A stretch of 64,000 nt of DNA from Sutcliffiella horikoshii. Lineage in GTDB: Bacteria; Bacillota; Bacilli; Bacillales; Bacillaceae_I. The stretch covers positions 3,488,666 through 3,552,665 of the forward strand of contig KV440964.1 of assembly GCA_001636495.1 (NCBI GenBank), written 5' to 3'. Position 1 is the first letter of the stretch, and each line of letters begins with the position of its first letter. Of this stretch, positions 1 through 64,000 are shown one piece after another. The notes beneath the pieces were generated by a model. The model did no database searches. It had not been told where the DNA came from and was given only the letters and a program-made list of their open reading frames with translations. A program made the position numbers and the translations under genes.

Positions 1-2
1 CA

Positions 3-2600
3 GAACAGGATATAGAGCCGCAATTGAGTAGTGTGGACGGAATCGCCTCCATCTCAGTGGAAGGTGGTGCCGAAAATGAAGTGAGGATCACCTTGGATCC
101 GAACGCCCTCTCTTCCTTTGACGTTTCCATTGATCAGCTACAGCAAATCATCGCTGCTGAAAACTTGAACCTCCCAGGTGGTTCCTTGACCGATCAGAAT
201 CAGAATCTGCCAATCAGGATTACCGGTGAATACAAATCTATCTTTGATATTCAATCACTTCCGATTCCCACCTCCAAAGGCGTAATCCAGCTGGATCAAC
301 TCGGAGAAGTGAAGGAAACCTTACAGCCGACCAACCAGCTCAGTTATTTGAATGGGGAGCCAGCTGTAGGCATGTCCATATTGAAGCAATCCGGGAGCAA
401 CACGGTAACAGTTGCCAATGACATTGAAAAGAAATTGGATGAAATCAGGAAGACATTGCCTCCAGGTGTTGAGATTAAACCAATATTTGACCAGAGTGAA
501 TTCATCGAAAAATCGATTCGTGCAGTCGCAACCAACATGATTCTTGGTAGTTTACTTGCAGCTCTAGTACTGTTCCTCTTTTTGAGGAATATCCGCAGTA
601 CCTTGATCATTTTATTTTCGATCCCTGTTTCCATTGTGGCCACGTTCATCTTCATGTATTTCAGTGGTCAGACATTGAATCTATTGACATTAGGTGGACT
701 TGCACTGGGAATCGGTATGATGGTGGACAACGCCATCGTCATTCTCGAAAATATCTATCGACTACGGCAAAAAGGATATTCCATGAAAGACGCTGCCATT
801 GAGGGAACAAGTGAAGTTGGTCCTGCCATCATCGCTTCGACTCTGACTACGGTTATCGTTTTCCTGCCAATCGTATTCGTGGACGGTTTGGCCGCACAGC
901 TGTTCAAGCCACTGGCACTTGTTGTTTCGTTCTCTTTACTTGCCTCTTTGTTTACGGCATTGATTATAGTTCCTTTGTTCTCTTCGCTTCTATTAAAAGT
1001 TAATACGAAGAGTTCCCGCTTTGAAGAGAGATTTACGGGCTTTACCAACTGGTACCGTTCCATTTTGGAAAAAGCATTAAGGAATCCCAAAAAAACAGTC
1101 ACATCCATCTTCATCCTTTTCTTGATTTCCCTAATCGGCATCCCGTTTATCGGAAAAGAGTTCCTCCCACAGCAGGACCAGAGCTTCATCTCCATGACCG
1201 TACGATTACCGGATGGCAGTTCTCTTGATGCCACCTACGATGTAATGGAGGAAATTGATGAACGTTTGGGAGATATTTCTGAAATCGACCTGGCTTTTGT
1301 AACCGTCGGTGGGACAGACAACTTCTCTGTATCTGCAGGCACTCAAACGAACCGTGCGAATTACAGCATTCTTTTGACACCGGTAACGGATCGTAGCCGA
1401 TCTGATAAAATTATAGGGGATGAGATTAGACAAAAGCTTGAAAATATTCCTGGAGCGGAAATTCGACTTTCCTCCGGTGATTCAGGCTTCTCCCAAAACC
1501 CGGTCTCCTTAAGCATCACAGGACCGGATTTGACCACCCTTAAGGCGATGGCGGACGAAACGGTTGAACTTCTATCTGAAATTGAAGGAATCCGGGAGCC
1601 TTCGTCCAACTATACAGAAGGCAACCCTGAAATTGTGGTCGATATCGACCGTGTAAAAGCCAGCCAGTTCGGTATTGGAAGCGGACAGATTGCCTCAGCC
1701 GTCTCTAGTGCCACAAAAGGGCTTGTTGCAACAAGAATGGCTCGGGACGGAGCGGAGCTTGATATCCGTTTGACAATTGAAGACACCTATACGGCTTCCA
1801 TTCAAGATTTGGAAAAGCTACTTATCAATACACCGACTGGCGAGAACATCCCTCTTCAGGCCGTTGCAACAGTTGAAAGAGGACAAGGCCCTAGCCAAAT
1901 TAACCGAACGAATCGAAACCGTGAAATTACGGTGAATGCCGATATCGTCAACCGTGACCTTGGAAGCGTGATTGATGATGTGGAAAAAACATTGAAAGAA
2001 AACATCTACATCCCGAACAACCAATATAAAATCACCATCGGCGGACAAGATGAACAGATGAACGATGCCTTTTTCAAGCTTGGAGGCGCCTTGGCGCTGG
2101 CAGTGGTATTGGTTTATATGGTGATGGCGGGACAGTTTGAATCATATTTCTATCCATTTATCATCATGTTTGCGGTACCTTTGACAATCATTGGAATTAT
2201 TTTCGGGCTGCTAGTCACCTCGCAACCGCTCGGTGTCGGTTCACTCGTTGGAATGCTCATACTCACCGGGATAGTCGTCAACAACGCCATCGTGTTTGTC
2301 GACTATGTGAACATGATGAAGCGGGACGGGAAAACAACCTGGGAAGCAATACTTATTGCGGGACCAACTCGTTTGCGACCGATTTTCATGACCGCCCTTA
2401 CTACCATACTAGGATTGATTCCTTTAACCCTAGGCTTTGGAGAAGGAATGGAGATCCAGCAGCCGATGGCAATCGTCATCGTATTCGGATTAAGCTTTGC
2501 GACCATCATTACATTAATATTGATACCAGTCGTTTATTATCTGTTTGATACGTTTAAGGAAAATAGAAGGCAGAAGAAGTTGGAAAAATTGGATGTATAA
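3..2600 (+). CDS. RND-family efflux transporter, AcrB/SwrC (YerP)-like, 5' part outside window
   Basis: This is an inner-membrane proton-driven export pump of the HAE1/AcrB superfamily; in Gram-positives the nearest named relative is SwrC/YerP, which exports surfactin-like and other amphiphiles. The reading frame is open to the first base of the window, so the N-terminal region (about 150-200 residues including the first membrane helix) lies upstream. Visible are porter-domain sequence, a block of helices at about residues 170-325 of the visible part with the motif GIGMMVDNAIVILENIYR carrying the acidic proton-relay residue, a second porter region, and a second helix block near the C-terminus (GMLILTGIVVNNAIVFVDY) ending in a basic tail. 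It lies 24 nt before the SGNH hydrolase gene. Substrate is not deducible. Confidence 0.9.
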   Translation, partial: EQDIEPQLSSVDGIASISVEGGAENEVRITLDPNALSSFDVSIDQLQQIIAAENLNLPGGSLTDQNQNLPIRITGEYKSIFDIQSLPIPTSKGVIQLDQLGEVKETLQPTNQLSYLNGEPAVGMSILKQSGSNTVTVANDIEKKLDEIRKTLPPGVEIKPIFDQSEFIEKSIRAVATNMILGSLLAALVLFLFLRNIRSTLIILFSIPVSIVATFIFMYFSGQTLNLLTLGGLALGIGMMVDNAIVILENIYRLRQKGYSMKDAAIEGTSEVGPAIIASTLTTVIVFLPIVFVDGLAAQLFKPLALVVSFSLLASLFTALIIVPLFSSLLLKVNTKSSRFEERFTGFTNWYRSILEKALRNPKKTVTSIFILFLISLIGIPFIGKEFLPQQDQSFISMTVRLPDGSSLDATYDVMEEIDERLGDISEIDLAFVTVGGTDNFSVSAGTQTNRANYSILLTPVTDRSRSDKIIGDEIRQKLENIPGAEIRLSSGDSGFSQNPVSLSITGPDLTTLKAMADETVELLSEIEGIREPSSNYTEGNPEIVVDIDRVKASQFGIGSGQIASAVSSATKGLVATRMARDGAELDIRLTIEDTYTASIQDLEKLLINTPTGENIPLQAVATVERGQGPSQINRTNRNREITVNADIVNRDLGSVIDDVEKTLKENIYIPNNQYKITIGGQDEQMNDAFFKLGGALALAVVLVYMVMAGQFESYFYPFIIMFAVPLTIIGIIFGLLVTSQPLGVGSLVGMLILTGIVVNNAIVFVDYVNMMKRDGKTTWEAILIAGPTRLRPIFMTALTTILGLIPLTLGFGEGMEIQQPMAIVIVFGLSFATIITLILIPVVYYLFDTFKENRRQKKLEKLDV

Positions 2601-2624
2601 CTAATCAGGGAGAGGATGAAGGAT

Positions 2625-3353
2625 ATGCTGAAAAAATGGAGTTTAGTTATAATGCTGCTTGTTTCAAGCTTTCTTTTCTATCCTCCCGCGATAGCGGAAT
2701 CCCCTAAGCACATCACGTACATCGCCATAGGGGATTCATTGACTGCAGGTCTTGGCTCATCCGAAGAGAACCATTTACGCATTCACGGATTTGTACCTCA
2801 ATTCACGAAATACTTGCGTGACGAACACAATGTCATAGTTGAAAATTATGGAATACCAGGCCTTTCTTCAACCGGATTGCTTGCACTACTGACTGCGGAT
2901 GAAGCATTACAAAACCGTTTAAAAACAGCTGGAGTCATATCGGTTTCCATTGGAGGTAACGACTTTCTGCAGACCATCCGCTCTGTACCGGAGAGCGAGG
3001 ATGAATCTGCACTCAACCTTCGCATGGAGATTCTGAAGAGGACCTATCAAGAAACCTACAAGCTGCTACGAGACCTTAATCCTGATGCAACCATTATTCT
3101 TTTAGGTCTGTATAATCCCTATCCTAAGGACCATGAACTTACTGAGCTTGGAGCAAAGTATGCCCCATTGTTTAACGGTTTTATTGAGGAGTATGCGGAT
3201 GACGAAAAGACACTGGTGATTGACCCTTACGAAGCTTTCAATGGTAAAGCTTTGGAATGGACACATATCGCAAAAGAGGACATTCATCCAAATGATGAGG
3301 GATATGCCGAAATCACCCGATTAATGAAAGCTGCCTACGAAAACAGCCCGTAA
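2625..3353 (+). CDS. Secreted SGNH/GDSL-family lipase or esterase
   Basis: The protein has a signal peptide (basic start, hydrophobic core, cleavage near PPAIAES) followed by an SGNH-hydrolase domain. Block I is GDSLTAG with the nucleophilic serine, the oxyanion region GGNDF is present, and the C-terminal DIHPNDEGY carries the Asp-x-x-His pair. It should hydrolyse ester bonds outside the membrane. An ATG at 2616 abuts the ribosome-binding site GGGAGAGG, so I chose the ATG at 2625, nine bases after it. It follows the efflux pump closely and may be co-transcribed with it; a strong terminator follows. The actual ester substrate cannot be inferred. Confidence 0.88.
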   Translation: MLKKWSLVIMLLVSSFLFYPPAIAESPKHITYIAIGDSLTAGLGSSEENHLRIHGFVPQFTKYLRDEHNVIVENYGIPGLSSTGLLALLTADEALQNRLKTAGVISVSIGGNDFLQTIRSVPESEDESALNLRMEILKRTYQETYKLLRDLNPDATIILLGLYNPYPKDHELTELGAKYAPLFNGFIEEYADDEKTLVIDPYEAFNGKALEWTHIAKEDIHPNDEGYAEITRLMKAAYENSP

Positions 3354-3354
3354 T

Positions 3355-3412
3355 AAAAAAGACTCCCCCCGGATTAGCATATCGCTGCCATTCCGGGGGA
3401 GTCTTTTTTATT
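3355..3412. terminator. Bidirectional intrinsic terminator
   Basis: A GC-rich stem (GACTCCCCC pairing with GGGGGAGTC) is flanked by an A run on one side and a T run on the other. It lies between the SGNH hydrolase gene and the converging yjbC gene and can serve both. Confidence 0.9.
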
Positions 3413-3430
3413 AGAACAAGCTGCATCAGC

Positions 3431-4006
3431 TTACAGTTTCGACAATATATCCTCATTGCCCTCATCTTCATCGTAGGTTAATACCTTGTCCACCTTGTCA
3501 TACGATTCACCATATAACTCTTTATCCTTATAGGTGTGAATCTGTTCATATGTAGCTTTCATTCCTTCATAGATGGCTTCTTCTCCGGCATCTGTCGGTG
3601 ACCAATAAAGGATCTCCATAGGATTTACTTCATTGGTTGCAAGCGAACGACGTCTGTAACCGATGGAGGATGCATGTTCGAATCCTTCTCTTTTGTAAAA
3701 ACGAAGTCGTTTTTCCGTATCCGTATCTTCATAGTCAACAGGCTCCACCTCTAAAATGATCGCCTTCCCTTTTTCTTTCAGCTTGTCCAGCAGTTTATGA
3801 CCGAGTCCCATTCCTCTGGCATCTTTTGAAACAAACAGGTAATCGATAAAGATGAAGTTTTCGAGTTCCACATACATCAGCACATGGTGCTCCCCCTCAT
3901 CTTTATGGTAGATGTCCCCTTTTTCTCTTAAAAGAAGCTCCATATGCTCTCTTGATTTCATTTCTTCTACTGGAAAATACTGATTCAATTTTTCATACCA
4001 ATTCAT
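3431..4006 (-). CDS. yjbC: GNAT-family N-acetyltransferase, YjbC
   Basis: A 191-residue GNAT protein. The acetyl-CoA binding loop follows the pattern R-G-M-G-L-G-H-K-L in the middle of the protein (about residues 83-92), preceded by the typical beta strand FIFIDYLFVS, and followed by a FYKREGFEH segment common to GNAT folds. The C-terminal third is acidic. Length and sequence match B. subtilis YjbC, a stress-inducible protein of unknown acceptor substrate, which sits next to spx in that genome; spx is not adjacent here. It is read from a start preceded by AGGGGAG and shares a terminator with the SGNH hydrolase gene. Confidence 0.85.
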   Translation of the reverse strand: MNWYEKLNQYFPVEEMKSREHMELLLREKGDIYHKDEGEHHVLMYVELENFIFIDYLFVSKDARGMGLGHKLLDKLKEKGKAIILEVEPVDYEDTDTEKRLRFYKREGFEHASSIGYRRRSLATNEVNPMEILYWSPTDAGEEAIYEGMKATYEQIHTYKDKELYGESYDKVDKVLTYDEDEGNEDILSKL

Positions 4007-4218
4007 TCTGTTGATTGACTCCCCTTTCGCTTTATCTCTATGTACATTTTAAGTATAACAGACTTGAACAGACCTCACTGTTAATATACCCTCTTCCTTT
4101 TCTCCTAAACATAGCCTACAATAGAACCATAGAGAATTTGTATACGATTACATACGACAAGGCTCATCTCTCATAGATCTTTACGAGATAATAGCCTACG
4201 ACAAAGGGGATGTATGAT

Positions 4219-4404
4219 ATGATCGAATATTTCATTGATTTCACTATCGTAGCCATATTGGTTATTGGCATTACCGCTGTAATGGGAGTACTGACAAATG
4301 GTATCGGAGAAAAGCTTTTCGGCGGCAAGAAAGGCTCTGAAAGCTTTGACAAATCAGCAAGCATGCAAGCCGGCTGGAAAAGTGTCGGTGGGAAAAATAA
4401 ATAA
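4219..4404 (+). CDS. Small single-pass membrane protein of unknown function
   Basis: A 61-residue protein with one N-terminal hydrophobic segment (about residues 2-26) followed by a glycine- and lysine-rich soluble tail ending KNK. I do not recognise a family. The ATG at 4219 is chosen because AAAGGGG lies ten bases upstream, whereas the ATG at 4210 overlaps that site. The gene is followed immediately by an intrinsic terminator, which supports its being a real transcription unit. Confidence 0.65.
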   Translation: MIEYFIDFTIVAILVIGITAVMGVLTNGIGEKLFGGKKGSESFDKSASMQAGWKSVGGKNK

Positions 4405-4407
4405 TAT

Positions 4408-4444
4408 AAAAAAGCTGCCATGTTGTTGGCAGCTTTTTTATATT
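4408..4444. terminator. Bidirectional intrinsic terminator
   Basis: AAAAAGCTGCCA and TGGCAGCTTTTT form a perfect stem with a six-base loop. The T runs on both strands let it end the small membrane gene and the converging glycosidase gene, whose stop codon it touches. Confidence 0.92.
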
Positions 4445-5655
4445 TAGTCGTTAAGTGGTGTAAAATCAAGGCCTTCTGTGTAGGAGTTACCTGCATTCCA
4501 AATCAGGTATTCATCTATTCCGTTCTCGTTCAAAGCGCGAATCTGATCTTCCACTTCCTTAGGGCCATAAGGGATATAATTGCCCGCACCAAGCCAAGTA
4601 GCCGTGAAATCCTGGATCCAAGGTCTTGAAACCGGTCTGTTTTCCAGTTCATCCAGCTTGGCATTCTCAAGCTTTGCGTATTCTGCAATAAGCTTATAAG
4701 GTTCTGTATCAGGTTTTGCTATGCCAAAATAAGAAGTCCAGTGACTCGGATAGATCATCGATGAGATAACATCCACGTGCTCGGAAATTCTGCTGAAGTT
4801 CTGTCCAATACCAGGTGCTTCCGGCAAGGTTGCCGTATAACCGAAGATATCGACTGATACCTGAACATTGTAAGGCTCCAATCTTTCTCTCGCATATTCC
4901 ACAAAATCCGTTACTGATTCAACTCTCTTTTGAACATTGTCCATGTCCATATCTTTGTATTCCCCATAACTGTACTCCAGGGAAGTGTCTCTCTTTTCAA
5001 AGCCTTCTGGGAAACGGACATAGTCAAACTGAATTTCTTGGAAGCCCATTTTTGCCGCTTCAATCGCTATATCAATATTGTAATCCCACACTTCTTTTAG
5101 GAAAGGATTTACGAATGCCTCTCCTCGCCCGTTCACCCAGACTTTTCCATTATCTTGAAACGATAAGTCCGGTCGCTCTTTCGCCAAAACGGAATCCTTG
5201 AAAACTACTATTCTACCAATTGGGTAAACTTCATTTTCCTCCAACGTTTCCATCATTTCTGCAGGATTCTTAATATATGGCTGAGCAATATCCATGAATG
5301 GGGAATCTTCTTCCTCCGGGATGTACGTTAAATAGCCATGATCATCCTTGATATCAATAACCATTGCGTTCAGGTCTGTTTTGTTCAGTAGATCTAGTAA
5401 ACGCGGAAACCTTTCCCCTCCAGCGGAATGACCTGTTACATAGATACCTCTGACTGCGTCTGGGTATGTAAAAGTATAGCCTGAATCAAAAGCAAATCTC
5501 ACCATGGAAACTGGCAGTTCACGCGTTTCCATTTGGACCTTCTTCGTAGCATGCTTGGCTACTTCCACTACTTCTTCATCTGCTTGTACAAGCGTCCCAC
5601 TAAAAGCGAGTATTCCGACTGCAGCAACCAGACCACCGATCATTTTTTTCATCAT
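4444..5655 (-). CDS. Secreted putative glycoside hydrolase (DUF4015 type)
   Basis: A 403-residue exported protein with a signal peptide (MMKKMIGGLVAAVGILAFSG, cleavage after VQA). The mature part is a TIM-barrel-like domain: GIYVTGHSAGG and VIDIKDDHGYLTY near the N-terminus, RIVVFKD, EIQFDYVRFPEG mid-protein and VDIFGY and SSMIYPSHW further on. This string of motifs fits the DUF4015/GH-like family annotated as putative glycoside hydrolase in many Bacillaceae. The Asp in FDYVRFP and the Asp/Glu residues in the barrel are likely active-site positions, but no substrate is known to me. It is transcribed alone, with the 52-bp repeat array upstream of its promoter region. Confidence 0.8.
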   Translation of the reverse strand: MMKKMIGGLVAAVGILAFSGTLVQADEEVVEVAKHATKKVQMETRELPVSMVRFAFDSGYTFTYPDAVRGIYVTGHSAGGERFPRLLDLLNKTDLNAMVIDIKDDHGYLTYIPEEEDSPFMDIAQPYIKNPAEMMETLEENEVYPIGRIVVFKDSVLAKERPDLSFQDNGKVWVNGRGEAFVNPFLKEVWDYNIDIAIEAAKMGFQEIQFDYVRFPEGFEKRDTSLEYSYGEYKDMDMDNVQKRVESVTDFVEYARERLEPYNVQVSVDIFGYTATLPEAPGIGQNFSRISEHVDVISSMIYPSHWTSYFGIAKPDTEPYKLIAEYAKLENAKLDELENRPVSRPWIQDFTATWLGAGNYIPYGPKEVEDQIRALNENGIDEYLIWNAGNSYTEGLDFTPLND

Positions 5656-5871
5656 TCCATTTCAAAATCCCTTCTCTTATGTGTTAGTTTTATTATACTG
5701 GAAATTCGTTGTGTTTTTACCTTTTTCAACAAATTACTTCAAAATAATCCTAGAGTACTAGAGTTAACCAGCGAAAAACCGCGTAGTCCTTTTTATTTTG
5801 GAATATCCATTGTTTGTGTCTTCTGTCTATCACCCTGAATGAAGGCCTCTGCCATTTGTTTTATACGTCAC

Positions 5872-6160
5872 GGAAGTTTTCATCCACGTCATGAGGACCT
5901 CTTCTTCCCCATTTTCTCGTCACGGAGGTCTTCATCCACGCCATGAGAACCTCTCCTTCCCCATTTCCCCTTCACAGAGGTCTTCATCCACCTCATTAGG
6001 ACCTCTCCTTCCCGATTTCCTAGTCACAGAGGTCTTCATCCACCTCATTAGGACCTCTCCTTCCCAATTTTTCATTCACGGAGGTCTTCATCCATGCCAT
6101 GAGGACCTCTCCTTCCCCATTTTCTCGTCACAGAAGTCTTCATCCTTGAAGGCCTACTTC
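5872..6160. repeat. Array A of 52-bp tandem palindromic repeats
   Basis: Six units begin at 5872, 5924, 5976, 6028, 6080 and 6132, an exact 52-bp period. Each unit has a hairpin (GAGGTCTTCAT paired with ATGAGGACCTC around a loop of about 7 nt) and a spacer of about 22 nt, pyrimidine-rich and resembling CCTTCCCCATTTTCTCGTCAC. The last unit is degenerate. The array lies between the glycosidase gene and the oppF terminator. A 52-bp period is not a multiple of three, so it is not coding. A related array occurs at 22762-22916. Confidence 0.9.
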
Positions 6161-6177
6161 TTCTACCGCAAAATCCA

Positions 6178-6216
6178 CAAAAAAACCGACCTCCACACAA
6201 GTATGGGGATCGGCTC
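6178..6216 (-). terminator. Terminator of the opp operon
   Basis: On the minus strand GCCGATCCCCA pairs imperfectly with TGGAGGTCGGT and is followed by a run of eight T. It lies just after oppF. Confidence 0.8.
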
Positions 6217-6232
6217 ACTAAATCCAAAGCAA

Positions 6233-7177
6233 TTACTTCACGCTATATTCAACTTGATATCTTCTATACTCCGCTTCTGAACACAATACAAAGTGTCCAG
6301 GCTTCACTTCACGCAACTCGAGCTCTTCATCCTTGGCATAGCCATGCGATGCTGGATCGTATGCAAAACGCTTACGAGCACGCTCGGAATCCGGATCCGG
6401 TTGCGGAATCGCGGACAGCAAAGATTTTGTATAAGGATGGATCGGGTTATTGTACAGCTCGTCACTGTCGGCGAGTTCAACAATTTTCCCGAAATACATG
6501 ACTCCGATGCGGTCAGAGATGTATTTTACCATCGAAAGGTCATGGGCAATGAACAAATAAGTCAGCCCTTTTTCCTTTTGAAGCTTTTTCATCAAGTTTA
6601 CAACTTGGGCCTGAATGGACACGTCCAATGCAGAAATCGGCTCATCGGCAATGATGAAATCCGGTTCCACTGCCAGTGCACGGGCAATCCCGATACGTTG
6701 GCGCTGCCCACCACTAAATTCATGCGGATAGCGGTTTGCGTGTTCTTTGTTCAGACCAACGGTTTCAAGGAGCTCGTGCACGCGAGCGAGTCGGTCTTTC
6801 CTTGACTTTGCCAGTCCATGAATGTCGATGCCTTCTGCGATGCAGTCAGCAACGGTCATTCGTGGATTGAGAGACGCAGACGGATCCTGGAAAATCATCT
6901 GCATTTTGCGGTTGAATTTCAACAGTTCTTTTTTGGACTTTTTGCCATGAACATTTTCGCCTTCAAAAAAGACTTCTCCGTCTGTTGCATCATAAAGTCG
7001 AATGATAGTACGCCCTGTAGTAGACTTCCCACAACCCGACTCTCCAACAAGACCAAGTGTTTCACCACGATAGATATCGAAGTTTAAGCCATCCACCGCT
7101 TTTACCATATTTGGTTTGCCTTCGTTGAAATATTGCTTCAGGTTACGAATTTCCAATAACTTTTCATCCGTTGCCAT
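6233..7177 (-). CDS. oppF: Oligopeptide ABC transporter, ATP-binding protein OppF
   Basis: Cytoplasmic ATPase that with OppD powers the oligopeptide importer. Walker A is GESGCGKS, the signature is FSGGQRQR and Walker B is FIIADEP. The ATG at 7177 is preceded by AAGGAAGGTG; it overlaps the end of oppD by 14 nt, so the two are probably translationally coupled. The C-terminal region lacks the cysteine cluster present in the paralogue AppF of this same window (CVFHTRCP) and ends EVKPGHFVLCSEAEYRR. It is the last gene of oppABCDF and is followed by a terminator. In Bacillus Opp imports signalling peptides (Phr, PapR type) as well as nutrients. Confidence 0.95.
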   Translation of the reverse strand: MATDEKLLEIRNLKQYFNEGKPNMVKAVDGLNFDIYRGETLGLVGESGCGKSTTGRTIIRLYDATDGEVFFEGENVHGKKSKKELLKFNRKMQMIFQDPSASLNPRMTVADCIAEGIDIHGLAKSRKDRLARVHELLETVGLNKEHANRYPHEFSGGQRQRIGIARALAVEPDFIIADEPISALDVSIQAQVVNLMKKLQKEKGLTYLFIAHDLSMVKYISDRIGVMYFGKIVELADSDELYNNPIHPYTKSLLSAIPQPDPDSERARKRFAYDPASHGYAKDEELELREVKPGHFVLCSEAEYRRYQVEYSVK

Positions 7178-8252
7178 TGTTTTCACCTTCCTTAACCATA
7201 ACAGGCTTTTCGAAGTTTTGCGGCATTGCGCGACGACGCTTTTGTACAGCCAACGGAGGCTCTACAACCGGTGCGTCTTCATGTAACAGCCATGTTTTTG
7301 CAAAGTGAGTTTTGGATATCTGGAACATCGGAGGCTCCATTTCCAAGTCGATTTGCATTGCATATTCGTTACGTGGTGCAAATGCATCACCTTTTGGCGG
7401 ATCGGATAAATCCGGTGGAGTACCAGGAATCGCATATAGTTCTAAAGCGTCTCCAAGTTCAAGGTCTGGCATAGAACTCAATAATCCCCATGTGTATGGG
7501 TGACGCGGATCGTAGAAAATTTCATCCACCGTACCAGTTTCTATAATCTGTCCACCGTACATGACAGCAACTCGGTCAGCGACATTTGCCACAACTCCAA
7601 GATCATGTGTGATGAAGATGATGGACGTATCGATCTTCTGCTGAAGGTCTTTCATCAGGTCAAGGATCTGTGCCTGAATCGTAACATCGAGTGCAGTAGT
7701 CGGTTCATCGGCAATCAATACTTTTGGGTTACAAGCAAGAGAAATCGCGATTACCACCCTTTGTCTCATACCACCTGAGAATTGGTGCGGATATTGTTTA
7801 AAGCGCTCTTCCGGCATTGGAATTCCCACAAGACGGAGCAAGTCAATAGCCTTTTCAGCAGCCGCGCTTTTGCTAAGCTTTTGGTGCTTGATAATCCCTT
7901 CCATGATTTGTTTACCAACAGTCATGGTTGGGTTCAAGGAAGTCATCGGATCCTGGAAGATCATCGCGATGTCTTTTCCGCGAATTGCCTGCATTTGTTT
8001 TTCAGTTAGCTTTGTAAGGTCCTTCCCATCAAATAGGATTTCCCCTTGTTTGATGTTGGAGTTGTTCTTTGGCAATAAACGCATTACGGTTTTTGTCGTA
8101 ACAGACTTACCGGAACCAGACTCCCCTACGATTGCAAGAGTCTCTCCTTTTTTCAATTCAAAATCAACACCACGAATGGCCTTTACTTCGCCACCAAATG
8201 TATCAAAAGAAACATGTAAGTTTTTGACTTCAAGAATTTTTTCCACTGTCAT
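7164..8252 (-). CDS. oppD: Oligopeptide ABC transporter, ATP-binding protein OppD
   Basis: ATPase subunit of the Opp importer. Walker A is GESGSGKS, the signature is FSGGMRQR and Walker B is LIADEPT. The C-terminal region carries PGTPPDLSDPPKGDAFAPRN and a long tail without the conserved cysteines that the paralogue AppD in this window has (CRFAPRCPKAFDRC). This arrangement matches my memory of Bacillus OppD. It starts 16 nt after oppC and overlaps oppF. Confidence 0.95.
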   Translation of the reverse strand: MTVEKILEVKNLHVSFDTFGGEVKAIRGVDFELKKGETLAIVGESGSGKSVTTKTVMRLLPKNNSNIKQGEILFDGKDLTKLTEKQMQAIRGKDIAMIFQDPMTSLNPTMTVGKQIMEGIIKHQKLSKSAAAEKAIDLLRLVGIPMPEERFKQYPHQFSGGMRQRVVIAISLACNPKVLIADEPTTALDVTIQAQILDLMKDLQQKIDTSIIFITHDLGVVANVADRVAVMYGGQIIETGTVDEIFYDPRHPYTWGLLSSMPDLELGDALELYAIPGTPPDLSDPPKGDAFAPRNEYAMQIDLEMEPPMFQISKTHFAKTWLLHEDAPVVEPPLAVQKRRRAMPQNFEKPVMVKEGENNGNG

Positions 8253-8268
8253 TCACCTGCCTTTATAA

Positions 8269-9279
8269 CTAGTCTTTCATCTTAGGATCTAATGCATCAC
8301 GGAAACCGTCCGCTACAAGGTTGAATGCAATCATCAACAAACTGATGATAATTGCCGGGAATACCATGATGTGCGGGAAGATCTGCAAAGATTTAAATCC
8401 ATCATCTATTAACGTACCTAGTGATGCCATCGGAGGCTTCAATCCTAGTCCAATGAAGCTTAAGAATGCCTCGAAGAAAATGGCACTTGGAATCGTGAAC
8501 ATCGTATTGATGATGACAACTCCGACAACATTTGGCAATAAATGTTTCGTTATAATTCGGTTGTTGGTCGAACCAAGTGTCTTAGAAGCGAGGACATATT
8601 CCTGGCTTTTGAGCTTGAGAACCTGTCCCCGGACGACCCTGGCCATTCCGACCCATCCGGTTATGGTCAAGGCAATGGTGATGGCAATTATCCCTGGTTC
8701 CAGCACGAGAATCATCAAGATTACAATTACCAAGTTAGGGATACCAACCAATACCTCGATGATACGTTGCATGATGTTATCAGTACGGCCTCCGTAGAAT
8801 CCGGAAATTCCGCCGTAAGCAACACCGACGACCATATCAATGAATGCTGCGAGTAGTGCAATATATAGGGAAATTCGCGTACCTGTCCAAACACGTGTCC
8901 ATAAGTCACGTCCTAGGCTGTCGGTACCAAACCAGTAATAATCAGTGACTCCACGTTGATCGTAAACGTCCACTCCATTTCGTGTACCATCCATGAAACC
9001 GAGTTTCTCGATTCCAGGAACCTTAGGAGGGAGATTTCCTTGTGCTACATTTTGGCTGTTAAAGCCATGGTCATTCATGAATGGACCAAAGATAGCAAGG
9101 AAAGCAATAACAATCAATACAATGGATCCAGCGATTGCCGCTTTATTTTTCTTAATGCGCAACCATGCTGTTTGCCAATAGGTTAAACTAGGTTTTGCAA
9201 TTTTCTCACTTTTATTTGGGTCTTGCACCGCAGGTTGAAATAATTCCTTTGGCAGTTTATCAAAATTGTTGTTATTCAT
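8269..9279 (-). CDS. oppC: Oligopeptide ABC transporter permease OppC
   Basis: Membrane permease of 336 residues. A cytoplasmic N-terminus leads to one helix (about residues 50-70), a long extracellular loop containing FGTDSLGRDLWTRV, and five further helices. The EAA-type coupling loop (KTLGSTNNRIITKHLLPN) lies near residue 240. The start codon shares one base with the oppB stop. It forms the transmembrane pore with OppB. Confidence 0.95.
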   Translation of the reverse strand: MNNNNFDKLPKELFQPAVQDPNKSEKIAKPSLTYWQTAWLRIKKNKAAIAGSIVLIVIAFLAIFGPFMNDHGFNSQNVAQGNLPPKVPGIEKLGFMDGTRNGVDVYDQRGVTDYYWFGTDSLGRDLWTRVWTGTRISLYIALLAAFIDMVVGVAYGGISGFYGGRTDNIMQRIIEVLVGIPNLVIVILMILVLEPGIIAITIALTITGWVGMARVVRGQVLKLKSQEYVLASKTLGSTNNRIITKHLLPNVVGVVIINTMFTIPSAIFFEAFLSFIGLGLKPPMASLGTLIDDGFKSLQIFPHIMVFPAIIISLLMIAFNLVADGFRDALDPKMKD

Positions 9280-10208
9280 TATTTCTTACCTCCTGCCAAG
9301 CGAATACGCGGGTCGATAACTCCATAAAGAATATCAACTATAAGCACGATGACTATGAAAAGCGCTGCAAAGAACAATGTCGTTCCCATGATTACTGGAT
9401 AGTCGTTTGTTGTAATAGAACGCACAAACTGCTCTCCAAGGCCAGGGATCGAGAAGATTTTCTCGATTACTAGTGTTCCTGTCATCAAGCTTACAGCCAA
9501 CGGTCCAAGAACCGTCACTACTGGAATCAACGCATTTCTTAGTGCGTGTTTCACCGCGATATCATAGTTGGAAGCACCCTTTGCACGTGCCAAAGTAATA
9601 TAGTCCGAACCCAGTACTTCTATCATTTCCGTACGCATAAAACGAGCGGCAATGGCAATTGGGAACATGGATAGTGCAATCGTTGGCAAAACGGTGTATT
9701 CCCATCCTGACCAGAATGCAACCGGAAACCATCCAAGCTTTACTCCGATCCAGTATTGTAATAAACCTGCGAAAACAAAGGAAGGAATGGATTTACCAAG
9801 TACAGCCATGATTGTAGAACCATAATCCACCCAGGTGTTCTGTCGCAATGCAGCAATAACCCCTAAGAATATTCCGATAATTGTACCAAAGAACATCGCC
9901 TGGAACCCTAATTGAGCAGACGGACCGATACGCTGCATAATCAAGCTGGTTACACTTCTGTTGTCATATTGAAAAGAGACACCTAGATCACCTTGCATAA
10001 GGCTGCCGATATACTTTGCATATTGAACAGGCAGAGGTTGATCAAGTCCATACTTAGCATTGAGAATCGCCTGTTGCGCTTCTGTCAATTTATCTTGCAT
10101 GGCAAATGGAGAACCTGGCATCATTTTCATCAGGAAAAATGTTAATGAAGCAATTAAGAATAAGGTGATAAACATGTATAAGATACGTTGCAACAAATAC
10201 TTTGTCAT
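9279..10208 (-). CDS. oppB: Oligopeptide ABC transporter permease OppB
   Basis: Membrane permease of 309 residues with six predicted helices. The N-terminal helix MTKYLLQRILYMFITLF is typical of the DppB/OppB family, and the coupling loop ARAKGASNYDIAVKHALRN lies near residue 210. A strong ribosome site (AGGAGGTG) precedes the ATG. It follows oppA across a hairpin that probably lowers expression of the permease genes relative to the binding protein. Confidence 0.95.
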   Translation of the reverse strand: MTKYLLQRILYMFITLFLIASLTFFLMKMMPGSPFAMQDKLTEAQQAILNAKYGLDQPLPVQYAKYIGSLMQGDLGVSFQYDNRSVTSLIMQRIGPSAQLGFQAMFFGTIIGIFLGVIAALRQNTWVDYGSTIMAVLGKSIPSFVFAGLLQYWIGVKLGWFPVAFWSGWEYTVLPTIALSMFPIAIAARFMRTEMIEVLGSDYITLARAKGASNYDIAVKHALRNALIPVVTVLGPLAVSLMTGTLVIEKIFSIPGLGEQFVRSITTNDYPVIMGTTLFFAALFIVIVLIVDILYGVIDPRIRLAGGKK

Positions 10209-10286
10209 TTCTGCACCTCCTAAAAATAAAAAATAATGCGTCGAATTGTTTGTAATTTTCCCTAAAATCCGACAATTTCATTACAG

Positions 10287-10323
10287 GGAAAAAGAGAGTA
10301 TATGTTTCAAATATACTCTCTTT
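10287..10323 (-). terminator. Hairpin between oppA and oppB (partial terminator or mRNA stabiliser)
   Basis: AAAGAGAGTATAT and ATATACTCTCTTT form a perfect 13-bp stem with a 7-nt loop; the minus-strand product ends in TTTTTCCC. Its position after the binding-protein gene suggests partial termination or 3' end protection so that OppA is made in excess. Confidence 0.75.
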
Positions 10324-10363
10324 CTCTATAATTTAAAAGAAATATTTTTATATCGATATAATA

Positions 10364-12055
10364 TTATTTACCGCTGATGTAAGCCCATTTGTAACTGAAG
10401 TCAGGACCGAAATTGTGACGGTAAACGTTTTGTACGTAAGGCTTCCAAAGTCTTGTTGTACCACGTTGGTAGATCGGTGCAATCGCAGCGTCTTCTTCAA
10501 GTAAGATTCTTTCTGCTTCTTGCATCGCTTCAAAACGTTTAGCAGGATCGTTTGCATGCGTAGTCATTACGTCGTTCAATAGTTTGTCATACTCTTCGTT
10601 GGAGTAACCCATCTTGTTGTTCCCACCATCAGTGATCCAAAGGTTAGAGAAAGAGATCGCATCAAGGTAGTCAGGACCCCATCCAGCAAGTTGCATGTCA
10701 TAGTCCATCGCCGCATCCAAGTCTAGACGTTGTGCGAATGGAACTTCTTTCAACTTGATTGATAAACCAGGAAGATTTTCTTGTAACTGGTTTTGAAGAT
10801 ATTCTTGCATAGTTTTTGCAGATTCAGTGTCTCCACCAAGAATTTCAATTGTAACTGCATCTGTGCCTAATGCTTCTAGACCCTTTTTCCAATGCTCTTG
10901 TGCTTTTTCAAGATCAAATTCGTTGAAGTTACCATTCTTTTCACGGAAGTCCTCACCTGTCTCTGGATGTTGAACGAATTCAACTGGTACAGAGTAATCT
11001 GCAGGGATAGAACCGTTATTTAATACGTAATCAGTCATGTCTTTTTTATTGAAGCCCATGGAGATAGCTTTACGGATGTCAACATTTGCTAGAGCTTCGT
11101 TTTTCGTTTGGTTAAATTTAAACCAGAAAATAGTTGGCTCCAAGTAAGAGATCAAATCTTCGTTGTCTTGATATTGTGTTACGAAGTCAGAAGTCAGACC
11201 AGGAGAGATATCAATCTGTTGTGCAGTGTATAAGTTAACACCAGTAGAAACTTCTTTTACAACTTTTACATTGATTTCATCAAGCTTTACTGTATCAGCA
11301 TCCCAATAGTCTGCATTCTTCTTCATCGTCCAGCCTACTTCATGCTCCCAGCTGTCTAATGTGAATGGACCATTGTAGATTAAAGTGTCTGCCTCGAGTG
11401 CATATTTGTCACCTTGTTCTTCTAAAAACTTTTGGTTTTGAGGGAAGAACGTCGGGAATGTCATTAAAGATTCAAAGTAAGCAACAGGTTGCTCAAGAGT
11501 TACCTCAAGTGTGTAATCATCAAGTGCTTTTACGCCAAGTTCTTCAAGAGGTAGTTCCCCTTCAGAAACTTGTGTAGCATTTTTGATTTTACCATTCATC
11601 ATATACGGACCATACTCAGAACCTGAGTTAGGGTCAACCGCACGCTGCCAAGCAAAAACAAAATCGTTTGCAGTTACAGACTCACCATTAGACCAAACGG
11701 AATCTTCACGTAGAGTGAAAGTATAAGTAAGTCCGTCTTCAGATACTTCATGACTTTTCGCAACACCTTCTACTACTTCGTCATTTTCTCCAAGTCTGTA
11801 TAGACCTTCAAAAACATTGTTCATAACGTTAAATGCTACTGCATCTGTACCTTGTACAGAATCCATTGTAGGAATTTCTGCAGAATCTACTACGTTAAGT
11901 ACTTGTGGACCTGTTGGTTCTCCCTCACCTGCTGGAAGCTCGTCCCCTTGTCCGCTATTATTTTGCGCTCCTTGATTTCCGCCACCACATGCAGCTAGAA
12001 ATGCACTAAGTACAAGTGTAAGCGCTAAAAGAAGTAAATATTTTGACTTTTTCAT
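10364..12055 (-). CDS. oppA: Oligopeptide-binding lipoprotein OppA
   Basis: Substrate-binding protein of the SBP_bac_5 family, 563 residues. The signal peptide ends in a lipobox (LAAC), so the mature protein is lipid-anchored on the outer face of the membrane; a Gly/Asn/Gln-rich linker follows. Family hallmarks include LTYTFTLREDSVWSNGE and NADYWD. It is the first gene of the opp operon, with a ribosome site AGGGGGT and a candidate sigma-A promoter about 60 bases upstream. In Bacillus it also delivers peptide pheromones. Confidence 0.95.
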   Translation of the reverse strand: MKKSKYLLLLALTLVLSAFLAACGGGNQGAQNNSGQGDELPAGEGEPTGPQVLNVVDSAEIPTMDSVQGTDAVAFNVMNNVFEGLYRLGENDEVVEGVAKSHEVSEDGLTYTFTLREDSVWSNGESVTANDFVFAWQRAVDPNSGSEYGPYMMNGKIKNATQVSEGELPLEELGVKALDDYTLEVTLEQPVAYFESLMTFPTFFPQNQKFLEEQGDKYALEADTLIYNGPFTLDSWEHEVGWTMKKNADYWDADTVKLDEINVKVVKEVSTGVNLYTAQQIDISPGLTSDFVTQYQDNEDLISYLEPTIFWFKFNQTKNEALANVDIRKAISMGFNKKDMTDYVLNNGSIPADYSVPVEFVQHPETGEDFREKNGNFNEFDLEKAQEHWKKGLEALGTDAVTIEILGGDTESAKTMQEYLQNQLQENLPGLSIKLKEVPFAQRLDLDAAMDYDMQLAGWGPDYLDAISFSNLWITDGGNNKMGYSNEEYDKLLNDVMTTHANDPAKRFEAMQEAERILLEEDAAIAPIYQRGTTRLWKPYVQNVYRHNFGPDFSYKWAYISGK

Positions 12056-12113
12056 TTACTTAACCCCCTAGAATAATATGTCGAATTTTGTTTGTTTCGA
12101 GGTAACGAGTTTT

Positions 12114-12141
12114 ATTATACAAGTTTTCTAAACATTGTGCA
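12114..12141 (-). promoter_or_regulatory. Candidate sigma-A promoter of opp
   Basis: On the minus strand a perfect TATAAT -10 box is preceded, 16 bases upstream, by TGCACA (four of six matches to TTGACA). The rest of the 12056-12387 gap is AT-rich and shows no gene or other clear site. Confidence 0.5.
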
Positions 12142-12387
12142 TTCATAAATTTAACGTCAATTTTACAAGATACTGATATTTCAAGAAAATTCATTACAAA
12201 AATAGTTCTAAATACCTATAAATCATTTGGGTTTTTAGCTCTGTATATTACAGTTTATTTACAAACATTACAATAATTTGTCATATTCATTTTGCGAGTA
12301 ATTACCTTTATAGTTTCTTTATATTTGTCTTATTCTATTCATTTCATTACAATACATTTTAGAGTCTTTTTTTTTTGAGGAGGAACT

Positions 12388-12765
12388 ATGAACATTTCTA
12401 TTAGAACAACACTAATATTCTTCTTCGCCCTTTTGGGGGCTACACTGATTACGAGCTACTTATATTATGGATCCGTAACTCTTCTAACTTTTATTAATAC
12501 ATCTTTCACCTATTCAAGCATTCTGGTTTTCCTGTCATTGCTGACACTCGTCACTAAAAGAGGATTTTTCGATGGAATTACCTACAGTTTCCGAAGAATT
12601 TTTGCATCTAGTCAGCCTGATAAACAATTGGAAAATGACATTAGAAACGAAATGCGTCCACCATCGGAGTTATTGCATCCTCTTTCTATCCAGCCGATGC
12701 TAATCGCTTCTCTCTTGTTATTTCTTTGCATGATGGCTTCCCTTTTTATCTATTACAACAGTTGA
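12388..12765 (+). CDS. Membrane protein, DUF3899-like
   Basis: A 125-residue protein with helices at about residues 6-28, 33-55 and 103-122, and a central soluble stretch (SFRRIFASSQPDKQLENDIRN). The layout of two helices, a charged middle and a third helix resembles the DUF3899 family that sits beside trpS in Bacillus relatives; that assignment is from memory. The ribosome site GAGGAGG is strong. No function is known. It lies upstream of the trpS T-box and diverges from opp. Confidence 0.7.
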   Translation: MNISIRTTLIFFFALLGATLITSYLYYGSVTLLTFINTSFTYSSILVFLSLLTLVTKRGFFDGITYSFRRIFASSQPDKQLENDIRNEMRPPSELLHPLSIQPMLIASLLLFLCMMASLFIYYNS

Positions 12766-12812
12766 TTTTATCCATTAATTTGGCTATAATAGGAGAATAT
12801 TTAGTAAATAAG

Positions 12813-13050
12813 AGCAATGATGAAGAGTAGTACTAAACTGTTTAGTTTTTAGAGAGTTTGTGGATGGTGGGAACAAACAACTAGCGTTTAGGAATGGACT
12901 TCTGAGCTTCATGGCTGAACAAAATCAGTAGGTCATGACGTATCCTTACGTTACAAGGTTAAGTGATTTCAGCATTTTTTTGTATGAAATAATAAGGGTG
13001 GTACCACGGTCCATTCGTCCCTTTTCCAGGGATGAATGGGCCTTTTTGTA
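12813..13050 (+). promoter_or_regulatory. T-box riboswitch (tryptophan) in the trpS leader
   Basis: The T-box core AAGGGTGGTACCACG is at 12994-13008. It is followed by a terminator hairpin (CCATTCGTCCC with GGGATGAATGG, then a T run) at 13009-13050, whose 5' arm can instead pair with the T-box core as antiterminator. A Stem I-like region begins near 12835, and the loop sequence GAATGGACTTC supplies a TGG specifier at 12895-12897, matching tRNA-Trp. Uncharged tRNA-Trp should open transcription of trpS. Confidence 0.92.
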
Positions 13051-13088
13051 TTGTCATCAAACGTAATTTCATACTTGCTTAAATCCCA

Positions 13089-14248
<1,160 letters not shown>

Positions 14249-14255
14249 TCCCAAA

Positions 14256-14294
14256 GAAAAAAGCTGTCAGAGCAAACCTCTGACAGCTTTTTCT
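14256..14294. terminator. Bidirectional terminator of trpS and yjbA
   Basis: AAAGCTGTCAGAG and CTCTGACAGCTTT form a perfect 13-bp stem with a 5-nt loop, with A and T runs on either side. Confidence 0.95.
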
Positions 14295-14315
14295 TTCCTC
14301 GGAAATATTCGACAA

Positions 14316-15065
14316 TTAATTTACCTTTGGGTGCTGCTCCAACTCCCACAGCTTTTCAAAAAACGGCTGACCTTTTACCAAATGCTCACAAAAAGTCTGA
14401 TGTTTTTCAGACCAACCTTCCCTTGTCTCCTCAAGTAACTGGGACCATACTTCTTCAAAACTCATCGTCTGAATTTCCCTGTAATGGATTGGATTCCATT
14501 CTGTGTACCAATACCTTACTTCCGCTACATTGCATGTTAATCTTAATTGATCCATAGCCATGAAGAGAAGCTGCTTCAATTGTCTTTCTTTTCGCGTCAA
14601 ACCGTGCATAATTTCTGGTGATGGGGATAATATATGATAATCTTTTTGCGATTTGCCGGATGGTGAAAAAGTATATTTTTCACAGTCATGATTTTCCACC
14701 ATGTCATACACCAAATGCTCTTGCCTTGGAATAAGTCGGCTTTTACGTATTGGGATATTGTAACCAATGGTGTCCACAGCCAGGATACCTTGTCCATCTG
14801 TTACGACAAAACAGTAATCCAATTGGATGCGCTCATGATTTTTACGAATATAGCTTTTTTGAAATATGTCTTCCAGCAAAGATGAAGGCAGCTCTTGGAG
14901 GTCGTTTTCAATATAGTTGAACAGGACTGAATCCACTTTCAAAAGCGGGACTTGATCTAATAACTCCACGCTATCGTCTTTTCTCCACTCATGAAAATGA
15001 CAAACATTATAACCGTTTTCTTCTCCTTCAAACCAATTTACCCACACGTCATGAAGATATAACAT
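14316..15065 (-). CDS. yjbA: YjbA-family protein (DUF3603)
   Basis: A soluble 249-residue protein beginning [20 protein letters not shown], the conserved N-terminus of the YjbA/DUF3603 family. Function is unknown. The ATG at 15065 has GAGGGG seven bases upstream and is preferred to a GTG at 15080. The position opposite trpS is conserved with B. subtilis. Confidence 0.88.
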
Positions 15066-15165
15066 ATCGTAACCCCTCACTTCACATCTACTCTTTTATT
15101 TATCCAACAGTATGAACAGTGAAGTGCAAAAATATTCCATTAAAACCAATAAATTTTCCTAATGA

Positions 15166-15393
15166 CTACTCTTCGTCTCGAAAAGTCGGTTCTCGGTTCC
15201 CAGATAGATAGATGCTGCAGGCAACAAGTAGCATTCCTATCGGTAAAAGGTAAAACTCAGGTCTTGTGATTAAAAATGTTACAAATTCTATGATACTCAG
15301 TCCTGTTGCCAAAAGATTCAAGTAGGCAATCGTACTGATCCCTCCGGCAACCGAGATTCCAAACCCGGATAAAAAAAGAAATCCTCTAATCAT
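15166..15393 (-). CDS. Small two-helix membrane protein of unknown function
   Basis: A 75-residue protein with hydrophobic segments at about residues 4-32 and 45-64 and a short charged C-terminus (NREPTFRDEE). I do not recognise a family. It lies between appC and yjbA on the same strand as both. Confidence 0.6.
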   Translation of the reverse strand: MIRGFLFLSGFGISVAGGISTIAYLNLLATGLSIIEFVTFLITRPEFYLLPIGMLLVACSIYLSGNREPTFRDEE

Positions 15394-15508
15394 CAGCCAT
15401 CACTCACAAAATAATTCCAGATTATACGCATAATATTTTCTCCTTGTCCATTCTATTACTATTACTTTATGACTTGTCTTGGAAATAATGACAAGTTGTA
15501 TGAAAAAT

Positions 15509-15546
15509 GGGCAAAAAGAAAAGCCGAGATCGGCTCTCAGCTTTTC
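15509..15546 (-). terminator. Terminator of the app operon
   Basis: On the minus strand AAAAGCTGAGA pairs with TCTCGGCTTTT around a 5-nt loop and is followed by a T-rich run. It begins within the appC stop codon. Confidence 0.9.
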
Positions 15547-16457
15547 TAGTCAAGTGTTTTCGGATCTAGTGCGTCACGCAATCCGTCTCCAACGAAGTTG
15601 AAACTCAACACTGTAAATAATATCATCAATCCAGGAAATAATGGGTACCACCAATGTTTTAACATGATAGTGAAGTTCTGTGCATCTTGAAGCATGTTCC
15701 CCCAACTTGGTGTTGGTGGTTGAATACCTAATCCTAAGTAACTTAATGCGGATTCCGCTAAGATTACTCCCCCTACACCTAATGTCGCAGATACAATGAT
15801 TGGACCCATTGCATTTGGAAGAATATGAGAGAAAATAATAGTATGGCTTCTTGTTCCAATTGTTTTGGAAGCAAGAACGAATTCACGTGTACGAAGAGAT
15901 AAGAACTCTCCACGTACAAGACGTGCAGTGAACGTCCAGCCAGTCAAAGCAAAAATCAAGATAAGCTTGTCCACACCAGGTTGGAAGATGGTAACCAATG
16001 TGATAAGCAAGAAGATGGTCGGAATCGAAATAATGACGTCCACAATACGCATTAGGATTGCATCAATCTTTCCTCCAAAATACCCTGCAACTGCTCCGAT
16101 AACCGTACCAATTGTAATGGAACCTGCTACAGAAGCAAATCCAACTAAAAGTGATATTCTTGCTCCGTAAAGAATACGAGAAAATACGTCACGACCAAAT
16201 CGGTCTGTTCCAAGCCAATGCTCTCCACCTGGAGATTGCAATTTGTTTAGTAAGCTTTGCTTTTGTGGTTCGAATTGTGTAATCCATGGTGCCAGGATAG
16301 CTAAAGTGATGATGATGAAAAGCATCACAGCCCCTATTACTGCTAATTTGTTCTTCATGAATTTATTTATCGTTATCTTTGTTAATGTGTCAGGCTTTTT
16401 CTTGATATTGGGGTTTAACGACTGGTTATTTGGTTGAGTTGATGGTTGAGTTTGCAT
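15546..16457 (-). CDS. appC: Oligopeptide ABC transporter permease AppC
   Basis: A 303-residue inner-membrane permease. A polar Asn/Gln/Pro-rich N-terminus precedes the first helix (about 38-58), the loop [17 protein letters not shown] is family-typical, and the coupling loop [20 protein letters not shown] is near residue 205. It is the last gene of appDFABC and is followed by a terminator. Confidence 0.94.
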
Positions 16458-16471
16458 CGATGTTCCCCCTT

Positions 16472-17422
16472 CTAGTACTCAATTCTCGGGTCAAAAATTG
16501 CATATAGAATATCGGCAATCAAGTTTCCGATAACTACAAAGACCGCTGAGATAACTGTTAGTGCCATGATAACTGGATAGTCACGCTGGAATGCGGATTC
16601 AAAGAACAACAATCCAATACCTGGCCAAGCAAAAATTCTTTCAACAATAACCGATCCCCCAATGAAACCGGGTAGCATTAAACCAAAGATCGTGATAACA
16701 GGTATTAACCCATTACGCAAACCATGCTTATATGTTACTTTGTTCTCTTTTAATCCTTTTGCTCTTGCAGTACGCATGTAGTCCTGTTTTAAAACTTCCA
16801 GCATACTAGAACGGGTATACCTTGTTAGTCCTGCCATATCTGCTGTTGCCAATACAAAGGCAGGCAATATTAAATGGTGAATCCGATCAAGAATACTGAA
16901 ATCCGCATTCAAGGTTGCCACCCCTCCTGTCGGTAACCATTGCAGCTGTACCGCAAATACCATGATCAACACCAGACCAATCCAGAAGTTTGGCGTTGCA
17001 AGACCAAGGAAGGAAGTGATAGTAACCGTATAATCGGTCAAACTGTATTGTTTCCTGGCCGATATGACTCCAAATGGTATGGCGACAATAACTGCCAGAA
17101 TGGTGGAAACTATCATTAATAATAAGGTATTAGGCAAACGGTTTATGATCATTTCACTTACCGGTACGCCACGGCGGATCAAGGATTCACCGAAATCGCC
17201 TTTTGCCATGTTGCTGACCCATCTGTAATACTGAATGTGAACTGGATCATTTAATCCATAACGTTCTTCGAATTTTTTCATTGCCTCTTTACTAATATTC
17301 GGATCCATCATTAGGGAAGTAGGACCACCTGGTGCCATTTGGATAATGGCAAAGGATAATACTGTAATACCGAATAATAGGGGAATCGCCATTAAACAAC
17401 GGCGGATGATATATGAGATCAT
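16472..17422 (-). CDS. appB: Oligopeptide ABC transporter permease AppB
   Basis: A 316-residue permease with six predicted helices and the coupling loop [20 protein letters not shown] near residue 215. It pairs with AppC, which starts 15 nt downstream. A terminator-like hairpin separates it from appA. Confidence 0.94.
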
Positions 17423-17607
17423 AGCAGATTCTCCTTTTCTGTCTTTACTTTAGGAAGGTAGAAGTAAACGTGAATTTTTATTTTAATACTGTACATTTTG
17501 CGACGTTGCACAGTAAAGTGTTCAACTTTAGCGAAAGAAAGACATGTCCAGGACATAAGCATTCTTTCTGTTCCAGAGAAAAAAGTGTCAATGGAATTCA
17601 ATTCAGT

Positions 17608-17650
17608 AAAAAAGAAGGAAGGGGAAAGTCCCCTCCCCTCTTCTTTTACC
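17608..17650 (-). terminator. Hairpin between appA and appB
   Basis: On the minus strand GAAGAGGGGAGGGGA pairs with TCCCCTTCCTTC (with a bulge) and is followed by a T run. It is a strong terminator-like structure inside the operon, which should favour AppA over the permeases. Confidence 0.8.
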
Positions 17651-17667
17651 TTTTTACGGGGGTTAAA

Positions 17668-19359
17668 TTAGTTACTTTCGTTTAACCACCATTTGTGGAT
17701 GTTGTAGTGTTCCGCTCTTGCATGGAACTCAAAGCCTTCTAGGTTAGTAGGCATTGCACGGTGTGCATTTGGATAGTACAAGAAAGTATATGGTTGCTCT
17801 TCAGCAATGATTCTGTTGATTTCTTGGATCTTAGCAGCACGCTCGTCTTGATCCATAGTTAGGTTAGCTTCATCCATTAAAGCATCTGCTTCAGGGTTAG
17901 ACCAACCAACGAAGTTCAAGCCTTCTTCGATTTCTTTAGAGTGGAAGATTCCACTTGGATCTGGATCTGTAGATAGAGCCCATCCTAAGATGATTGCATC
18001 GAAGTTCCATGCTGGAGGATCGATGTCAGCCAAGAATGCAGACCATTCCATGATTTCTGGAGTAACTTTGATTCCAAGCTCAGCGAACTGCTCTTGAACT
18101 ACTACAGCGATATCTTCACGAACTTTGTTTCCTTGGTTCGTTTTTAAAGTGAATTCGAATTTTTGTCCGTCTTTTTCAAGCGTACCGTCAGCACCTGGAG
18201 TCCATCCAGCTTCTTCAAGCATTGCTTTTGCTTTTTCTACATCGTACTCAAAACGTGGAACATCTTCGTCATAAGCCCAGCTAAGTGGAGACTCAGGAAC
18301 ATCTGCAACTTCACCGTCTCCGTCCATTACAGACTCAACGATTAGTTCACGATCAAGAGCGTGAGTTAAAGCTTGACGTACAGTTTTGTCTTCAAATAAT
18401 GGGTTACGTAGGTTGTATCCTAGGTATGTGTAAGATAATGCTAAACCAGACTCGATTTTTAATTGTCCATTAGCTTCCCACTCTTGAACTGTTGCAATGT
18501 CAGAAGCAGGTACAGTGTAGTAATGTACATCTCCAGCAGCTAATGCAGTCATTAGAGCATCAGCATCAGGAATAATGCGGTAAGTTAAAGAATCTAAGTA
18601 TGGACGGCCATCCCAATAGTCATCGTTCGCAACTACGCGTACATATTGACCATCTTCCCATTTGTCAAACTTAAATGGACCAGCACCAATTGGGTTTTTC
18701 GTGTTGAACTCAGTGTACTCACCAAGGTCAGCGATTGCCACTTCACCTAAGATATGCTCAGGAAGGATAGGGTAACCTAATGCGATGTGGATTGTTGGAT
18801 CTACAGCATTAAGAGTTACTTGTACAGTTAGGTCATCAATTTTTTCGATTTTTTCGATTTTCTCGAAGTAACCAGCACGAGGACCATCATAGTCATCGCT
18901 TAAAGGAATGCTTAGTGTGAAGACAACGTCATCAGCATCTAAAGTTTCACCATCGTGGAACTTGATTCCTTCTTTGATTTTCAAAGTGTGAACTAGGTCA
19001 TCATCAGAGATATCCCAGCTCTCAGCCATGTTTAATTGTGTTTCGAAAGCAGTATCACTAGTTAATAATCCGTCAAAAATGAAACCTTCAATTGCAGAAC
19101 TTGCAGTATCTGCAGAGTAAAGCGGGTTAAACATTGTCGGGCTACCAGTAGATCCTAATACTAGGTCTCCACCTTGAACTGGCTCACCAGTTGTAGCATC
19201 TTCTTCTTCATCTTCTTCACCGTTGTTACCAGTGTTTGTTGCGTTAGTGTCGTTGTTATTGTTGTTGGTAGGCTCTGTAGTAGTTGATCCGCTACAAGCA
19301 GCTAGGAACAAAGACAGAACCAACGTTAAAACGATAAGTAGTAATGATTTTTGTTTCAC
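17668..19359 (-). CDS. appA: Oligopeptide-binding lipoprotein AppA
   Basis: Substrate-binding protein of the SBP_bac_5 family, 563 residues. The lipobox is LAACSGS, followed by a long Asn/Thr/Glu-rich linker (residues 24-60) and the motif LVHTLKIKEGIKFHDGE. It captures oligopeptides outside the membrane for AppB/AppC. In B. subtilis the App system can substitute for Opp in competence and sporulation signalling; the same role here is inferred. Confidence 0.94.
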   Translation of the reverse strand: MKQKSLLLIVLTLVLSLFLAACSGSTTTEPTNNNNNDTNATNTGNNGEEDEEEDATTGEPVQGGDLVLGSTGSPTMFNPLYSADTASSAIEGFIFDGLLTSDTAFETQLNMAESWDISDDDLVHTLKIKEGIKFHDGETLDADDVVFTLSIPLSDDYDGPRAGYFEKIEKIEKIDDLTVQVTLNAVDPTIHIALGYPILPEHILGEVAIADLGEYTEFNTKNPIGAGPFKFDKWEDGQYVRVVANDDYWDGRPYLDSLTYRIIPDADALMTALAAGDVHYYTVPASDIATVQEWEANGQLKIESGLALSYTYLGYNLRNPLFEDKTVRQALTHALDRELIVESVMDGDGEVADVPESPLSWAYDEDVPRFEYDVEKAKAMLEEAGWTPGADGTLEKDGQKFEFTLKTNQGNKVREDIAVVVQEQFAELGIKVTPEIMEWSAFLADIDPPAWNFDAIILGWALSTDPDPSGIFHSKEIEEGLNFVGWSNPEADALMDEANLTMDQDERAAKIQEINRIIAEEQPYTFLYYPNAHRAMPTNLEGFEFHARAEHYNIHKWWLNESN

Positions 19360-19467
19360 GTTTACTCCCCCTAAAATTTTTTAATGTTCTGAAAATGAAA
19401 GGTAAAGAAAGTTGACTTTTGGATTATCTCCCCCTTTCAAAGGGTATATATTTTATGTACTTGCCAC

Positions 19468-20490
19468 CTATTCGTATAGGTGACAAGCAACAAAATGATC
19501 TGGTTTAACCTCTTTGAACTGCGGAATAATCTGCTTGCAGACATCCATTGCTGCAGGGCATCTTGTATGGAACACGCACCCTGTCGGCGGATTTGCCGGA
19601 CTTGGCAATTCACCTTTCAATACGATACGTTCCCTCTTCACTTGCCCTTTACGTCGAGTAGATGGCACAGCAGAAAGCAATGCCTGTGTATATGGGTGTA
19701 ATGGCTCGTCATAAAGATCCTTCTTCGTAGCAAGCTCCATCATTCGCCCTAAATACATAACGCCTACTCTATCACTGATATGACGTACTACACTCAAATC
19801 ATGGGAGATGAAGATATAGGATAATCCCATTTCACGTTGCAGGTCCTGCATCAGGTTGATGATTTGTGCTTGGATGGATACGTCCAATGCTGATACAGCT
19901 TCATCGGCGATGATCATTTCAGGATTAAGCGCCAATGCCCTTGCAATACCGATACGCTGACGTTGACCGCCAGAGAATTCATGTGGGTAACGATTGATGA
20001 AACTTGGATCCAATCCAACCTTTGCAAGAAGCTCCTGCACCTTTTCTTCACGTTCTTTCTTTGTGAACATGTTATGGGTGTTATAAGGTTCTTTTAGGAT
20101 GGATCTTAACGTTTTTCTTGGGTTGAGAGTTGCAAATGGGTCCTGGAAAACCATTTGAATGTCTTTTCGGACAGTCTTTCTTAGTTCCCCTTCGCTCATT
20201 GTCGCAATATCTCTTCCCTTGAAGATGATGTTTCCTTCTGTTGGCTCATATAATCGGATAATTGTACGGCCTGTTGTTGACTTTCCACACCCAGACTCTC
20301 CTACAAGGCCAAGTGTTTCACCTTTTTTAATGTAGAAGTTTAGGTCATCTACAGCTTTTACATCTCCCACATGCCTTTGAAGCAAACCGGCTTTGATGGG
20401 GAAATATTTTTTTAAGCCTCTAACTTCAAGAATATTATCAGGGCTTGTTTCTATAATTGATTTTTCTGTCTTAATCTCAGTTGCTGTCAT
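19468..20490 (-). CDS. appF: Oligopeptide ABC transporter, ATP-binding protein AppF
   Basis: ATPase of the App importer. Walker A is GESGCGKS, the signature is FSGGQRQR and Walker B is MIIADEAVSALD. The C-terminus carries the oligopeptide-transporter cysteine motif (GCVFHTRCPAAMDVC). The ATG at 20490 follows GAGGAGG and overlaps the appD stop by one base (TAATG), a coupling arrangement. Confidence 0.95.
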   Translation of the reverse strand: MTATEIKTEKSIIETSPDNILEVRGLKKYFPIKAGLLQRHVGDVKAVDDLNFYIKKGETLGLVGESGCGKSTTGRTIIRLYEPTEGNIIFKGRDIATMSEGELRKTVRKDIQMVFQDPFATLNPRKTLRSILKEPYNTHNMFTKKEREEKVQELLAKVGLDPSFINRYPHEFSGGQRQRIGIARALALNPEMIIADEAVSALDVSIQAQIINLMQDLQREMGLSYIFISHDLSVVRHISDRVGVMYLGRMMELATKKDLYDEPLHPYTQALLSAVPSTRRKGQVKRERIVLKGELPSPANPPTGCVFHTRCPAAMDVCKQIIPQFKEVKPDHFVACHLYE

Positions 20491-21470
20491 TATTTCGCCT
20501 CCTCGCCTTCGTATAAGAAGCATCGAACGGAGCGGCTCCCGCCTTGTTTGATCAATTGAGGAATCTCACTATGGCAACGGTCGAATGCTTTCGGACAGCG
20601 CGGTGCAAATCGGCAGCCCTGTGGTAGGTTGGTAGGAGGCGGTACGTTTCCTTCTATTGATTGGAGACGTGTAATATCTCCATCAATGTCTGGAATAGAG
20701 CCCATTAAACCAACAGTATAAGGATGCAAAGGTTCTTCAAATAGATCGTCTACAGATGCCTCTTCCACCACTTGGCCACAGTACATAACTACTACTCTAT
20801 CAGCAACTTCAGATACCACCCCTAAGTCATGTGTGATCAATAGGATCGAAGTATCAAATTTATGGCTTAAGTCTTTCATCAAATCCAATATTTGTGCTTG
20901 GATGGTAACATCCAATGCAGTGGTAGGCTCATCTGCGATCAGAAGCTTCGGATTACAGCTCATTGCCATCGCAATCATTACCCTTTGTCTCATACCGCCT
21001 GATAGACGGTGAGGATAGTCATTTACGATTTCCGCTGCTCTTGAGAATCCTACAACCTCTAGCATTTCAATTGCTTTTTTAATCGCTGCTGTCTTGGTCA
21101 TTTTTTGGTGTAAGATAAGCACTTCTGTAATCTGTTCACCAATTGTCAAAACCGGGTTCAAAGATGTCATCGGCTCCTGGAAAATCATTGATATATCATT
21201 TCCGCGAACTTTACATAATTGGTTTTCCGACAGTTTCACAAGATCCTGTCCGTCAAATAGGATTTCTCCATCCACGATCTTCCCGCCTGGGCTAGGTACA
21301 AGCCCCATAATGGATAGGGAAGTAATAGATTTACCAGATCCTGATTCTCCAACAAGTGCTACGGTTTCTCCTTTTTTAATGGAGATGTCTACACCATCTA
21401 CAGCTGGAATAGCTTGCTTTTTTCTAAAAAAGTGAGTCTTCAGGTTTCTCACTTCTAATAAAGCTGACAT
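20490..21470 (-). CDS. appD: Oligopeptide ABC transporter, ATP-binding protein AppD
   Basis: ATPase of the App importer, 326 residues. Walker A is GESGSGKS, the signature is LSGGMRQR and Walker B is LIADEPT. The C-terminal cysteine cluster (CRFAPRCPKAFDRC) is intact. It is the first gene of appDFABC. The 21471-21833 stretch upstream is AT-rich; it must hold the operon promoter, but I see no convincing -35/-10 pair. Confidence 0.95.
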   Translation of the reverse strand: MSALLEVRNLKTHFFRKKQAIPAVDGVDISIKKGETVALVGESGSGKSITSLSIMGLVPSPGGKIVDGEILFDGQDLVKLSENQLCKVRGNDISMIFQEPMTSLNPVLTIGEQITEVLILHQKMTKTAAIKKAIEMLEVVGFSRAAEIVNDYPHRLSGGMRQRVMIAMAMSCNPKLLIADEPTTALDVTIQAQILDLMKDLSHKFDTSILLITHDLGVVSEVADRVVVMYCGQVVEEASVDDLFEEPLHPYTVGLMGSIPDIDGDITRLQSIEGNVPPPTNLPQGCRFAPRCPKAFDRCHSEIPQLIKQGGSRSVRCFLYEGEEAK

Positions 21471-21833
21471 TTAGCCTTCACCATCCTTTTTTCTTTCGAT
21501 GCATGGTCTGTATGATGTCTAAAAATGTAATTTAAAGATTGAAAAAATTTAACTTAATCTTAACCTTTATATTACAAATTTATATAACTACTAGCTATTA
21601 ATCTATTGAAAGATTGCATTTATAGATTTTCCATGCTGATTATTACGAAACTTTCTGTCTCTTTACCCGAAATTTACTTTAAAAACTAAATTATCGGAAA
21701 ATAATTATCGTCTGTTTGTATATTATTACAATTCCGTTATAAGTTCAAGCTTATTTTGAAAATAAACTAAATATTTTTTTTATTAAAACTTGCAACAATC
21801 TTCTACAAAAACTGATTATATACAAAAAAAAAC

Positions 21834-21868
21834 AAAAAAACTAGCTTTTTTTGCTAGATTTTTTGTTT
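21834..21868 (-). terminator. Terminator of yjaZ
   Basis: On the minus strand TCTAGC pairs with GCTAGT-type sequence around an A-rich loop, followed by seven T. The stem is short and AT-rich, but the T run is clear. Confidence 0.65.
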
Positions 21869-21898
21869 TTTGTAATTTTTCTCCTATTCCTCAAAGAA

Positions 21899-22681
21899 TT
21901 ATTCGGCTAATAGTTTTGTAATCTCTGTCAGGCTTTTTGACATCAGTAAGCGATAGCTTAATTTTTCTGTTTTTAATATTTTTTGAATTAGATGATAACC
22001 AACACAATATCCAAGCATTTTTGGATAAAATCCCTTCCCATAGAGAAGCTTCAAGTGATCTCGTTCACTTTTCTTCACATCTTTATTTGGTATGATGTAC
22101 TTTTTCAGAAAGGCTTCCAGCTCCTTCTCGGTATAATACGAGGTCCAACTTGACGTGTATTCCTCTCCCAGCAAATTCTTCACGGCGCTTTCCGCAAGTC
22201 CCTCTATCAGGACAGAATCCAGGAGGGTGTACTGATCATCTGTTCTTTGATTTTTCGCCAGTACGCAAATATGGTTATACTCATGTGTTAATAACGCTTT
22301 TAATTCATTTATTTCAATGTCTTCTGGGAGAAATAAGAACAGCTTATCTTTAAAAGCCACTCCCGCTTTCCCTTTGAAATCTCTTTTTATTTGGCTGTTG
22401 TGTTTGTCTGAAGGAAAAATAAAGATTGGAATGTCTGGTCCGTTCCACAGCTTCTTTAATCGCTTCCATTCTGTCATCACAATATTCCAGCAATCCAACG
22501 TCTTAAGTTTTTCCACTGTCCCCTTGCCATCTCTTACAGGCCGGTACATTCCATGCATAATGAGGTAATCGTATAGTTCTGCTGCAGTGACGTCCTCGAA
22601 ATATTTCAACAGCTTTTTGGAAATATTCAATGGCTGATGATAGTCCTCCTCCAACCATCTATCCGTATGAATAATACTCAT
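21899..22681 (-). CDS. yjaZ: YjaZ, DUF2268 predicted Zn-dependent protease
   Basis: A 260-residue protein whose centre has LLTHEYNHICVLAK (HExxH, residues about 131-135), the metal- and catalytic-site motif of gluzincin-type peptidases, with a downstream EGLAESAV segment that could supply the third ligand. These features match the DUF2268 family. No signal peptide or membrane helix is seen, so it is likely cytoplasmic. It lies between app and fabF as in B. subtilis. The substrate is unknown. Confidence 0.85.
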   Translation of the reverse strand: MSIIHTDRWLEEDYHQPLNISKKLLKYFEDVTAAELYDYLIMHGMYRPVRDGKGTVEKLKTLDCWNIVMTEWKRLKKLWNGPDIPIFIFPSDKHNSQIKRDFKGKAGVAFKDKLFLFLPEDIEINELKALLTHEYNHICVLAKNQRTDDQYTLLDSVLIEGLAESAVKNLLGEEYTSSWTSYYTEKELEAFLKKYIIPNKDVKKSERDHLKLLYGKGFYPKMLGYCVGYHLIQKILKTEKLSYRLLMSKSLTEITKLLAE

Positions 22682-22761
22682 GTTCTACAGCCCTTTTCTT
22701 TGCTTTTTGATGTTATTGTATGATGAGGAAGAGGGATTGGTGAGATGGAAAGGTGGCGGAG

Positions 22762-22916
22762 GGATGAAGACCTCTTCGACCAATTTTTTCATGACAAAAG
22801 GTCTTCATACGCGTGATGAAGACCTTTCCGACCAATTTTTTCACGCCAAGCGGTCTTCATACGCCTGATGAAGACCTTTCTGACTAATTTTTTCACTTCC
22901 GGAGGTCTTCATACCC
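22762..22916. repeat. Array B of 52-bp tandem palindromic repeats
   Basis: The phrase GAAGACC recurs at 22766, 22818 and 22870, a strict 52-bp period. Hairpins such as AAAGGTCTTCAT...ATGAAGACCTTT (12 bp, loop ACGCGTG) alternate with spacers close to CCGACCAATTTTTTCAC. Both the hairpin sequence and the period match array A at 5872-6160. It lies between yjaZ and the fabF terminator. Confidence 0.88.
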
Positions 22917-22936
22917 CAGATATACCCATACTAAAA

Positions 22937-22978
22937 CAAAAAAGCAGCAGGGATAGTAAATCATTCCCTACTGCTTGA
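22937..22978 (-). terminator. Terminator of fabHF
   Basis: On the minus strand AGCAGTAGGGA pairs with TCCCTGCTGCT and is followed by six T, directly after fabF. Confidence 0.9.
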
Positions 22979-22983
22979 TACGC

Positions 22984-24228
22984 TTACTCGTATTTTTTAA
23001 ACACTATTGTTGCATTGTGACCGCCAAAGCCAAGTGAGTTGCTCATTGCAGCTCTGACCTCTTTATGGCGTGCTTCGTTTGGTACGTAATCAAGATCACA
23101 TTCCGGGTCTGGTGTGTCCAGATTGATGGTTGGAGGAATGACGGCATTTTCAATAGCCTTAATGGTAAAGATGGCCTCCACTCCGCCTGCTGCTCCCAAC
23201 AAATGACCTGTCATCGATTTTGTGGAGCTGATCGCAACGTCTTTCGCGTGTGCCCCTAATACTTCCTTGATAGCTATTGTTTCAAATTTGTCATTATATT
23301 CGGTGCTTGTACCGTGTGCATTGATGTAATCAATATCCTCAGGTTGAAGGTCGGCATCTTGTATAGCCATTCTCATGGCCCGTACACCGCCTTCTCCACC
23401 TGGTGCCGGTGCTGTAATGTGATGTGCATCCCCTGTAGCGCCATATCCGACGATTTCCGCGTAGATGCGAGCACCACGTGCCAAAGCATGATCCAGGTCT
23501 TCCAATACGACTATCCCGGCGCCTTCGCCCATGACAAAGCCATCCCGATTAGCATCAAAAGGTCTGCTTGCCGTTTGTGGATCCGGGTTTAATGATAATG
23601 CTTTTGCTGAACTGAATCCTGCAAAAGACATTTCCGTTAGAGGGGCTTCCGTTCCTCCAGAAATCATTACATCGGCATCGCCGCGCTGAATAACTTTGAA
23701 TGCATCCCCGATAGAGTTTGTTCCTGTGGCACATGCCGTAACCGTACAGGAGTTAACCCCTTTTGCTCCCAAGGCGATACTAATTTGCCCTGTTGCCATA
23801 TCAGGTATCATCATCGGTACGAAAAAAGGGCTTACTCGACGTGCGCCTTTTTCCAAAAAGGTCTTATATTGCTGTTCAAATGTTTCCATTCCGCCAATCC
23901 CGGAACCTACCCATACCCCTACTCTAGGAGCGATTTCTTCCGTGATCTCAAGGTTTGCATCCTTAACAGCCATAAGTGAAGCTGCGATTGCGTATTGTGT
24001 AAAGCGGTCCATTCTTCTCGCTTCTTTTTTATCCATAAAATCTTCCGCATTAAAGTTTGTGATTTCAGCAGCCACTTTCGCCGGGAATTTTTCGCTGTCC
24101 ACTCTTGTCAGTGGGCCTACTCCTGAAACTCCCTTTATGGCATTTTCCCATGCCTCATTTACATTTAATCCAATAGGAGTCACTGCTCCAAGTCCTGTTA
24201 CTACTACTCTTCTTTTAGGCATTTGCAT
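22984..24228 (-). CDS. fabF: 3-oxoacyl-[acyl-carrier-protein] synthase II FabF
   Basis: Condensing enzyme of type II fatty acid synthesis: it elongates acyl-ACP with malonyl-ACP in the cytoplasm. The active-site cysteine is in VTACATG (near residue 165) and the two histidines are in [11 protein letters not shown] and [12 protein letters not shown]. The 414-residue length is normal. It follows fabH by 45 nt and should share its FapR-controlled promoter. Confidence 0.98.
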
Positions 24229-24273
24229 GATTTCCTGCTCCTTCCACCGTTGTATCCGAATTAATATTTATTA

Positions 24274-25206
24274 TTATCTTCCCCATCTGATGGCAATTGC
24301 TCCCCATGTCAATCCTCCACCAAATCCTACCATAACTATTAAATCATCGTCATTTATTTTTCCATTTTCCAATTCTTCTACGATGGAAATGGGTATGGAT
24401 GCTGCCGATGTGTTTCCATATTTCTGGACAGTCATGGACATTTTCTCCAGAGGCAGGCCAAGCCTTTCCCTGGCAGCTTCCATGATCCGAATATTAGCTT
24501 GATGCGGGATAAGAAAGTCTACGTCCTCTTTTGACAGACCGGCTTTCTCCAATACATTTACTGCAGATTCGCCCATTTGGCGGACAGCAAACTTGAACAC
24601 TTCCCGACCATTCATCACAATGGTTTCATCTTGATATAAATGCTTTGCCCCTGTTCCGTCTGCACCGAGTTCGAAAGATAATATCCCTCTTCCCTCTGAT
24701 ACTGGACCGACAATTGTTGCGCCAGCTCCGTCACCGAACAAAACAGCCGTGTTGCGATCTTCCCAGTCTGTTATCTTGGAAAGCTTCTCCACACCTACCA
24801 CAAGCACATGTTTATATGTTCCTGCTTCCACAAATTGCTTCGCTGTGATAATTCCATACATGAATCCTGCGCAGGCTGCACTCATATCAAAGGCACATGC
24901 CTTCTTCGCTCCAAGGCGTTCCTGTATCATGCAAGCAACACTTGGAAAGGGATTGTCCGGCGTTACCGTTGCGACAATAATCATATCTAGTTCTTCTGCT
25001 GTGATACCAGCATCCTCTAGGGCTTTTTCTGCTGCAAAATATGCCATGTGGGAAGTATCTACATCCTCACTGGCAATTCTTCTTTCTTCTATGCCGGTTC
25101 TTGTTCTGATCCATTCGTCTGTCGTATCGACCATTTGTTCCAGCTCTGCATTGGTTAGTATTTTTTCAGGTACATATCTCCCGATTCCTAGTATCCCTGC
25201 ATTCAT
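24274..25206 (-). CDS. fabH: 3-oxoacyl-[acyl-carrier-protein] synthase III FabH
   Basis: Initiates fatty acid synthesis by joining an acyl-CoA primer to malonyl-ACP; Bacillus enzymes of this type prefer branched-chain primers. The catalytic triad is visible as Cys in DMSAACAGF (near residue 112), His in IPHQANIR and Asn in YGNTSAAS. The 310-residue length is normal. The position next to fabF and comZ corresponds to fabHA of B. subtilis. Confidence 0.97.
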
Positions 25207-25267
25207 AGATATAACACCTATCTCTCTTTTGGACTTTTTATAAAAAAAAGATTTTTATTATCAATTA

Positions 25268-25284
25268 TTATGACTTGGTACTAA
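25268..25284 (-). promoter_or_regulatory. FapR-type operator of fabHF
   Basis: TTATGACTTGGTACTAA is an imperfect inverted repeat; one half (GTACTAA) matches the known FapR half-site and the other matches five of seven bases. It touches the -10 box of the fabH promoter, so FapR should block transcription until malonyl-CoA or malonyl-ACP rises. Confidence 0.75.
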
Positions 25285-25312
25285 TTTTAACTTATTCATT
25301 GGATTTTGACAA
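25284..25312 (-). promoter_or_regulatory. Sigma-A promoter of fabHF
   Basis: On the minus strand TTGTCA, a 17-bp spacer and TAAAAT lie about 80 bases before the fabH start and overlap the FapR-type operator at one base. Confidence 0.75.
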
Positions 25313-25431
25313 TATATAAATGCCTATTTTACAAGGAGTACCTTAATCTGGACCAAAGCCCATCCCATTTCTAGCAGCCCGCATAGTATAGTTTCAAAGG
25401 GGATAAATGTTGACTTGGTGAGGTGATAATC

Positions 25432-25671
25432 ATGAGTGAAGAACAACACAAATCTGAGAGGGAAATAGAAGTGGACCCTTTTACCAGAATGATGTTTGGC
25501 GGGCCGCCCAGAAGAGAGATTACGGAAGTAAAGGCAGATAATAATTCGGATAAAGGGAACGAAGAATATTTCGCGCTTATGGAACAGGTGGACTCCATTA
25601 TGGACTCCGTAAACAAGTTAAAGCCGATGTTGAAAGAGTTTTCCCCGCTTTTGGATTATTTCAAGAAATAA
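25432..25671 (+). CDS. Small soluble protein, YjzB-like by position
   Basis: A 79-residue acidic protein (MSEEQHKSEREIEVDPFTRM at the start) with a C-terminal amphipathic helix (residues about 48-79). The ATG at 25432 follows GAGGTG by six bases. Position between fabH and comZ and the length agree with yjzB of B. subtilis, but I could not confirm sequence similarity. Function is unknown. It shares a terminator with comZ. Confidence 0.65.
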   Translation: MSEEQHKSEREIEVDPFTRMMFGGPPRREITEVKADNNSDKGNEEYFALMEQVDSIMDSVNKLKPMLKEFSPLLDYFKK

Positions 25672-25678
25672 ATTCTTC

Positions 25679-25727
25679 AAAAAGAGACTGTCCAGAATGG
25701 TAACAACCTTCTGACAGTCTCTTTTTC
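25679..25727. terminator. Bidirectional terminator between the YjzB-like gene and comZ
   Basis: AAAAAGAGACTGTC pairs with GACAGTCTCTTTTT around a loop of about 20 nt, with T runs on both strands. Confidence 0.92.
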
Positions 25728-25730
25728 CCT

Positions 25731-25919
25731 TTAATCCATATCTAGCGCGTTCTGTTTGCCCAATTCGTATGCTTCATCCATCACTTTGGTCAATAAAGAG
25801 ACCAGGGGCTGAATGTGTTGCGGCTCAAGTTCAAGCCCTGTTTCATCCAACATTTGTTGTGCTTCTGGTAAGTATTTCATGGCTATAGCCATATACTGCA
25901 TCGTTCTATCTTGTTCCAT
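25731..25919 (-). CDS. comZ: ComG operon repressor ComZ
   Basis: A 62-residue helical protein (LEPQHIQPLVSLLTKVMDEA and a C-terminal ELGKQNALDMD). Size, sequence type and the med-comZ order match B. subtilis, where ComZ negatively affects comG competence genes. It starts 15 nt after med and is probably co-transcribed with it. Confidence 0.88.
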   Translation of the reverse strand: MEQDRTMQYMAIAMKYLPEAQQMLDETGLELEPQHIQPLVSLLTKVMDEAYELGKQNALDMD

Positions 25920-25934
25920 TAGATAACCTACTTT

Positions 25935-26888
25935 CTATTTTTCATTGGGTAATAAACCGGTATTTTTGTATTCTTCAATTTGACCATAAATGCTTTCTTG
26001 GTATTCTTTGCTTACCAATGAGCTGAATTTACCTAGCGAAATGACATCATCCTTGAAATCAAAATATAGATTTCCTGAATCCAAATTCCCTGCAAAATAA
26101 CGGCTTGCCACCAGTTCATACAGAGCCGGAACATGCTGCACAGTGCTCGTAATGACCGTATTCTCTCCAAGGTCGGACTGATCGGAGACAAACCCCACAG
26201 CATAAAGTCCCTTCTCCTTCAAACTATTAATGACCGGAACATTAAATCCGTCTCCCGCAGGATAGACGACATCCACTTCTTGCTGAAGCATATTATCCAG
26301 TATGGCCAATGCCTTCTCAGGATCATCCCAATCTTGGGTATAATCTATCAAAACTCTTGCATCGGGGTTCTCGTGAAGTACGCCTTCAAAGAAGCCGTCC
26401 ACTTCAGGCTGCCATTCAAAGGCAGCAATAATCCCGATAGTATTGGTTTCAGACATATGACCTGCTACCATTCCTCCGAAAAAGCCCATTGCATTCGCTT
26501 CAAAATTAAGGCTTGTGATATTGTCACCTTGAACTTCGGAATTAAAACAAACGAAATGAATATCCGGATACTCTGAAGAGATAGAGTTAAATGTTTGAGC
26601 ATATTCACTGCCATGACCAAAAATTAAGGTAACCCCATCTTTATGGAATTCTTCCACCGCTTTTTTAATAGTTGAATCAGTATGTATTCCCTCTTTGTAA
26701 TATACATCAAGGTCGTATTCGGTCTGTATGCGCAAAAGGCCCTTATATCCCTTAGTACCCCAAACCTGATCACTCACCGTATCAGGAACCAATAACCCAA
26801 CCTTTTGATCGCCGCTGTCAGGAGTAGTTTGTCCACATGCAGATAATAGAAGCATTAATAGTATAATTGCCATTATTGTTTTTTTCAT
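25935..26888 (-). CDS. med: Med, BMP-family lipoprotein, positive regulator of comK
   Basis: A 317-residue lipoprotein: signal peptide MKKTIMAIILLMLLLSAC with a lipobox, then a basic-membrane-protein/PnrA-like periplasmic-binding fold (VGLLVPDTVSDQVWGTKGYK). In B. subtilis Med promotes comK expression. The ATG at 26888 follows GGGGGTGG; an upstream in-frame Met would destroy the signal peptide. It precedes comZ. Confidence 0.9.
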   Translation of the reverse strand: MKKTIMAIILLMLLLSACGQTTPDSGDQKVGLLVPDTVSDQVWGTKGYKGLLRIQTEYDLDVYYKEGIHTDSTIKKAVEEFHKDGVTLIFGHGSEYAQTFNSISSEYPDIHFVCFNSEVQGDNITSLNFEANAMGFFGGMVAGHMSETNTIGIIAAFEWQPEVDGFFEGVLHENPDARVLIDYTQDWDDPEKALAILDNMLQQEVDVVYPAGDGFNVPVINSLKEKGLYAVGFVSDQSDLGENTVITSTVQHVPALYELVASRYFAGNLDSGNLYFDFKDDVISLGKFSSLVSKEYQESIYGQIEEYKNTGLLPNEK

Positions 26889-27029
26889 GTATGTACCACC
26901 CCCTAGTGCCCAAAGGAATATCCCTCTATTTCCTAATCTCCATTTTATATTGTACATGCTTTGAAGAGAAAGGAAAAGTTAATATTCTGTAAAAACACTG
27001 TGGAAACGAGGGGGACTCTCTATTGTCAC

Positions 27030-27800
27030 CTAATCAAGTTTTAGTTTTTGCCGCATCTGCTCTCTCTGTGCTTGAAGACTTTCTTTCATCGTCAAGTTTT
27101 GTTGCACCTTATATATTGTCTCCTTCTCGCCTCCACCATCTTTCTCGGTATCCGCCAATATGGTAAGGTTCAACTCCTCGATTAACTCTTTCAGTGCATT
27201 TGGATTTTCGTTGATGAGATGAACTTCCTTCTCTCCCCCTTCATCTGTAGAGATATCGTATATGGCTTTTGCAACGTCCTCTACATATAATACATCCTTA
27301 TCATTAATAGCTATTGGTTGACGTTCTTTTTCATCCATCTCTTCCTGAAGCCTTTTATGCACAGCCTCCTCTTCTCCCTGCCATGGACCGAATACCATCG
27401 GCAAGTAAAGAGATATACATGTTTTGTTCATTGTATCCTGCAGTTTCTGTTTTATCAATTGTTTAAATTGATCATTTTTTCTCTGGTTGTTATAGGAAGA
27501 TATGAAAACAAGTTTCTTGGCTTTTTCTGCAAAGGATTGATATGCCGCTTGTTTGGATTGGTCTAAACAATTCATGTTATCTATGAAATAAAAGGCAACA
27601 TCGACACTTCTCTCCGAAGGCTGATCAAGCTGGAGATGAAAAAAAGCATTTCGTCCTATTCCCATCAGCATCTCATGGGCTCTCTCGTCCATCTTCTCCG
27701 ACGATTCAAACCCTGTTACTTCCACTTCATGATTCATTAGCTCTTGACAAAGGGCAAACCCCACTTGTGTTGTGGCACCGACAACCACTGCATTTTTCAT
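27030..27800 (-). CDS. yjaV: YjaV-like NAD(P)-binding Rossmann-fold protein
   Basis: The N-terminus AVVVGATTQVGFALCQEL is a glycine-rich dinucleotide-binding loop of the extended SDR/epimerase type, but later epimerase motifs (YxxxK) are not evident. Helical, charged C-terminus. The start at 27800 puts the Rossmann strand at residue 3, as usual. Order med-yjaV-yjaU agrees with B. subtilis. The reaction is unknown. Confidence 0.75.
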   Translation of the reverse strand: MKNAVVVGATTQVGFALCQELMNHEVEVTGFESSEKMDERAHEMLMGIGRNAFFHLQLDQPSERSVDVAFYFIDNMNCLDQSKQAAYQSFAEKAKKLVFISSYNNQRKNDQFKQLIKQKLQDTMNKTCISLYLPMVFGPWQGEEEAVHKRLQEEMDEKERQPIAINDKDVLYVEDVAKAIYDISTDEGGEKEVHLINENPNALKELIEELNLTILADTEKDGGGEKETIYKVQQNLTMKESLQAQREQMRQKLKLD

Positions 27801-27893
27801 CACTTCCACTCCACTCTTCATCATTGATATTGTATCCTTATGCATGGAAACATAATAATAGTCCCTATTCCATGAGAGATGAAATGGGACTTT

Positions 27894-28634
27894 TCACAAT
27901 TTCTGTTCATATTTTTTAAAGAACTGACATATGGATGGACCGTATGAATACCGCTTCTCCACGAGGTGATACGTAACTGCTATCGGGGATTCGTTCTTTT
28001 GGCGAAGTTCCTCATATCTTTTGCAATGCAAATTTGGGTCAAAGGAAAAATTAGTCGTAGTCTGCCATATTTTCACCGGCAACGAACTTTTCTGGAACTG
28101 GTGTAGGTCCGGAAAACCTTCATATTCTTCGAAATCGTTGATGGAAACATTGTATGCCTTCGCTATTTCATTCCGGACCTTTTTATAGAAAAACTTTCGG
28201 TCTTTCTCTTGTGCCAACTGCGCTTTTAAATCCATACAAGGATTGATGAGAGCAACAGAACGTATCTGATTCCCCAACTCCTCCATCAGTTGCAAGGCAG
28301 TCAAAGCACCCATCCCTTCCGCAATTACATGAATTTTATCATTCAAGATTTCCTGTTTCATCATGATGTGATAAAGCTGCTTGGCTTGCAGGACAGACTG
28401 ACTGCTTCCCCAATGTGCCCCGTAAAGATTGGAATAGAATATCGTATAGCCACATTTCAGTATCTCTTCCACAATTCTGTTTCGGCCGATATGCTGTAAC
28501 CAAAGGCTATTATGTTCATCAACGAAGTGGTTGGTATCTCCGATGATAAGACAGCCAAAACCATTAGGCTTTTCTGGTACATGTACAGCATTCCATTGTC
28601 CGCCCATTTGAAAAAAGCGTTGATTTATGCTCAT
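27894..28634 (-). CDS. yjaU: YjaU-like alpha/beta-hydrolase-fold protein
   Basis: A 246-residue protein with alpha/beta-hydrolase topology. The segment IHVIAEGMGALTALQLMEE stands where the nucleophile elbow GxSxG is expected, but the residue between the glycines is a Gly-Met pair (EGMGA) rather than Ser, so catalytic activity is doubtful. The start at 28634 is preferred over a TTG and an ATG further upstream that sit on the ribosome site. The neighbourhood matches yjaU of B. subtilis. Confidence 0.7.
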   Translation of the reverse strand: MSINQRFFQMGGQWNAVHVPEKPNGFGCLIIGDTNHFVDEHNSLWLQHIGRNRIVEEILKCGYTIFYSNLYGAHWGSSQSVLQAKQLYHIMMKQEILNDKIHVIAEGMGALTALQLMEELGNQIRSVALINPCMDLKAQLAQEKDRKFFYKKVRNEIAKAYNVSINDFEEYEGFPDLHQFQKSSLPVKIWQTTTNFSFDPNLHCKRYEELRQKNESPIAVTYHLVEKRYSYGPSICQFFKKYEQKL

Positions 28635-28737
28635 CCGACTCACCATACCCTCCAATTCGCGAACTCATATACCTTATGCTATGTAAAACGTCCTTGTAAT
28701 GATAAAGGCAAAAAACCATATTTGAAAATAAAATAAA

Positions 28738-28773
28738 AAGAAAAAGGAAGGTGCAAAAACCTAATCCCTTCCT
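28738..28773 (-). terminator. Terminator overlapping the end of the 45-residue gene
   Basis: On the minus strand AGGAAGG pairs with CCTTCCT and is followed by a T-rich tract; the stop codon of the small gene lies in the loop. Confidence 0.55.
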
Positions 28774-28898
28774 AGCTCATCGTATTGAAGCTCTTCCCTC
28801 AAAATCTCCAAAGTCTGTTGCCCCAACTCCGTCAAATTACTGACCTCTTGATCCAATAACATTTTCAGTTCAAGAAGTTTTTCATTACTATTCATCAT
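28761..28898 (-). CDS. 45-residue helical protein of unknown function
   Basis: A short reading frame (MMNSNEKLLELKMLLDQEVS at the start, ending YDELGRD) with AAAGGGG placed eight bases before its ATG and a terminator at its end. It is predicted to be almost entirely helical. The spacing of a basic residue, a glycine and a C-terminal EEL recalls Spo0E-like aspartyl-phosphate phosphatases, but the SQELD signature is absent, so I do not assign that family. Confidence 0.55.
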   Translation of the reverse strand: MMNSNEKLLELKMLLDQEVSNLTELGQQTLEILREELQYDELGRD

Positions 28899-29011
28899 TT
28901 AACAACCCCTTTTTCGACTAAGTTAAACATATTTACATTTATTATATGTGCCAGTTGTGGTAAAATATCCGTTGAATGAGTTTTGAAATAATGAATGGAG
29001 GGGGAGTCACA

Positions 29012-29194
29012 ATGCGCGCATTTTGGACTATTTTCTGGTCACTTCTTCTTATAAACATGGTATCTTATGTTGTTGCTAACATGCAGGGTGATACATATAA
29101 CTACGTATTAGCTTCAATCATTGCGGTCGTTTTCGCTGTATTAGTCATGCTGATCGGGGAAGCGCTACCAAACGAACCTGCTGAAAAGCATTAA
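29012..29194 (+). CDS. yjzD: YjzD-family small membrane protein (DUF2929)
   Basis: A 60-residue protein with two hydrophobic helices (about residues 3-23 and 30-50) and a short acidic tail. MRAFWTIFWSLLLINMVSYV is the typical start of the DUF2929/YjzD family. The ATG at 29012 follows GGAGGGGGAG. Function is unknown. It converges with clpB. Confidence 0.82.
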   Translation: MRAFWTIFWSLLLINMVSYVVANMQGDTYNYVLASIIAVVFAVLVMLIGEALPNEPAEKH

Positions 29195-29202
29195 TGTTTG
29201 TA

Positions 29203-29240
29203 AAAAAAGAACTTGCTCCCATGGACAAGTTCTTTTTTTT
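29203..29240. terminator. Bidirectional terminator of yjzD and clpB
   Basis: AAAGAACTTG pairs with CAAGTTCTTT, with A and T runs of seven to eight bases on either side. Confidence 0.92.
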
Positions 29241-29253
29241 GTCTTTATATTAA

Positions 29254-31845
29254 TTAGTCACCGATAACGAGTTTTCCTTCCTCCACCGTAATAATTATTT
29301 CTTGGAAATCTTGGATGGTCCCTTTTATTATTTCCTTCGCAATAAGTGTCTCGATATGTTTTTGGATAAATCTTTTCAGTGGTCTGGCACCATATACGGG
29401 ATCGTACGCACTATCAGCAATGAAGAGTTTAGCATCGTCCGTTAGATGTAATGTAAGGTGCTTATCCTCTAGACGGGCTTGTAGATCTTTGATTAACTTT
29501 TCCACAATAACCCCAATCTGAATTTTGGATAATGGCGAAAAGATGACCGTATCATCAATCCGATTCAATAATTCTGGCCTGAAATGATTGCGTAACTGGT
29601 GCAATACTTTCTCTTTTGTTTCCTCCTCAATCACGTCCCCTACATTTTCCAGTAAGACGTTCGAGCCGATATTGGAGGTCATGATGATGACCGTGTTTTT
29701 GAAATCGACCGTTTTCCATTGTGCGTCCGTTATCCTCCCGTCATCCAACATTTGTAGCAGAATATTGAATACTTCCGGATGAGCTTTTTCCACTTCATCC
29801 AATAGTACGACAGAATAAGGCTTCCTTCTTACCGCTTCTGTCAGCTGTCCGCCTTCTTCATAGCCGACATAGCCTGGAGGTGCTCCAATCAGTCTTGATA
29901 CTGCATGTTTTTCCATATACTCTGACATATCAATGCGAATGATTTGTTCTTCACTATCAAAAAGTGATTGTGCCAGCGCTCTGGCAAGCTCTGTTTTCCC
30001 TACACCTGTAGGACCTAGGAAAATAAAAGATCCAATTGGTCTGTTTGGATCCTTGATCCCTGCCCTTGCGCGGATTACTGCCTCGGACACTAGCTGTACT
30101 GCTTCTTCCTGTCCGACAACCCGTTGGTGAAGGATTTCTTCAAGCTTCAATAATTTTTCTCTTTCTCCTTCCACAAGCTTTGTGACAGGTATTCCTGTCC
30201 ATTTCGCCACAATCCCAGCTATCTCTTCTTCTGTTACTTCTTCTCTGAGAAGTTGGTTTGATTCTTTCTTCTGTTTAGCTTTTTCCTCTAATTGTAAAAG
30301 TTCTTTTTCCAAGCTTGGTATTTTCCCATGCCTTAATTCTGCAGCCTTGTACAGATCATAGTTATTTTCCGCAGTCTCCAAGTCCCGTTTGGATTTCTCC
30401 AATTCCTCGCGTTTAACTCTGACTAGCTGGATATCATCTTTCTCCAACTGCCATTGCGCTTTCATGGTAGAGGCTTGTTCTTTGAGGTTCGCCAATTCCT
30501 GCTGCAATTGCAATAATCTTTCCTTGCTCGCCTGATCTTTTTCTTTTTTGAGGGCAGCTTCTTCGATCTCAAGCTGCATCACCCTTCTTGTCACTTCATC
30601 GAGTTCTGACGGCATGGAGTCTATTTCCGTCCGTATCATGGCACACGCCTCATCCACAAGATCAATTGCCTTATCTGGTAAAAAACGTTCTGAAATGTAA
30701 CGGTTGGATAATACCGCGGCGGATACAATGGCACGGTCGTGGATGTTCACACCATGATGTATTTCAAAACGTTCTTTTAGTCCACGTAAAATGGAGATGG
30801 TATCCTCAACTGTCGGCTCTTGCACAAGGACTTGTTGGAACCGGCGCTCTAACGCGGGGTCTTTTTCGATATATTGCCTGTGCTCATTTAATGTAGTTGC
30901 CCCAATACAATGCAGTTCCCCGCGGGCAAGCATCGGTTTGAGCATATTACCTGCATCCATCGATCCCTCCGTCTTACCGGCTCCTACAATAGTGTGTAGT
31001 TCATCAATGAAAAGCAAAATCTGTCCGTCGCTCTTTTTGATTTCCTGAAGAACTGCTTTTAGTCTCTCTTCAAATTCCCCTCTGTATTTAGCACCCGCTA
31101 CGAGTGAGCTAAGGTCCAAGGAAAATATGGTCTTATCCTTCAGTCCGTCTGGAACGTCCTTTCTTACGATACGCTGTGCCAATCCTTCCACGATAGCGGT
31201 TTTTCCAACACCAGGTTCACCAATAAGGACCGGGTTGTTTTTGGTTTTTCTGGATAGGATTCTGATTACCCTGCGAATTTCCTGATCCCTGCCGATAACT
31301 GGATCGAGCTTGCCGCTTTTCACTTCTTCAATTAAATCCCTTCCGTATTTTTTTAACGCTTCATATGTAGATTCCGGTTCTTTGGAAGTCACTTTTTGGT
31401 TCCCCCTAATTTCTTGGATGGCTTGTAGTAGTCTTGCTTCATTAAGATTGTAGGTATCGCTTAACTTTTTCAATTGATGGGTTGTGCTGTTCTGATGGAA
31501 TAGAGCAAGAAGAATATGTTCGATGGAAAGGAAATCGTCTTCCCATTCTATTTTCCATTCATCCGCTTTTTTGAATGTTTGATTCAGTTGATTGCTTATA
31601 TAGGCGTCACTTGTTGCGCCGCTTACTTCAGGCTTTGTTTTCAGTTGACCATTAAGATCAGATTGGAGCGCCTGAGTATCTACTTTCAGCTTTTGCAGGA
31701 CTCTTTCTGTAAGCCCTTCATACTGCTGAAGCAATGCAAGAAAGAGGTGCTCATGTTCAATTTGCTGATGATTCATCTTTTCCGCAAGACTCTTGGCCAT
31801 CACGATGGCCTCCTGTAGCTTGGTGGTCATTTGATTGATGTTCAT
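29254..31845 (-). CDS. clpB: ATP-dependent disaggregase ClpB
   Basis: A 863-residue Hsp100 chaperone that, with DnaK, extracts polypeptides from aggregates. Domains in order: double Clp_N (1-145), AAA+ module 1 with GEPGVGKT, a coiled-coil middle domain (about 400-520, with [19 protein letters not shown]), AAA+ module 2 with GPTGVGKT, and the D2-small domain. The ClpP-binding IGF-type loop of ClpA/ClpX is not seen. The ATG at 31845 follows AAAGGAGTG. B. subtilis lacks clpB; many other bacilli have it. I see no CIRCE or CtsR heptad (GGTCAAA) upstream, so its heat control is unclear. Confidence 0.96.
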
Positions 31846-31937
31846 ATTGGTATCACTCCTTTGTAGGTGATTTCTAATTTTCCCCTTCACATTTCTTTAC
31901 GAATCAACTCGAATAAAAGTTTCCTTATTGTCTATCC

Positions 31938-31970
31938 AAAAAAGCCACCCTCTAAATTAAGAGGATGACC
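31938..31970 (-). terminator. Terminator of yjzC
   Basis: On the minus strand GTCATCCTCT pairs with AGAGGGTGGC (two G-T pairs) and is followed by six T, separating yjzC from clpB. Confidence 0.88.
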
Positions 31971-31977
31971 TTATAAA

Positions 31978-32157
31978 TTACGGACGGCGCTTCTTCGCCC
32001 AGAGTCGGTTGTGATTGGAGGTTTCGGGAAATGTGTCCCCAGCTTTCAGGTTGATTTTCTGAGGATGTTTGACGCCACTGCCAGTTTCCCCGATTTCCAA
32101 ATAGATACCGTTGTTAGGCGCTTTTTGTCCCGGTCTGAATTGTTGATTCTGGCCCAT
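31978..32157 (-). CDS. yjzC: YjzC-family small protein
   Basis: A 59-residue basic protein, beginning MGQNQQFRPGQKAPNNGIYL and ending LWAKKRRP. This is the YjzC family, found throughout Bacillaceae; its function is unknown to me. The sequence contains two short conserved turns (RPGQKAPNNG, LKAGDTFPET). The frame is complete, with a ribosome site (GGGAG) upstream and its own terminator. Confidence 0.88.
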   Translation of the reverse strand: MGQNQQFRPGQKAPNNGIYLEIGETGSGVKHPQKINLKAGDTFPETSNHNRLWAKKRRP

Positions 32158-32295
32158 ACGATTCCCTCCTATTGTCAGATCATGAACTTCTAATTAGGCA
32201 GACAGTATGTGCATTGAGAAAAAGTATCTCCCTACTATCATTCCCAATGTAGAAATTTTCATGAACGGATCAACTGGTCGATAGGCCATCCATTA

Positions 32296-32634
32296 TTAAG
32301 CAATTGTCAGGACTTCATGCTTGGAGGCAAGATCAATAAAATGGGCCATGCCACTTATTTCGCCGCTTATAAGCCTCTGCTCGACCTCATAATGATCCAC
32401 ACATGTTTTACATGCATAAACAGGTACACCTGATTCATGAATTTCTTTCAAGTGTACAGACACGAGAGAATCTTCCGTTAACGTGTAGACCCCTGTATTC
32501 ATCAGGAAAATTGCCTCTGGCTTATCTTCGCGTTGCTTTAGAATAGTGAAAAAAGTTTCTAGGACACCCTCTCCCAGAGCTTCATCCCCTTTTCCCAACT
32601 GATTGGAGCTGACAAGTATCACCTTATTTTTCAT
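32296..32634 (-). CDS. DsrE/YedF C-terminal-like family protein
   Basis: A 112-residue soluble protein. VILVSSNQLGKGDEALGEGV and VYACKTCVDHYEVEQRL (Cys-x-x-Cys) resemble the C-terminal domain of YedF-type selenium-metabolism proteins and the DsrE/DsrF fold. The N-terminal TusA-like domain of full-length YedF is missing. A role in sulfur handling is inferred from fold only. The start follows AAGGGGAG. It lies just downstream of yitW on the same strand. Confidence 0.72.
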   Translation of the reverse strand: MKNKVILVSSNQLGKGDEALGEGVLETFFTILKQREDKPEAIFLMNTGVYTLTEDSLVSVHLKEIHESGVPVYACKTCVDHYEVEQRLISGEISGMAHFIDLASKHEVLTIA

Positions 32635-32667
32635 GATCTTTCTCCCCTTCCACTCTTGTATGTATTT

Positions 32668-32979
32668 TTAGTCTGTGACGTTTAATGCAATCTTTGCTAA
32701 ACGGGACATTCTATCTTTGCTCCATGGCGGGTTGAACGTAATGTTTACATCCACATCATTAATTTCTTCTACCGGCGCAAGCTTCTTTTTGACGTCCTCC
32801 ACAATTTCCCCTGCCAGCGGGCAACCAATGGAGGTCAATGTCATCGTAATATCCACATTATTGGATGCATCAATTTCCACATCATATACAAGTCCCAAGT
32901 TTACAATGTCAACCCCAAGCTCTGGATCCTCCACCTCTTCTAATTTCTCCATCACTTTATCCTTTAGTGCTTCCTGCAT
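32668..32979 (-). CDS. yitW: YitW, MIP18/DUF59 iron-sulfur assembly factor
   Basis: A 103-residue MIP18-family (DUF59) protein: EDPELGVDIVNLGLVYDVEI and MTLTSIGCPLAGEI carry the conserved cysteine. The family helps insert Fe-S clusters into apoproteins. The ATG at 32979 follows AAAAGGAGAG; it overlaps the yitV stop by 23 nt, so translation is probably coupled. The order yitV-yitW is the same as in B. subtilis. Confidence 0.9.
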   Translation of the reverse strand: MQEALKDKVMEKLEEVEDPELGVDIVNLGLVYDVEIDASNNVDITMTLTSIGCPLAGEIVEDVKKKLAPVEEINDVDVNITFNPPWSKDRMSRLAKIALNVTD

Positions 32980-33769
32980 GATATCTCTCCTTTTCACTTT
33001 GCTGAAGATGATTAGCAAACCAATTCACTGTTGCCAATACACCTTCCCTGCTTACTTTATGATCTGCATGTTCATCTACGAGTACCTTTATATTATTCGG
33101 CTTATTTTTATAATAACCTTTATTAGCTTTTACAAACGTCAATAGCGGATTAATCGGAACCTCTTTGTCCTGTTTTCCGTGCCAGCATAACAAAGGTCGT
33201 GCGTTTAGAGTGGCAGGATCAGCGGCTAAATCATATGGTTCCAATTTTGAGATGTATGCTTCCAACTGCTCTTCACTGAATGGGAGGATAAACCCTGTTT
33301 CGAGTACTTTTTGCACTTTATAACGTGCAAATTCTTGGTAGCTAGGACAGCCCATCAAACTGACTGCCGCTTTGATCCAAGGGTATCTTTTCAAAGCACC
33401 GAATGTCACAATGCCTCCCATGGAGGTGCCGGCAACCCCAATGTCTGTTTCTAAAGCTAATCCCTCTTCAATGAGATGTTTTTTCAAAATATCTATTTCA
33501 TGGACGGTTTGTACAACGATCTCCCAAAAGGCCTGCATCATTTCGTGATTCTTCAGACCGCTATCTCGATTTCCATGGTGAAGGCAGTCTGGAAGAATTA
33601 CCCGAAAACCCTTTTCTGCTAAAAGGTAGGCATAGTGCAAATTATTCTCCTTTACACTTTGAAACCCATGTATAAAGATAACAGTAGGTTTCGTCTTTGA
33701 AAAGGATTGTGCCTCACAGACGTGTAGAAAAGAAATCGCTCCCGTTTTTTGCATTGCTACATTTATCAT
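32957..33769 (-). CDS. yitV: YitV-like alpha/beta hydrolase (esterase)
   Basis: A 270-residue cytoplasmic alpha/beta hydrolase. The oxyanion HG is in VIFIHGFQSV, the nucleophile elbow is GVAGTSMGG (Ser), the acid is probably Asp in WHGKQDKEVP and the base is His in VDEHADHKVS near residue 245. No signal peptide. It overlaps yitW at its 3' end. The substrate is unknown. Confidence 0.87.
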   Translation of the reverse strand: MINVAMQKTGAISFLHVCEAQSFSKTKPTVIFIHGFQSVKENNLHYAYLLAEKGFRVILPDCLHHGNRDSGLKNHEMMQAFWEIVVQTVHEIDILKKHLIEEGLALETDIGVAGTSMGGIVTFGALKRYPWIKAAVSLMGCPSYQEFARYKVQKVLETGFILPFSEEQLEAYISKLEPYDLAADPATLNARPLLCWHGKQDKEVPINPLLTFVKANKGYYKNKPNNIKVLVDEHADHKVSREGVLATVNWFANHLQQSEKERYHAGSTKG

Positions 33770-33908
33770 CTTCCATCCCCCAGTCAACTTTTACCTCATT
33801 TTTCCTGTTTCATCTAGTCTTGTCTAGTTTAACATGTAGACAATCAAAATTGAAAAAGGTTACACTTGGAATAGAAATATTTTTATGTAGGAAAAGAGGA
33901 GTATTAAT

Positions 33909-34718
33909 ATGGCGGAAAAACATCTAATTGCAGTAGACTTAGACGGAACCTTGTTGACAGATGATAAAAAAATCTCCAAACGTAATAAAATGGCTCTTCA
34001 AAAAGCGATGGAGCAAGGACACGAAGTGGTGATTGCAACGGGACGTCCCTATCGCGCCAGCATCATGTATTATGAAGAACTTAATCTGACATCTCCCATT
34101 GTAAACTTTAACGGAGCTTTCGTTCATTATCCAGGCAACGATGAATGGGGCATCTATCATGAACCTCTTTCCATTGAAACCGTAAAGGAAATTGTGGAAG
34201 TGAGTGAGAAATACAACATACATAATATTTTGGCGGAAGTGATGGATGACGTTTATTTTCATTTTCATGATGAAAAATTATTGGACATTTTCGGCTTTGG
34301 TAATCCAAAAATTGAAACGGGTGACCTTAGAAAGGTCCTTAAAAAGGATCCTACATGTATTCTCATACATGCCAGTGAAGACGAAGTCCCTAAAATCAGA
34401 GAATATTTATCAGAAGTGCACGCCGAAGTAATTGACCACAGGCGCTGGGCTGCACCATGGCATGTCATCGAGCTTGTCCGCACTGGCATGAACAAAGCGG
34501 TTGGATTACAGAAAGTAGCTGCACATTATAATATTGCTCAAGAAAACATCATCGCATTCGGTGATGAGGATAACGACTACGAAATGATCGAGTACGCAGG
34601 AACAGGTGTGGCAATGGGGAATGCCATTGACGGCCTGAAAGGAAAAGCAAATGAAGTGACACTCAGCAATGAAGAAGACGGAATTGCCGTGTTCCTGGAG
34701 AAAAAGCTGAACCTATAA
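33909..34718 (+). CDS. yitU: YitU, Cof-type HAD phosphatase
   Basis: A 269-residue HAD hydrolase with cap type C2b: motif I DLDGTLL (Asp 9 and 11), motif II ATGRP, motif III/IV GDEDNDYEMI. B. subtilis YitU is one of the phosphatases reported to act on the riboflavin precursor 5-amino-6-(5-phosphoribitylamino)uracil; the same activity here is inferred. It diverges from yitV and is followed by two small genes on the same strand. Confidence 0.9.
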   Translation: MAEKHLIAVDLDGTLLTDDKKISKRNKMALQKAMEQGHEVVIATGRPYRASIMYYEELNLTSPIVNFNGAFVHYPGNDEWGIYHEPLSIETVKEIVEVSEKYNIHNILAEVMDDVYFHFHDEKLLDIFGFGNPKIETGDLRKVLKKDPTCILIHASEDEVPKIREYLSEVHAEVIDHRRWAAPWHVIELVRTGMNKAVGLQKVAAHYNIAQENIIAFGDEDNDYEMIEYAGTGVAMGNAIDGLKGKANEVTLSNEEDGIAVFLEKKLNL

Positions 34719-34809
34719 GACCAATATTTGCCCTCATAGAAAACACCTTTTTTACTTAGACTACTTAGTGGACAAGTGATTGTCCGATATGAAAAGGGGG
34801 GCTTTCATA

Positions 34810-34962
34810 ATGGGTAGAAGCAGCAAATCAAAACGTTTTGTTCAGCAGGGTAAAAATTCTGTACAGCTTCATGACCAACAAATCCCTTATCACCTGACGA
34901 TGGAACAAGCTGAAGAGCGCAAAGCACATCAAGCAGAACGCAATTCTCTTGGAGGGATATAA
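34810..34962 (+). CDS. 50-residue basic protein of unknown function
   Basis: A short, very polar protein (MGRSSKSKRFVQQGKNSVQL at the start, Glu/Lys-rich helix at the end). AAGGGGG lies nine bases before the ATG at 34810. Composition (Gln-, Lys-, Ser-rich, no hydrophobic segment) resembles minor small spore proteins, but I do not recognise a family. It sits two bases before the next gene and is clearly co-transcribed. Confidence 0.65.
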   Translation: MGRSSKSKRFVQQGKNSVQLHDQQIPYHLTMEQAEERKAHQAERNSLGGI

Positions 34963-34964
34963 TT

Positions 34965-35201
34965 ATGGGAAACCAATTATTCCAGTCCGCTCGTGAAGCC
35001 GTGATGAATGTAGTAAAGGGCAAGCATGATTCTGCACCTGAGCATAACCATAAACATGATTATTCATCTGAAATCAACTCAGATTCGATGAGTGTTGCTA
35101 AAAACGCATTATCCTCCGCTTATGCAAATTCTAACGACGCTGAAAAAGCGCAACTTCGTGAATTGCAGGAAGAACTTTTCAACAGTCAACAAGATAAGTA
35201 A
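34965..35201 (+). CDS. DUF3813-family protein
   Basis: A 78-residue soluble protein: an N-terminal helix (LFQSAREAVMNVVKGK), a His-rich linker (EHNHKHDYS) and a second helix ending LQEELFNSQQDK. This matches the DUF3813 family, which I know from Bacillaceae near yitT/yitU; no function is known. The ATG follows GGAGGG. A bidirectional terminator separates it from yitT. Confidence 0.78.
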   Translation: MGNQLFQSAREAVMNVVKGKHDSAPEHNHKHDYSSEINSDSMSVAKNALSSAYANSNDAEKAQLRELQEELFNSQQDK

Positions 35202-35209
35202 CATACAAA

Positions 35210-35246
35210 AACAGCGCACAAGCCTTAGAGCTTATGCGCTGTTTTT
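35210..35246. terminator. Bidirectional terminator
   Basis: AACAGCGCA pairs with TGCGCTGTT, extended by an inner AAGC/GCTT pairing, with A and T runs on both sides. It serves the DUF3813 gene and yitT. Confidence 0.9.
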
Positions 35247-36091
35247 TAATCTTTTCTGAAGAAACCGAAAATACCAGTAGTCTGTACGATATTAGTGAAA
35301 GCATTTGGATCCGCTTCTTTTAAGATCCGCTCCAAATCATACATCTCATAACGGGTAATAACAATCATTAGCATTTCCTTATCTTCTCCCGTAAATGCCC
35401 CTCGTGCGGGAACAGACGTAATACCACGCACCATTTTCGCATGAATGGCCTCTTTCACCGCCTGTCCCTTCTTCGTCACAATCATCGCAGTCAGCTTTTC
35501 ATGACGGGTATGGATCGCGTCAATGACACGTGTGGATGCGTAAAGGGTCACAAGCGTATATAATGCCTTTTCCCAGCCAAACACAAGTCCAGCTGTGACA
35601 ATAATTACGGCATTAAGCGCAAAGAAGTAAGTTCCAACAGGCTTGTCCTTCATTCTGGATAAAATCATCGCGATGATATCCAAACCTCCCGTTGAAGCCC
35701 CCCACTTCAGCGTCAAGCCAACACCTACCGCTGCAATGACACCACCGAAGACGGCATTGAGCAAAATATCGTCATTAAATGAGTAAATAGGAACGACTTC
35801 CAGAAACAACGACATAAGGAATACACTTAAGAAACTATAAATGGTAAAAGAGCGCCCTACCTTCTTCCAGGCTAATATCGTTACCGGTATATTTAGTAGC
35901 AATAATGTAATACCTGTTGAAACCGTAAAAGGTAGAAAATCTTCAGAAATACGGAATATCAGCTGTGATACTCCCGTAAAACCACTTGCGTAAACATCTG
36001 CCGGAATCAGAAAGAAGTTCATCGCAATTGCGTTTAAAAAAGCTCCAACTAGTACAATCAGCACCTTTTTAATATGTTGCTGCATATTCAT
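35246..36091 (-). CDS. yitT: YitT-family membrane protein
   Basis: A 281-residue protein with five or six hydrophobic helices in residues 8-190 (including GWEKALYTLVTLYASTRVID at the end of the membrane part) and a soluble C-terminal DUF2179 domain (about 200-281) ending IFGFFRKD. The family is widespread in Firmicutes with no firm function. It lies next to yitS-type degV as in B. subtilis. Confidence 0.9.
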   Translation of the reverse strand: MNMQQHIKKVLIVLVGAFLNAIAMNFFLIPADVYASGFTGVSQLIFRISEDFLPFTVSTGITLLLLNIPVTILAWKKVGRSFTIYSFLSVFLMSLFLEVVPIYSFNDDILLNAVFGGVIAAVGVGLTLKWGASTGGLDIIAMILSRMKDKPVGTYFFALNAVIIVTAGLVFGWEKALYTLVTLYASTRVIDAIHTRHEKLTAMIVTKKGQAVKEAIHAKMVRGITSVPARGAFTGEDKEMLMIVITRYEMYDLERILKEADPNAFTNIVQTTGIFGFFRKD

Positions 36092-36306
36092 TTGGCCTAA
36101 ACCCTCCTAACAACCTACTGCCTTATTTTATGTATTTTGCCTCTTTTTACGCTTCCGAAACGATAAACTTGATTTTCTTTTCTTGAAGAGTGGCTCATTA
36201 ATAGGTAAACTTGAAAAAAGGAGTATTATTCCTCTAATGGAAGGATCGTCAGTTTTTCATATATAGCTTAACCCATGCTTGTTAGTATAATAAAGAAGGT
36301 GACCTA

Positions 36307-37170
36307 ATGACAATAAGAATTATTGCAGATAGTGCCAGCGACTTACCAAAAGAGTTTTTTACGAACGAAAAGGTGGACCTTATTCCTCTGAAAGTACTGT
36401 TCGGAGAGACCGAATATGAGGATATGGTCACCATTGATTCATCCAAAGTGTATGATGCTATGCGTGAAGGAGAAGTGATCAAAACTTCTCAAGCCTCCCC
36501 TGTTTTCATGAAAGAGCTTTTCACTGAAGTGGCAAGGAAACAGGAAACTGCTATCTACGTTGCCTTTTCTTCCGAATTATCGGGGACCTATCAAACAGCG
36601 GTACTCATGCAAAAGGAAGTGTTGGAGGAGTATCCGGAACTCGACCTAACCATCATTGATTCCAAGTGTGCCTCTCTAGGCTACGGTCTAGTTGTGAAGA
36701 GAGCTGCAGAACTGGCAGTTGGCGGATCATCTAAAGAAGAACTTTTGGCTTCTGTTGAGTATGACATTTCGCATATGGAGCACGTCTTCACGGTTGATAA
36801 TCTTGATTATCTGGCACGTGGCGGCCGAGTAAGCAAAGCATCTGCTTTTGTAGGTGGGCTATTGAATATAAAGCCTTTACTGCATATGGAAGATGGAAAA
36901 TTGATCCCCTTGGAGAAAATCCGTGGCCGCAAGAAAGTCTTGCGCCGCATGGTGGATGTCATGCGCGCCCGTAACGGTTTTGATACAGTCGAGCAACGGA
37001 TCGGAATCAGCCATGGAGATGATTTGGCAACAGCACAAGCATTGAAAGAAATGATCGAAGAGTCATCTGATTGCAGCAATTATACCATTACTTCCATCGG
37101 TTCAGCTGTAGGTGCCCACGCAGGCCCAGGAACCATCGCCTTATTCTTCCTGAACGGGAAAAAAGCGTAA
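36307..37170 (+). CDS. DegV-family fatty-acid-binding protein (YitS type)
   Basis: A 287-residue DegV protein. The N-terminal DSASDLPKEF and the mid-protein VAFSSELSGTYQTA and VDNLDYLARGGRVSKASAF are the conserved lipid-carboxylate-binding segments. These proteins bind a fatty acid and, in some bacteria, feed FakA fatty-acid kinase. No fakA is present here. The start follows AGAAGGTGA. The gene order next to yitT fits yitS. Confidence 0.9.
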   Translation: MTIRIIADSASDLPKEFFTNEKVDLIPLKVLFGETEYEDMVTIDSSKVYDAMREGEVIKTSQASPVFMKELFTEVARKQETAIYVAFSSELSGTYQTAVLMQKEVLEEYPELDLTIIDSKCASLGYGLVVKRAAELAVGGSSKEELLASVEYDISHMEHVFTVDNLDYLARGGRVSKASAFVGGLLNIKPLLHMEDGKLIPLEKIRGRKKVLRRMVDVMRARNGFDTVEQRIGISHGDDLATAQALKEMIEESSDCSNYTITSIGSAVGAHAGPGTIALFFLNGKKA

Positions 37171-37234
37171 CACATAACTTCATTTTGTAAGGACAACCTA
37201 TTCCTATCCATTTCAGAAAGGGGTAGGTTTTTCT

Positions 37235-37366
37235 ATGCCACATACAAGCGATAACGACAAAAAAGCGAAAGACAACAATGCAAAGCGCCACGAAAAGAAC
37301 ATGCAGCGCGAGAAGAATGAACAAAAAGGTGAACGTCAGTATTCCAAGAAGACAGATCACTTATAG
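37235..37366 (+). CDS. 43-residue hydrophilic protein, DUF3941-like
   Basis: A short, extremely charged protein (Lys 10, Asp/Glu 8, Asn 6) starting MPHTSDNDKKAKDNNAKRHE and ending YSKKTDHL. The sequence style matches the DUF3941 family found in Bacillus. A strong ribosome site (AAAGGGG) precedes the ATG and a terminator follows. Function is unknown. Confidence 0.7.
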   Translation: MPHTSDNDKKAKDNNAKRHEKNMQREKNEQKGERQYSKKTDHL

Positions 37367-37384
37367 GATATAAGGTATTGATGG

Positions 37385-37411
37385 AGCCGCTTCTGTTGGG
37401 AGGCGGCTTTT
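37385..37411 (+). terminator. Terminator of the DUF3941-like gene
   Basis: AGCCGC pairs with GCGGCT and is followed by TTTTG. The stem is short but GC-rich. The rest of 37412-37508 holds no gene. Confidence 0.65.
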
Positions 37412-37508
37412 GATAAGTAATGGGGGGAATGCTATAGCCTAAATAGAAGCTGGAATAGTTTCTAAGGCTAAAAAGTCGAGAAAAAGACTTTTTAGCACTT
37501 CCTTCGTC

Positions 37509-37549
37509 AAAAAAAAGAAGCAGTCCCATGTAATGAACTGCATCTTCTC
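37509..37549 (-). terminator. Terminator of cvfB
   Basis: On the minus strand GAAGATGCAGT pairs with ACTGCTTC (one bulge) and is followed by eight T. Confidence 0.85.
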
Positions 37550-37554
37550 TCCAA

Positions 37555-38418
37555 TTAATTCTCTTCTTCTTCTTCCTTTTTATACGTCCAACCCTCGGAC
37601 TGACGGATCAAGCCCTGTTTCAGCAGCTTACCTATTGCACGTTTAAAGGCCGCTTTACTGATATGAAACTGCTCCTTTATATCTTCAGGAGAGCTTTTGT
37701 CACTGTAAGGCATTGTTCCTCCCCTAAGCTCCAAATAATCCATGATTACCCGTGCATCATCATCCATCGCTTCCTGTTTCCGAGGCAACAGCGATACGTT
37801 GATGGTGCCATCATCCTTCACATCGATGACTCTTCCTTCTACCACCTGACCCAATCTTGGCTCTTCTTTACGTTCCGAGTTATGGATAAATCCTACGTAC
37901 CCTTCGTTCGAAATCATATAGCTTCCAACTTTTAAAAGTCGGTAGATTGCGCCTTGTACATTTTGGTTCAGGATATTGGATGGTGCTTTGATTGAACGAT
38001 CCAGCATCACGTCCTGTGTAGCAAGCTTTCCAATCAATTTCCCACGGCGATCCGTTTTCACACGGCAAAGCAGATGGTCGCCAACCTGTGGCCAAATTTT
38101 TTCAAATACCGGTAAATCGTCTGCTGGAATAAGGGCATCCTTCGCAATTCCGATATTGATGAATGCACCAAGACCAGGAAGCACTTCTACCACTTCCATC
38201 CACTCATGTCCATTCAGACCCTTTGGAATCGTCATCGTTGCAGTGATGCGGCTCTTTTGATCGGAGTATAGGAAAACCTCCACCGTTTCGTCTTCTCCTA
38301 ATTCCCTTGTCGCTTCATTTTTGTGAAGCAGAATGGTCTCTTCCCCATCCGTTAACATATATCCAAGCGGTGTCTCGCGATCGACCGTCAATTCCAATAC
38401 CGTACCAGTTTCCATCAT
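37555..38418 (-). CDS. cvfB: CvfB/YitL, S1-domain RNA-binding protein
   Basis: A 287-residue protein with tandem S1-type OB folds (residues about 4-60, 65-135 and 140-210; for example VLPGLGAFINIGIAKDALIP and YMISNEGYVGFIHNSE) and a C-terminal winged helix (YLELRGGTMPYSDKSSPEDI onward). S. aureus CvfB binds RNA and affects virulence gene expression. Here it is equivalent to B. subtilis YitL. It starts after AAGGAAGG and is divergent from yajQ. Confidence 0.92.
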   Translation of the reverse strand: MMETGTVLELTVDRETPLGYMLTDGEETILLHKNEATRELGEDETVEVFLYSDQKSRITATMTIPKGLNGHEWMEVVEVLPGLGAFINIGIAKDALIPADDLPVFEKIWPQVGDHLLCRVKTDRRGKLIGKLATQDVMLDRSIKAPSNILNQNVQGAIYRLLKVGSYMISNEGYVGFIHNSERKEEPRLGQVVEGRVIDVKDDGTINVSLLPRKQEAMDDDARVIMDYLELRGGTMPYSDKSSPEDIKEQFHISKAAFKRAIGKLLKQGLIRQSEGWTYKKEEEEEN

Positions 38419-38577
38419 AATTATGTACCTTCCTTTTTACACATTGTTATATAAAGTGTACCTGACTTTGTTTAAGTTGTCCAAACCGCTTCATTCTACT
38501 ATAATTAAGGATAGAAAGCCATATTTTTCTTACCATTACCATTTGGTAAAATTTTAACCTATGCTGGAGGGATTTCC

Positions 38578-39069
38578 ATGGCAAAAGAGAGCTCTTTTGA
38601 TATCGTCTCAAAAGTCGACCTGTCTGAAGTGACAAACGCCATCAATATTGCACTAAAAGAAATTCAAAACCGTTTTGATTTCAAAGGATCTGTCAGTGAC
38701 ATCAAACTTGAAAAAGAGGAACTTGTTCTTCTTTCAGATAGCGAGTTCAAACTGGATCAACTGAAAGATGTAATGGTCAGCAAAATGATCAAGCGTAATG
38801 TTCCTACTAAAAACATTCAATACGGAAAGATTGAAGATGCTTCCAAAGGGGCAGTACGCCAGCGTGGAAAGCTTGTTCAGGGTATTGATAAGGACAACAC
38901 GAAAAAAATCAATACCATCATCAAAAACTCTGGCTTGAAAGTAAAAACGCAAATTCAGGACGACCAGGTACGTGTAACAGGAAAGAACCGCGATGATTTG
39001 CAACAAGTTATCGCCGCTCTTCGCGAAGCTGACTTGGATATTGATCTGCAATTTGTGAACTACCGATAA
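38578..39069 (+). CDS. YajQ-family nucleotide-binding protein (YitK)
   Basis: A 163-residue protein made of two ferredoxin-like halves; [20 protein letters not shown] at the start and [19 protein letters not shown] at the end are family hallmarks. Members bind c-di-GMP or nucleotides; the B. subtilis counterpart is YitK. The ATG follows GGAGGG. It shares a terminator with the convergent acetyltransferase gene. Confidence 0.95.
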
Positions 39070-39077
39070 GCTAACAA

Positions 39078-39118
39078 AACAGCGGTGCCCCGTTCTGAAG
39101 AGACGCGGGCACTTTTCC
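39078..39118. terminator. Terminator between yajQ and the acetyltransferase gene
   Basis: GTGCCC pairs with GGGCAC, extended by CG/CG with a small mismatch, followed by TTTTCC on the plus strand. Confidence 0.75.
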
Positions 39119-39121
39119 TGT

Positions 39122-39625
39122 TTACTTTACAAACAGCCCCATTATCAATTCATCCGAATACGTCCCGTCCTCAAATTTAACATGCTTTTCTTTTCTTCCT
39201 TCCACTTTAAATCCTAGCTTTTCATATACATGAATGGCCCGTTCATTGTGGGCGAACACTTCAAGACAGACCTTTTCTATTTGATGATCGGCCTTTGCCC
39301 AATCAAGCAAACGGATTATCATTTTCCTTCCCAACCCATTGTTGCAGTATTCTTCTTGAATGCTGATTCCAAACATGCAGATATGTTTTACTCTTATTCT
39401 GGATCCCCTTGTGGCGTTTAGCATGCCTATAATTTGGGAGTCTTGCTCTGCTACAAGGGTCAGATGTCCCTTTTCTATATTTTCTAGTAGCCACTCCTCC
39501 TCCTGCTTAATGGTGACCGTGAATTCTTCCGGTGCCGTTAAAAGATTGCGTCCTTCTCTATAAACTTTTTTAGCATGTTTCAGGAGTAATTCTGCATCTT
39601 CTATTCTTGCTTCTCTAATAATCAT
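39122..39625 (-). CDS. GNAT-family N-acetyltransferase
   Basis: A 167-residue GNAT protein. The acetyl-CoA loop is NNGLGRKMI near residue 95 and the C-terminal strand has NERAIHVYEKLGFKVEG, as in YkkB/RimI-like enzymes. The N-terminus IREARIEDAELLLKH is usual. The acceptor (amine, peptide or antibiotic) is not predictable. It sits alone between yajQ and the SDR gene. Confidence 0.85.
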   Translation of the reverse strand: MIIREARIEDAELLLKHAKKVYREGRNLLTAPEEFTVTIKQEEEWLLENIEKGHLTLVAEQDSQIIGMLNATRGSRIRVKHICMFGISIQEEYCNNGLGRKMIIRLLDWAKADHQIEKVCLEVFAHNERAIHVYEKLGFKVEGRKEKHVKFEDGTYSDELIMGLFVK

Positions 39626-39706
39626 CGTTCTCTCCCCCTCATTTTCCCATTGGATAAATTATAGGCGCTTTTCTAATAATAGGAAAGATTATTGGAGGTG
39701 CTTTTT

Positions 39707-40570
39707 ATGACAAATCAACAGAAACAAACACTCCCGCCACAACATCAAAATCAACAGCCTGGAATTGAGTCTGAGATGACACCAAGGCCTAAATCAGAAG
39801 ACCCTTCTTATAAAGGCAGCGGAAAATTAAAGGATAAAGTGGCAATCATCACTGGTGGGGATAGCGGAATCGGTAGAGCTGTCGCCATTTATTATGCAAA
39901 AGAAGGCGCAGACGTTGCGGTGGTTTATCTGAATGAACACGAGGATGCGAGAGAAACGCAACAGCAGGTGGAGGCGGAAGGCAGAAAGTGTCACCTTATT
40001 GCAGGAGACATTGGCGAAGAGGCTTTTTGCAAGCAGATTGTGGATGAAACAATGGCTAACTTCAGCAAAATAGATATACTCGTCAACAATGCTGCAGAAC
40101 AGCACCCTCAGGAAAGCATTGAGGATATTACAGCCGAGCAGCTGGAGAAGACTTTCCGTACGAACATTTTCTCCTTTTTCTATTTAACCAAGGCGGCGCT
40201 ACATTTCCTGGCAAGCGGCAGCTGTATCATTAACACAGCATCTGTGACTGCATACGCTGGCAATGAATTATTAGTGGATTATTCCGCAACCAAAGGGGCT
40301 ATTGTGGCCTTTACGCGCTCACTGGCCTTGCAATTGGTCGGAAAAGGGATAAGAGTTAATGGAGTGGCACCAGGGCCGATTTGGACGCCGCTGATCCCCT
40401 CTACGTTTTCAAGTGGCAAAGTGGCAAGTTTTGGGGCGAACACACCAATGAAGCGCCCGGGGCAGCCAGAAGAGGTCGCACCAAGTTATGTGTTTTTGGC
40501 AAGTGATGATGCTTCCTATATGAGTGGGCAAATGTTGCATGTAAATGGCGGAAAGATTGTAAACGGTTAG
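39707..40570 (+). CDS. Short-chain dehydrogenase/reductase (YhdF/YdaD-like)
   Basis: A 287-residue classical SDR with an N-terminal extension rich in Gln and Pro (residues 1-45). NAD(P) site GGDSGIGRAVA, NNAAEQ, catalytic Tyr and Lys in VDYSATKGAIVAF, and the C-terminal VNGGKIV. This extended form matches Bacillus general-stress SDRs such as YdaD/YhdF. The ATG at 39707 follows GGAGGTG. Substrate is unknown. Confidence 0.9.
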   Translation: MTNQQKQTLPPQHQNQQPGIESEMTPRPKSEDPSYKGSGKLKDKVAIITGGDSGIGRAVAIYYAKEGADVAVVYLNEHEDARETQQQVEAEGRKCHLIAGDIGEEAFCKQIVDETMANFSKIDILVNNAAEQHPQESIEDITAEQLEKTFRTNIFSFFYLTKAALHFLASGSCIINTASVTAYAGNELLVDYSATKGAIVAFTRSLALQLVGKGIRVNGVAPGPIWTPLIPSTFSSGKVASFGANTPMKRPGQPEEVAPSYVFLASDDASYMSGQMLHVNGGKIVNG

Positions 40571-40596
40571 GTAGTTGTATTGGGATGACTGATACT

Positions 40597-40630
40597 TGGC
40601 GCTCATTGATTTTGAATGTGGCGCTTTTTT
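40597..40630 (+). terminator. Terminator of the SDR gene
   Basis: GGCGC pairs with GCGCT-side sequence and CATT with AATG, followed by six T. The stem has a mismatch. Confidence 0.6.
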
Positions 40631-40879
40631 ATTGCACTTGGGATGTGAGTTCGGTGAAATGTCCAAAGTTTTCGAATTGTTGACCGAAGATTTTCAAAAG
40701 TTGTCCGATGTTTTTAGATTCTTGTCCAAAGTTTTTGGATTCTTATCCAAAGCTGGAGTTCTGTCAATAAAATAGACATCAATACGTATAGGATTGGCGT
40801 ATTTTTTTCTTCCGCGCTACGTAGTCACTTCGCTTGGACGCCTCTGTTTAAAGGAACAATTAAAAACCGAATTGTTCCT

Positions 40880-41746
40880 CTAAGCAGAGGTCAAATGAGT
40901 AGTATTGGCATGTTTGCGTTGTGCCTTATAATACGCCTTTTCGTACTCATTGGGAGTGGCGTACTCTAAGGTAGAATGGATTCTTTTCCTATTGTAAAAC
41001 TCAACGTAAAGTTGCACAGCTCCCATTGCCTCTGCTTTAGTTTTGAATACAAATTTATTCAGATACTCCTTTTTCAATGATGCAAAAAACGACTCCGCAC
41101 AGGCATTGTCATAGGGAGTAGCTTTCCTACTCATACTAATTTTTGCTTTTGCTTCTTTAAGCTCATCAATATAGTCATTGGAACAGTACTGAGTTCCTTT
41201 ATCCGAATGGTGTATCCAACCTTCTTTCGGTTGACGCAGCTTTATGGCTTCTTTTAAAGCTCGAAGAGGCAAGGAACGGTCCATTTTATCAGCCACTGCA
41301 TAACTAATAACCTTCCTGCCGAACAAGTCCAGGATTGGATTAAAATATAAGAAACCTTCATGAGTAGGAATATAAGTAATATCTGTCACCCAAACTTTGT
41401 TGGGTGCGTCTGGGCTAAACTGACGATTCAACTTATTATTATACGTACGATTAGAATGATCAGAATCTGTAGTGACGGTATATACTTTAGGCGGTGTGGC
41501 AAACAAACCTAACGCTCTCATGCGATTGGCAACCGTTTTAGAAGAAACATTTATTTTATCTTTTACCACTAACTTACGATGAATTCTCACACTTCCATAT
41601 GTTTCGAGGTTATCAGCGAAATGAAATAGGATACGTTCATCTATGAACTTTCTCCATTGTTCTCTTTCCGTTGCCTCACGGTCCAATCTCTTCACAAATA
41701 AATAATAGCCAGATGTAGACACACCAAGAACTCTGCACATCATCAC
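40880..41746 (-). CDS. IS3-family transposase OrfB (integrase core)
   Basis: DDE integrase domain: Asp in VWVTDITY, Asp in HHSDKGTQY and Glu in NACAESFFASLKKEY. The frame is open upstream of the first ATG as far as the end of orfA, in the -1 frame, reading KEVIFEFIHSHRNEHTVVM. As in other IS3 elements the active enzyme is expected to be an OrfAB fusion made by -1 frameshifting in the A-rich end of orfA (GAAAAGAAG). All catalytic residues are present. Confidence 0.93.
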   Translation of the reverse strand: MMMCRVLGVSTSGYYLFVKRLDREATEREQWRKFIDERILFHFADNLETYGSVRIHRKLVVKDKINVSSKTVANRMRALGLFATPPKVYTVTTDSDHSNRTYNNKLNRQFSPDAPNKVWVTDITYIPTHEGFLYFNPILDLFGRKVISYAVADKMDRSLPLRALKEAIKLRQPKEGWIHHSDKGTQYCSNDYIDELKEAKAKISMSRKATPYDNACAESFFASLKKEYLNKFVFKTKAEAMGAVQLYVEFYNRKRIHSTLEYATPNEYEKAYYKAQRKHANTTHLTSA

Positions 41747-41787
41747 TACGGTGTGTTCATTCCGATGGGAATGAATGAATTCGAAAA

Positions 41788-42093
41788 TTACTTCTTTTCT
41801 TGCGTGAAGATGTGCATGGCCTTTTTTAAGATATCTATCTCTTCCTGTAACTCAAGCTTGCTTCTCTTTTCGGCTTCATACATGTCCTTGTATTCAGAAG
41901 CTGTTAATAATTGATTTTGAGTTTCTTGAGCTTCTTCTTTCTGTCTCTTTTTAAAGCGATATACCCACTTTTGTAATGTATCATAGGGGATATCTAGTTT
42001 TTGACTAACATCAACGATCTTATGCCCATCCAGTACGATTTGTTTCACCACATATTCCCTAAACTCTGGAGAGTAGCTTTTCTTTTTCGTCAT
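41788..42093 (-). CDS. IS3-family transposase OrfA
   Basis: A 101-residue DNA-binding protein with an N-terminal helix-turn-helix (SPEFREYVVKQIVLDGHKIV...KLDIPYDTLQKWVYRFKK) and a C-terminal leucine-zipper-like coiled coil (ELQEEIDILKKAMHIFTQEKK). It recognises the IS ends. The ATG at 42093 is preferred over one nine bases upstream. Confidence 0.92.
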   Translation of the reverse strand: MTKKKSYSPEFREYVVKQIVLDGHKIVDVSQKLDIPYDTLQKWVYRFKKRQKEEAQETQNQLLTASEYKDMYEAEKRSKLELQEEIDILKKAMHIFTQEKK

Positions 42094-42344
42094 GTTTAAC
42101 ACGTCCTTATATTGGTTAATTTTGATTAAAACATGACGCCAATCCCTGTGTCCACTTTCTATACTACCTCCAAAGCGAAAATTAGAATGTCCAAAGCACG
42201 CTAGAAACTTGACCGAACCCCGCCAACGTTTGTCCGAACATATCTATTTACCGGCCTTCAATTGTCCGAATGATTCACCGTTTTGTCCGAACCGTTTTTA
42301 CCACACCTTAAATTAAATGAAATCACCAAGATGATGCCCATTTC

Positions 42345-42390
42345 TAGTAAAAAAGCCAACCCCATCATCGGAGGTCGGCTTCAATCCATC
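42345..42390 (-). terminator. Terminator of the lacI-type gene
   Basis: On the minus strand AAGCCGACC pairs with GGTTGGCTT and is followed by six T. It comes right after the regulator gene. Confidence 0.85.
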
Positions 42391-42406
42391 AATAAATGTT
42401 TTAATC

Positions 42407-43438
42407 TCAATTTTGTTTCGTCATTTCCTTACAAGTATGCCGCTTCACCATCGTATGCGGAATGATAATCCTCTTTGTCGGTTCAGACGGGTCCTTCACC
42501 TTTTGAATCAACGTCTTGGCAGCCTGGAAACCGAGCTGAAAAATGTTGATGTCCACAGAGGTCAATGGCGGACGAGCCACTTCTGCTAATAAGACATTAT
42601 TAAAACTTACAATGGACATCTGATCTGGCACGGAAATTCCCATGTCATGCAATGTGTTAAGAATACCAAGTGACATCAGATCATCGGAAACAACCAGTGC
42701 TGTAGGGGGTTCTTCAAGAGAAAGAAGTTCGGAAATCGCCTCTTGTCCACCTTCTTTTAAAAACTCTTCATGGATGATGTATTCATCTTTGTATGGTATC
42801 TCTGCGTCCCTGATTGCTTTTTCGTATCCGAGCAAACGGTCAATGGTCACCACTAATTGAATACTTCCACCGACAAATGCTACCCTTCTATGTCCAAGAC
42901 TAATTAGATGCTGTGTCGCTTCTTTGGCGGCGCGGTAATTGTCATTATCAACATGGGTAATCTCTTCTACCTGTTCAAACGGCTTGCCGATTACGACGAA
43001 AGGGAAGCACTCTTTTTGCAGATACTTGATAATTTTATCTTCTACTGCCGAATAGAGAAGGATAATTCCATCCACGCGACGGCCTTGAACCATCTGCATA
43101 ACACCTTCTAGAATCTCGTTGCCAGTTACGCCTGTTGACATTTGAAGCGCATATTGTTTTTCATGTGCGGCTGTACTAATCCCCCTTAGCACCTCTGGGA
43201 AAAATGGATTTTGAAATGTTTTATCTGCAGAAGCCGGCATAACAAGTCCTATTACTTGTGTGGACTGGTTTGCCAGGCTTCTGGCTATAAAGTTTGGATG
43301 GTATCCAAGCTCTTCCATTGCTTCTCTCACGCGTTTTTTTGTCTTTTCACTTATGCGTGGGTTGTTCGCGATGACGCGAGAAACTGTGGAAGGTGCAACA
43401 TTGGCCATTTTCGCTACATCTTTTATTGTTACTGCCAT
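42407..43438 (-). CDS. LacI-family regulator, probable maltodextrin repressor (MalR-like)
   Basis: A 343-residue LacI/GalR protein. The DNA-binding helix-turn-helix is IKDVAKMANVAPSTVSRVIA and the hinge helix is ARSLANQS; the remainder is a periplasmic-binding-like sensor domain (VIGLVMPASADKTFQNPFFP). It is the last gene on the strand of malEFG-amylase, so it probably regulates that set; LacI-type operators lie upstream of malE and of the neopullulanase gene. A cre-like site is located before its own start. The effector (maltose or maltodextrin) is inferred. Confidence 0.88.
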   Translation of the reverse strand: MAVTIKDVAKMANVAPSTVSRVIANNPRISEKTKKRVREAMEELGYHPNFIARSLANQSTQVIGLVMPASADKTFQNPFFPEVLRGISTAAHEKQYALQMSTGVTGNEILEGVMQMVQGRRVDGIILLYSAVEDKIIKYLQKECFPFVVIGKPFEQVEEITHVDNDNYRAAKEATQHLISLGHRRVAFVGGSIQLVVTIDRLLGYEKAIRDAEIPYKDEYIIHEEFLKEGGQEAISELLSLEEPPTALVVSDDLMSLGILNTLHDMGISVPDQMSIVSFNNVLLAEVARPPLTSVDINIFQLGFQAAKTLIQKVKDPSEPTKRIIIPHTMVKRHTCKEMTKQN

Positions 43439-43464
43439 GCACCTATCCCCTCCCCTTTAATAAT

Positions 43465-43478
43465 TGGAAACGCATTCA
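43465..43478. promoter_or_regulatory. cre-like site before the lacI-type gene
   Basis: TGGAAACGCATTCA matches 12 of 14 positions of the CcpA consensus TGWAARCGYTWNCW, about 30 bases upstream of the regulator start. It could also be an autoregulatory LacI-type operator. Confidence 0.45.
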
Positions 43479-43489
43479 AATGTAACGGA

Positions 43490-43527
43490 GCCTATCCTCC
43501 GATTGGGAGGAAATAGGCACTTTTTTT
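43490..43527 (+). other. Hairpin between amylase and regulator genes, T run on the wrong strand
   Basis: GCCTATCCTCC pairs with GGAGGAAATAGGC; the T run (seven T) follows on the plus strand, while the flanking genes are on the minus strand. It is either a terminator for antisense transcripts or an mRNA processing hairpin. Confidence 0.5.
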
Positions 43528-45076
43528 ACTCTTTATTCTTTTTCTTTCTTCTGATAACAGCAGCGACGATAAATGCGATAAATCCGCCGTAGATCAATGC
43601 CATGGCACTGACGAAGCCTACATTCATTCCTGAGTCTTCTTTGACGGTATAGATTTCCGCTGTTTCACGGTCAAGTCCGATGGTGTATGTCCCATTGGAC
43701 TCACGTACTAGTTCGTCACCAAGAGTTCCGCGAAGCTCCATCCCCTCACCAATCAATTCAGCGTCAATAGGAGCAGCCTTGGTTTCACTGGAATTGTTGA
43801 TGGCAACAAAACTGACTTCCCCTTCATATTCCCGCTTGATGACAGCCATGGCACCATTGTCGTATACCATTTCATAGGTGCCGTGTGTCAGACTTGGCAT
43901 CTTTTTACGCAATTCTGCAAGCTTAGTGATATAATCAATAATTTCTTTGTCCGCTCTGAAGTTCATATCTCTGCGGTTGTCGGGATCTTCCCCACCATCT
44001 AAAGCAATCTCTGTTCCGTAATAAACGATTGGAATTCCAGGTGCCGTATACATGTAAGCCAGAGCAAGCTTCAATCTTGTCGGAGGATGCTGCTTCTTCT
44101 TTATCGCAGCTCTTGTAAAACGCTCCACATCATGATTATCTAGGAATGTGCCCAAAATATAAGGGTTATCATAGAGGTTTTGATTGTGGTAAAAAAGTGT
44201 GTCCAATCGAGTTAAAGATTCGTCGGCTTGTGAAAAGACACGTGTCAGTTCGTTGTAGGTCGGGAAATCAACAAAGGAGTCGATACCCGTTTCCTGGTAA
44301 CCTGCCACATAATTCGGATCATCATGCCAAACCTCTCCGATCAAGAAAAAGTCTTCTTTTACCGACTTAACCTCTTCGGCAAACTCTTTCCAGAAATCCT
44401 TCGGAACATGCTTTACCGTATCAAGTCTATAACCATCAATATCCGTTTCTTCAATCCACCATTTGGCCATATCTAAAAGATATTCCCTGACCTCAGGGTT
44501 ATCCTGATTTAAATCTGGCAAACCATAGATCCAGCCGTTTTCTACCTGTTCTTGGTTATCCCAATTACGGATAGGTTCATTCGGATGGAACCAGTCCTCT
44601 TTGCCCTCTTCTTCCAACCATGCATGCTGGTAACCAGTATGGTTGACTACGAGGTCCACAATGATCTTCATATCTCTTTTATGTGCTTCTTGTACTAATT
44701 CCTTGAATTCTTCTAGAGTTCCAAAATGCTCTTCTGTTTTATAGAAGTCTTCTGTCCAATAACCATGGTATCCTTTTTCTTCATTCTGAACGATTGGGGT
44801 CAGCCATAGGGCAGTAAAACCCATATCCTTTAAGTAATCTAGTTTTTCTGTAATTCCTCGGAAATCTCCGCCGTGATATGCTTTCGGATCATCACGGTCC
44901 ACTTCAAAGTCATTGGAGAGGTCTCCATTGTTAAAGCGGTCAATCATAATAAAATAAATAATCTCATCTTGCCATGCGTGTTCTTCTTTTTCGGCGTTTA
45001 CAGGTTGAACGGATGGAACGAACCATGCTGAAAAAAGAAGAAACGGAACGAGAATGAGCCCCATCACTCTTTTCAT
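43526..45076 (-). CDS. Secreted, membrane-anchored alpha-amylase (GH13)
   Basis: A 516-residue GH13 enzyme that cleaves alpha-1,4 bonds outside the cell. An N-terminal signal peptide (cleavage near VNAEKEE) leads into the catalytic barrel: VVNHTG, DGYRLDTVKH (nucleophile Asp), LIGEVWHDD (acid Glu) and FLDNHDVERF (Asp). A C-terminal helix followed by RRKKKNKE should anchor it in the membrane, facing out. The ATG at 45076 follows GGAGGG. It lies directly after malG, and its products are the likely MalE substrate. Confidence 0.92.
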   Translation of the reverse strand: MKRVMGLILVPFLLFSAWFVPSVQPVNAEKEEHAWQDEIIYFIMIDRFNNGDLSNDFEVDRDDPKAYHGGDFRGITEKLDYLKDMGFTALWLTPIVQNEEKGYHGYWTEDFYKTEEHFGTLEEFKELVQEAHKRDMKIIVDLVVNHTGYQHAWLEEEGKEDWFHPNEPIRNWDNQEQVENGWIYGLPDLNQDNPEVREYLLDMAKWWIEETDIDGYRLDTVKHVPKDFWKEFAEEVKSVKEDFFLIGEVWHDDPNYVAGYQETGIDSFVDFPTYNELTRVFSQADESLTRLDTLFYHNQNLYDNPYILGTFLDNHDVERFTRAAIKKKQHPPTRLKLALAYMYTAPGIPIVYYGTEIALDGGEDPDNRRDMNFRADKEIIDYITKLAELRKKMPSLTHGTYEMVYDNGAMAVIKREYEGEVSFVAINNSSETKAAPIDAELIGEGMELRGTLGDELVRESNGTYTIGLDRETAEIYTVKEDSGMNVGFVSAMALIYGGFIAFIVAAVIRRKKKNKE

Positions 45077-45164
45077 CAATTCCGCTTCCCTCCCTTAAAA
45101 TCGTTTTAGTATTGTAGCTTTCGGTCAAAGACCCTTGCTTTCCATAAACGATTATATACTATTA

Positions 45165-46007
45165 TTATCCTTTTGTTCCACCTGCAGTTAGTCCGGCAAT
45201 CAAATAGCGTTGTAAGAATAGGAACAGCAATGCTATCGGAATAGCAATTAAGATGGATCCTGCAGCAAAACGAGTAAAGTTGTTCGCGAACTGATCATTG
45301 ATAAAGTTGAACAATCCAAGTGCCAACGTGAAGTTTTCAGGACTTCTTAAAATAATTCTAGGCAAAATGAAGTCAGTGAACGGAGCCATGAAGTTAAATA
45401 GCGCCACTACGGCCAATATTGGTTTAGCAAGCGGAAGCATGATCTTGAAGAATACACCAAAGTGTCCTGCTCCGTCCATTCGAGCCGCTTCATCCAACTC
45501 TTTAGGAATGGTGTCAAAATATCCTTTTACAAGCCAAGCATTAAATGGTATTTGTCCACCGATGTAAACCAGTGTCAACCCTACTAATGAATCTAAAAGA
45601 CCAACCATGTTCAGCATGATGTAGATAGCAACCATCGCCATCAATGCGGGGAACATTTGTAAAAGCAAGAAAGCATATAGTCCATAAGTTCTACCTCTGA
45701 AACGGTAACGAGAGAATGCATATGCAACAAAAGCCGTTATCATGACAGAGAAGAACGAGTTGGCAACTGCAACCATGATACTATTCTTATACCAAATCAA
45801 GTAATCACTCTGAGGATCTGTAAACAGCCATTTATAGTGAACAAGCGACCAGTTTTCTGGAATCATAGAAGCAGAGTAAAGACTAGTTCCAGGATTTAAA
45901 GATAATCCAATTGTCCATAAAAGCGGATAGGCAATAATGATGAACATGAAGCCAAGGAATAAATAGATCAATGATACTTCGATCTTTGATTTTGTTTTAG
46001 TGTTCAT
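45165..46007 (-). CDS. malG: Maltodextrin ABC transporter permease MalG
   Basis: A 280-residue permease with six helices and a coupling loop (KELDEAARMDGAGHFGVFFK) of the carbohydrate-uptake-1 type. It pairs with MalF; start and MalF stop share one base. It delivers dextrins across the membrane with an ATPase encoded elsewhere. Confidence 0.93.
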   Translation of the reverse strand: MNTKTKSKIEVSLIYLFLGFMFIIIAYPLLWTIGLSLNPGTSLYSASMIPENWSLVHYKWLFTDPQSDYLIWYKNSIMVAVANSFFSVMITAFVAYAFSRYRFRGRTYGLYAFLLLQMFPALMAMVAIYIMLNMVGLLDSLVGLTLVYIGGQIPFNAWLVKGYFDTIPKELDEAARMDGAGHFGVFFKIMLPLAKPILAVVALFNFMAPFTDFILPRIILRSPENFTLALGLFNFINDQFANNFTRFAAGSILIAIPIALLFLFLQRYLIAGLTAGGTKG

Positions 46008-47299
46008 TAAATATTACCCTCCTCTTTAAACGAACGAGTACGACGGAACTGGAAGAAGGCAAAGCCGGCTACAATGAGTCCGAGTATGATGGAAATTGCT
46101 GCTGCCATGTTGTAATTACTCGTATCGAACGTTAATTTATACACCCACGAAATCAGGATATCCGATCCTCCGGCGTTCTGGCCACGCACTGCTGGGCCAC
46201 CCTGATTAAATAGATAAATGATATTAAAGTTATTGAAGTTTCCTGCATATTGCATGATCAATAATGGTGCTGTTGCAAACAAAAGATGTGGCATCGTGAT
46301 GAAACGGAATTTCTGGAAACGTGTTCCTCCATCCACATCTGCCGCTTCGTACCAATCTTTTGAGATACTTTGAAGAACACCTGTGAAAAGTGCGAAAACG
46401 AAAGGGAATCCAAGCCATGTTTGTATCCCGATAATCGCAATTTTAGTATAGAACGGATCGGTCAACCATGGAATTGCAACACCTATCGTACTTAAGATAT
46501 CTCGGTTAATGGCACCGAATCGATCGTTAAACATTGCAGCAAAAATCAAGATTGTTACGAAAGCAGGTACTGCCCAAGGTAAAATCAAAATCGTACGGAT
46601 AAAACGTTTATATTTAATACGGGGGTCATTTACTAGCAATGCCAAGAATAATCCTAGCGCAATTTGTCCGGTTGTTGCACAGACTGTCCAAACAATCGTC
46701 CAAGCAAATACATTTACAAAAGTCGTTTTCCAAAGTGGAATCGATACCAGATTTGTAAAGTTCTCAAAGCCTATCCAACTCAATAATGCCCTTGGAGGCG
46801 TGTTATAAAGGTTGTAATCGGTAAAGGCCAATGAAACCATGAACATCAATGGCAGTACTACTACAAACAATAGTAGAATCAATCCTGGAATAACCATAAA
46901 ATAAGGGAAGCCATTGTCATAGAAGTTCTTAAGTGCTTCTTTCACAGTCGGCTTTTCTTTTCCTAACTTCAAGTCAATTGCGTTATTTCTCGCATCCACT
47001 ACGTTCAGGTAGTATAAGGCCACTGCAAAAACAGTGATGATAACAGAAATTAGTCCTTGTATTAATAAAAAGATGGAGTGGTCTACACGAGGAATTTCTC
47101 CGAGTGTGAATAGTCCCCAATATCCAATGTTAAGAAACTCGAAAAATGTAATCAAAAATGCCGCTTCAATAATGATGAATGTTATCCCTTTCGCATATCT
47201 GCGGTTATAAAGTTGACCTAACCCAGCAAAAACTATGGAAAGGATCATCGCTAAGGTTGGATTGTGCGAGCGCATTTTTTCAGTTGCTGTGCCAGACAT
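46007..47299 (-). CDS. malF: Maltodextrin ABC transporter permease MalF
   Basis: A 430-residue permease. The N-terminal third (about residues 15-120) carries extra helices including VFAGLGQLYNRRYAKGITFI, a short zinc-ribbon-less TM segment seen in Bacillus MalF proteins, and the C-terminal part has the usual transmembrane permease fold with coupling loop YEAADVDGGTRFQKFRFITM. It lies between malE and malG. Confidence 0.92.
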   Translation of the reverse strand: MSGTATEKMRSHNPTLAMILSIVFAGLGQLYNRRYAKGITFIIIEAAFLITFFEFLNIGYWGLFTLGEIPRVDHSIFLLIQGLISVIITVFAVALYYLNVVDARNNAIDLKLGKEKPTVKEALKNFYDNGFPYFMVIPGLILLLFVVVLPLMFMVSLAFTDYNLYNTPPRALLSWIGFENFTNLVSIPLWKTTFVNVFAWTIVWTVCATTGQIALGLFLALLVNDPRIKYKRFIRTILILPWAVPAFVTILIFAAMFNDRFGAINRDILSTIGVAIPWLTDPFYTKIAIIGIQTWLGFPFVFALFTGVLQSISKDWYEAADVDGGTRFQKFRFITMPHLLFATAPLLIMQYAGNFNNFNIIYLFNQGGPAVRGQNAGGSDILISWVYKLTFDTSNYNMAAAISIILGLIVAGFAFFQFRRTRSFKEEGNI

Positions 47300-47326
47300 A
47301 GCAGATCCTCCTCTTAAAGAAATATA

Positions 47327-47361
47327 GTGGATAGACTAGCATGGAAGCTTAGTCTATCCAC
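47327..47361 (-). other. Perfect hairpin between malE and malF
   Basis: GTGGATAGACTA and TAGTCTATCCAC form a perfect 12-bp stem with an 11-nt loop; no T run follows on the minus strand. It probably stabilises the malE mRNA end or attenuates malFG. Confidence 0.75.
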
Positions 47362-47380
47362 CGGGTTTAATCGTTAGTAA

Positions 47381-48670
47381 TTATTGAGCTCCACTCGCTG
47401 CAATATTATCTTCGATTTGTTGAACAGCCTCTTCTAATACTTCACCAACATCGTCTCCGTTAGCGATGAATTGAAGTGCGCTACCCATTGGATCCCAAAC
47501 TTGTTGCATTTGAGGAATGTTAGGCATTGGCTCACCAAATTGAGTTTGCTCAGCGAATGCACCGATGATTTCATCGTTAGCGATTTCTTCGCTATCTAAA
47601 GCTTCTTGTAATGCAGGCATTTCACCAGCAGCTTGGTAATATTTCATTGCATTGTCATATTTAGTAATGAATTTCATTAAGTCAATCGCCCACTCTTGAT
47701 TCTCAGAATAAGAGCTTAGCATCCAAGTTTTAACACCAACGAAAGATTTAGGAACGTCTCCGTTGTCAAGCTTAGGTAATGTAGCAGTACCTAGTTTGTC
47801 ACCTAAAGCTTCTTTGTATGTTGCGATATTCCAAGGACCTGTAAGAACTGTTGCAACTTTACCATCAGTGAATAATCCACTCATGATATCTCCATTGATT
47901 TCTTTAGGGATGTAACCATTGTCGAACCAAGATTGAATCAATGCTCCACCTTCAACAGCGCCTTCGTTAGCAAGACCGATGTCAGAAGCGTCGAATCCAG
48001 AACCATCATTGTTGAATACATAACCGCCGTTACCAGCGAAGAAAGGATAAACGAAATAGAAGTTAGTTGCTTCCATCAAGAATCCGTATTTATCTTGACT
48101 TTCATCTGTTTGCTCTTCCGCAACTTTCATAAGACCTTCCATTGTTGCAATATCTTCAGCAGATACTAGGTCTTTGTTGTAGAACATACCGTAAGTTTCA
48201 AGAACTTGAGGAACACCATAAACTTCTCCGTCAACTGTTACAGCATTGATAGCTGTTTCACTGTAAAGAGAAGCATCTTCTCCTAAATCGATTGGCTCAG
48301 CAAGACCTCGAAGAACGATGTCACCGATACGGTCATGTGGACCAAAGAATACATCTGGACCTTTTCCAGCAGGACCGTCTAAAGCAAGTGCTTCCACTTG
48401 ATCTAACATGGCCATACCAGTCGTTTTAACTTCAATACCAGTTTCTTCTTTATAAGCTGCAAAGATTTCATCTAATGCTGCTCTTTGTTTCTCATCATCA
48501 TTTACCCATACTGTAAGGCTTTCTGGCTTATCTACACCTTCAGTTGTAGTACCTTCACCTTCAGCACCACTGTTGCCACCTTCATTGCCTGTCTCACGTT
48601 GTGGACCACATGCAGCCAGGACGCCTAAAGTTAGGACGGCAACCATTAACATTGCTAGGAACTTTTTCAT
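47381..48670 (-). CDS. malE: Maltodextrin-binding lipoprotein MalE
   Basis: A 429-residue SBP_bac_1 protein with signal peptide and lipobox (LAAC), then a Gly/Asn/Glu-rich linker. KAEEQTDESQ-type insertions, GPAGKGPDVFFGPHDRIGD and AVLTGPWNIATYKEAL are typical of maltodextrin-binding proteins. It is the first gene of malEFG-amylase-lacI, with a sigma-A promoter and operators about 100 bases upstream. Confidence 0.92.
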   Translation of the reverse strand: MKKFLAMLMVAVLTLGVLAACGPQRETGNEGGNSGAEGEGTTTEGVDKPESLTVWVNDDEKQRAALDEIFAAYKEETGIEVKTTGMAMLDQVEALALDGPAGKGPDVFFGPHDRIGDIVLRGLAEPIDLGEDASLYSETAINAVTVDGEVYGVPQVLETYGMFYNKDLVSAEDIATMEGLMKVAEEQTDESQDKYGFLMEATNFYFVYPFFAGNGGYVFNNDGSGFDASDIGLANEGAVEGGALIQSWFDNGYIPKEINGDIMSGLFTDGKVATVLTGPWNIATYKEALGDKLGTATLPKLDNGDVPKSFVGVKTWMLSSYSENQEWAIDLMKFITKYDNAMKYYQAAGEMPALQEALDSEEIANDEIIGAFAEQTQFGEPMPNIPQMQQVWDPMGSALQFIANGDDVGEVLEEAVQQIEDNIAASGAQ

Positions 48671-48710
48671 TTTGACCCCTCCGTCATTTGAATAATCTTT
48701 CTACTAAGAT

Positions 48711-48727
48711 GCACAAACGATTGCATT
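48711..48727. promoter_or_regulatory. LacI-type operator, malE proximal
   Basis: The minus strand reads TGCAATCGTTTGTGC, an imperfect palindrome sharing the half-site TGCAATCG with the perfect operator at 49071. It is downstream of the malE promoter and probably acts as a road-block. Confidence 0.6.
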
Positions 48728-48744
48728 AAATGAAAGCGAAATCA

Positions 48745-48758
48745 TATAGCGCTTACAT
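48745..48758 (-). promoter_or_regulatory. cre site upstream of malE
   Basis: The minus strand reads TGTAAGCGCTATAT, agreeing with 12 of 14 positions of the CcpA consensus. It lies about 35 bases downstream of the malE -10 box, as expected for catabolite repression. Confidence 0.65.
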
Positions 48759-48762
48759 TTTT

Positions 48763-48780
48763 AATGAAAACGATTGCACA
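48763..48780. promoter_or_regulatory. LacI-type operator, malE promoter proximal
   Basis: The minus strand reads TGTGCAATCGTTTTCATT, with the half-site TGCAATCG. It begins about 14 bases after the malE -10 box. Confidence 0.6.
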
Positions 48781-48793
48781 ACTTTCACTTTTT

Positions 48794-48821
48794 ATTATAC
48801 ATGTATTCGCCCAATTGACAA
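48794..48821 (-). promoter_or_regulatory. Sigma-A promoter of malE
   Basis: TTGTCA, a 16-bp spacer and a perfect TATAAT on the minus strand. Operators and a cre follow within 80 bases. Confidence 0.8.
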
Positions 48822-48907
48822 CCTGTTTTTTTCAAAAAATTTAATATAGTGATAGGTTTTATGAACAGGCTAATGAAAATTTTTGCTTGAAACCTTGATA
48901 TATATGA

Positions 48908-50872
<1,965 letters not shown>

Positions 50873-50920
50873 TTGTTGTTAGCTGAGAGTTAGGTATAGA
50901 TTCTTGCACGATTAGTGAGG

Positions 50921-50946
50921 CCCGCTAAGTATTTAGCGGGTTTTTT
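50921..50946. terminator. Terminator of the neopullulanase gene
   Basis: CCCGCTAA and TTAGCGGG form a perfect stem with a 4-nt loop, followed by six T on the plus strand. Confidence 0.93.
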
Positions 50947-50968
50947 CTATTCTATACCCCCCTCCACT

Positions 50969-51841
50969 TTACTTCCTATGCACCAATCTCCTATACTCCA
51001 TCGGCGTCGTGCCTTCCACTTTCTTGAACAGCTTGGAGAAATATGTTACGTCATCAATGCCTACCTCGCGGGAAATGGCAGATACCTTATATTCCGTTTC
51101 CGCCAATAGACGTTTAGCATGATTCAAACGGTAATGCGTCAAATATTGCATCGGACTAATCCCGATTGTTTTTTGCATACATCGAGTCATATAATCCGGA
51201 TGGAAGTTCAACTCCTCTTTCAACACACTCATATTAATTGGCTTTTTATAATTCTCTTGAATGTATTTCATCGCACTCTCGCAAACCTTTTCCGTTGCGC
51301 TGGGAATCGAGAACGCCTCTTTTTGCAGCTGGACGATGAATTCAGAGAACTGAATTTGCTGCCTCAAATAATCATCAGGTACATGTGCATCCCCATCCCT
51401 GATACTCAACAGTGTTTCCAGTTGCTGCTCCACTATCTCCCTTCTCTTCACCTCTCCGTATTGCGGGAGATGAAATTGATAGTGGCCTACCTCTGTAAAC
51501 GTTGGTTCCTTTTTATAAACAAAGGACCAATCCAATTCTTTATCTTCCACCATTTGATATTCATTTCCAGGAATGACAAAGTGAAGCCAGAAGTAATCGG
51601 TCTGTTCTACACAATCCGCATACCCCTCATGCCTTTCTCCCGGCACCAAAATAACATATTGCCCTTCCGTCACTTCAAATCTTTTCTTGCCCTCTTTCAT
51701 AAACAAAGTTCCTTTTTTCACATAAAGCAAATCAAAAACGGTGAACACCCTGGAGAAATGACGTTCCCCTTTATAAAAAGTATATTCCCCTCCCCTGATG
51801 AAGGTTGGAAAAGGCGGAATGGATAATGCTATCATTGACAT
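50969..51841 (-). CDS. AraC-family transcriptional regulator
   Basis: A 290-residue regulator: an N-terminal cupin-like sensing domain (residues about 15-140; VTEGQYVILVPGERHEGYAD) and a C-terminal double helix-turn-helix (about 190-288; INMSVLKEELNFHPDYMTRC and EVGIDDVTYFSKLFKKVEGT). It diverges from the MATE gene and may control it; a sugar ligand is also possible since the maltodextrin genes adjoin. The effector is not identifiable. Confidence 0.87.
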   Translation of the reverse strand: MSMIALSIPPFPTFIRGGEYTFYKGERHFSRVFTVFDLLYVKKGTLFMKEGKKRFEVTEGQYVILVPGERHEGYADCVEQTDYFWLHFVIPGNEYQMVEDKELDWSFVYKKEPTFTEVGHYQFHLPQYGEVKRREIVEQQLETLLSIRDGDAHVPDDYLRQQIQFSEFIVQLQKEAFSIPSATEKVCESAMKYIQENYKKPINMSVLKEELNFHPDYMTRCMQKTIGISPMQYLTHYRLNHAKRLLAETEYKVSAISREVGIDDVTYFSKLFKKVEGTTPMEYRRLVHRK

Positions 51842-51960
51842 TCTTTACACCTCAAGTCGTAATAATCCAATAAGTATCGAAATCCTCTCTTTCTATTATA
51901 ATAAAATGCGTTTAAACTAGGAATGGTTTTATGTCGGAATCATCAAAAGGAGTAACCTTA

Positions 51961-53313
51961 ATGAAAGAAACAAATACAAAAAAACTGACTCTCTTTGCCT
52001 TAACATGGCCTATTTTTATAGAAGTACTCTTGCACATGCTGATGGGGAACGCTGATATCTTGATGCTTAGCCAGTATTCAGATGACTCAGTGGCAGCAGT
52101 AGGGGTTGCCAATCAGATTCTCTTCATGCTGATTGTCATGTTCGGCTTCATAGCAACAGGGACCACCATTCTTGTCGCACAATATCTTGGAGCAAAAAAC
52201 AGAGGGATTGCTGCAGAAGTGACCGTCGTCTCCATTGGAGCCAACCTTCTATTCAGCGTCGCCATCAGCATCGTCGTATTCCTGTTCAGCTCCAAGCTTC
52301 TATTATTGATGGATCTTCCTCCAGAGCTTTTGTCTGAGGCGGATTCCTATTTAAAGCTGGTGGGAGTTTTCTCCTTCATCCAAGCTTCGGTCATTACCAT
52401 CGGTGCCACCATCAGAAGTTACGGTTTCACCAGGGATGCCATGTATGTCACCATCGGAATGAATATCATCAATGTAATAGGAAACTATTTGTTCATCTTT
52501 GGTCCATTCGGCATTCCGGTTCTTGGTGTGGACGGTGTAGCGATTTCCACTGTGGTAAGCCGTACGTTGGGATTGATTGTGATCACGGTCCTACTTTTCA
52601 AAAGGATTGAAGAACCGTTACCTTTCAAAAAAATGTTCAGACTACCTATTGATCATTTGAAAAATCTATTAAAAATCGGCATTCCATCGGCCGGCGAACA
52701 TCTATCCTATAACACATCCCAGATTGTCATCACTTACTTCATCGTCATGATGGGCACGGAAGCACTGACTACGAAAGTGTACACGCAGAGTCTGATGATG
52801 TTCATTTTCCTTTTCAGTCTGGCCATCAGCCAAGGGACACAGATTATGATCGGTCATCAGATAGGAGCTGGACAGGTGGAGGATGCTTATAAACGCTGCA
52901 TTAAAAGCTTGCGACTTGCGATATTAATTTCTGTGTTGACTGCAATCCCAATTGCGATTTTCTCTGATCCTTTATTAGGTTTCTTCACGTCAAACCCTGA
53001 CATTATCGCACTTGGCGGTACCTTGATATTGTTTACAGTCATTTTGGAACCAGGCCGCTCTTTCAATCTTGTAGTTATTAACGCATTGCGTGCTGCAGGG
53101 GATGTAAAGTTTCCTGTCTACATCGGCATTTGCTCGATGTGGGGCGTGAGCGTGACTGTCTCCTATATTTTAGGCATCCATTTCGGCTTAGGACTCATTG
53201 GTGTATGGATCGCCATGATATTAGACGAATGGTTGCGAGGCATCATCATGCTCTTCCGCTGGCGATCACGCATCTGGGTCAATAAATCATTTATTCAAAA
53301 ACAAGCATCCTAA
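51961..53313 (+). CDS. MATE-family multidrug or metabolite exporter
   Basis: A 450-residue membrane protein with about twelve helices in two homologous halves (NADILMLSQYSDDSVAAVGVAN near the N-terminus and GTEALTTKVYTQSLMMFIF in the second half). This is the MatE fold, using Na+ or H+ exchange to export organic compounds. The ATG at 51961 follows AAAAGGAG. It is divergent from the AraC gene and ends in a terminator. Substrate is not known. Confidence 0.9.
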   Translation: MKETNTKKLTLFALTWPIFIEVLLHMLMGNADILMLSQYSDDSVAAVGVANQILFMLIVMFGFIATGTTILVAQYLGAKNRGIAAEVTVVSIGANLLFSVAISIVVFLFSSKLLLLMDLPPELLSEADSYLKLVGVFSFIQASVITIGATIRSYGFTRDAMYVTIGMNIINVIGNYLFIFGPFGIPVLGVDGVAISTVVSRTLGLIVITVLLFKRIEEPLPFKKMFRLPIDHLKNLLKIGIPSAGEHLSYNTSQIVITYFIVMMGTEALTTKVYTQSLMMFIFLFSLAISQGTQIMIGHQIGAGQVEDAYKRCIKSLRLAILISVLTAIPIAIFSDPLLGFFTSNPDIIALGGTLILFTVILEPGRSFNLVVINALRAAGDVKFPVYIGICSMWGVSVTVSYILGIHFGLGLIGVWIAMILDEWLRGIIMLFRWRSRIWVNKSFIQKQAS

Positions 53314-53320
53314 TACCCCA

Positions 53321-53348
53321 AGAGCTCTCCAATCGGAGGGCTCTTTTT
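53321..53348 (+). terminator. Terminator of the MATE gene
   Basis: GAGCTCTCC pairs with GGAGGGCTC around AATC, followed by five T. A near copy lies at 53717. Confidence 0.9.
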
Positions 53349-53368
53349 GATTTACTTTGTTAAACACC

Positions 53369-53495
53369 GCTGTTGATTTCCGCAATAGGCTTCGCTTTCC
53401 GCGGGGCGTCCTTGAGCCTCCTCGCAACACTTGCGGGTCTCAAGATTGTCGCTACTCTCCCGCAGGAGTCTTCGCCTTTTGCTCCAATCAACAGC
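53369..53495 (-). repeat. GC-rich intergenic element R2
   Basis: Minus-strand copy of the covarying-arm family. Outer arms GCTGTTGATT and AATCAACAGC are perfect complements; the core TGAGACCCGCAAGTGTTGCG and GAGGAGGCTCAAG is related to the other copies. A short purine loop (GGAG opposite CGGA) lies at the same place as in R1 and R5. Confidence 0.85.
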
Positions 53496-53584
53496 TCGAA
53501 ACCTGCTCAATATCAGTAATCAATAATAACAGAGCCTTTTGATAATAGATTTAAAAAAATTGAAAATGCAGCAGAAACCTAGGT

Positions 53585-53701
53585 GCTCTCAGTGAAAGGC
53601 GCGCAGACTCCCGCGGGAGGAAGGGACATGGGAGACCCCGCAACGGAGTGAGGAGGCTCCCGGACCGCCCGCAGGAAAGCGAAGCGCCTGTAACGGAGAG
53701 C
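53585..53701 (+). repeat. GC-rich intergenic element R3
   Basis: Outer arms GCTCTC and GAGAGC; core GGAGACCCCGCAACGGAGTG and GAGGAGGCTCC. It is oriented opposite to R2, 90 bases away, so the two face each other. Confidence 0.82.
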
Positions 53702-53716
53702 GAAAGTTAAATGCAA

Positions 53717-53742
53717 GCTCCAACCGGAGGGCTCTTTTTTCG
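53717..53742 (+). terminator. Second copy of the MATE-type terminator
   Basis: AGCTCC pairs with GGAGGGCT around AACC, followed by six T. The sequence is nearly the same as the terminator at 53321, with R2 and R3 between them. Confidence 0.7.
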
Positions 53743-53767
53743 CATTCTCCCACCTCCTCTAACGCTA

Positions 53768-53784
53768 TGTAAGATTTCCTTACA
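53768..53784. promoter_or_regulatory. TnrA/GlnR box 1 of glnK-amtB
   Basis: TGTAAGATTTCCTTACA is a perfect match to TGTNAN7TNACA. Its centre is about 50 bases upstream of the start point predicted from the GATAAT box at 53815, the spacing seen at TnrA-activated promoters. Confidence 0.85.
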
Positions 53785-53814
53785 AACTAGTAAGCGCTTT
53801 CGACTGAATTTTTT

Positions 53815-53854
53815 GATAATTCCTATTGCAAGCCTCATAAATATAGAATATGAT
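53815..53854 (+). promoter_or_regulatory. Candidate promoters of glnK-amtB
   Basis: GATAAT at 53815-53820 has no good -35 and would need TnrA at box 1. A second candidate has TTGCAA at 53826, a 17-bp spacer and TATGAT at 53849. A cre-like TAAGCGCTTTCG is at 53791-53802. Confidence 0.5.
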
Positions 53855-53872
53855 ATAAAACATAACAACTGA

Positions 53873-53889
53873 TGTTAGGAAATATAACA
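53873..53889. promoter_or_regulatory. TnrA/GlnR box 2 of glnK-amtB
   Basis: TGTTAGGAAATATAACA is a second perfect match to TGTNAN7TNACA, 105 bp (ten helical turns) after box 1 and 7 bp before the ribosome site of glnK. Confidence 0.85.
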
Positions 53890-53911
53890 TCTAAATAAAG
53901 GAGAGATATCG

Positions 53912-54253
53912 ATGAAAAAAGTGGAAGCCATCGTCAGACCGGAAACATTCCGTACTCTTCGTGAAAAGCTGGAGGAAGTCGGAATCAATGGATTGACGGT
54001 ATCGGAAGTTGCAGGATGCGGCCAACAGAAAGGGCAACAAGGTCTTTTCAGAGGAAATACATTTGAAATTAAATTGCTGCCGAAAGTGAAGGTGGAAATG
54101 GTAGTGGAAGCGGAATTTGTGGATGAGATTGTACAAATCATCCAAGAAACCTGCTCCAGCAACACTGTCGGGGACGGAAAGATTTTCATCTATCAGATAG
54201 AAGATGCCATTCGGATTCGTACTGGTGAGAACGGGAAACTTGCAATTATCTAA
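53912..54253 (+). CDS. glnK: P-II nitrogen regulator GlnK
   Basis: A 113-residue P-II protein that binds ATP, ADP and 2-oxoglutarate and gates AmtB. The C-terminal nucleotide-binding GDGKIFIYQIEDAIRIRTGE is present. In the T-loop (about 37-55) both Tyr-46 and Tyr-51 are Phe (GLFRGNTF), so uridylylation is impossible, as usual for bacilli. It is first in a glnK-amtB pair, the reverse of the B. subtilis nrgAB order, with two TnrA/GlnR boxes upstream. Confidence 0.93.
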   Translation: MKKVEAIVRPETFRTLREKLEEVGINGLTVSEVAGCGQQKGQQGLFRGNTFEIKLLPKVKVEMVVEAEFVDEIVQIIQETCSSNTVGDGKIFIYQIEDAIRIRTGENGKLAII

Positions 54254-54277
54254 CCCACTAAGAAAGGATGATACAAA

Positions 54278-55651
54278 TTGAAGAAAAAAATAGGATTACT
54301 CGTTACTGGCGGATTACTGATTAGTTCTACTGCACATGCTCAAGCGCCTACAGTGGAAGGATTAAGCGTTTCGCTTGATATGGTCTGGATCATGGTTGCT
54401 GCCCTTTTAGTATTTTTCATGCACGCAGGCTTTGCCATGGTGGAATCAGGCTTTACTAGATCCAAAAATGCCCTGAATATTTTAATGAAGAATTTCTTGA
54501 CCATATCCATTGCAGCCGTACTATATTTGGCCTTAGGATACGCTCTCATGTTCGGCAGTTCCATAGCAGGCTTTACCGGACTAGACGGCTTCTTCCTGAC
54601 AGGCCACGAGGATCAAATCGGCTTCTTCGTATTCCAAGCCATGTTTGCAGCGACTTGCGCCACAATCATTTCGGGTGCTGTAGCAGAACGCATGAAGCTT
54701 TCGAGCTATATCTTATTGACGGTTGCCATGACTGCGGTCATCTATCCGATTGTCGGCCATTGGGTATGGGGCGGCGGATGGTTAGCAGAGCTTGGATTCA
54801 CTGATTTCGCAGGTTCTACCGTGGTCCACCTCACTGGAGCACTTGGAGCAATTGTTGCCGTTAAATTCCTTGGTGCACGTCTTGGAAAATACACGAACGG
54901 AAAAGTAAATGTTATCTCCGGTCATAACATTCCAATTGGAGCCCTTGGGGTATTCATTCTATGGTTCGGTTGGTTCGGATTCAATGGCGGAAGCACCTTG
55001 GCAGCAGATCCGTCCCTTATCCCACATGTCATCACCACCACCTTATTATCCGCTTCCGCCGGGGTGTTGGCATCTGCCTTTTATACGAATTTACGTTACA
55101 ACCGAATTGATCCCTCATTAACACTTAATGGCGCATTGGCAGGTTTGGTTGGAATCACTGCCGGTACAGGAGATGTTTCGCCAATCGGCGCCATCATTAT
55201 CGGTTTGGTTGCAGGAGTTCTTCTGGTAGAGGCCGTTACGTTCATCGATCGAAAAGTGAAGCTTGACGACCCAGTTGGCGCCATCGCGGTTCATGGTGTT
55301 TGCGGGGTTTGGGGCACACTTGCTGTCGGGCTATTCTCCACATCCACCGGGTTATTTTACGGTGGCGGAATCACTCAATTGGGCATCCAAGCAATAGGTG
55401 TGGTTGCAGTTACGGTTTGGACGATCGGATCTGTTAGTGCCTTCCTCTTTATCGTTACTAGATTCACCACAATCCGTGTAACAAAAGAAGAAGAGATTTC
55501 CGGTCTCGACTTTGCAGAGCATGGTTCTTCCGCTTATGAATTCAGAGAATCCGTATTCTCCGATAACAGCTACGCTCCAGAATTTGGAACCGGACTTATC
55601 CACAGACTCAACAACCTAGGCAGCCCAACAAAAAAAGCCAAAGTTAATTAA
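54278..55651 (+). CDS. amtB: Ammonium transporter AmtB
   Basis: A 457-residue channel with a cleavable signal peptide (ending AHAQA) and eleven helices. The two pore histidines are in VVHLTGALGAIVA and AVHGVCGVWGTL; VWIMVAALLVFFMHAGFAMV and FGWFGFNGGSTL are family blocks. The start is a TTG at 54278, with AGAAAGGATG before it. It takes up ammonium when nitrogen is short and is regulated by GlnK made from the same transcript. Confidence 0.95.
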   Translation: MKKKIGLLVTGGLLISSTAHAQAPTVEGLSVSLDMVWIMVAALLVFFMHAGFAMVESGFTRSKNALNILMKNFLTISIAAVLYLALGYALMFGSSIAGFTGLDGFFLTGHEDQIGFFVFQAMFAATCATIISGAVAERMKLSSYILLTVAMTAVIYPIVGHWVWGGGWLAELGFTDFAGSTVVHLTGALGAIVAVKFLGARLGKYTNGKVNVISGHNIPIGALGVFILWFGWFGFNGGSTLAADPSLIPHVITTTLLSASAGVLASAFYTNLRYNRIDPSLTLNGALAGLVGITAGTGDVSPIGAIIIGLVAGVLLVEAVTFIDRKVKLDDPVGAIAVHGVCGVWGTLAVGLFSTSTGLFYGGGITQLGIQAIGVVAVTVWTIGSVSAFLFIVTRFTTIRVTKEEEISGLDFAEHGSSAYEFRESVFSDNSYAPEFGTGLIHRLNNLGSPTKKAKVN

Positions 55652-55712
55652 GTTTAAGAATGCCAACCCTCGACCATCATAGTTATAAATAGAAATTGGA
55701 TTGATGGTTTCC

Positions 55713-55838
55713 CTTTAGATTGAAGTGCAAGGTGTGAGACTCCTGCGGGAGGTAGCGGTAGATTGAGACCCCGCAACGAAGTGAGGAGGCTCAAACACCG
55801 CCCCGCGGAAAGCGAACACCTGGAACGTAAATCTAAAG
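55713..55838 (+). repeat. GC-rich intergenic element R4
   Basis: Outer arms CTTTAGAT and ATCTAAAG are perfect complements; inner arms AAGGTGT/ACACCT match R1. Core TTGAGACCCCGCAACGAAGTG and GAGGAGGCTCAA. It lies between amtB and the terminator at 55857. Confidence 0.88.
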
Positions 55839-55856
55839 GAGTTGAACAAACAACTA

Positions 55857-55898
55857 GAAAAGCGATCCATGGCAGAGCCCATCGGATCGCTTTTTTTA
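55857..55898 (+). terminator. Terminator after amtB and R4
   Basis: AAAGCGATCC pairs with GGATCGCTTT around a 15-nt loop, followed by seven T. Confidence 0.9.
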
Positions 55899-55961
55899 CA
55901 TATACAAAACCTATACAAACATTTAACTATAATGGTATAATTCCTCCTAGAGGTGATAGAC

Positions 55962-56753
55962 TTGAACATCAAAACGTGGGAGAAATTGATCTTCCGATTT
56001 TTTATCATATGGTACATATGCGGAGTCGTCTTATTGACCTTTGACCTTCTTCCTCCATGGTTGGAATGGGCAAATGTCGTTTTCCTTGTAACAGCAGGAA
56101 CTCTTGGAGCGATCTATTTTATCAAAAACTACCGTGGCATCGGAGTCATCTTTACAATGATTGTGTTCGGCGTATCCATGGCTGCTGAGCATTTTGGGGT
56201 GAAATACGGTTTTCTTTTTGGTGACTACTACTATAATTCCTATTTCGGACCAAAGCTGTTTGATGTGCCAATCACGATAGGCTTTGCCTGGGTGTTGGTC
56301 ATTTCGACCTCCCATGTAATCGCACTCAGGATCATCCCCCAAGCCTCCATTATCGCCAAAGCTATACTCGGTGCTTTTGCAACGGTTGTATTGGATCTTA
56401 TCATCGACCCAGTCGCCTTTATCGCGAAAGAGTATTGGATATGGGAAGGATCAAGCTTCTATTATGATATTCCCTTGTTCAACTTTTACAGTTGGTTTGG
56501 ATTGTCCTTGTTGTTCCACCTGTTCATTTTACTTCTTTCCAAAACCGTTTCTTCGAAGGAAAACACCTATTGGGAGAAGAATATGTATATATTATACGGG
56601 CTGATGGTTGCTATGTTCTGTATGATAGCTGTCACAGCGAAACTATATTTGGCGTTGATTGTGACGATTATCCCTACCCTTCTTTTGTACGGGGCCACGC
56701 TCAAATCAAAGGAGTTCACGCATGATTCCAGCAAAAAAAAGCAGACGGTTTGA
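55962..56753 (+). CDS. Carotenoid biosynthesis membrane protein, CruF-like (Caroten_synth/DUF422)
   Basis: A membrane protein with about seven helices. AAEHFGVKYGFLFGDYYY, SHVIALRIIPQ and VVLDLIIDPVAFIAKEYWIW are blocks of the CruF family (Caroten_synth), whose members hydrate terminal double bonds of acyclic carotenoids. In pigmented bacilli it is found in clusters with crtM and crtN. The start is taken as TTG 55962 after AGAGGTGAT. Its end overlaps the acyltransferase gene by 32 nt. C30 pathway membership is inferred from neighbours. Confidence 0.85.
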   Translation: MNIKTWEKLIFRFFIIWYICGVVLLTFDLLPPWLEWANVVFLVTAGTLGAIYFIKNYRGIGVIFTMIVFGVSMAAEHFGVKYGFLFGDYYYNSYFGPKLFDVPITIGFAWVLVISTSHVIALRIIPQASIIAKAILGAFATVVLDLIIDPVAFIAKEYWIWEGSSFYYDIPLFNFYSWFGLSLLFHLFILLLSKTVSSKENTYWEKNMYILYGLMVAMFCMIAVTAKLYLALIVTIIPTLLLYGATLKSKEFTHDSSKKKQTV

Positions 56754-57387
56754 CTTCTTTTTCCACCAATTCAACAAGCGATTCCTTCGATTTCATTTCA
56801 GGGGAGTTAATTTTGCAGAGGGTCCAAACGTTTCCACCCCTTCCTCCCCTGCTCTGTTTATCGTAAATCATAGCACTTGGTGGGATGCGTTAGTTGTTTT
56901 TCATTTTAATCAGCTTGTCATTAAACAGGAAAGCTATGTGATGATGCATGAAAAAGGGGTCAAGGAATTCCCGTTTTTCCGTAAAATTGGGGCATTCTCC
57001 GTAAACAGAGAAAACCCTAAGGATATTGTCCGTTCCATGAACTATGCAAAAGAGCGACTGAAAGACGGGAAAACACTATGGCTGTTCCCGCAAGGCGATG
57101 AACGCCACCTTGAAATCCGCCCGCTTACATTCCTTCCTGGCGCCTTACATATCGTGAAAAACACCGATATTCCGATTGTCCCTGTGTGCCTATACTATAC
57201 ATTTACCGGTGAGAGAAAGCCGGAAGTATTTATTAAACTCGATGAACCTATCCTTTATTCTCAGCTTAACGGTACTTCAGCGAAAGAGAAGAATCAATAC
57301 CTGGAAGACCACTATACCACCCTTCTTGACAGGGTAAAGCAGGACGTAATCGAACAAAATACTGCTAATTATCGGTCATTATTATAA
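56722..57387 (+). CDS. PlsC-type acyltransferase, carotenoid cluster
   Basis: A 221-residue acyltransferase of the 1-acylglycerol-3-phosphate acyltransferase fold. The catalytic HxxxxD is VNHSTWWDALVVF and the substrate block is LFPQGDERH. Near its C-terminus it has IPIVPVCLYYTFTGERKPEV. In this setting it probably esterifies the sugar of a glycosylated C30 carotenoid. The ATG follows AAAGGAG and overlaps the preceding gene. Confidence 0.83.
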   Translation: MIPAKKSRRFDFFFHQFNKRFLRFHFRGVNFAEGPNVSTPSSPALFIVNHSTWWDALVVFHFNQLVIKQESYVMMHEKGVKEFPFFRKIGAFSVNRENPKDIVRSMNYAKERLKDGKTLWLFPQGDERHLEIRPLTFLPGALHIVKNTDIPIVPVCLYYTFTGERKPEVFIKLDEPILYSQLNGTSAKEKNQYLEDHYTTLLDRVKQDVIEQNTANYRSLL

Positions 57388-57397
57388 ACAAACTCTA

Positions 57398-57433
57398 GCT
57401 GTTGATGGAAACTTAGTGCGGAAATCAACAGCT
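57398..57433. repeat. Core-less remnant of the GC-rich element family
   Basis: AGCTGTTGAT and ATCAACAGCT are complementary arms 36 bp apart end to end. The right side, TGCGGAAATCAACAGC, is identical to the matching end of R2 (minus strand), but the GC-rich core is missing. It lies between the acyltransferase and glycosyltransferase genes. Confidence 0.7.
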
Positions 57434-57471
57434 GCGTCTAACAGAACTACTTTTAAAAGGAGGAAACCGTT

Positions 57472-58581
57472 ATGGAATCATTCATCTATCTGCTATCTGC
57501 CGCACTTTTTGTTTCTTTCCTTTGGATTATCATTAACGGCCAATTCTATCCTACCTATCAAAAACCATCCAGACTGTCACCTCCCCCCCTTGTATCCATT
57601 CTCATTCCCATGCGAGATGAAGAGCGCAACGTGCAACCACTTATTGAAAACCTGAAACAGCTTACATTTCCAAACCTGGAGATCATTCTCCTCGATGACC
57701 ACTCCTCCGATGAAACATACTCCAAGGCGATGGCCTTAACAATAAAAGATAGCAGGTTTTCCTTGATTCAGGGCGTTCCTCTAAAAAAGGGATGGGCCGG
57801 AAAAGTGCATGCCTGTTATCAATTGTCCCATGCTGCAAATGGAGATTATCTTCTATTTCTTGATGCAGATGCTCGTTTAAAGGAAAACACCATCAAAAGG
57901 ATGCTTCCTTTTTTCCGGAATGAAAAAGTCGGGCTTGTAACAGGTTTTCCCCATTTCCCGGTCACCTCTTGGTTAAGCAAACTGTTGGTACCGATGCAGC
58001 ATTTTGTTATTTGGCTTCATCTCCCACTAGCACTTGCCAACTATAGCTCTTTCAAGCCAGCAAGTGCGGCCCACGGAGCATTCATGTTTTTTGAAAGAAG
58101 TGCCTATGATTTTGTGGAAGGGCATTTTTCCGTAAAATCCAGCATCGTGGAAGATGTACATTTGGCGAGGGTCATGAAAGAGCACGAATTTCAGGTAAAA
58201 TTGATCAATGCGACCCCGTATGTTACCTGTCATATGTATGAAAGCAACCAGGAGGTCTGGAACGGCTTTTTGAAAAACATTTATATCGGAATCGGGAAAT
58301 CTCCTTTCATGGTCGCATTTTTAACTATCTTTTACAGCTTGTTTTATGTATTGCCTCTCTTATTGGCATTTCTGTCGCCGTTTTACGGGATATGGTTCAT
58401 CGTGCCCCTATTGCTCGTCTGGGTACAGAAACTCTACATTGATCTGCAAACCGGTCAGGTATCCTATCTGTTTTTATTCATGCCACTAAGCGCTCTGGCT
58501 TTCCTTATCATCATGCATGCATCCATGTGGAAGTCATTAAAAAATCAACATTATATCTGGAAGGGGCGTGCCTATAAATGA
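57472..58581 (+). CDS. crtQ: Family 2 glycosyltransferase, CrtQ-like
   Basis: A 369-residue membrane-associated glycosyltransferase. VSILIPMRDEERN, ILLDDHSSDET and the DxD-type LFLDADARL belong to the GT2 fold, and C-terminal helices (about 285-330) anchor it. S. aureus CrtQ adds glucose to diaponeurosporenoic acid; a similar step is inferred. A strong ribosome site (AAAAGGAGG) precedes the ATG and the stop overlaps the next start by 4 nt. Confidence 0.85.
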   Translation: MESFIYLLSAALFVSFLWIIINGQFYPTYQKPSRLSPPPLVSILIPMRDEERNVQPLIENLKQLTFPNLEIILLDDHSSDETYSKAMALTIKDSRFSLIQGVPLKKGWAGKVHACYQLSHAANGDYLLFLDADARLKENTIKRMLPFFRNEKVGLVTGFPHFPVTSWLSKLLVPMQHFVIWLHLPLALANYSSFKPASAAHGAFMFFERSAYDFVEGHFSVKSSIVEDVHLARVMKEHEFQVKLINATPYVTCHMYESNQEVWNGFLKNIYIGIGKSPFMVAFLTIFYSLFYVLPLLLAFLSPFYGIWFIVPLLLVWVQKLYIDLQTGQVSYLFLFMPLSALAFLIIMHASMWKSLKNQHYIWKGRAYK

Positions 58582-60044
58582 AAAAAGTAATTGTCATTGG
58601 AGGCGGGCTTGGTGGGCTTTCTGCTGCCATCACGCTTGCTTCCAAAGGATTTACAGTAACCTTACTTGAAAAAAATAGTCATTTGGGCGGAAAACTGATG
58701 CCGGTTCAACTCGGGCAGGCCTCCTTTGATTTTGGCCCGAATACCATTACCATGCCAAAAGTATTTCAAGAGGTCATCTCCCAGACAGGGGAAGACCCCA
58801 GCAACTATATGGAATTTGTAAAGCTTGATACCCACACAAGAAATTATTTTCCTGACGGAAGCTGCTTTGACTTCAGTTCTGATAAAGAAAAGATGGTAGA
58901 TCAACTGGCAAAACTTGATCCTGTCGGCGCAAAGAACTACGCCTCGTTCCTAAAAGAGATCACTAGATTATACAAACTGGGTGAGGCACAGTTTTTCCGT
59001 AGAACTTTTACTTCTACAAAGGATTATCTCTCCCCAGGGCTAGCCGCGTCTTTCAGTAGAGTGAGGCCTTTACAATCACTGCATGGTTTTCATCAGAATT
59101 ACTTTTCCAATCCGTTCATCATTCAAGCCTTGGACCGCTATGCTACATACATAGGCTCTTCCCCCTACGTCTCACCCGCTACCTTTGGTCTGATTGCCTA
59201 TTTGGAACTCGTGGAAGGCGTTTATTACACAAAAGGAGGGAACAGCAAGATCGCCGACGGATTCGAAATGGCGGCACGTAAAATGGGAGTGACCATCCGG
59301 ACTGATTGTAAAGTTACAAGTATCGAGGTGAAAAATAAACAAGCTGTTTCCGTTTCGACTGAAGACGGTGAGAATTATCCTGCCGATTCGATTGTCATGA
59401 ATGCAGATTTACTGGCTGCCTATCCTGCCCTCGTGAACGAAGTGGATAGGCCTCATTTTACCGATAAAAAAGCCAAGAGCTATGAACCTTCCATTTCCGC
59501 CTATGTCCTGCTTGCCGAAATGAACAAGAGGCACTCTGAGCTCCTCCATCACACAGTCTATTTTTCTAACGACTACCAAAAGGAGTTTGAGAGTTTGTTT
59601 CAAGCAAAGAAATATGCATCAGACCCTACCATCTATCTGAGTAATTCATCTTACACAGAAAAAGAGAAAAGCCCCAATGGTGATAACCTGTTCATCTTGG
59701 TGAATGCACCTGCAACAAGCAATGATACTACCGGCATCCCGGAAAACTACAAAGACCATATTTACAACACATTAGCTCAAAAGGGGCTTTCGCTGAAGGA
59801 TCATGTCCTGACTGAAAAGGTCATCACGCCAGAGGACATTCAATCTAAATTTGGAGCTTTCAGGGGCGCTCTATACGGAGTGGCTTCCAATCGGAAAATG
59901 GATGCCTTCTTCCGCCCAAGAAACAAATCGGCCGATATCGGAAACCTCTACTTTGTCGGAGGCTCCACACATCCCGGCGGAGGGTCCCCCATGGTCACCC
60001 TCTCCGGATTAAATGTAGGAAAAGTCATTGCAGAACGAGAATAA
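58578..60044 (+). CDS. CrtN-family FAD oxidoreductase, CrtP-like
   Basis: A 488-residue phytoene-desaturase-family flavoprotein. FAD fold VIGGGLGGLSAAITLASKGF at the N-terminus with EKNSHLGGK, and the C-terminal FVGGSTHPGGGSPMV. By position in an acyltransferase-crtQ block it is more likely to oxidise the carotenoid end group (CrtP/CrtNb type) than to desaturate phytoene, but this is not certain. The start overlaps crtQ by 4 nt. Confidence 0.83.
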   Translation: MKKVIVIGGGLGGLSAAITLASKGFTVTLLEKNSHLGGKLMPVQLGQASFDFGPNTITMPKVFQEVISQTGEDPSNYMEFVKLDTHTRNYFPDGSCFDFSSDKEKMVDQLAKLDPVGAKNYASFLKEITRLYKLGEAQFFRRTFTSTKDYLSPGLAASFSRVRPLQSLHGFHQNYFSNPFIIQALDRYATYIGSSPYVSPATFGLIAYLELVEGVYYTKGGNSKIADGFEMAARKMGVTIRTDCKVTSIEVKNKQAVSVSTEDGENYPADSIVMNADLLAAYPALVNEVDRPHFTDKKAKSYEPSISAYVLLAEMNKRHSELLHHTVYFSNDYQKEFESLFQAKKYASDPTIYLSNSSYTEKEKSPNGDNLFILVNAPATSNDTTGIPENYKDHIYNTLAQKGLSLKDHVLTEKVITPEDIQSKFGAFRGALYGVASNRKMDAFFRPRNKSADIGNLYFVGGSTHPGGGSPMVTLSGLNVGKVIAERE

Positions 60045-60097
60045 TCCCTTAAGCAAAAGGCGTGCAAAATGAAGATCGTATAGTTTAGTAATTTCTA

Positions 60098-60224
60098 GCT
60101 GGTGATTGGAGCAAATGGCGTAGACTCCAGCGGGGGAGTAGCGACAATCTTGAGACCCCGCAACGAAGTGAGGAGGCTTAAGGTCGCCCCGCGGAAAGCG
60201 AAGCCATTTGCGGAAAGCAACAGC
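60098..60224 (+). repeat. GC-rich intergenic element R5
   Basis: Outer arms GCTGGTGATTGGAGCAAATG and CATTTGCGGAAAGCAACAGC are largely complementary, with the GGAG/CGGA purine loop. Core TTGAGACCCCGCAACGAAGTG and GAGGAGGCTTAAG. It lies between the two convergent carotenoid blocks. Confidence 0.87.
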
Positions 60225-60294
60225 GGCGTTTAAACAAACCCTAAAAACAAATACTTTTTAAACGGCCGGAAATCAACCGCATACAGAATCAAAA

Positions 60295-60331
60295 AAATCA
60301 CCACAGTGTCCTTCCACCGTGGTGATTTTTT
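60295..60331. terminator. Bidirectional terminator between the carotenoid blocks
   Basis: AAATCACCAC pairs with GTGGTGATTT around a loop of about 15 nt; A and T runs are on both sides. Confidence 0.9.
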
Positions 60332-61163
60332 AAATTTGCGATATAATTTCCCGCTTCTCTTCATTGCTGACAAAATGTTTGGTTTTAAAGACAGAATATC
60401 CTTTTTTACGGATGGAACCTAGAATGGCACGGTATAAATACGCCGCTCCCTTCACAGGCGTCCTAGAATGCAAAGGGTAAAGATCGATGGAACTCATCGC
60501 CTGCTCATATAATTTCTCCGCCTTAAGAGCCATGTCCTCCCAAACCGAAATGAACTTATTGTTCACAATGTGCATTTTCAGGTCTGCAACTGAATATCCA
60601 GCCTGCTCAAGCTTTTCAATGGGAATATAGATCCTTTCCCGCTCCAGGTCTTCGCCGATATCCCTGAGAATATTGGTTATTTGCATGGCCTGCCCAAGCG
60701 CAATCGCATCCTGTCGCAGTGCGTCCTTGTTATTTGGCGCTAGGATCGGAAGCAACATCAATCCAACCGTGCTTGCTACATAGTAGGAATAATGAAGCAC
60801 TTCTTCTTCTGTATAATAAAGCTTTTTATACAAATCCATCTCTTGGCCTGTGATCATATCATGAAATGCTTCCACATCCATCTCGTATTTCTGGAAAACA
60901 TCCTGAAGGGCAAGCCACATCGGCTCTTCTGATGGTAGATGCCCTTGCAGGAATGCATCAAAGGATTGCTTGAACGCATAGAGTTCCTCCTTGGGATTTC
61001 CTCCCTCATCCACAATGTCATCCACCTGGCGACAAAAGGCATACACGGCCCAGACAGCCTGTTTCTTCTCTTTAGGCAAAAGCATGAATGCCTTGTAGAA
61101 TGTTTTGGAATGTTCTTTGATTATGGATTCACAATGGTGATATGCTTTCGTTAAGTTGTTCAT
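60330..61163 (-). CDS. crtM: Dehydrosqualene (4,4'-diapophytoene) synthase CrtM
   Basis: A 277-residue head-to-head prenyl synthase. The two Asp-rich motifs are VDDIVDEGG (near residue 47) and NILRDIGEDLERERIYIP (near 168). It condenses two farnesyl diphosphates to C30 diapophytoene, the first committed step. C30 rather than C40 specificity is inferred from the CrtN partners. It overlaps the preceding crtN by 35 nt. Confidence 0.93.
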   Translation of the reverse strand: MNNLTKAYHHCESIIKEHSKTFYKAFMLLPKEKKQAVWAVYAFCRQVDDIVDEGGNPKEELYAFKQSFDAFLQGHLPSEEPMWLALQDVFQKYEMDVEAFHDMITGQEMDLYKKLYYTEEEVLHYSYYVASTVGLMLLPILAPNNKDALRQDAIALGQAMQITNILRDIGEDLERERIYIPIEKLEQAGYSVADLKMHIVNNKFISVWEDMALKAEKLYEQAMSSIDLYPLHSRTPVKGAAYLYRAILGSIRKKGYSVFKTKHFVSNEEKREIISQI

Positions 61164-62628
61164 TGAGATTCACATCCTTTGTAGATGAATGATGGGCAAA
61201 ATCATGGATTATCTGATCTGCTGCAAGCTTGGCACTTTGCATTACAATCGGAATGCCGCCACCTGGATGAACGGAAGCACCTGTTGCATAGACATTTTCA
61301 AGAGCGGTAGGTTTGGCTTGTGGACGAAATACACCTGACTGGAATAAGCTGGGCGCAATTCCAAAGCTGCCTCCCTGAAAAAGACCTTCCTGATCCGCGT
61401 CATTCGGTGTTCTCACTTCCATCCAATCCATCTTTTCCGTCAGTCCAGGAAACGCCCTTGCTTCAATGTTTTTTATCATCCTATCTATAAACGTTGATTC
61501 CTGACTCCAATCAATATGACTTCCTGAAGGAACAGGCACAAGCACATATAGCGTACTTTTTCCGTCTGGTGCCAAGGTAGAATCGATAACTGCCGGATTG
61601 AAAGTATAGAAGGACGGATCGGTTGGCACCTTCTTCTCTTGAAACACTTCCCTCATATGTTGGTCAAAATTCCCACCCATAAAGAATTGATGGACATCAG
61701 AATCTTGATACTTTCCGTCTACTCCGAAGTAGAATAGTACACATCCTGATGAAGGTTCATAATTTCTGCGATCATCGAGCAGATCGGCAGCAGATGGAAA
61801 ATCTCCATTCCACACTAAACCGTCCACTTTAACGGTTCGGCCGTTAACCATTATAGACACCACCCGGCCATGTTCCTTGTGAATGTCCTCGACCTTACTA
61901 TCCACATATAGCGAAATTCCTTTTTCCTGCAATGTGTTCGTTAACACCTTAACAAGCGAGGCATAGCCACCCTTCATATAATGGATGCCATGCTCATGCT
62001 CACTGTAAGGAATCAAACTGTACATGGCAGGAGCTGTTTGAGGGTTGCCACCAATGTATAAAGTTTGTAGAGAGTAGGCTTCCCGGAGATGTTCATCCTT
62101 GAAGAAGGTTCCAGCAAATTTTTTCGTGGATTGATAAGCTTTTAATCTGAGAAGAGACTTCAAGTTCTTTCCCGTCCAAAAATCCCTTTTTCTCGTAAAT
62201 GATTTTTCCAGAAAGGAAGCCTGCCCTATCTCAAAGCTTTTGCGCATCTCTTCCATGTATTTCGTGAAACCTTCCTCTTCTCCAGGGAAAACTTCGCTCA
62301 ATTCATTTAGTTGCCTATCGACGTCTTTGTACTTCGTGTACCTTTTTCCATCCTTGAAATGAATGGAGTACAAGGTATCAAGTCCCAGAAGCTCCCATGC
62401 GTCACCTGAAACACCTGCCTCATCCAATATCCCTTTTAACATGTGAGGAAGGAGGACGATGGTTGGCCCTTTATCAATTCGGTAACCTTCTTTTTCGACA
62501 AAAGATAGGCGACCTCCTGCTTGATTTTCTTTTTCATAGATGCTCACTTCAAATCCCTGCTTCTTTAAAAGAAGCGCTGTGATCATCCCACCTATTCCTG
62601 CTCCTGCTATTGCAATATGTCTACTCAT
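61129..62628 (-). CDS. crtN: Diapophytoene desaturase-like protein CrtN
   Basis: A 499-residue phytoene-desaturase-family flavoprotein. FAD fold IAGAGIGGMITALLLKKQGF, EKENQAGGR, and C-terminal YATGASVHPGGGIPIVMQSA. Adjacent and overlapping with crtM, as in S. aureus, so it is the best candidate for the 4,4'-diapophytoene desaturase; the neighbouring upstream paralogue is the alternative. The start overlaps the upstream stop (ATGA). Confidence 0.85.
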   Translation of the reverse strand: MSRHIAIAGAGIGGMITALLLKKQGFEVSIYEKENQAGGRLSFVEKEGYRIDKGPTIVLLPHMLKGILDEAGVSGDAWELLGLDTLYSIHFKDGKRYTKYKDVDRQLNELSEVFPGEEEGFTKYMEEMRKSFEIGQASFLEKSFTRKRDFWTGKNLKSLLRLKAYQSTKKFAGTFFKDEHLREAYSLQTLYIGGNPQTAPAMYSLIPYSEHEHGIHYMKGGYASLVKVLTNTLQEKGISLYVDSKVEDIHKEHGRVVSIMVNGRTVKVDGLVWNGDFPSAADLLDDRRNYEPSSGCVLFYFGVDGKYQDSDVHQFFMGGNFDQHMREVFQEKKVPTDPSFYTFNPAVIDSTLAPDGKSTLYVLVPVPSGSHIDWSQESTFIDRMIKNIEARAFPGLTEKMDWMEVRTPNDADQEGLFQGGSFGIAPSLFQSGVFRPQAKPTALENVYATGASVHPGGGIPIVMQSAKLAADQIIHDFAHHSSTKDVNLNEQLNESISPL

Positions 62629-64000
62629 TGAGCTTTCTCCAATCTTTTCGCTTGGAAGCTTTTTTGAGGTTGTGTTTCATATTTTTCATGTAATAGTCCG
62701 GCAGTGATACGTGCTGACTCCAATATGGTGGGCAACCCGCTTCCTGGATGGGTCCCACCGCCGACAAGCCAGCAGTTATCCAACTCTTCGAATCTGTTAT
62801 GTGGACGGAGCACCATCATTTGACTAAGCTGATGTCCAAGGTTAAAAGTGGCCCCTTTATATACAAGCACTTCTTTCTCCCAATCTTCTGGAGTAATAAT
62901 CTTCTCTATTTCAATATGATTTCTAAGATCTTTGAACCCGCTTTTCTTTTCTAGTGTCTCAAACACCAATTCCTTGAATCTCTCCTTATTATCCTGCCAA
63001 TCAATGTTACTGAAATTGTTAGGGACAGGCGCAAGGATATAAAGGGCTGACTTGCCCTTAGGAGCCAATGTAGGATCTGTAACCGATGCATTTTGTACAT
63101 AAATGGAAGGGTCACTGGAGAGCTTTTTCGTTTTCGTGATCTCTTCCACATTCCTTTTGTAATCCTCGGCAAATATAATGCTATGGTGAGGAAGGTCGTA
63201 CACCTTATCCAGCCCGAGGTAGATCATGAAGGTAGAACAGGAAAATTTCTTCTTTTCTAATTTTCGCTTGCTGTATTTTTTCAGCACTTTATCGTCCACC
63301 AGATTGGTCATGACGTGGGCAAAGTCACCATTGACCACAACCTCATCCGCTTCGACCTTTGACCCGTCCTCTAAAATCACACCAATCACTTTACGCCCTT
63401 TTAGCCACAGCTTTTTTACGCCAGTGCCAAGGCTAATCGTTCCACCGTGCTCTTTCACGACCTTAGCCATGCTTTCGGAAAGCTGATTGACCCCGCCGAT
63501 AGGATGATAGATTCCATAAGCATGTTCCATCCAGGAAAGGATAGAAAAAGCACCTGGACATTCCCAAGGTGACATTCCCAAGTATTTAGATTGGAAAGTG
63601 AAAGCAAGCTTCAGCTGTTCTTCACGGAAGTATTTGCTTAATTGATCATACAGGCTGCTGCCAAGACTCAATTGCGGAAGAGCTTTAATGACCTTCCATT
63701 GAAAATAATGATAGAAACGGTCCATTCTCCCTTGGAGAATAGGAGTCAGTGCGTCCATCCGTTTTTCCGTTTCCGACATGAACCGCTCATAGCCTTCTCC
63801 ATCACCTGGAAAATACTTTTCGATGGTCTGTTTCATTTTCTCTTGATCACGAGTTACCATAAATGATTTATCTGGGAAAACAAGTTCATACATATCCTTT
63901 AATTCTTTCATTTCCATGTAGTCATGCATGTTCCGTTTCGATTCCTCGAATATCTCTTCAGCAATTTGAGGCATACTCAGAAAGGTTGGGCCCATGTCAA
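62625..64000 (-). CDS. CrtN-family FAD oxidoreductase, 5' end outside window
   Basis: At least 458 residues of a second desaturase-like flavoprotein. The frame runs off the right edge; the last visible codons read D-M-G-P-T, the conserved block about 40 residues into CrtN, so the FAD-binding N-terminus is beyond the window. The C-terminal VGGGTHPGSGLPTILESARI is complete. It could be a desaturase or aldehyde-forming oxidase (CrtNb type). Translationally coupled to crtN. Confidence 0.85.
   Translation of the reverse strand, partial: DMGPTFLSMPQIAEEIFEESKRNMHDYMEMKELKDMYELVFPDKSFMVTRDQEKMKQTIEKYFPGDGEGYERFMSETEKRMDALTPILQGRMDRFYHYFQWKVIKALPQLSLGSSLYDQLSKYFREEQLKLAFTFQSKYLGMSPWECPGAFSILSWMEHAYGIYHPIGGVNQLSESMAKVVKEHGGTISLGTGVKKLWLKGRKVIGVILEDGSKVEADEVVVNGDFAHVMTNLVDDKVLKKYSKRKLEKKKFSCSTFMIYLGLDKVYDLPHHSIIFAEDYKRNVEEITKTKKLSSDPSIYVQNASVTDPTLAPKGKSALYILAPVPNNFSNIDWQDNKERFKELVFETLEKKSGFKDLRNHIEIEKIITPEDWEKEVLVYKGATFNLGHQLSQMMVLRPHNRFEELDNCWLVGGGTHPGSGLPTILESARITAGLLHEKYETQPQKSFQAKRLEKAQ

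What the first reader, a model, noticed from the sequence alone, without database searches (positions are those of the whole stretch)
53369..60224. GC-rich elements with arms that vary between copies but stay complementary within each copy
R1 (13089), R2 (53369), R3 (53585), R4 (55713) and R5 (60098) share a core (GAGACCCCGCAACGAAGTG and GAGGAGGCTC). Their outer arms differ, for example GCTGTTGATT/AATCAACAGC in R2, CTTTAGAT/ATCTAAAG in R4 and GCTCTC/GAGAGC in R3, yet each pair remains complementary. A purine-purine loop (GGA or GGAG opposite GGA or CGGA) sits at the same place in R1, R2 and R5. Seen directly: the sequences and pairing. Inferred: covariation points to a selected structured RNA or DNA cruciform, or to a copying mechanism that renews both arms. 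I recall similar GC-rich repeats in other Bacillaceae but know no established function.
Basis: partly seen in the sequence, partly recalled or inferred. Interest (0 to 1): 0.72.

Follow-up and report, generated by a model that had tools for sequence, protein, structure and literature searches.

The report
Structured repeat carried by bacterial transposons
The window carries copies of a roughly 125-letter hairpin that is found in most sampled genomes of the Bacillus order, often in many copies, keeps its base pairing while its letters change, and in related species travels inside several different kinds of small transposon.

Summary
R1-R5 are five of at least 150 copies in this genome (capped) of a ~125-nt hairpin rod (genus Sutcliffiella, inferred). 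Covariation is strong: 103 double-change cells against 29 shuffled in 29 copies; 529 against 151 in 78 matches from other records. It is in 49 of 61 sampled genomes, 16 of them its own genus. No Rfam match; six literature searches found nothing.

In sister species rods lie inside units with TIR CAGTGTRTAGACAAA flanked by duplicated terminator hairpins (29 of 30), units with TIR GGCTYTGTTAAA and 8-bp duplications (8 of 10), and full-length IS1182-like elements. R5 is probably a remnant of the last.

Orthologous rods lose pairing at about the neutral rate. Within the TIR units arm differences are mostly one-sided. So pairing is probably selected in propagating lineages, not renewed at each jump.

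Unexplained: solo type-A rods without TIRs, including R1 and R4, have the most arm double changes and lie sense between tandem genes 26 to 1. An RNA role stays open.

The parts
13085..13225 (+). R1, type A rod, between the T-box leader (12808-13025) and the next reading frame
   Evidence: CM match 150.1 bits; T-box by Rfam; arms CCTGGTAGTTT/AAACAACCAGG with one mismatch
53321..53348 (+). intrinsic-terminator-like hairpin left of the R2/R3 pair
   Evidence: AGAGCTCTCCAATCGGAGGGCTCTTTTT, read by eye
53361..53500 (-). R2, type C rod, head-to-head with R3
   Evidence: CM match 104.9 bits; arms GCTGTTGATT/AATCAACAGC
53574..53712 (+). R3, type B rod
   Evidence: CM match 93.6 bits; arms mostly lost (GCTC/GAGC)
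53715..53740 (+). second, similar terminator hairpin, right of R3
   Evidence: AAGCTCCAACCGGAGGGCTCTTTTTT. G015 and G012 have one terminator and no whole rod here; but G001, G006, G007, G008 and G013 have a C(-)/B(+) pair here with a terminator seen only downstream, so the two copies do not prove an insertion
55707..55847 (+). R4, type A rod, after the stop of an AmtB-like gene (name recalled, not searched) and before its terminator
   Evidence: CM match 158.4 bits; at the same place in G015 and G012; absent, with diverged flanks, in 11 other same-genus genomes whose site was read
57398..57432 (+). deletion remnant of a type C rod: both arms left, interior gone
   Evidence: GCTGTTGATGGAAACTTAGTGCGGAAATCAACAGC, read by eye
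60093..60232 (+). R5, type C rod, after the last gene of a carotenoid-like cluster (name recalled, not searched)
   Evidence: CM match 127 bits
60233..60267 (+). probable decayed left end of an IS1182-like element beside R5 (TACTTTTTAAACGGCC against TACTTTTTCAGTGGCC)
   Evidence: query 7091-7268 matches five G013 places at 85%, each 89 bp from a transposase gene; intact end read in L386

Best explanation
R1-R5 belong to one order-wide family of short, non-coding mobile DNA modules. The module is a ~125-nt sequence that folds into one long rod: outer arm, GNA/GNA loops, lower helix, TCC-GCGGG/CCCGC-GGA helix, upper helix and a variable tip. SHOWN: in sister species rods are the core of two MITE-like units with different terminal inverted repeats and different target duplications, and sit inside full-length IS1182-like elements that also exist without the rod. 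INFERRED: the transposases of such elements move the units. Pairing is kept because only well-folded copies keep propagating, and because rods at a site are sometimes replaced whole by other rods; a copy that stays put loses pairing. That gives arms that differ between copies but match within a copy. Copies settle mostly downstream of genes, in sense. Why sense is preferred and how TIR-less type A rods spread is not known.
For: Copy number and spread. Covariation. TIR units: of the TIR pairs listed I fetched 40, and all 40 hold a rod; terminator hairpin on both sides in 29 of 30 TIR1 units (by eye; the script's strict test passed 2); exact 8-bp duplication in 8 of 10 TIR2 units. TIR counts against the reversed-pattern control: TIR1 (up to 1 mismatch) 315 vs 6 in G002, 131 vs 6 in G015, 118 vs 5 in G012; TIR2 43 vs 3 in G015, 16 vs 1 in own. 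Rod inside an IS1182-like element in 5 of 30 fetched transposase loci, 4 genomes, 4 of the 5 with an uninterrupted transposase frame; IS ends measured: about 1,864-1,879 bp with rod (4), 1,685-1,697 without (7). Nested insertion with an uninterrupted site in two relatives and 8-bp duplication (L105). Loss of pairing in place.
Against: Most rods of this genome, type A above all, show no TIR, and a flank-matching test found no target duplication at a fixed distance. TIR1 is nearly absent here (11 matches, control 3), so it does not explain this genome's B rods. Type A has the most arm double changes (68 of 513 cells; B 23 of 306, C 19 of 595) and no mover was identified for it. Rods are nearly absent from plasmids (2 of 72,556 records) and were not found in phages (0 of 50,697), odd for an active element (one query each). 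No transposase was tied to TIR2: ISL3 had no match in 4 of 4 genomes. In the 21 ortholog pairs rods diverge less than the adjacent 60-nt flanks (paired 5.2%, unpaired 6.2%, flanks 10.9%), paired sites diverge less than unpaired ones, and 9 compensated double changes occur.
Confidence: 0.58

Rival explanations
1. A functional RNA element: sense-strand rods in 3' regions and between genes of an operon act on the mRNA (stability, processing or read-through). Sites are kept by selection, and transposons merely carried the module about.
For: Solo type A rods between two tandem genes: sense 26, antisense 1; type C 23:8; B 5:3. Orientation follows the gene on lagging-strand genes too: sense 6, antisense 1. 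In other records solo rods with a same-strand gene upstream: 34 of 43. Conserved internal loops across the order. G.U exceeds A.C in inner helices, 42 to 19. Type A arms have the most double changes. Ortholog rods diverge about half as much as their flanks.
Against: In orthologs pairing is lost at about the neutral rate: 13 kept, 44 broken, 16.5 kept expected; G.U 13, A.C 18; type A alone 7 kept, 22 broken, 9.0 expected. G.U does not exceed A.C in the outer arms, 23 to 19. Presence at a site differs between sister species. No expression data.
Confidence: 0.27
2. Arms are rewritten by a templated mechanism (quasi-palindrome correction or snap-back synthesis), so complementarity needs no selection.
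For: Rods with interiors at least 97% identical (38 rod pairs) still differ at 19.5% of outer-arm pairs against 2.1% of body pairs. The tip changes often between orthologs.
Against: Units spread with their TIRs change one arm at a time: 36 one-sided and 0 double in 9 G015 units; 402 one-sided, 28 compensated, 133 other double in 19 G002 units. Their mean interior identity is 0.76 and 0.80, so they are not all recent copies. Single changes dominate in orthologs.
Confidence: 0.12
3. REP/BIME elements moved by a REP-associated Y1 transposase (RAYT).
For: Short, extragenic, palindromic; often in head-to-head pairs: 17 of 19 neighbours within 600 bp are (-,+), none (+,-). A RAYT-like gene is present.
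Against: No rod in the 50 fetched Y1 loci: 0 matches in 30 and nothing below E 0.018 in 20. The own RAYT-like gene is flanked by another repeat, GGGGTCAGACCCC. 4 of the 49 genomes with rods have no Y1 match.
Confidence: 0.02

Closest known systems
bcr1-bcr3 repeats of the Bacillus cereus group
   Same: Short interspersed intergenic repeats described as MITE-like and often part of UTRs or operon gaps (passages of PMC3446304); bcr1 is 147-167 bp (passages of PMC2267715)
   Different: No bcr sequence was compared here. The rod is order-wide, covaries strongly, and is shared by units with unrelated TIRs.
[quoted passage not shown]
   Same: TIR1 and TIR2 units: TIRs at both ends, target duplication, mostly 183-220 bp, no gene seen
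   Different: Ordinary MITEs are defined by their TIRs (recalled); here one core is shared by units with different TIRs, and most copies in this genome show none.
IS1182-family insertion sequences
   Same: PF13751 transposase, TIR GAGGSCACTGAAAAA, 8-9-bp duplication where readable; some copies hold a rod
   Different: The rod is optional in them. The family name rests on PF13751 and recall; no IS reference library was searched.
REP sequences as insertion targets of IS elements (ISPsy8)
   Same: An IS inserts at the symmetry axis of a repeat hairpin (passages of PMC1525189), as IS1182-like units do in rod tips and terminators
   Different: Different repeat, IS family and duplication length (3 bp there).
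Bhal-1 stem-loop family of Bacillus halodurans
   Same: Repeated stem-loop family in a relative, 36 copies (passages of PMC2267715)

Membership tests
MITE | terminal inverted repeats | tested here: met
   met for TIR1 and TIR2 units and a third TIR; not found for most rods of this genome
MITE | target-site duplication | tested here: met
   terminator hairpin on both sides in 29 of 30 TIR1 units, by eye; 8-bp exact in 8 of 10 TIR2 units; no fixed-distance duplication for rods in general
MITE | parent element with matching TIRs and transposase | tested here: inconclusive
   third TIR: full IS with PF13751 transposase; TIR1: one decayed PF13751 locus, L385, with TIR-like ends at 1 and 2 mismatches; TIR2: none, ISL3 without match in 4 of 4
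REP/RAYT | association with a RAYT gene | tested here: not met
Rfam families (4227 models) | score at or above gathering threshold | tested here: not met
   only the T-box at 12808-13025 in the window; in 53300-60300 the one match on a rod is 16.4 bits against a gathering score of 50
bcr1 | sequence similarity to bcr1 | not tested
   no bcr1 sequence held; paper PMC524882 not held
functional structured RNA | covariation across the family | tested here: met
functional structured RNA | pairing conserved at orthologous sites | tested here: not met
   13 kept, 44 broken, 16.5 kept expected; 21 ortholog pairs; but rods diverge less than flanks
functional structured RNA | transcription of the sense strand | not testable with these tools
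   no RNA-seq; only sense orientation relative to genes

The most novel reading that the evidence does not exclude
The rod is a portable RNA module: a conserved sense-strand structure that acts in 3' regions and between genes of operons across the Bacillus order. Several unrelated transposons have captured and spread it as shared cargo because it makes insertions tolerable to the host, and type A rods now evolve arms of their own at each site through compensatory change.
Probability: 0.22. Interest if true: 0.85.

Novelty: new variant of a known kind. Interest (0 to 1): 0.6.

Why it matters
One folded non-coding module, present in most sampled families of a bacterial order and often in dozens or more copies per genome, is the core of transposon-like units with unrelated ends. 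Known kinds of small bacterial repeat are usually defined by their ends or by one mover (recalled), so a core that swaps ends raises the question of what the fold does for a transposon or its host. The strong sense bias of solo rods makes that testable with ordinary reporters. It also shows that covariation among dispersed copies need not mean selection at each site.

Tried and rejected
RAYT/Y1 mobilisation: rejected.

Lead that first looked convincing and was dropped: arms renewed at each jump, from near-identical interiors with different arms; TIR units do not behave so, though they are not all recent copies.

Target duplication directly at the rod ends: none at fixed offset above the shuffled control. 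A search for inverted repeats around rods found only a few clear cases; an 18-nt one around the type A rod L036 was not examined.

Replication-strand bias: a first split with the origin placed at coordinate 0 was wrong. GC skew puts the switches near 0.54 and 2.7 Mb (read by eye), and one search was redone with these. A first orientation count lost 24 of 129 rods to spurious frames over the rods; one search masks these.

Autonomous element between distant TIR pairs (L379-L383): no transposase recognised by eye, no family search run. Far-apart rod pair in L228 flanks ordinary genes. ISL3 transposase for TIR2: none.

Rows dropped or parts given: A1 holds 29 of the 33 copies aligned (left out: chimeric L021 and L024, and L019, L025). 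Searches used 145 of 149 matches and searches used 143, dropping the weakest (antisense or partial). One search was given 61 of the 80 loci listed, leaving out records titled Sutcliffiella, Bacillus sp. RO1, RO2 and CHD6a, a Gemmatimonadales MAG and a Pseudomonas record; 58 of the 61 matched, and the 78 rows include a few weak or antisense matches. One search used the first 62 of 78 rows of A5 and skipped the apical pairs. One search used 21 of 45 matched ortholog rods at identity 0.86 or more and 20 at 0.70-0.86, leaving out 4 below 0.70; one of the 20 (L105 with G012) compares a nested rod with the rod around it and is not orthologous, and many own rods enter twice, once per relative. One search classed 91 solo rods; one search classed 43 and left out 17 rods (solo or paired) at locus ends. 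Reading frames come from my own script, not curated annotation. One search scored only 150 of 1003 candidates, so 150 is a lower bound; one search capped each genome at 53. IS end positions were set by hand and may be off by a few bases; L394, counted as rod-free, has a weak match (E 0.035) over its right end.

Literature: search listings only; passages seen of PMC2267715, PMC3446304 and PMC1525189. None of the six listings showed a paper describing this repeat; most subscription papers are not held.
Full report
WHAT IS THERE. The window lies at C1:3488666-3552665 of a 4.26-Mb genome. The genus is inferred: contigs of the same-genus genome G012 (543,087 and 1,105,767 bases) have the lengths of Sutcliffiella horikoshii biET1 contigs. 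R1-R5 match one covariance model. The exact core occurs 59 times in the genome, and at least 150 copies match the model, the search being capped at 150. The rod reads, from outside in: a 10-bp outer arm (commonest CTGTTGATT/AATCAACAG); a 3x3 GNA/GNA loop; a short GT/AC or GC/GC helix; a lower helix (AGGTGT/ACACCT and variants); an AGAC/AAAGCGAA loop; TCC-GCGGG/CCCGC-GGA; an upper helix; then GAGACCCC...GAGGAGGCTC with a tip that varies in length and sequence. Types were sorted by script: A 52, B 33, C 42 and 18 C-like of 145 rods.

COVARIATION. On 29 copies: 92.5% of cells paired (shuffled 84.0), 22 pairs with a change on both sides (shuffled 11.8), 103 double-change cells (shuffled 29.0; slid versions 7-27). 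On 78 matches in 58 of 61 loci from records not titled Sutcliffiella: 91.0% (71.5), 529 double cells (150.7 +- 9.9; slid 100-137). That alignment was fitted to the model, which leans it towards the structure. By type, outer-arm double cells are 68 of 513 (20.1 shuffled) in A, 23 of 306 (6.7) in B and 19 of 595 (3.3) in C: A has the most, C the largest ratio to its shuffle. Shuffles do not remove relatedness.

DISTRIBUTION. Named hosts include Peribacillus, Priestia, Neobacillus, Metabacillus, Oceanobacillus, Sporosarcina, Lysinibacillus, Halobacillus and Sporolactobacillus. Plasmids: 2 of 72,556 records; phages: 0 of 50,697; one query each. Rfam: none.

ARRANGEMENT. Of 19 neighbouring pairs within 600 bp in own DNA, 17 are head to head (-,+), one (--) and one (++); 16 of the 17 join a C or C-like rod with an A or B rod. 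R2/R3 is such a pair. In other records: 9 (-,+), 2 (--). Solo rods (91): between tandem genes in sense 54, antisense 12; convergent 18; divergent 7. Type A: 26 sense, 1 antisense, 5 convergent, 4 divergent. The sense bias is 6 to 1 for lagging-strand genes and 48 to 11 for leading-strand genes. In other records: 19 sense, 7 antisense, 15 convergent, 2 divergent of 43.

MOBILE CONTEXT. Sister genomes G015 and G012 gave flanks for 42 own sites. Empty or nearly empty sites showed three carriers. (i) Units with ends CAGTGTRTAGACAAA...TTTGTCAACAGTCTG around a mostly type-B rod, set in terminator hairpins, with a similar hairpin on both sides (29 of 30 fetched units, by eye; 25 are 206-220 bp, one 175, four 441-455). 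This TIR is counted, at up to one mismatch, 315, 131 and 118 times in G002, G015 and G012 but 11 times here (controls 6, 6, 5, 3). (ii) Units with ends GGCTYTGTTAAA around a C rod, nine of ten 183-190 bp, with an exact 8-bp duplication in 8 of 10. (iii) Units with ends like GGCCACTGAAAAA around a C rod, one of them in the tip of a type A rod with duplication CAATGAAG; G015 and G012 have uninterrupted rods aligned there (L105). A complete IS in G012 has ends of the third kind, a 494-codon uninterrupted frame matching PF13751 and a C rod between its left end and the gene; it sits in the tip of a B rod. Its transposase has matches at E <= 1e-40 in 29 of 199 genomes of the order. Of 30 fetched loci, 5 hold a rod inside the IS: at the transposase's upstream side in L391, L392, L409 and L420, at the other end in L400; in L392 this is inferred from the spacing shared with L420, and the L409 frame is broken. 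With ends measured, IS with a rod are about 1,864-1,879 bp (4) and without about 1,685-1,697 bp (7). Five near-identical IS in G013 have a rod 89 bp from the transposase gene, and R5's similarity to these five places runs 35 nt beyond the rod, so R5 is probably the decayed end of such an IS. The two terminator copies around R2/R3 would fit a hairpin duplication, but no TIR1 is recognisable there, and five other species have a C(-)/B(+) pair at this locus with a terminator seen only downstream, so this is open.

HOW ARMS CHANGE. Between 38 pairs of paralogs with interiors at least 97% identical, 19.5% of arm pairs differ against 2.1% of body pairs, which first suggested renewal at each jump. 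But in units spread with their TIRs the changes are mostly one-sided: 36 one-sided and no double change in 9 G015 units (mean interior identity 0.76); 402 one-sided, 28 compensated and 133 other double differences in 19 G002 units (0.80) (related copies and often unpaired outermost positions are included). Compensated doubles are 28 of 1710 arm-pair comparisons there, against 16% in own rods of 0.75-0.85 interior identity. At orthologous sites, 21 rod pairs of identity >= 0.86 show single changes 13 keeping and 44 breaking pairing (16.5 kept expected), G.U 13 and A.C 18, and 9 compensated of 12 double changes. So pairing is lost about neutrally. Against this stands that these rods diverge less (paired 5.2%, unpaired 6.2%) than the adjacent 60-nt flanks (10.9%), in part because they were chosen for identity. 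In 20 further pairs (0.70-0.86) blocks of compensated change (58 of 68 doubles) appear with flanks still aligned in many cases, as if the rod had been replaced by another. Which process replaces them, conversion or re-insertion, is not shown.

READING. The most economical account is a non-autonomous mobile module whose fold matters while it propagates and is not kept at each site. The weak points are type A rods: no TIR, most arm double changes, strongest sense bias. A role on the mRNA would explain the last two and the lower divergence, but not the loss of pairing. In B. cereus, MITE-like bcr1-3 repeats are often parts of UTRs or operon gaps, and only bcr3 correlated with decay rate (passages of PMC3446304). 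That is an analogy, not a test.

NOVELTY. Known kind: short structured interspersed repeats and MITEs. New in what I saw: one covarying core shared by units with unrelated ends and by full IS, across an order. 'Not in print' rests on six searches of an open-access library only.

Noticed in passing
L339-L368 (G002, G012): A ~210-bp MITE-like unit inserts into intrinsic terminators and leaves a terminator hairpin on both sides; its TIR is counted 315 times in G002 and 11 times in the window's genome (control 3).
   Followed up: partly
L386:122-2010, L420:1232-3095, L105:13088-13230, L378: IS1182-like elements and their small derivatives insert into the apical tip of rods; duplications read (CAATGAAG, CTTCGTTG) are tip sequence, so rods act as landing sites.
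   Followed up: partly
L021, L024, L097:1501-1630, L118:5633-5765: Chimeric rods whose 5' half is replaced by another repeat (GCATTTTCTTCGTGCGATG...CCTTCCTTGTCC) joined near the same point.
   Followed up: no
L161:1125-1265 and 2533-2660; L170; L173: A RAYT-like gene (L161:2593-3339) flanked by its own repeat GGGGTCAGACCCC/GGGGTCTGACCCC.
   Followed up: partly
window 57398-57432: A rod remnant that kept both arms and lost the interior; other remnants in G012 and G015 keep the 3' arm.
   Followed up: no
orthologous rods, e.g. window 55764-55791 against L062 and L063: The tip switches between a few alleles (such as GCAACGAAGTG and TGAAGCGTTGTG) at orthologous sites while most of the rod stays the same.
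   Followed up: partly
L238, L265: The core pattern also occurs in a record titled Gemmatimonadales MAG and one titled Pseudomonas sp. ISL-84; contamination or misnaming seems likely but was not checked.
   Followed up: no
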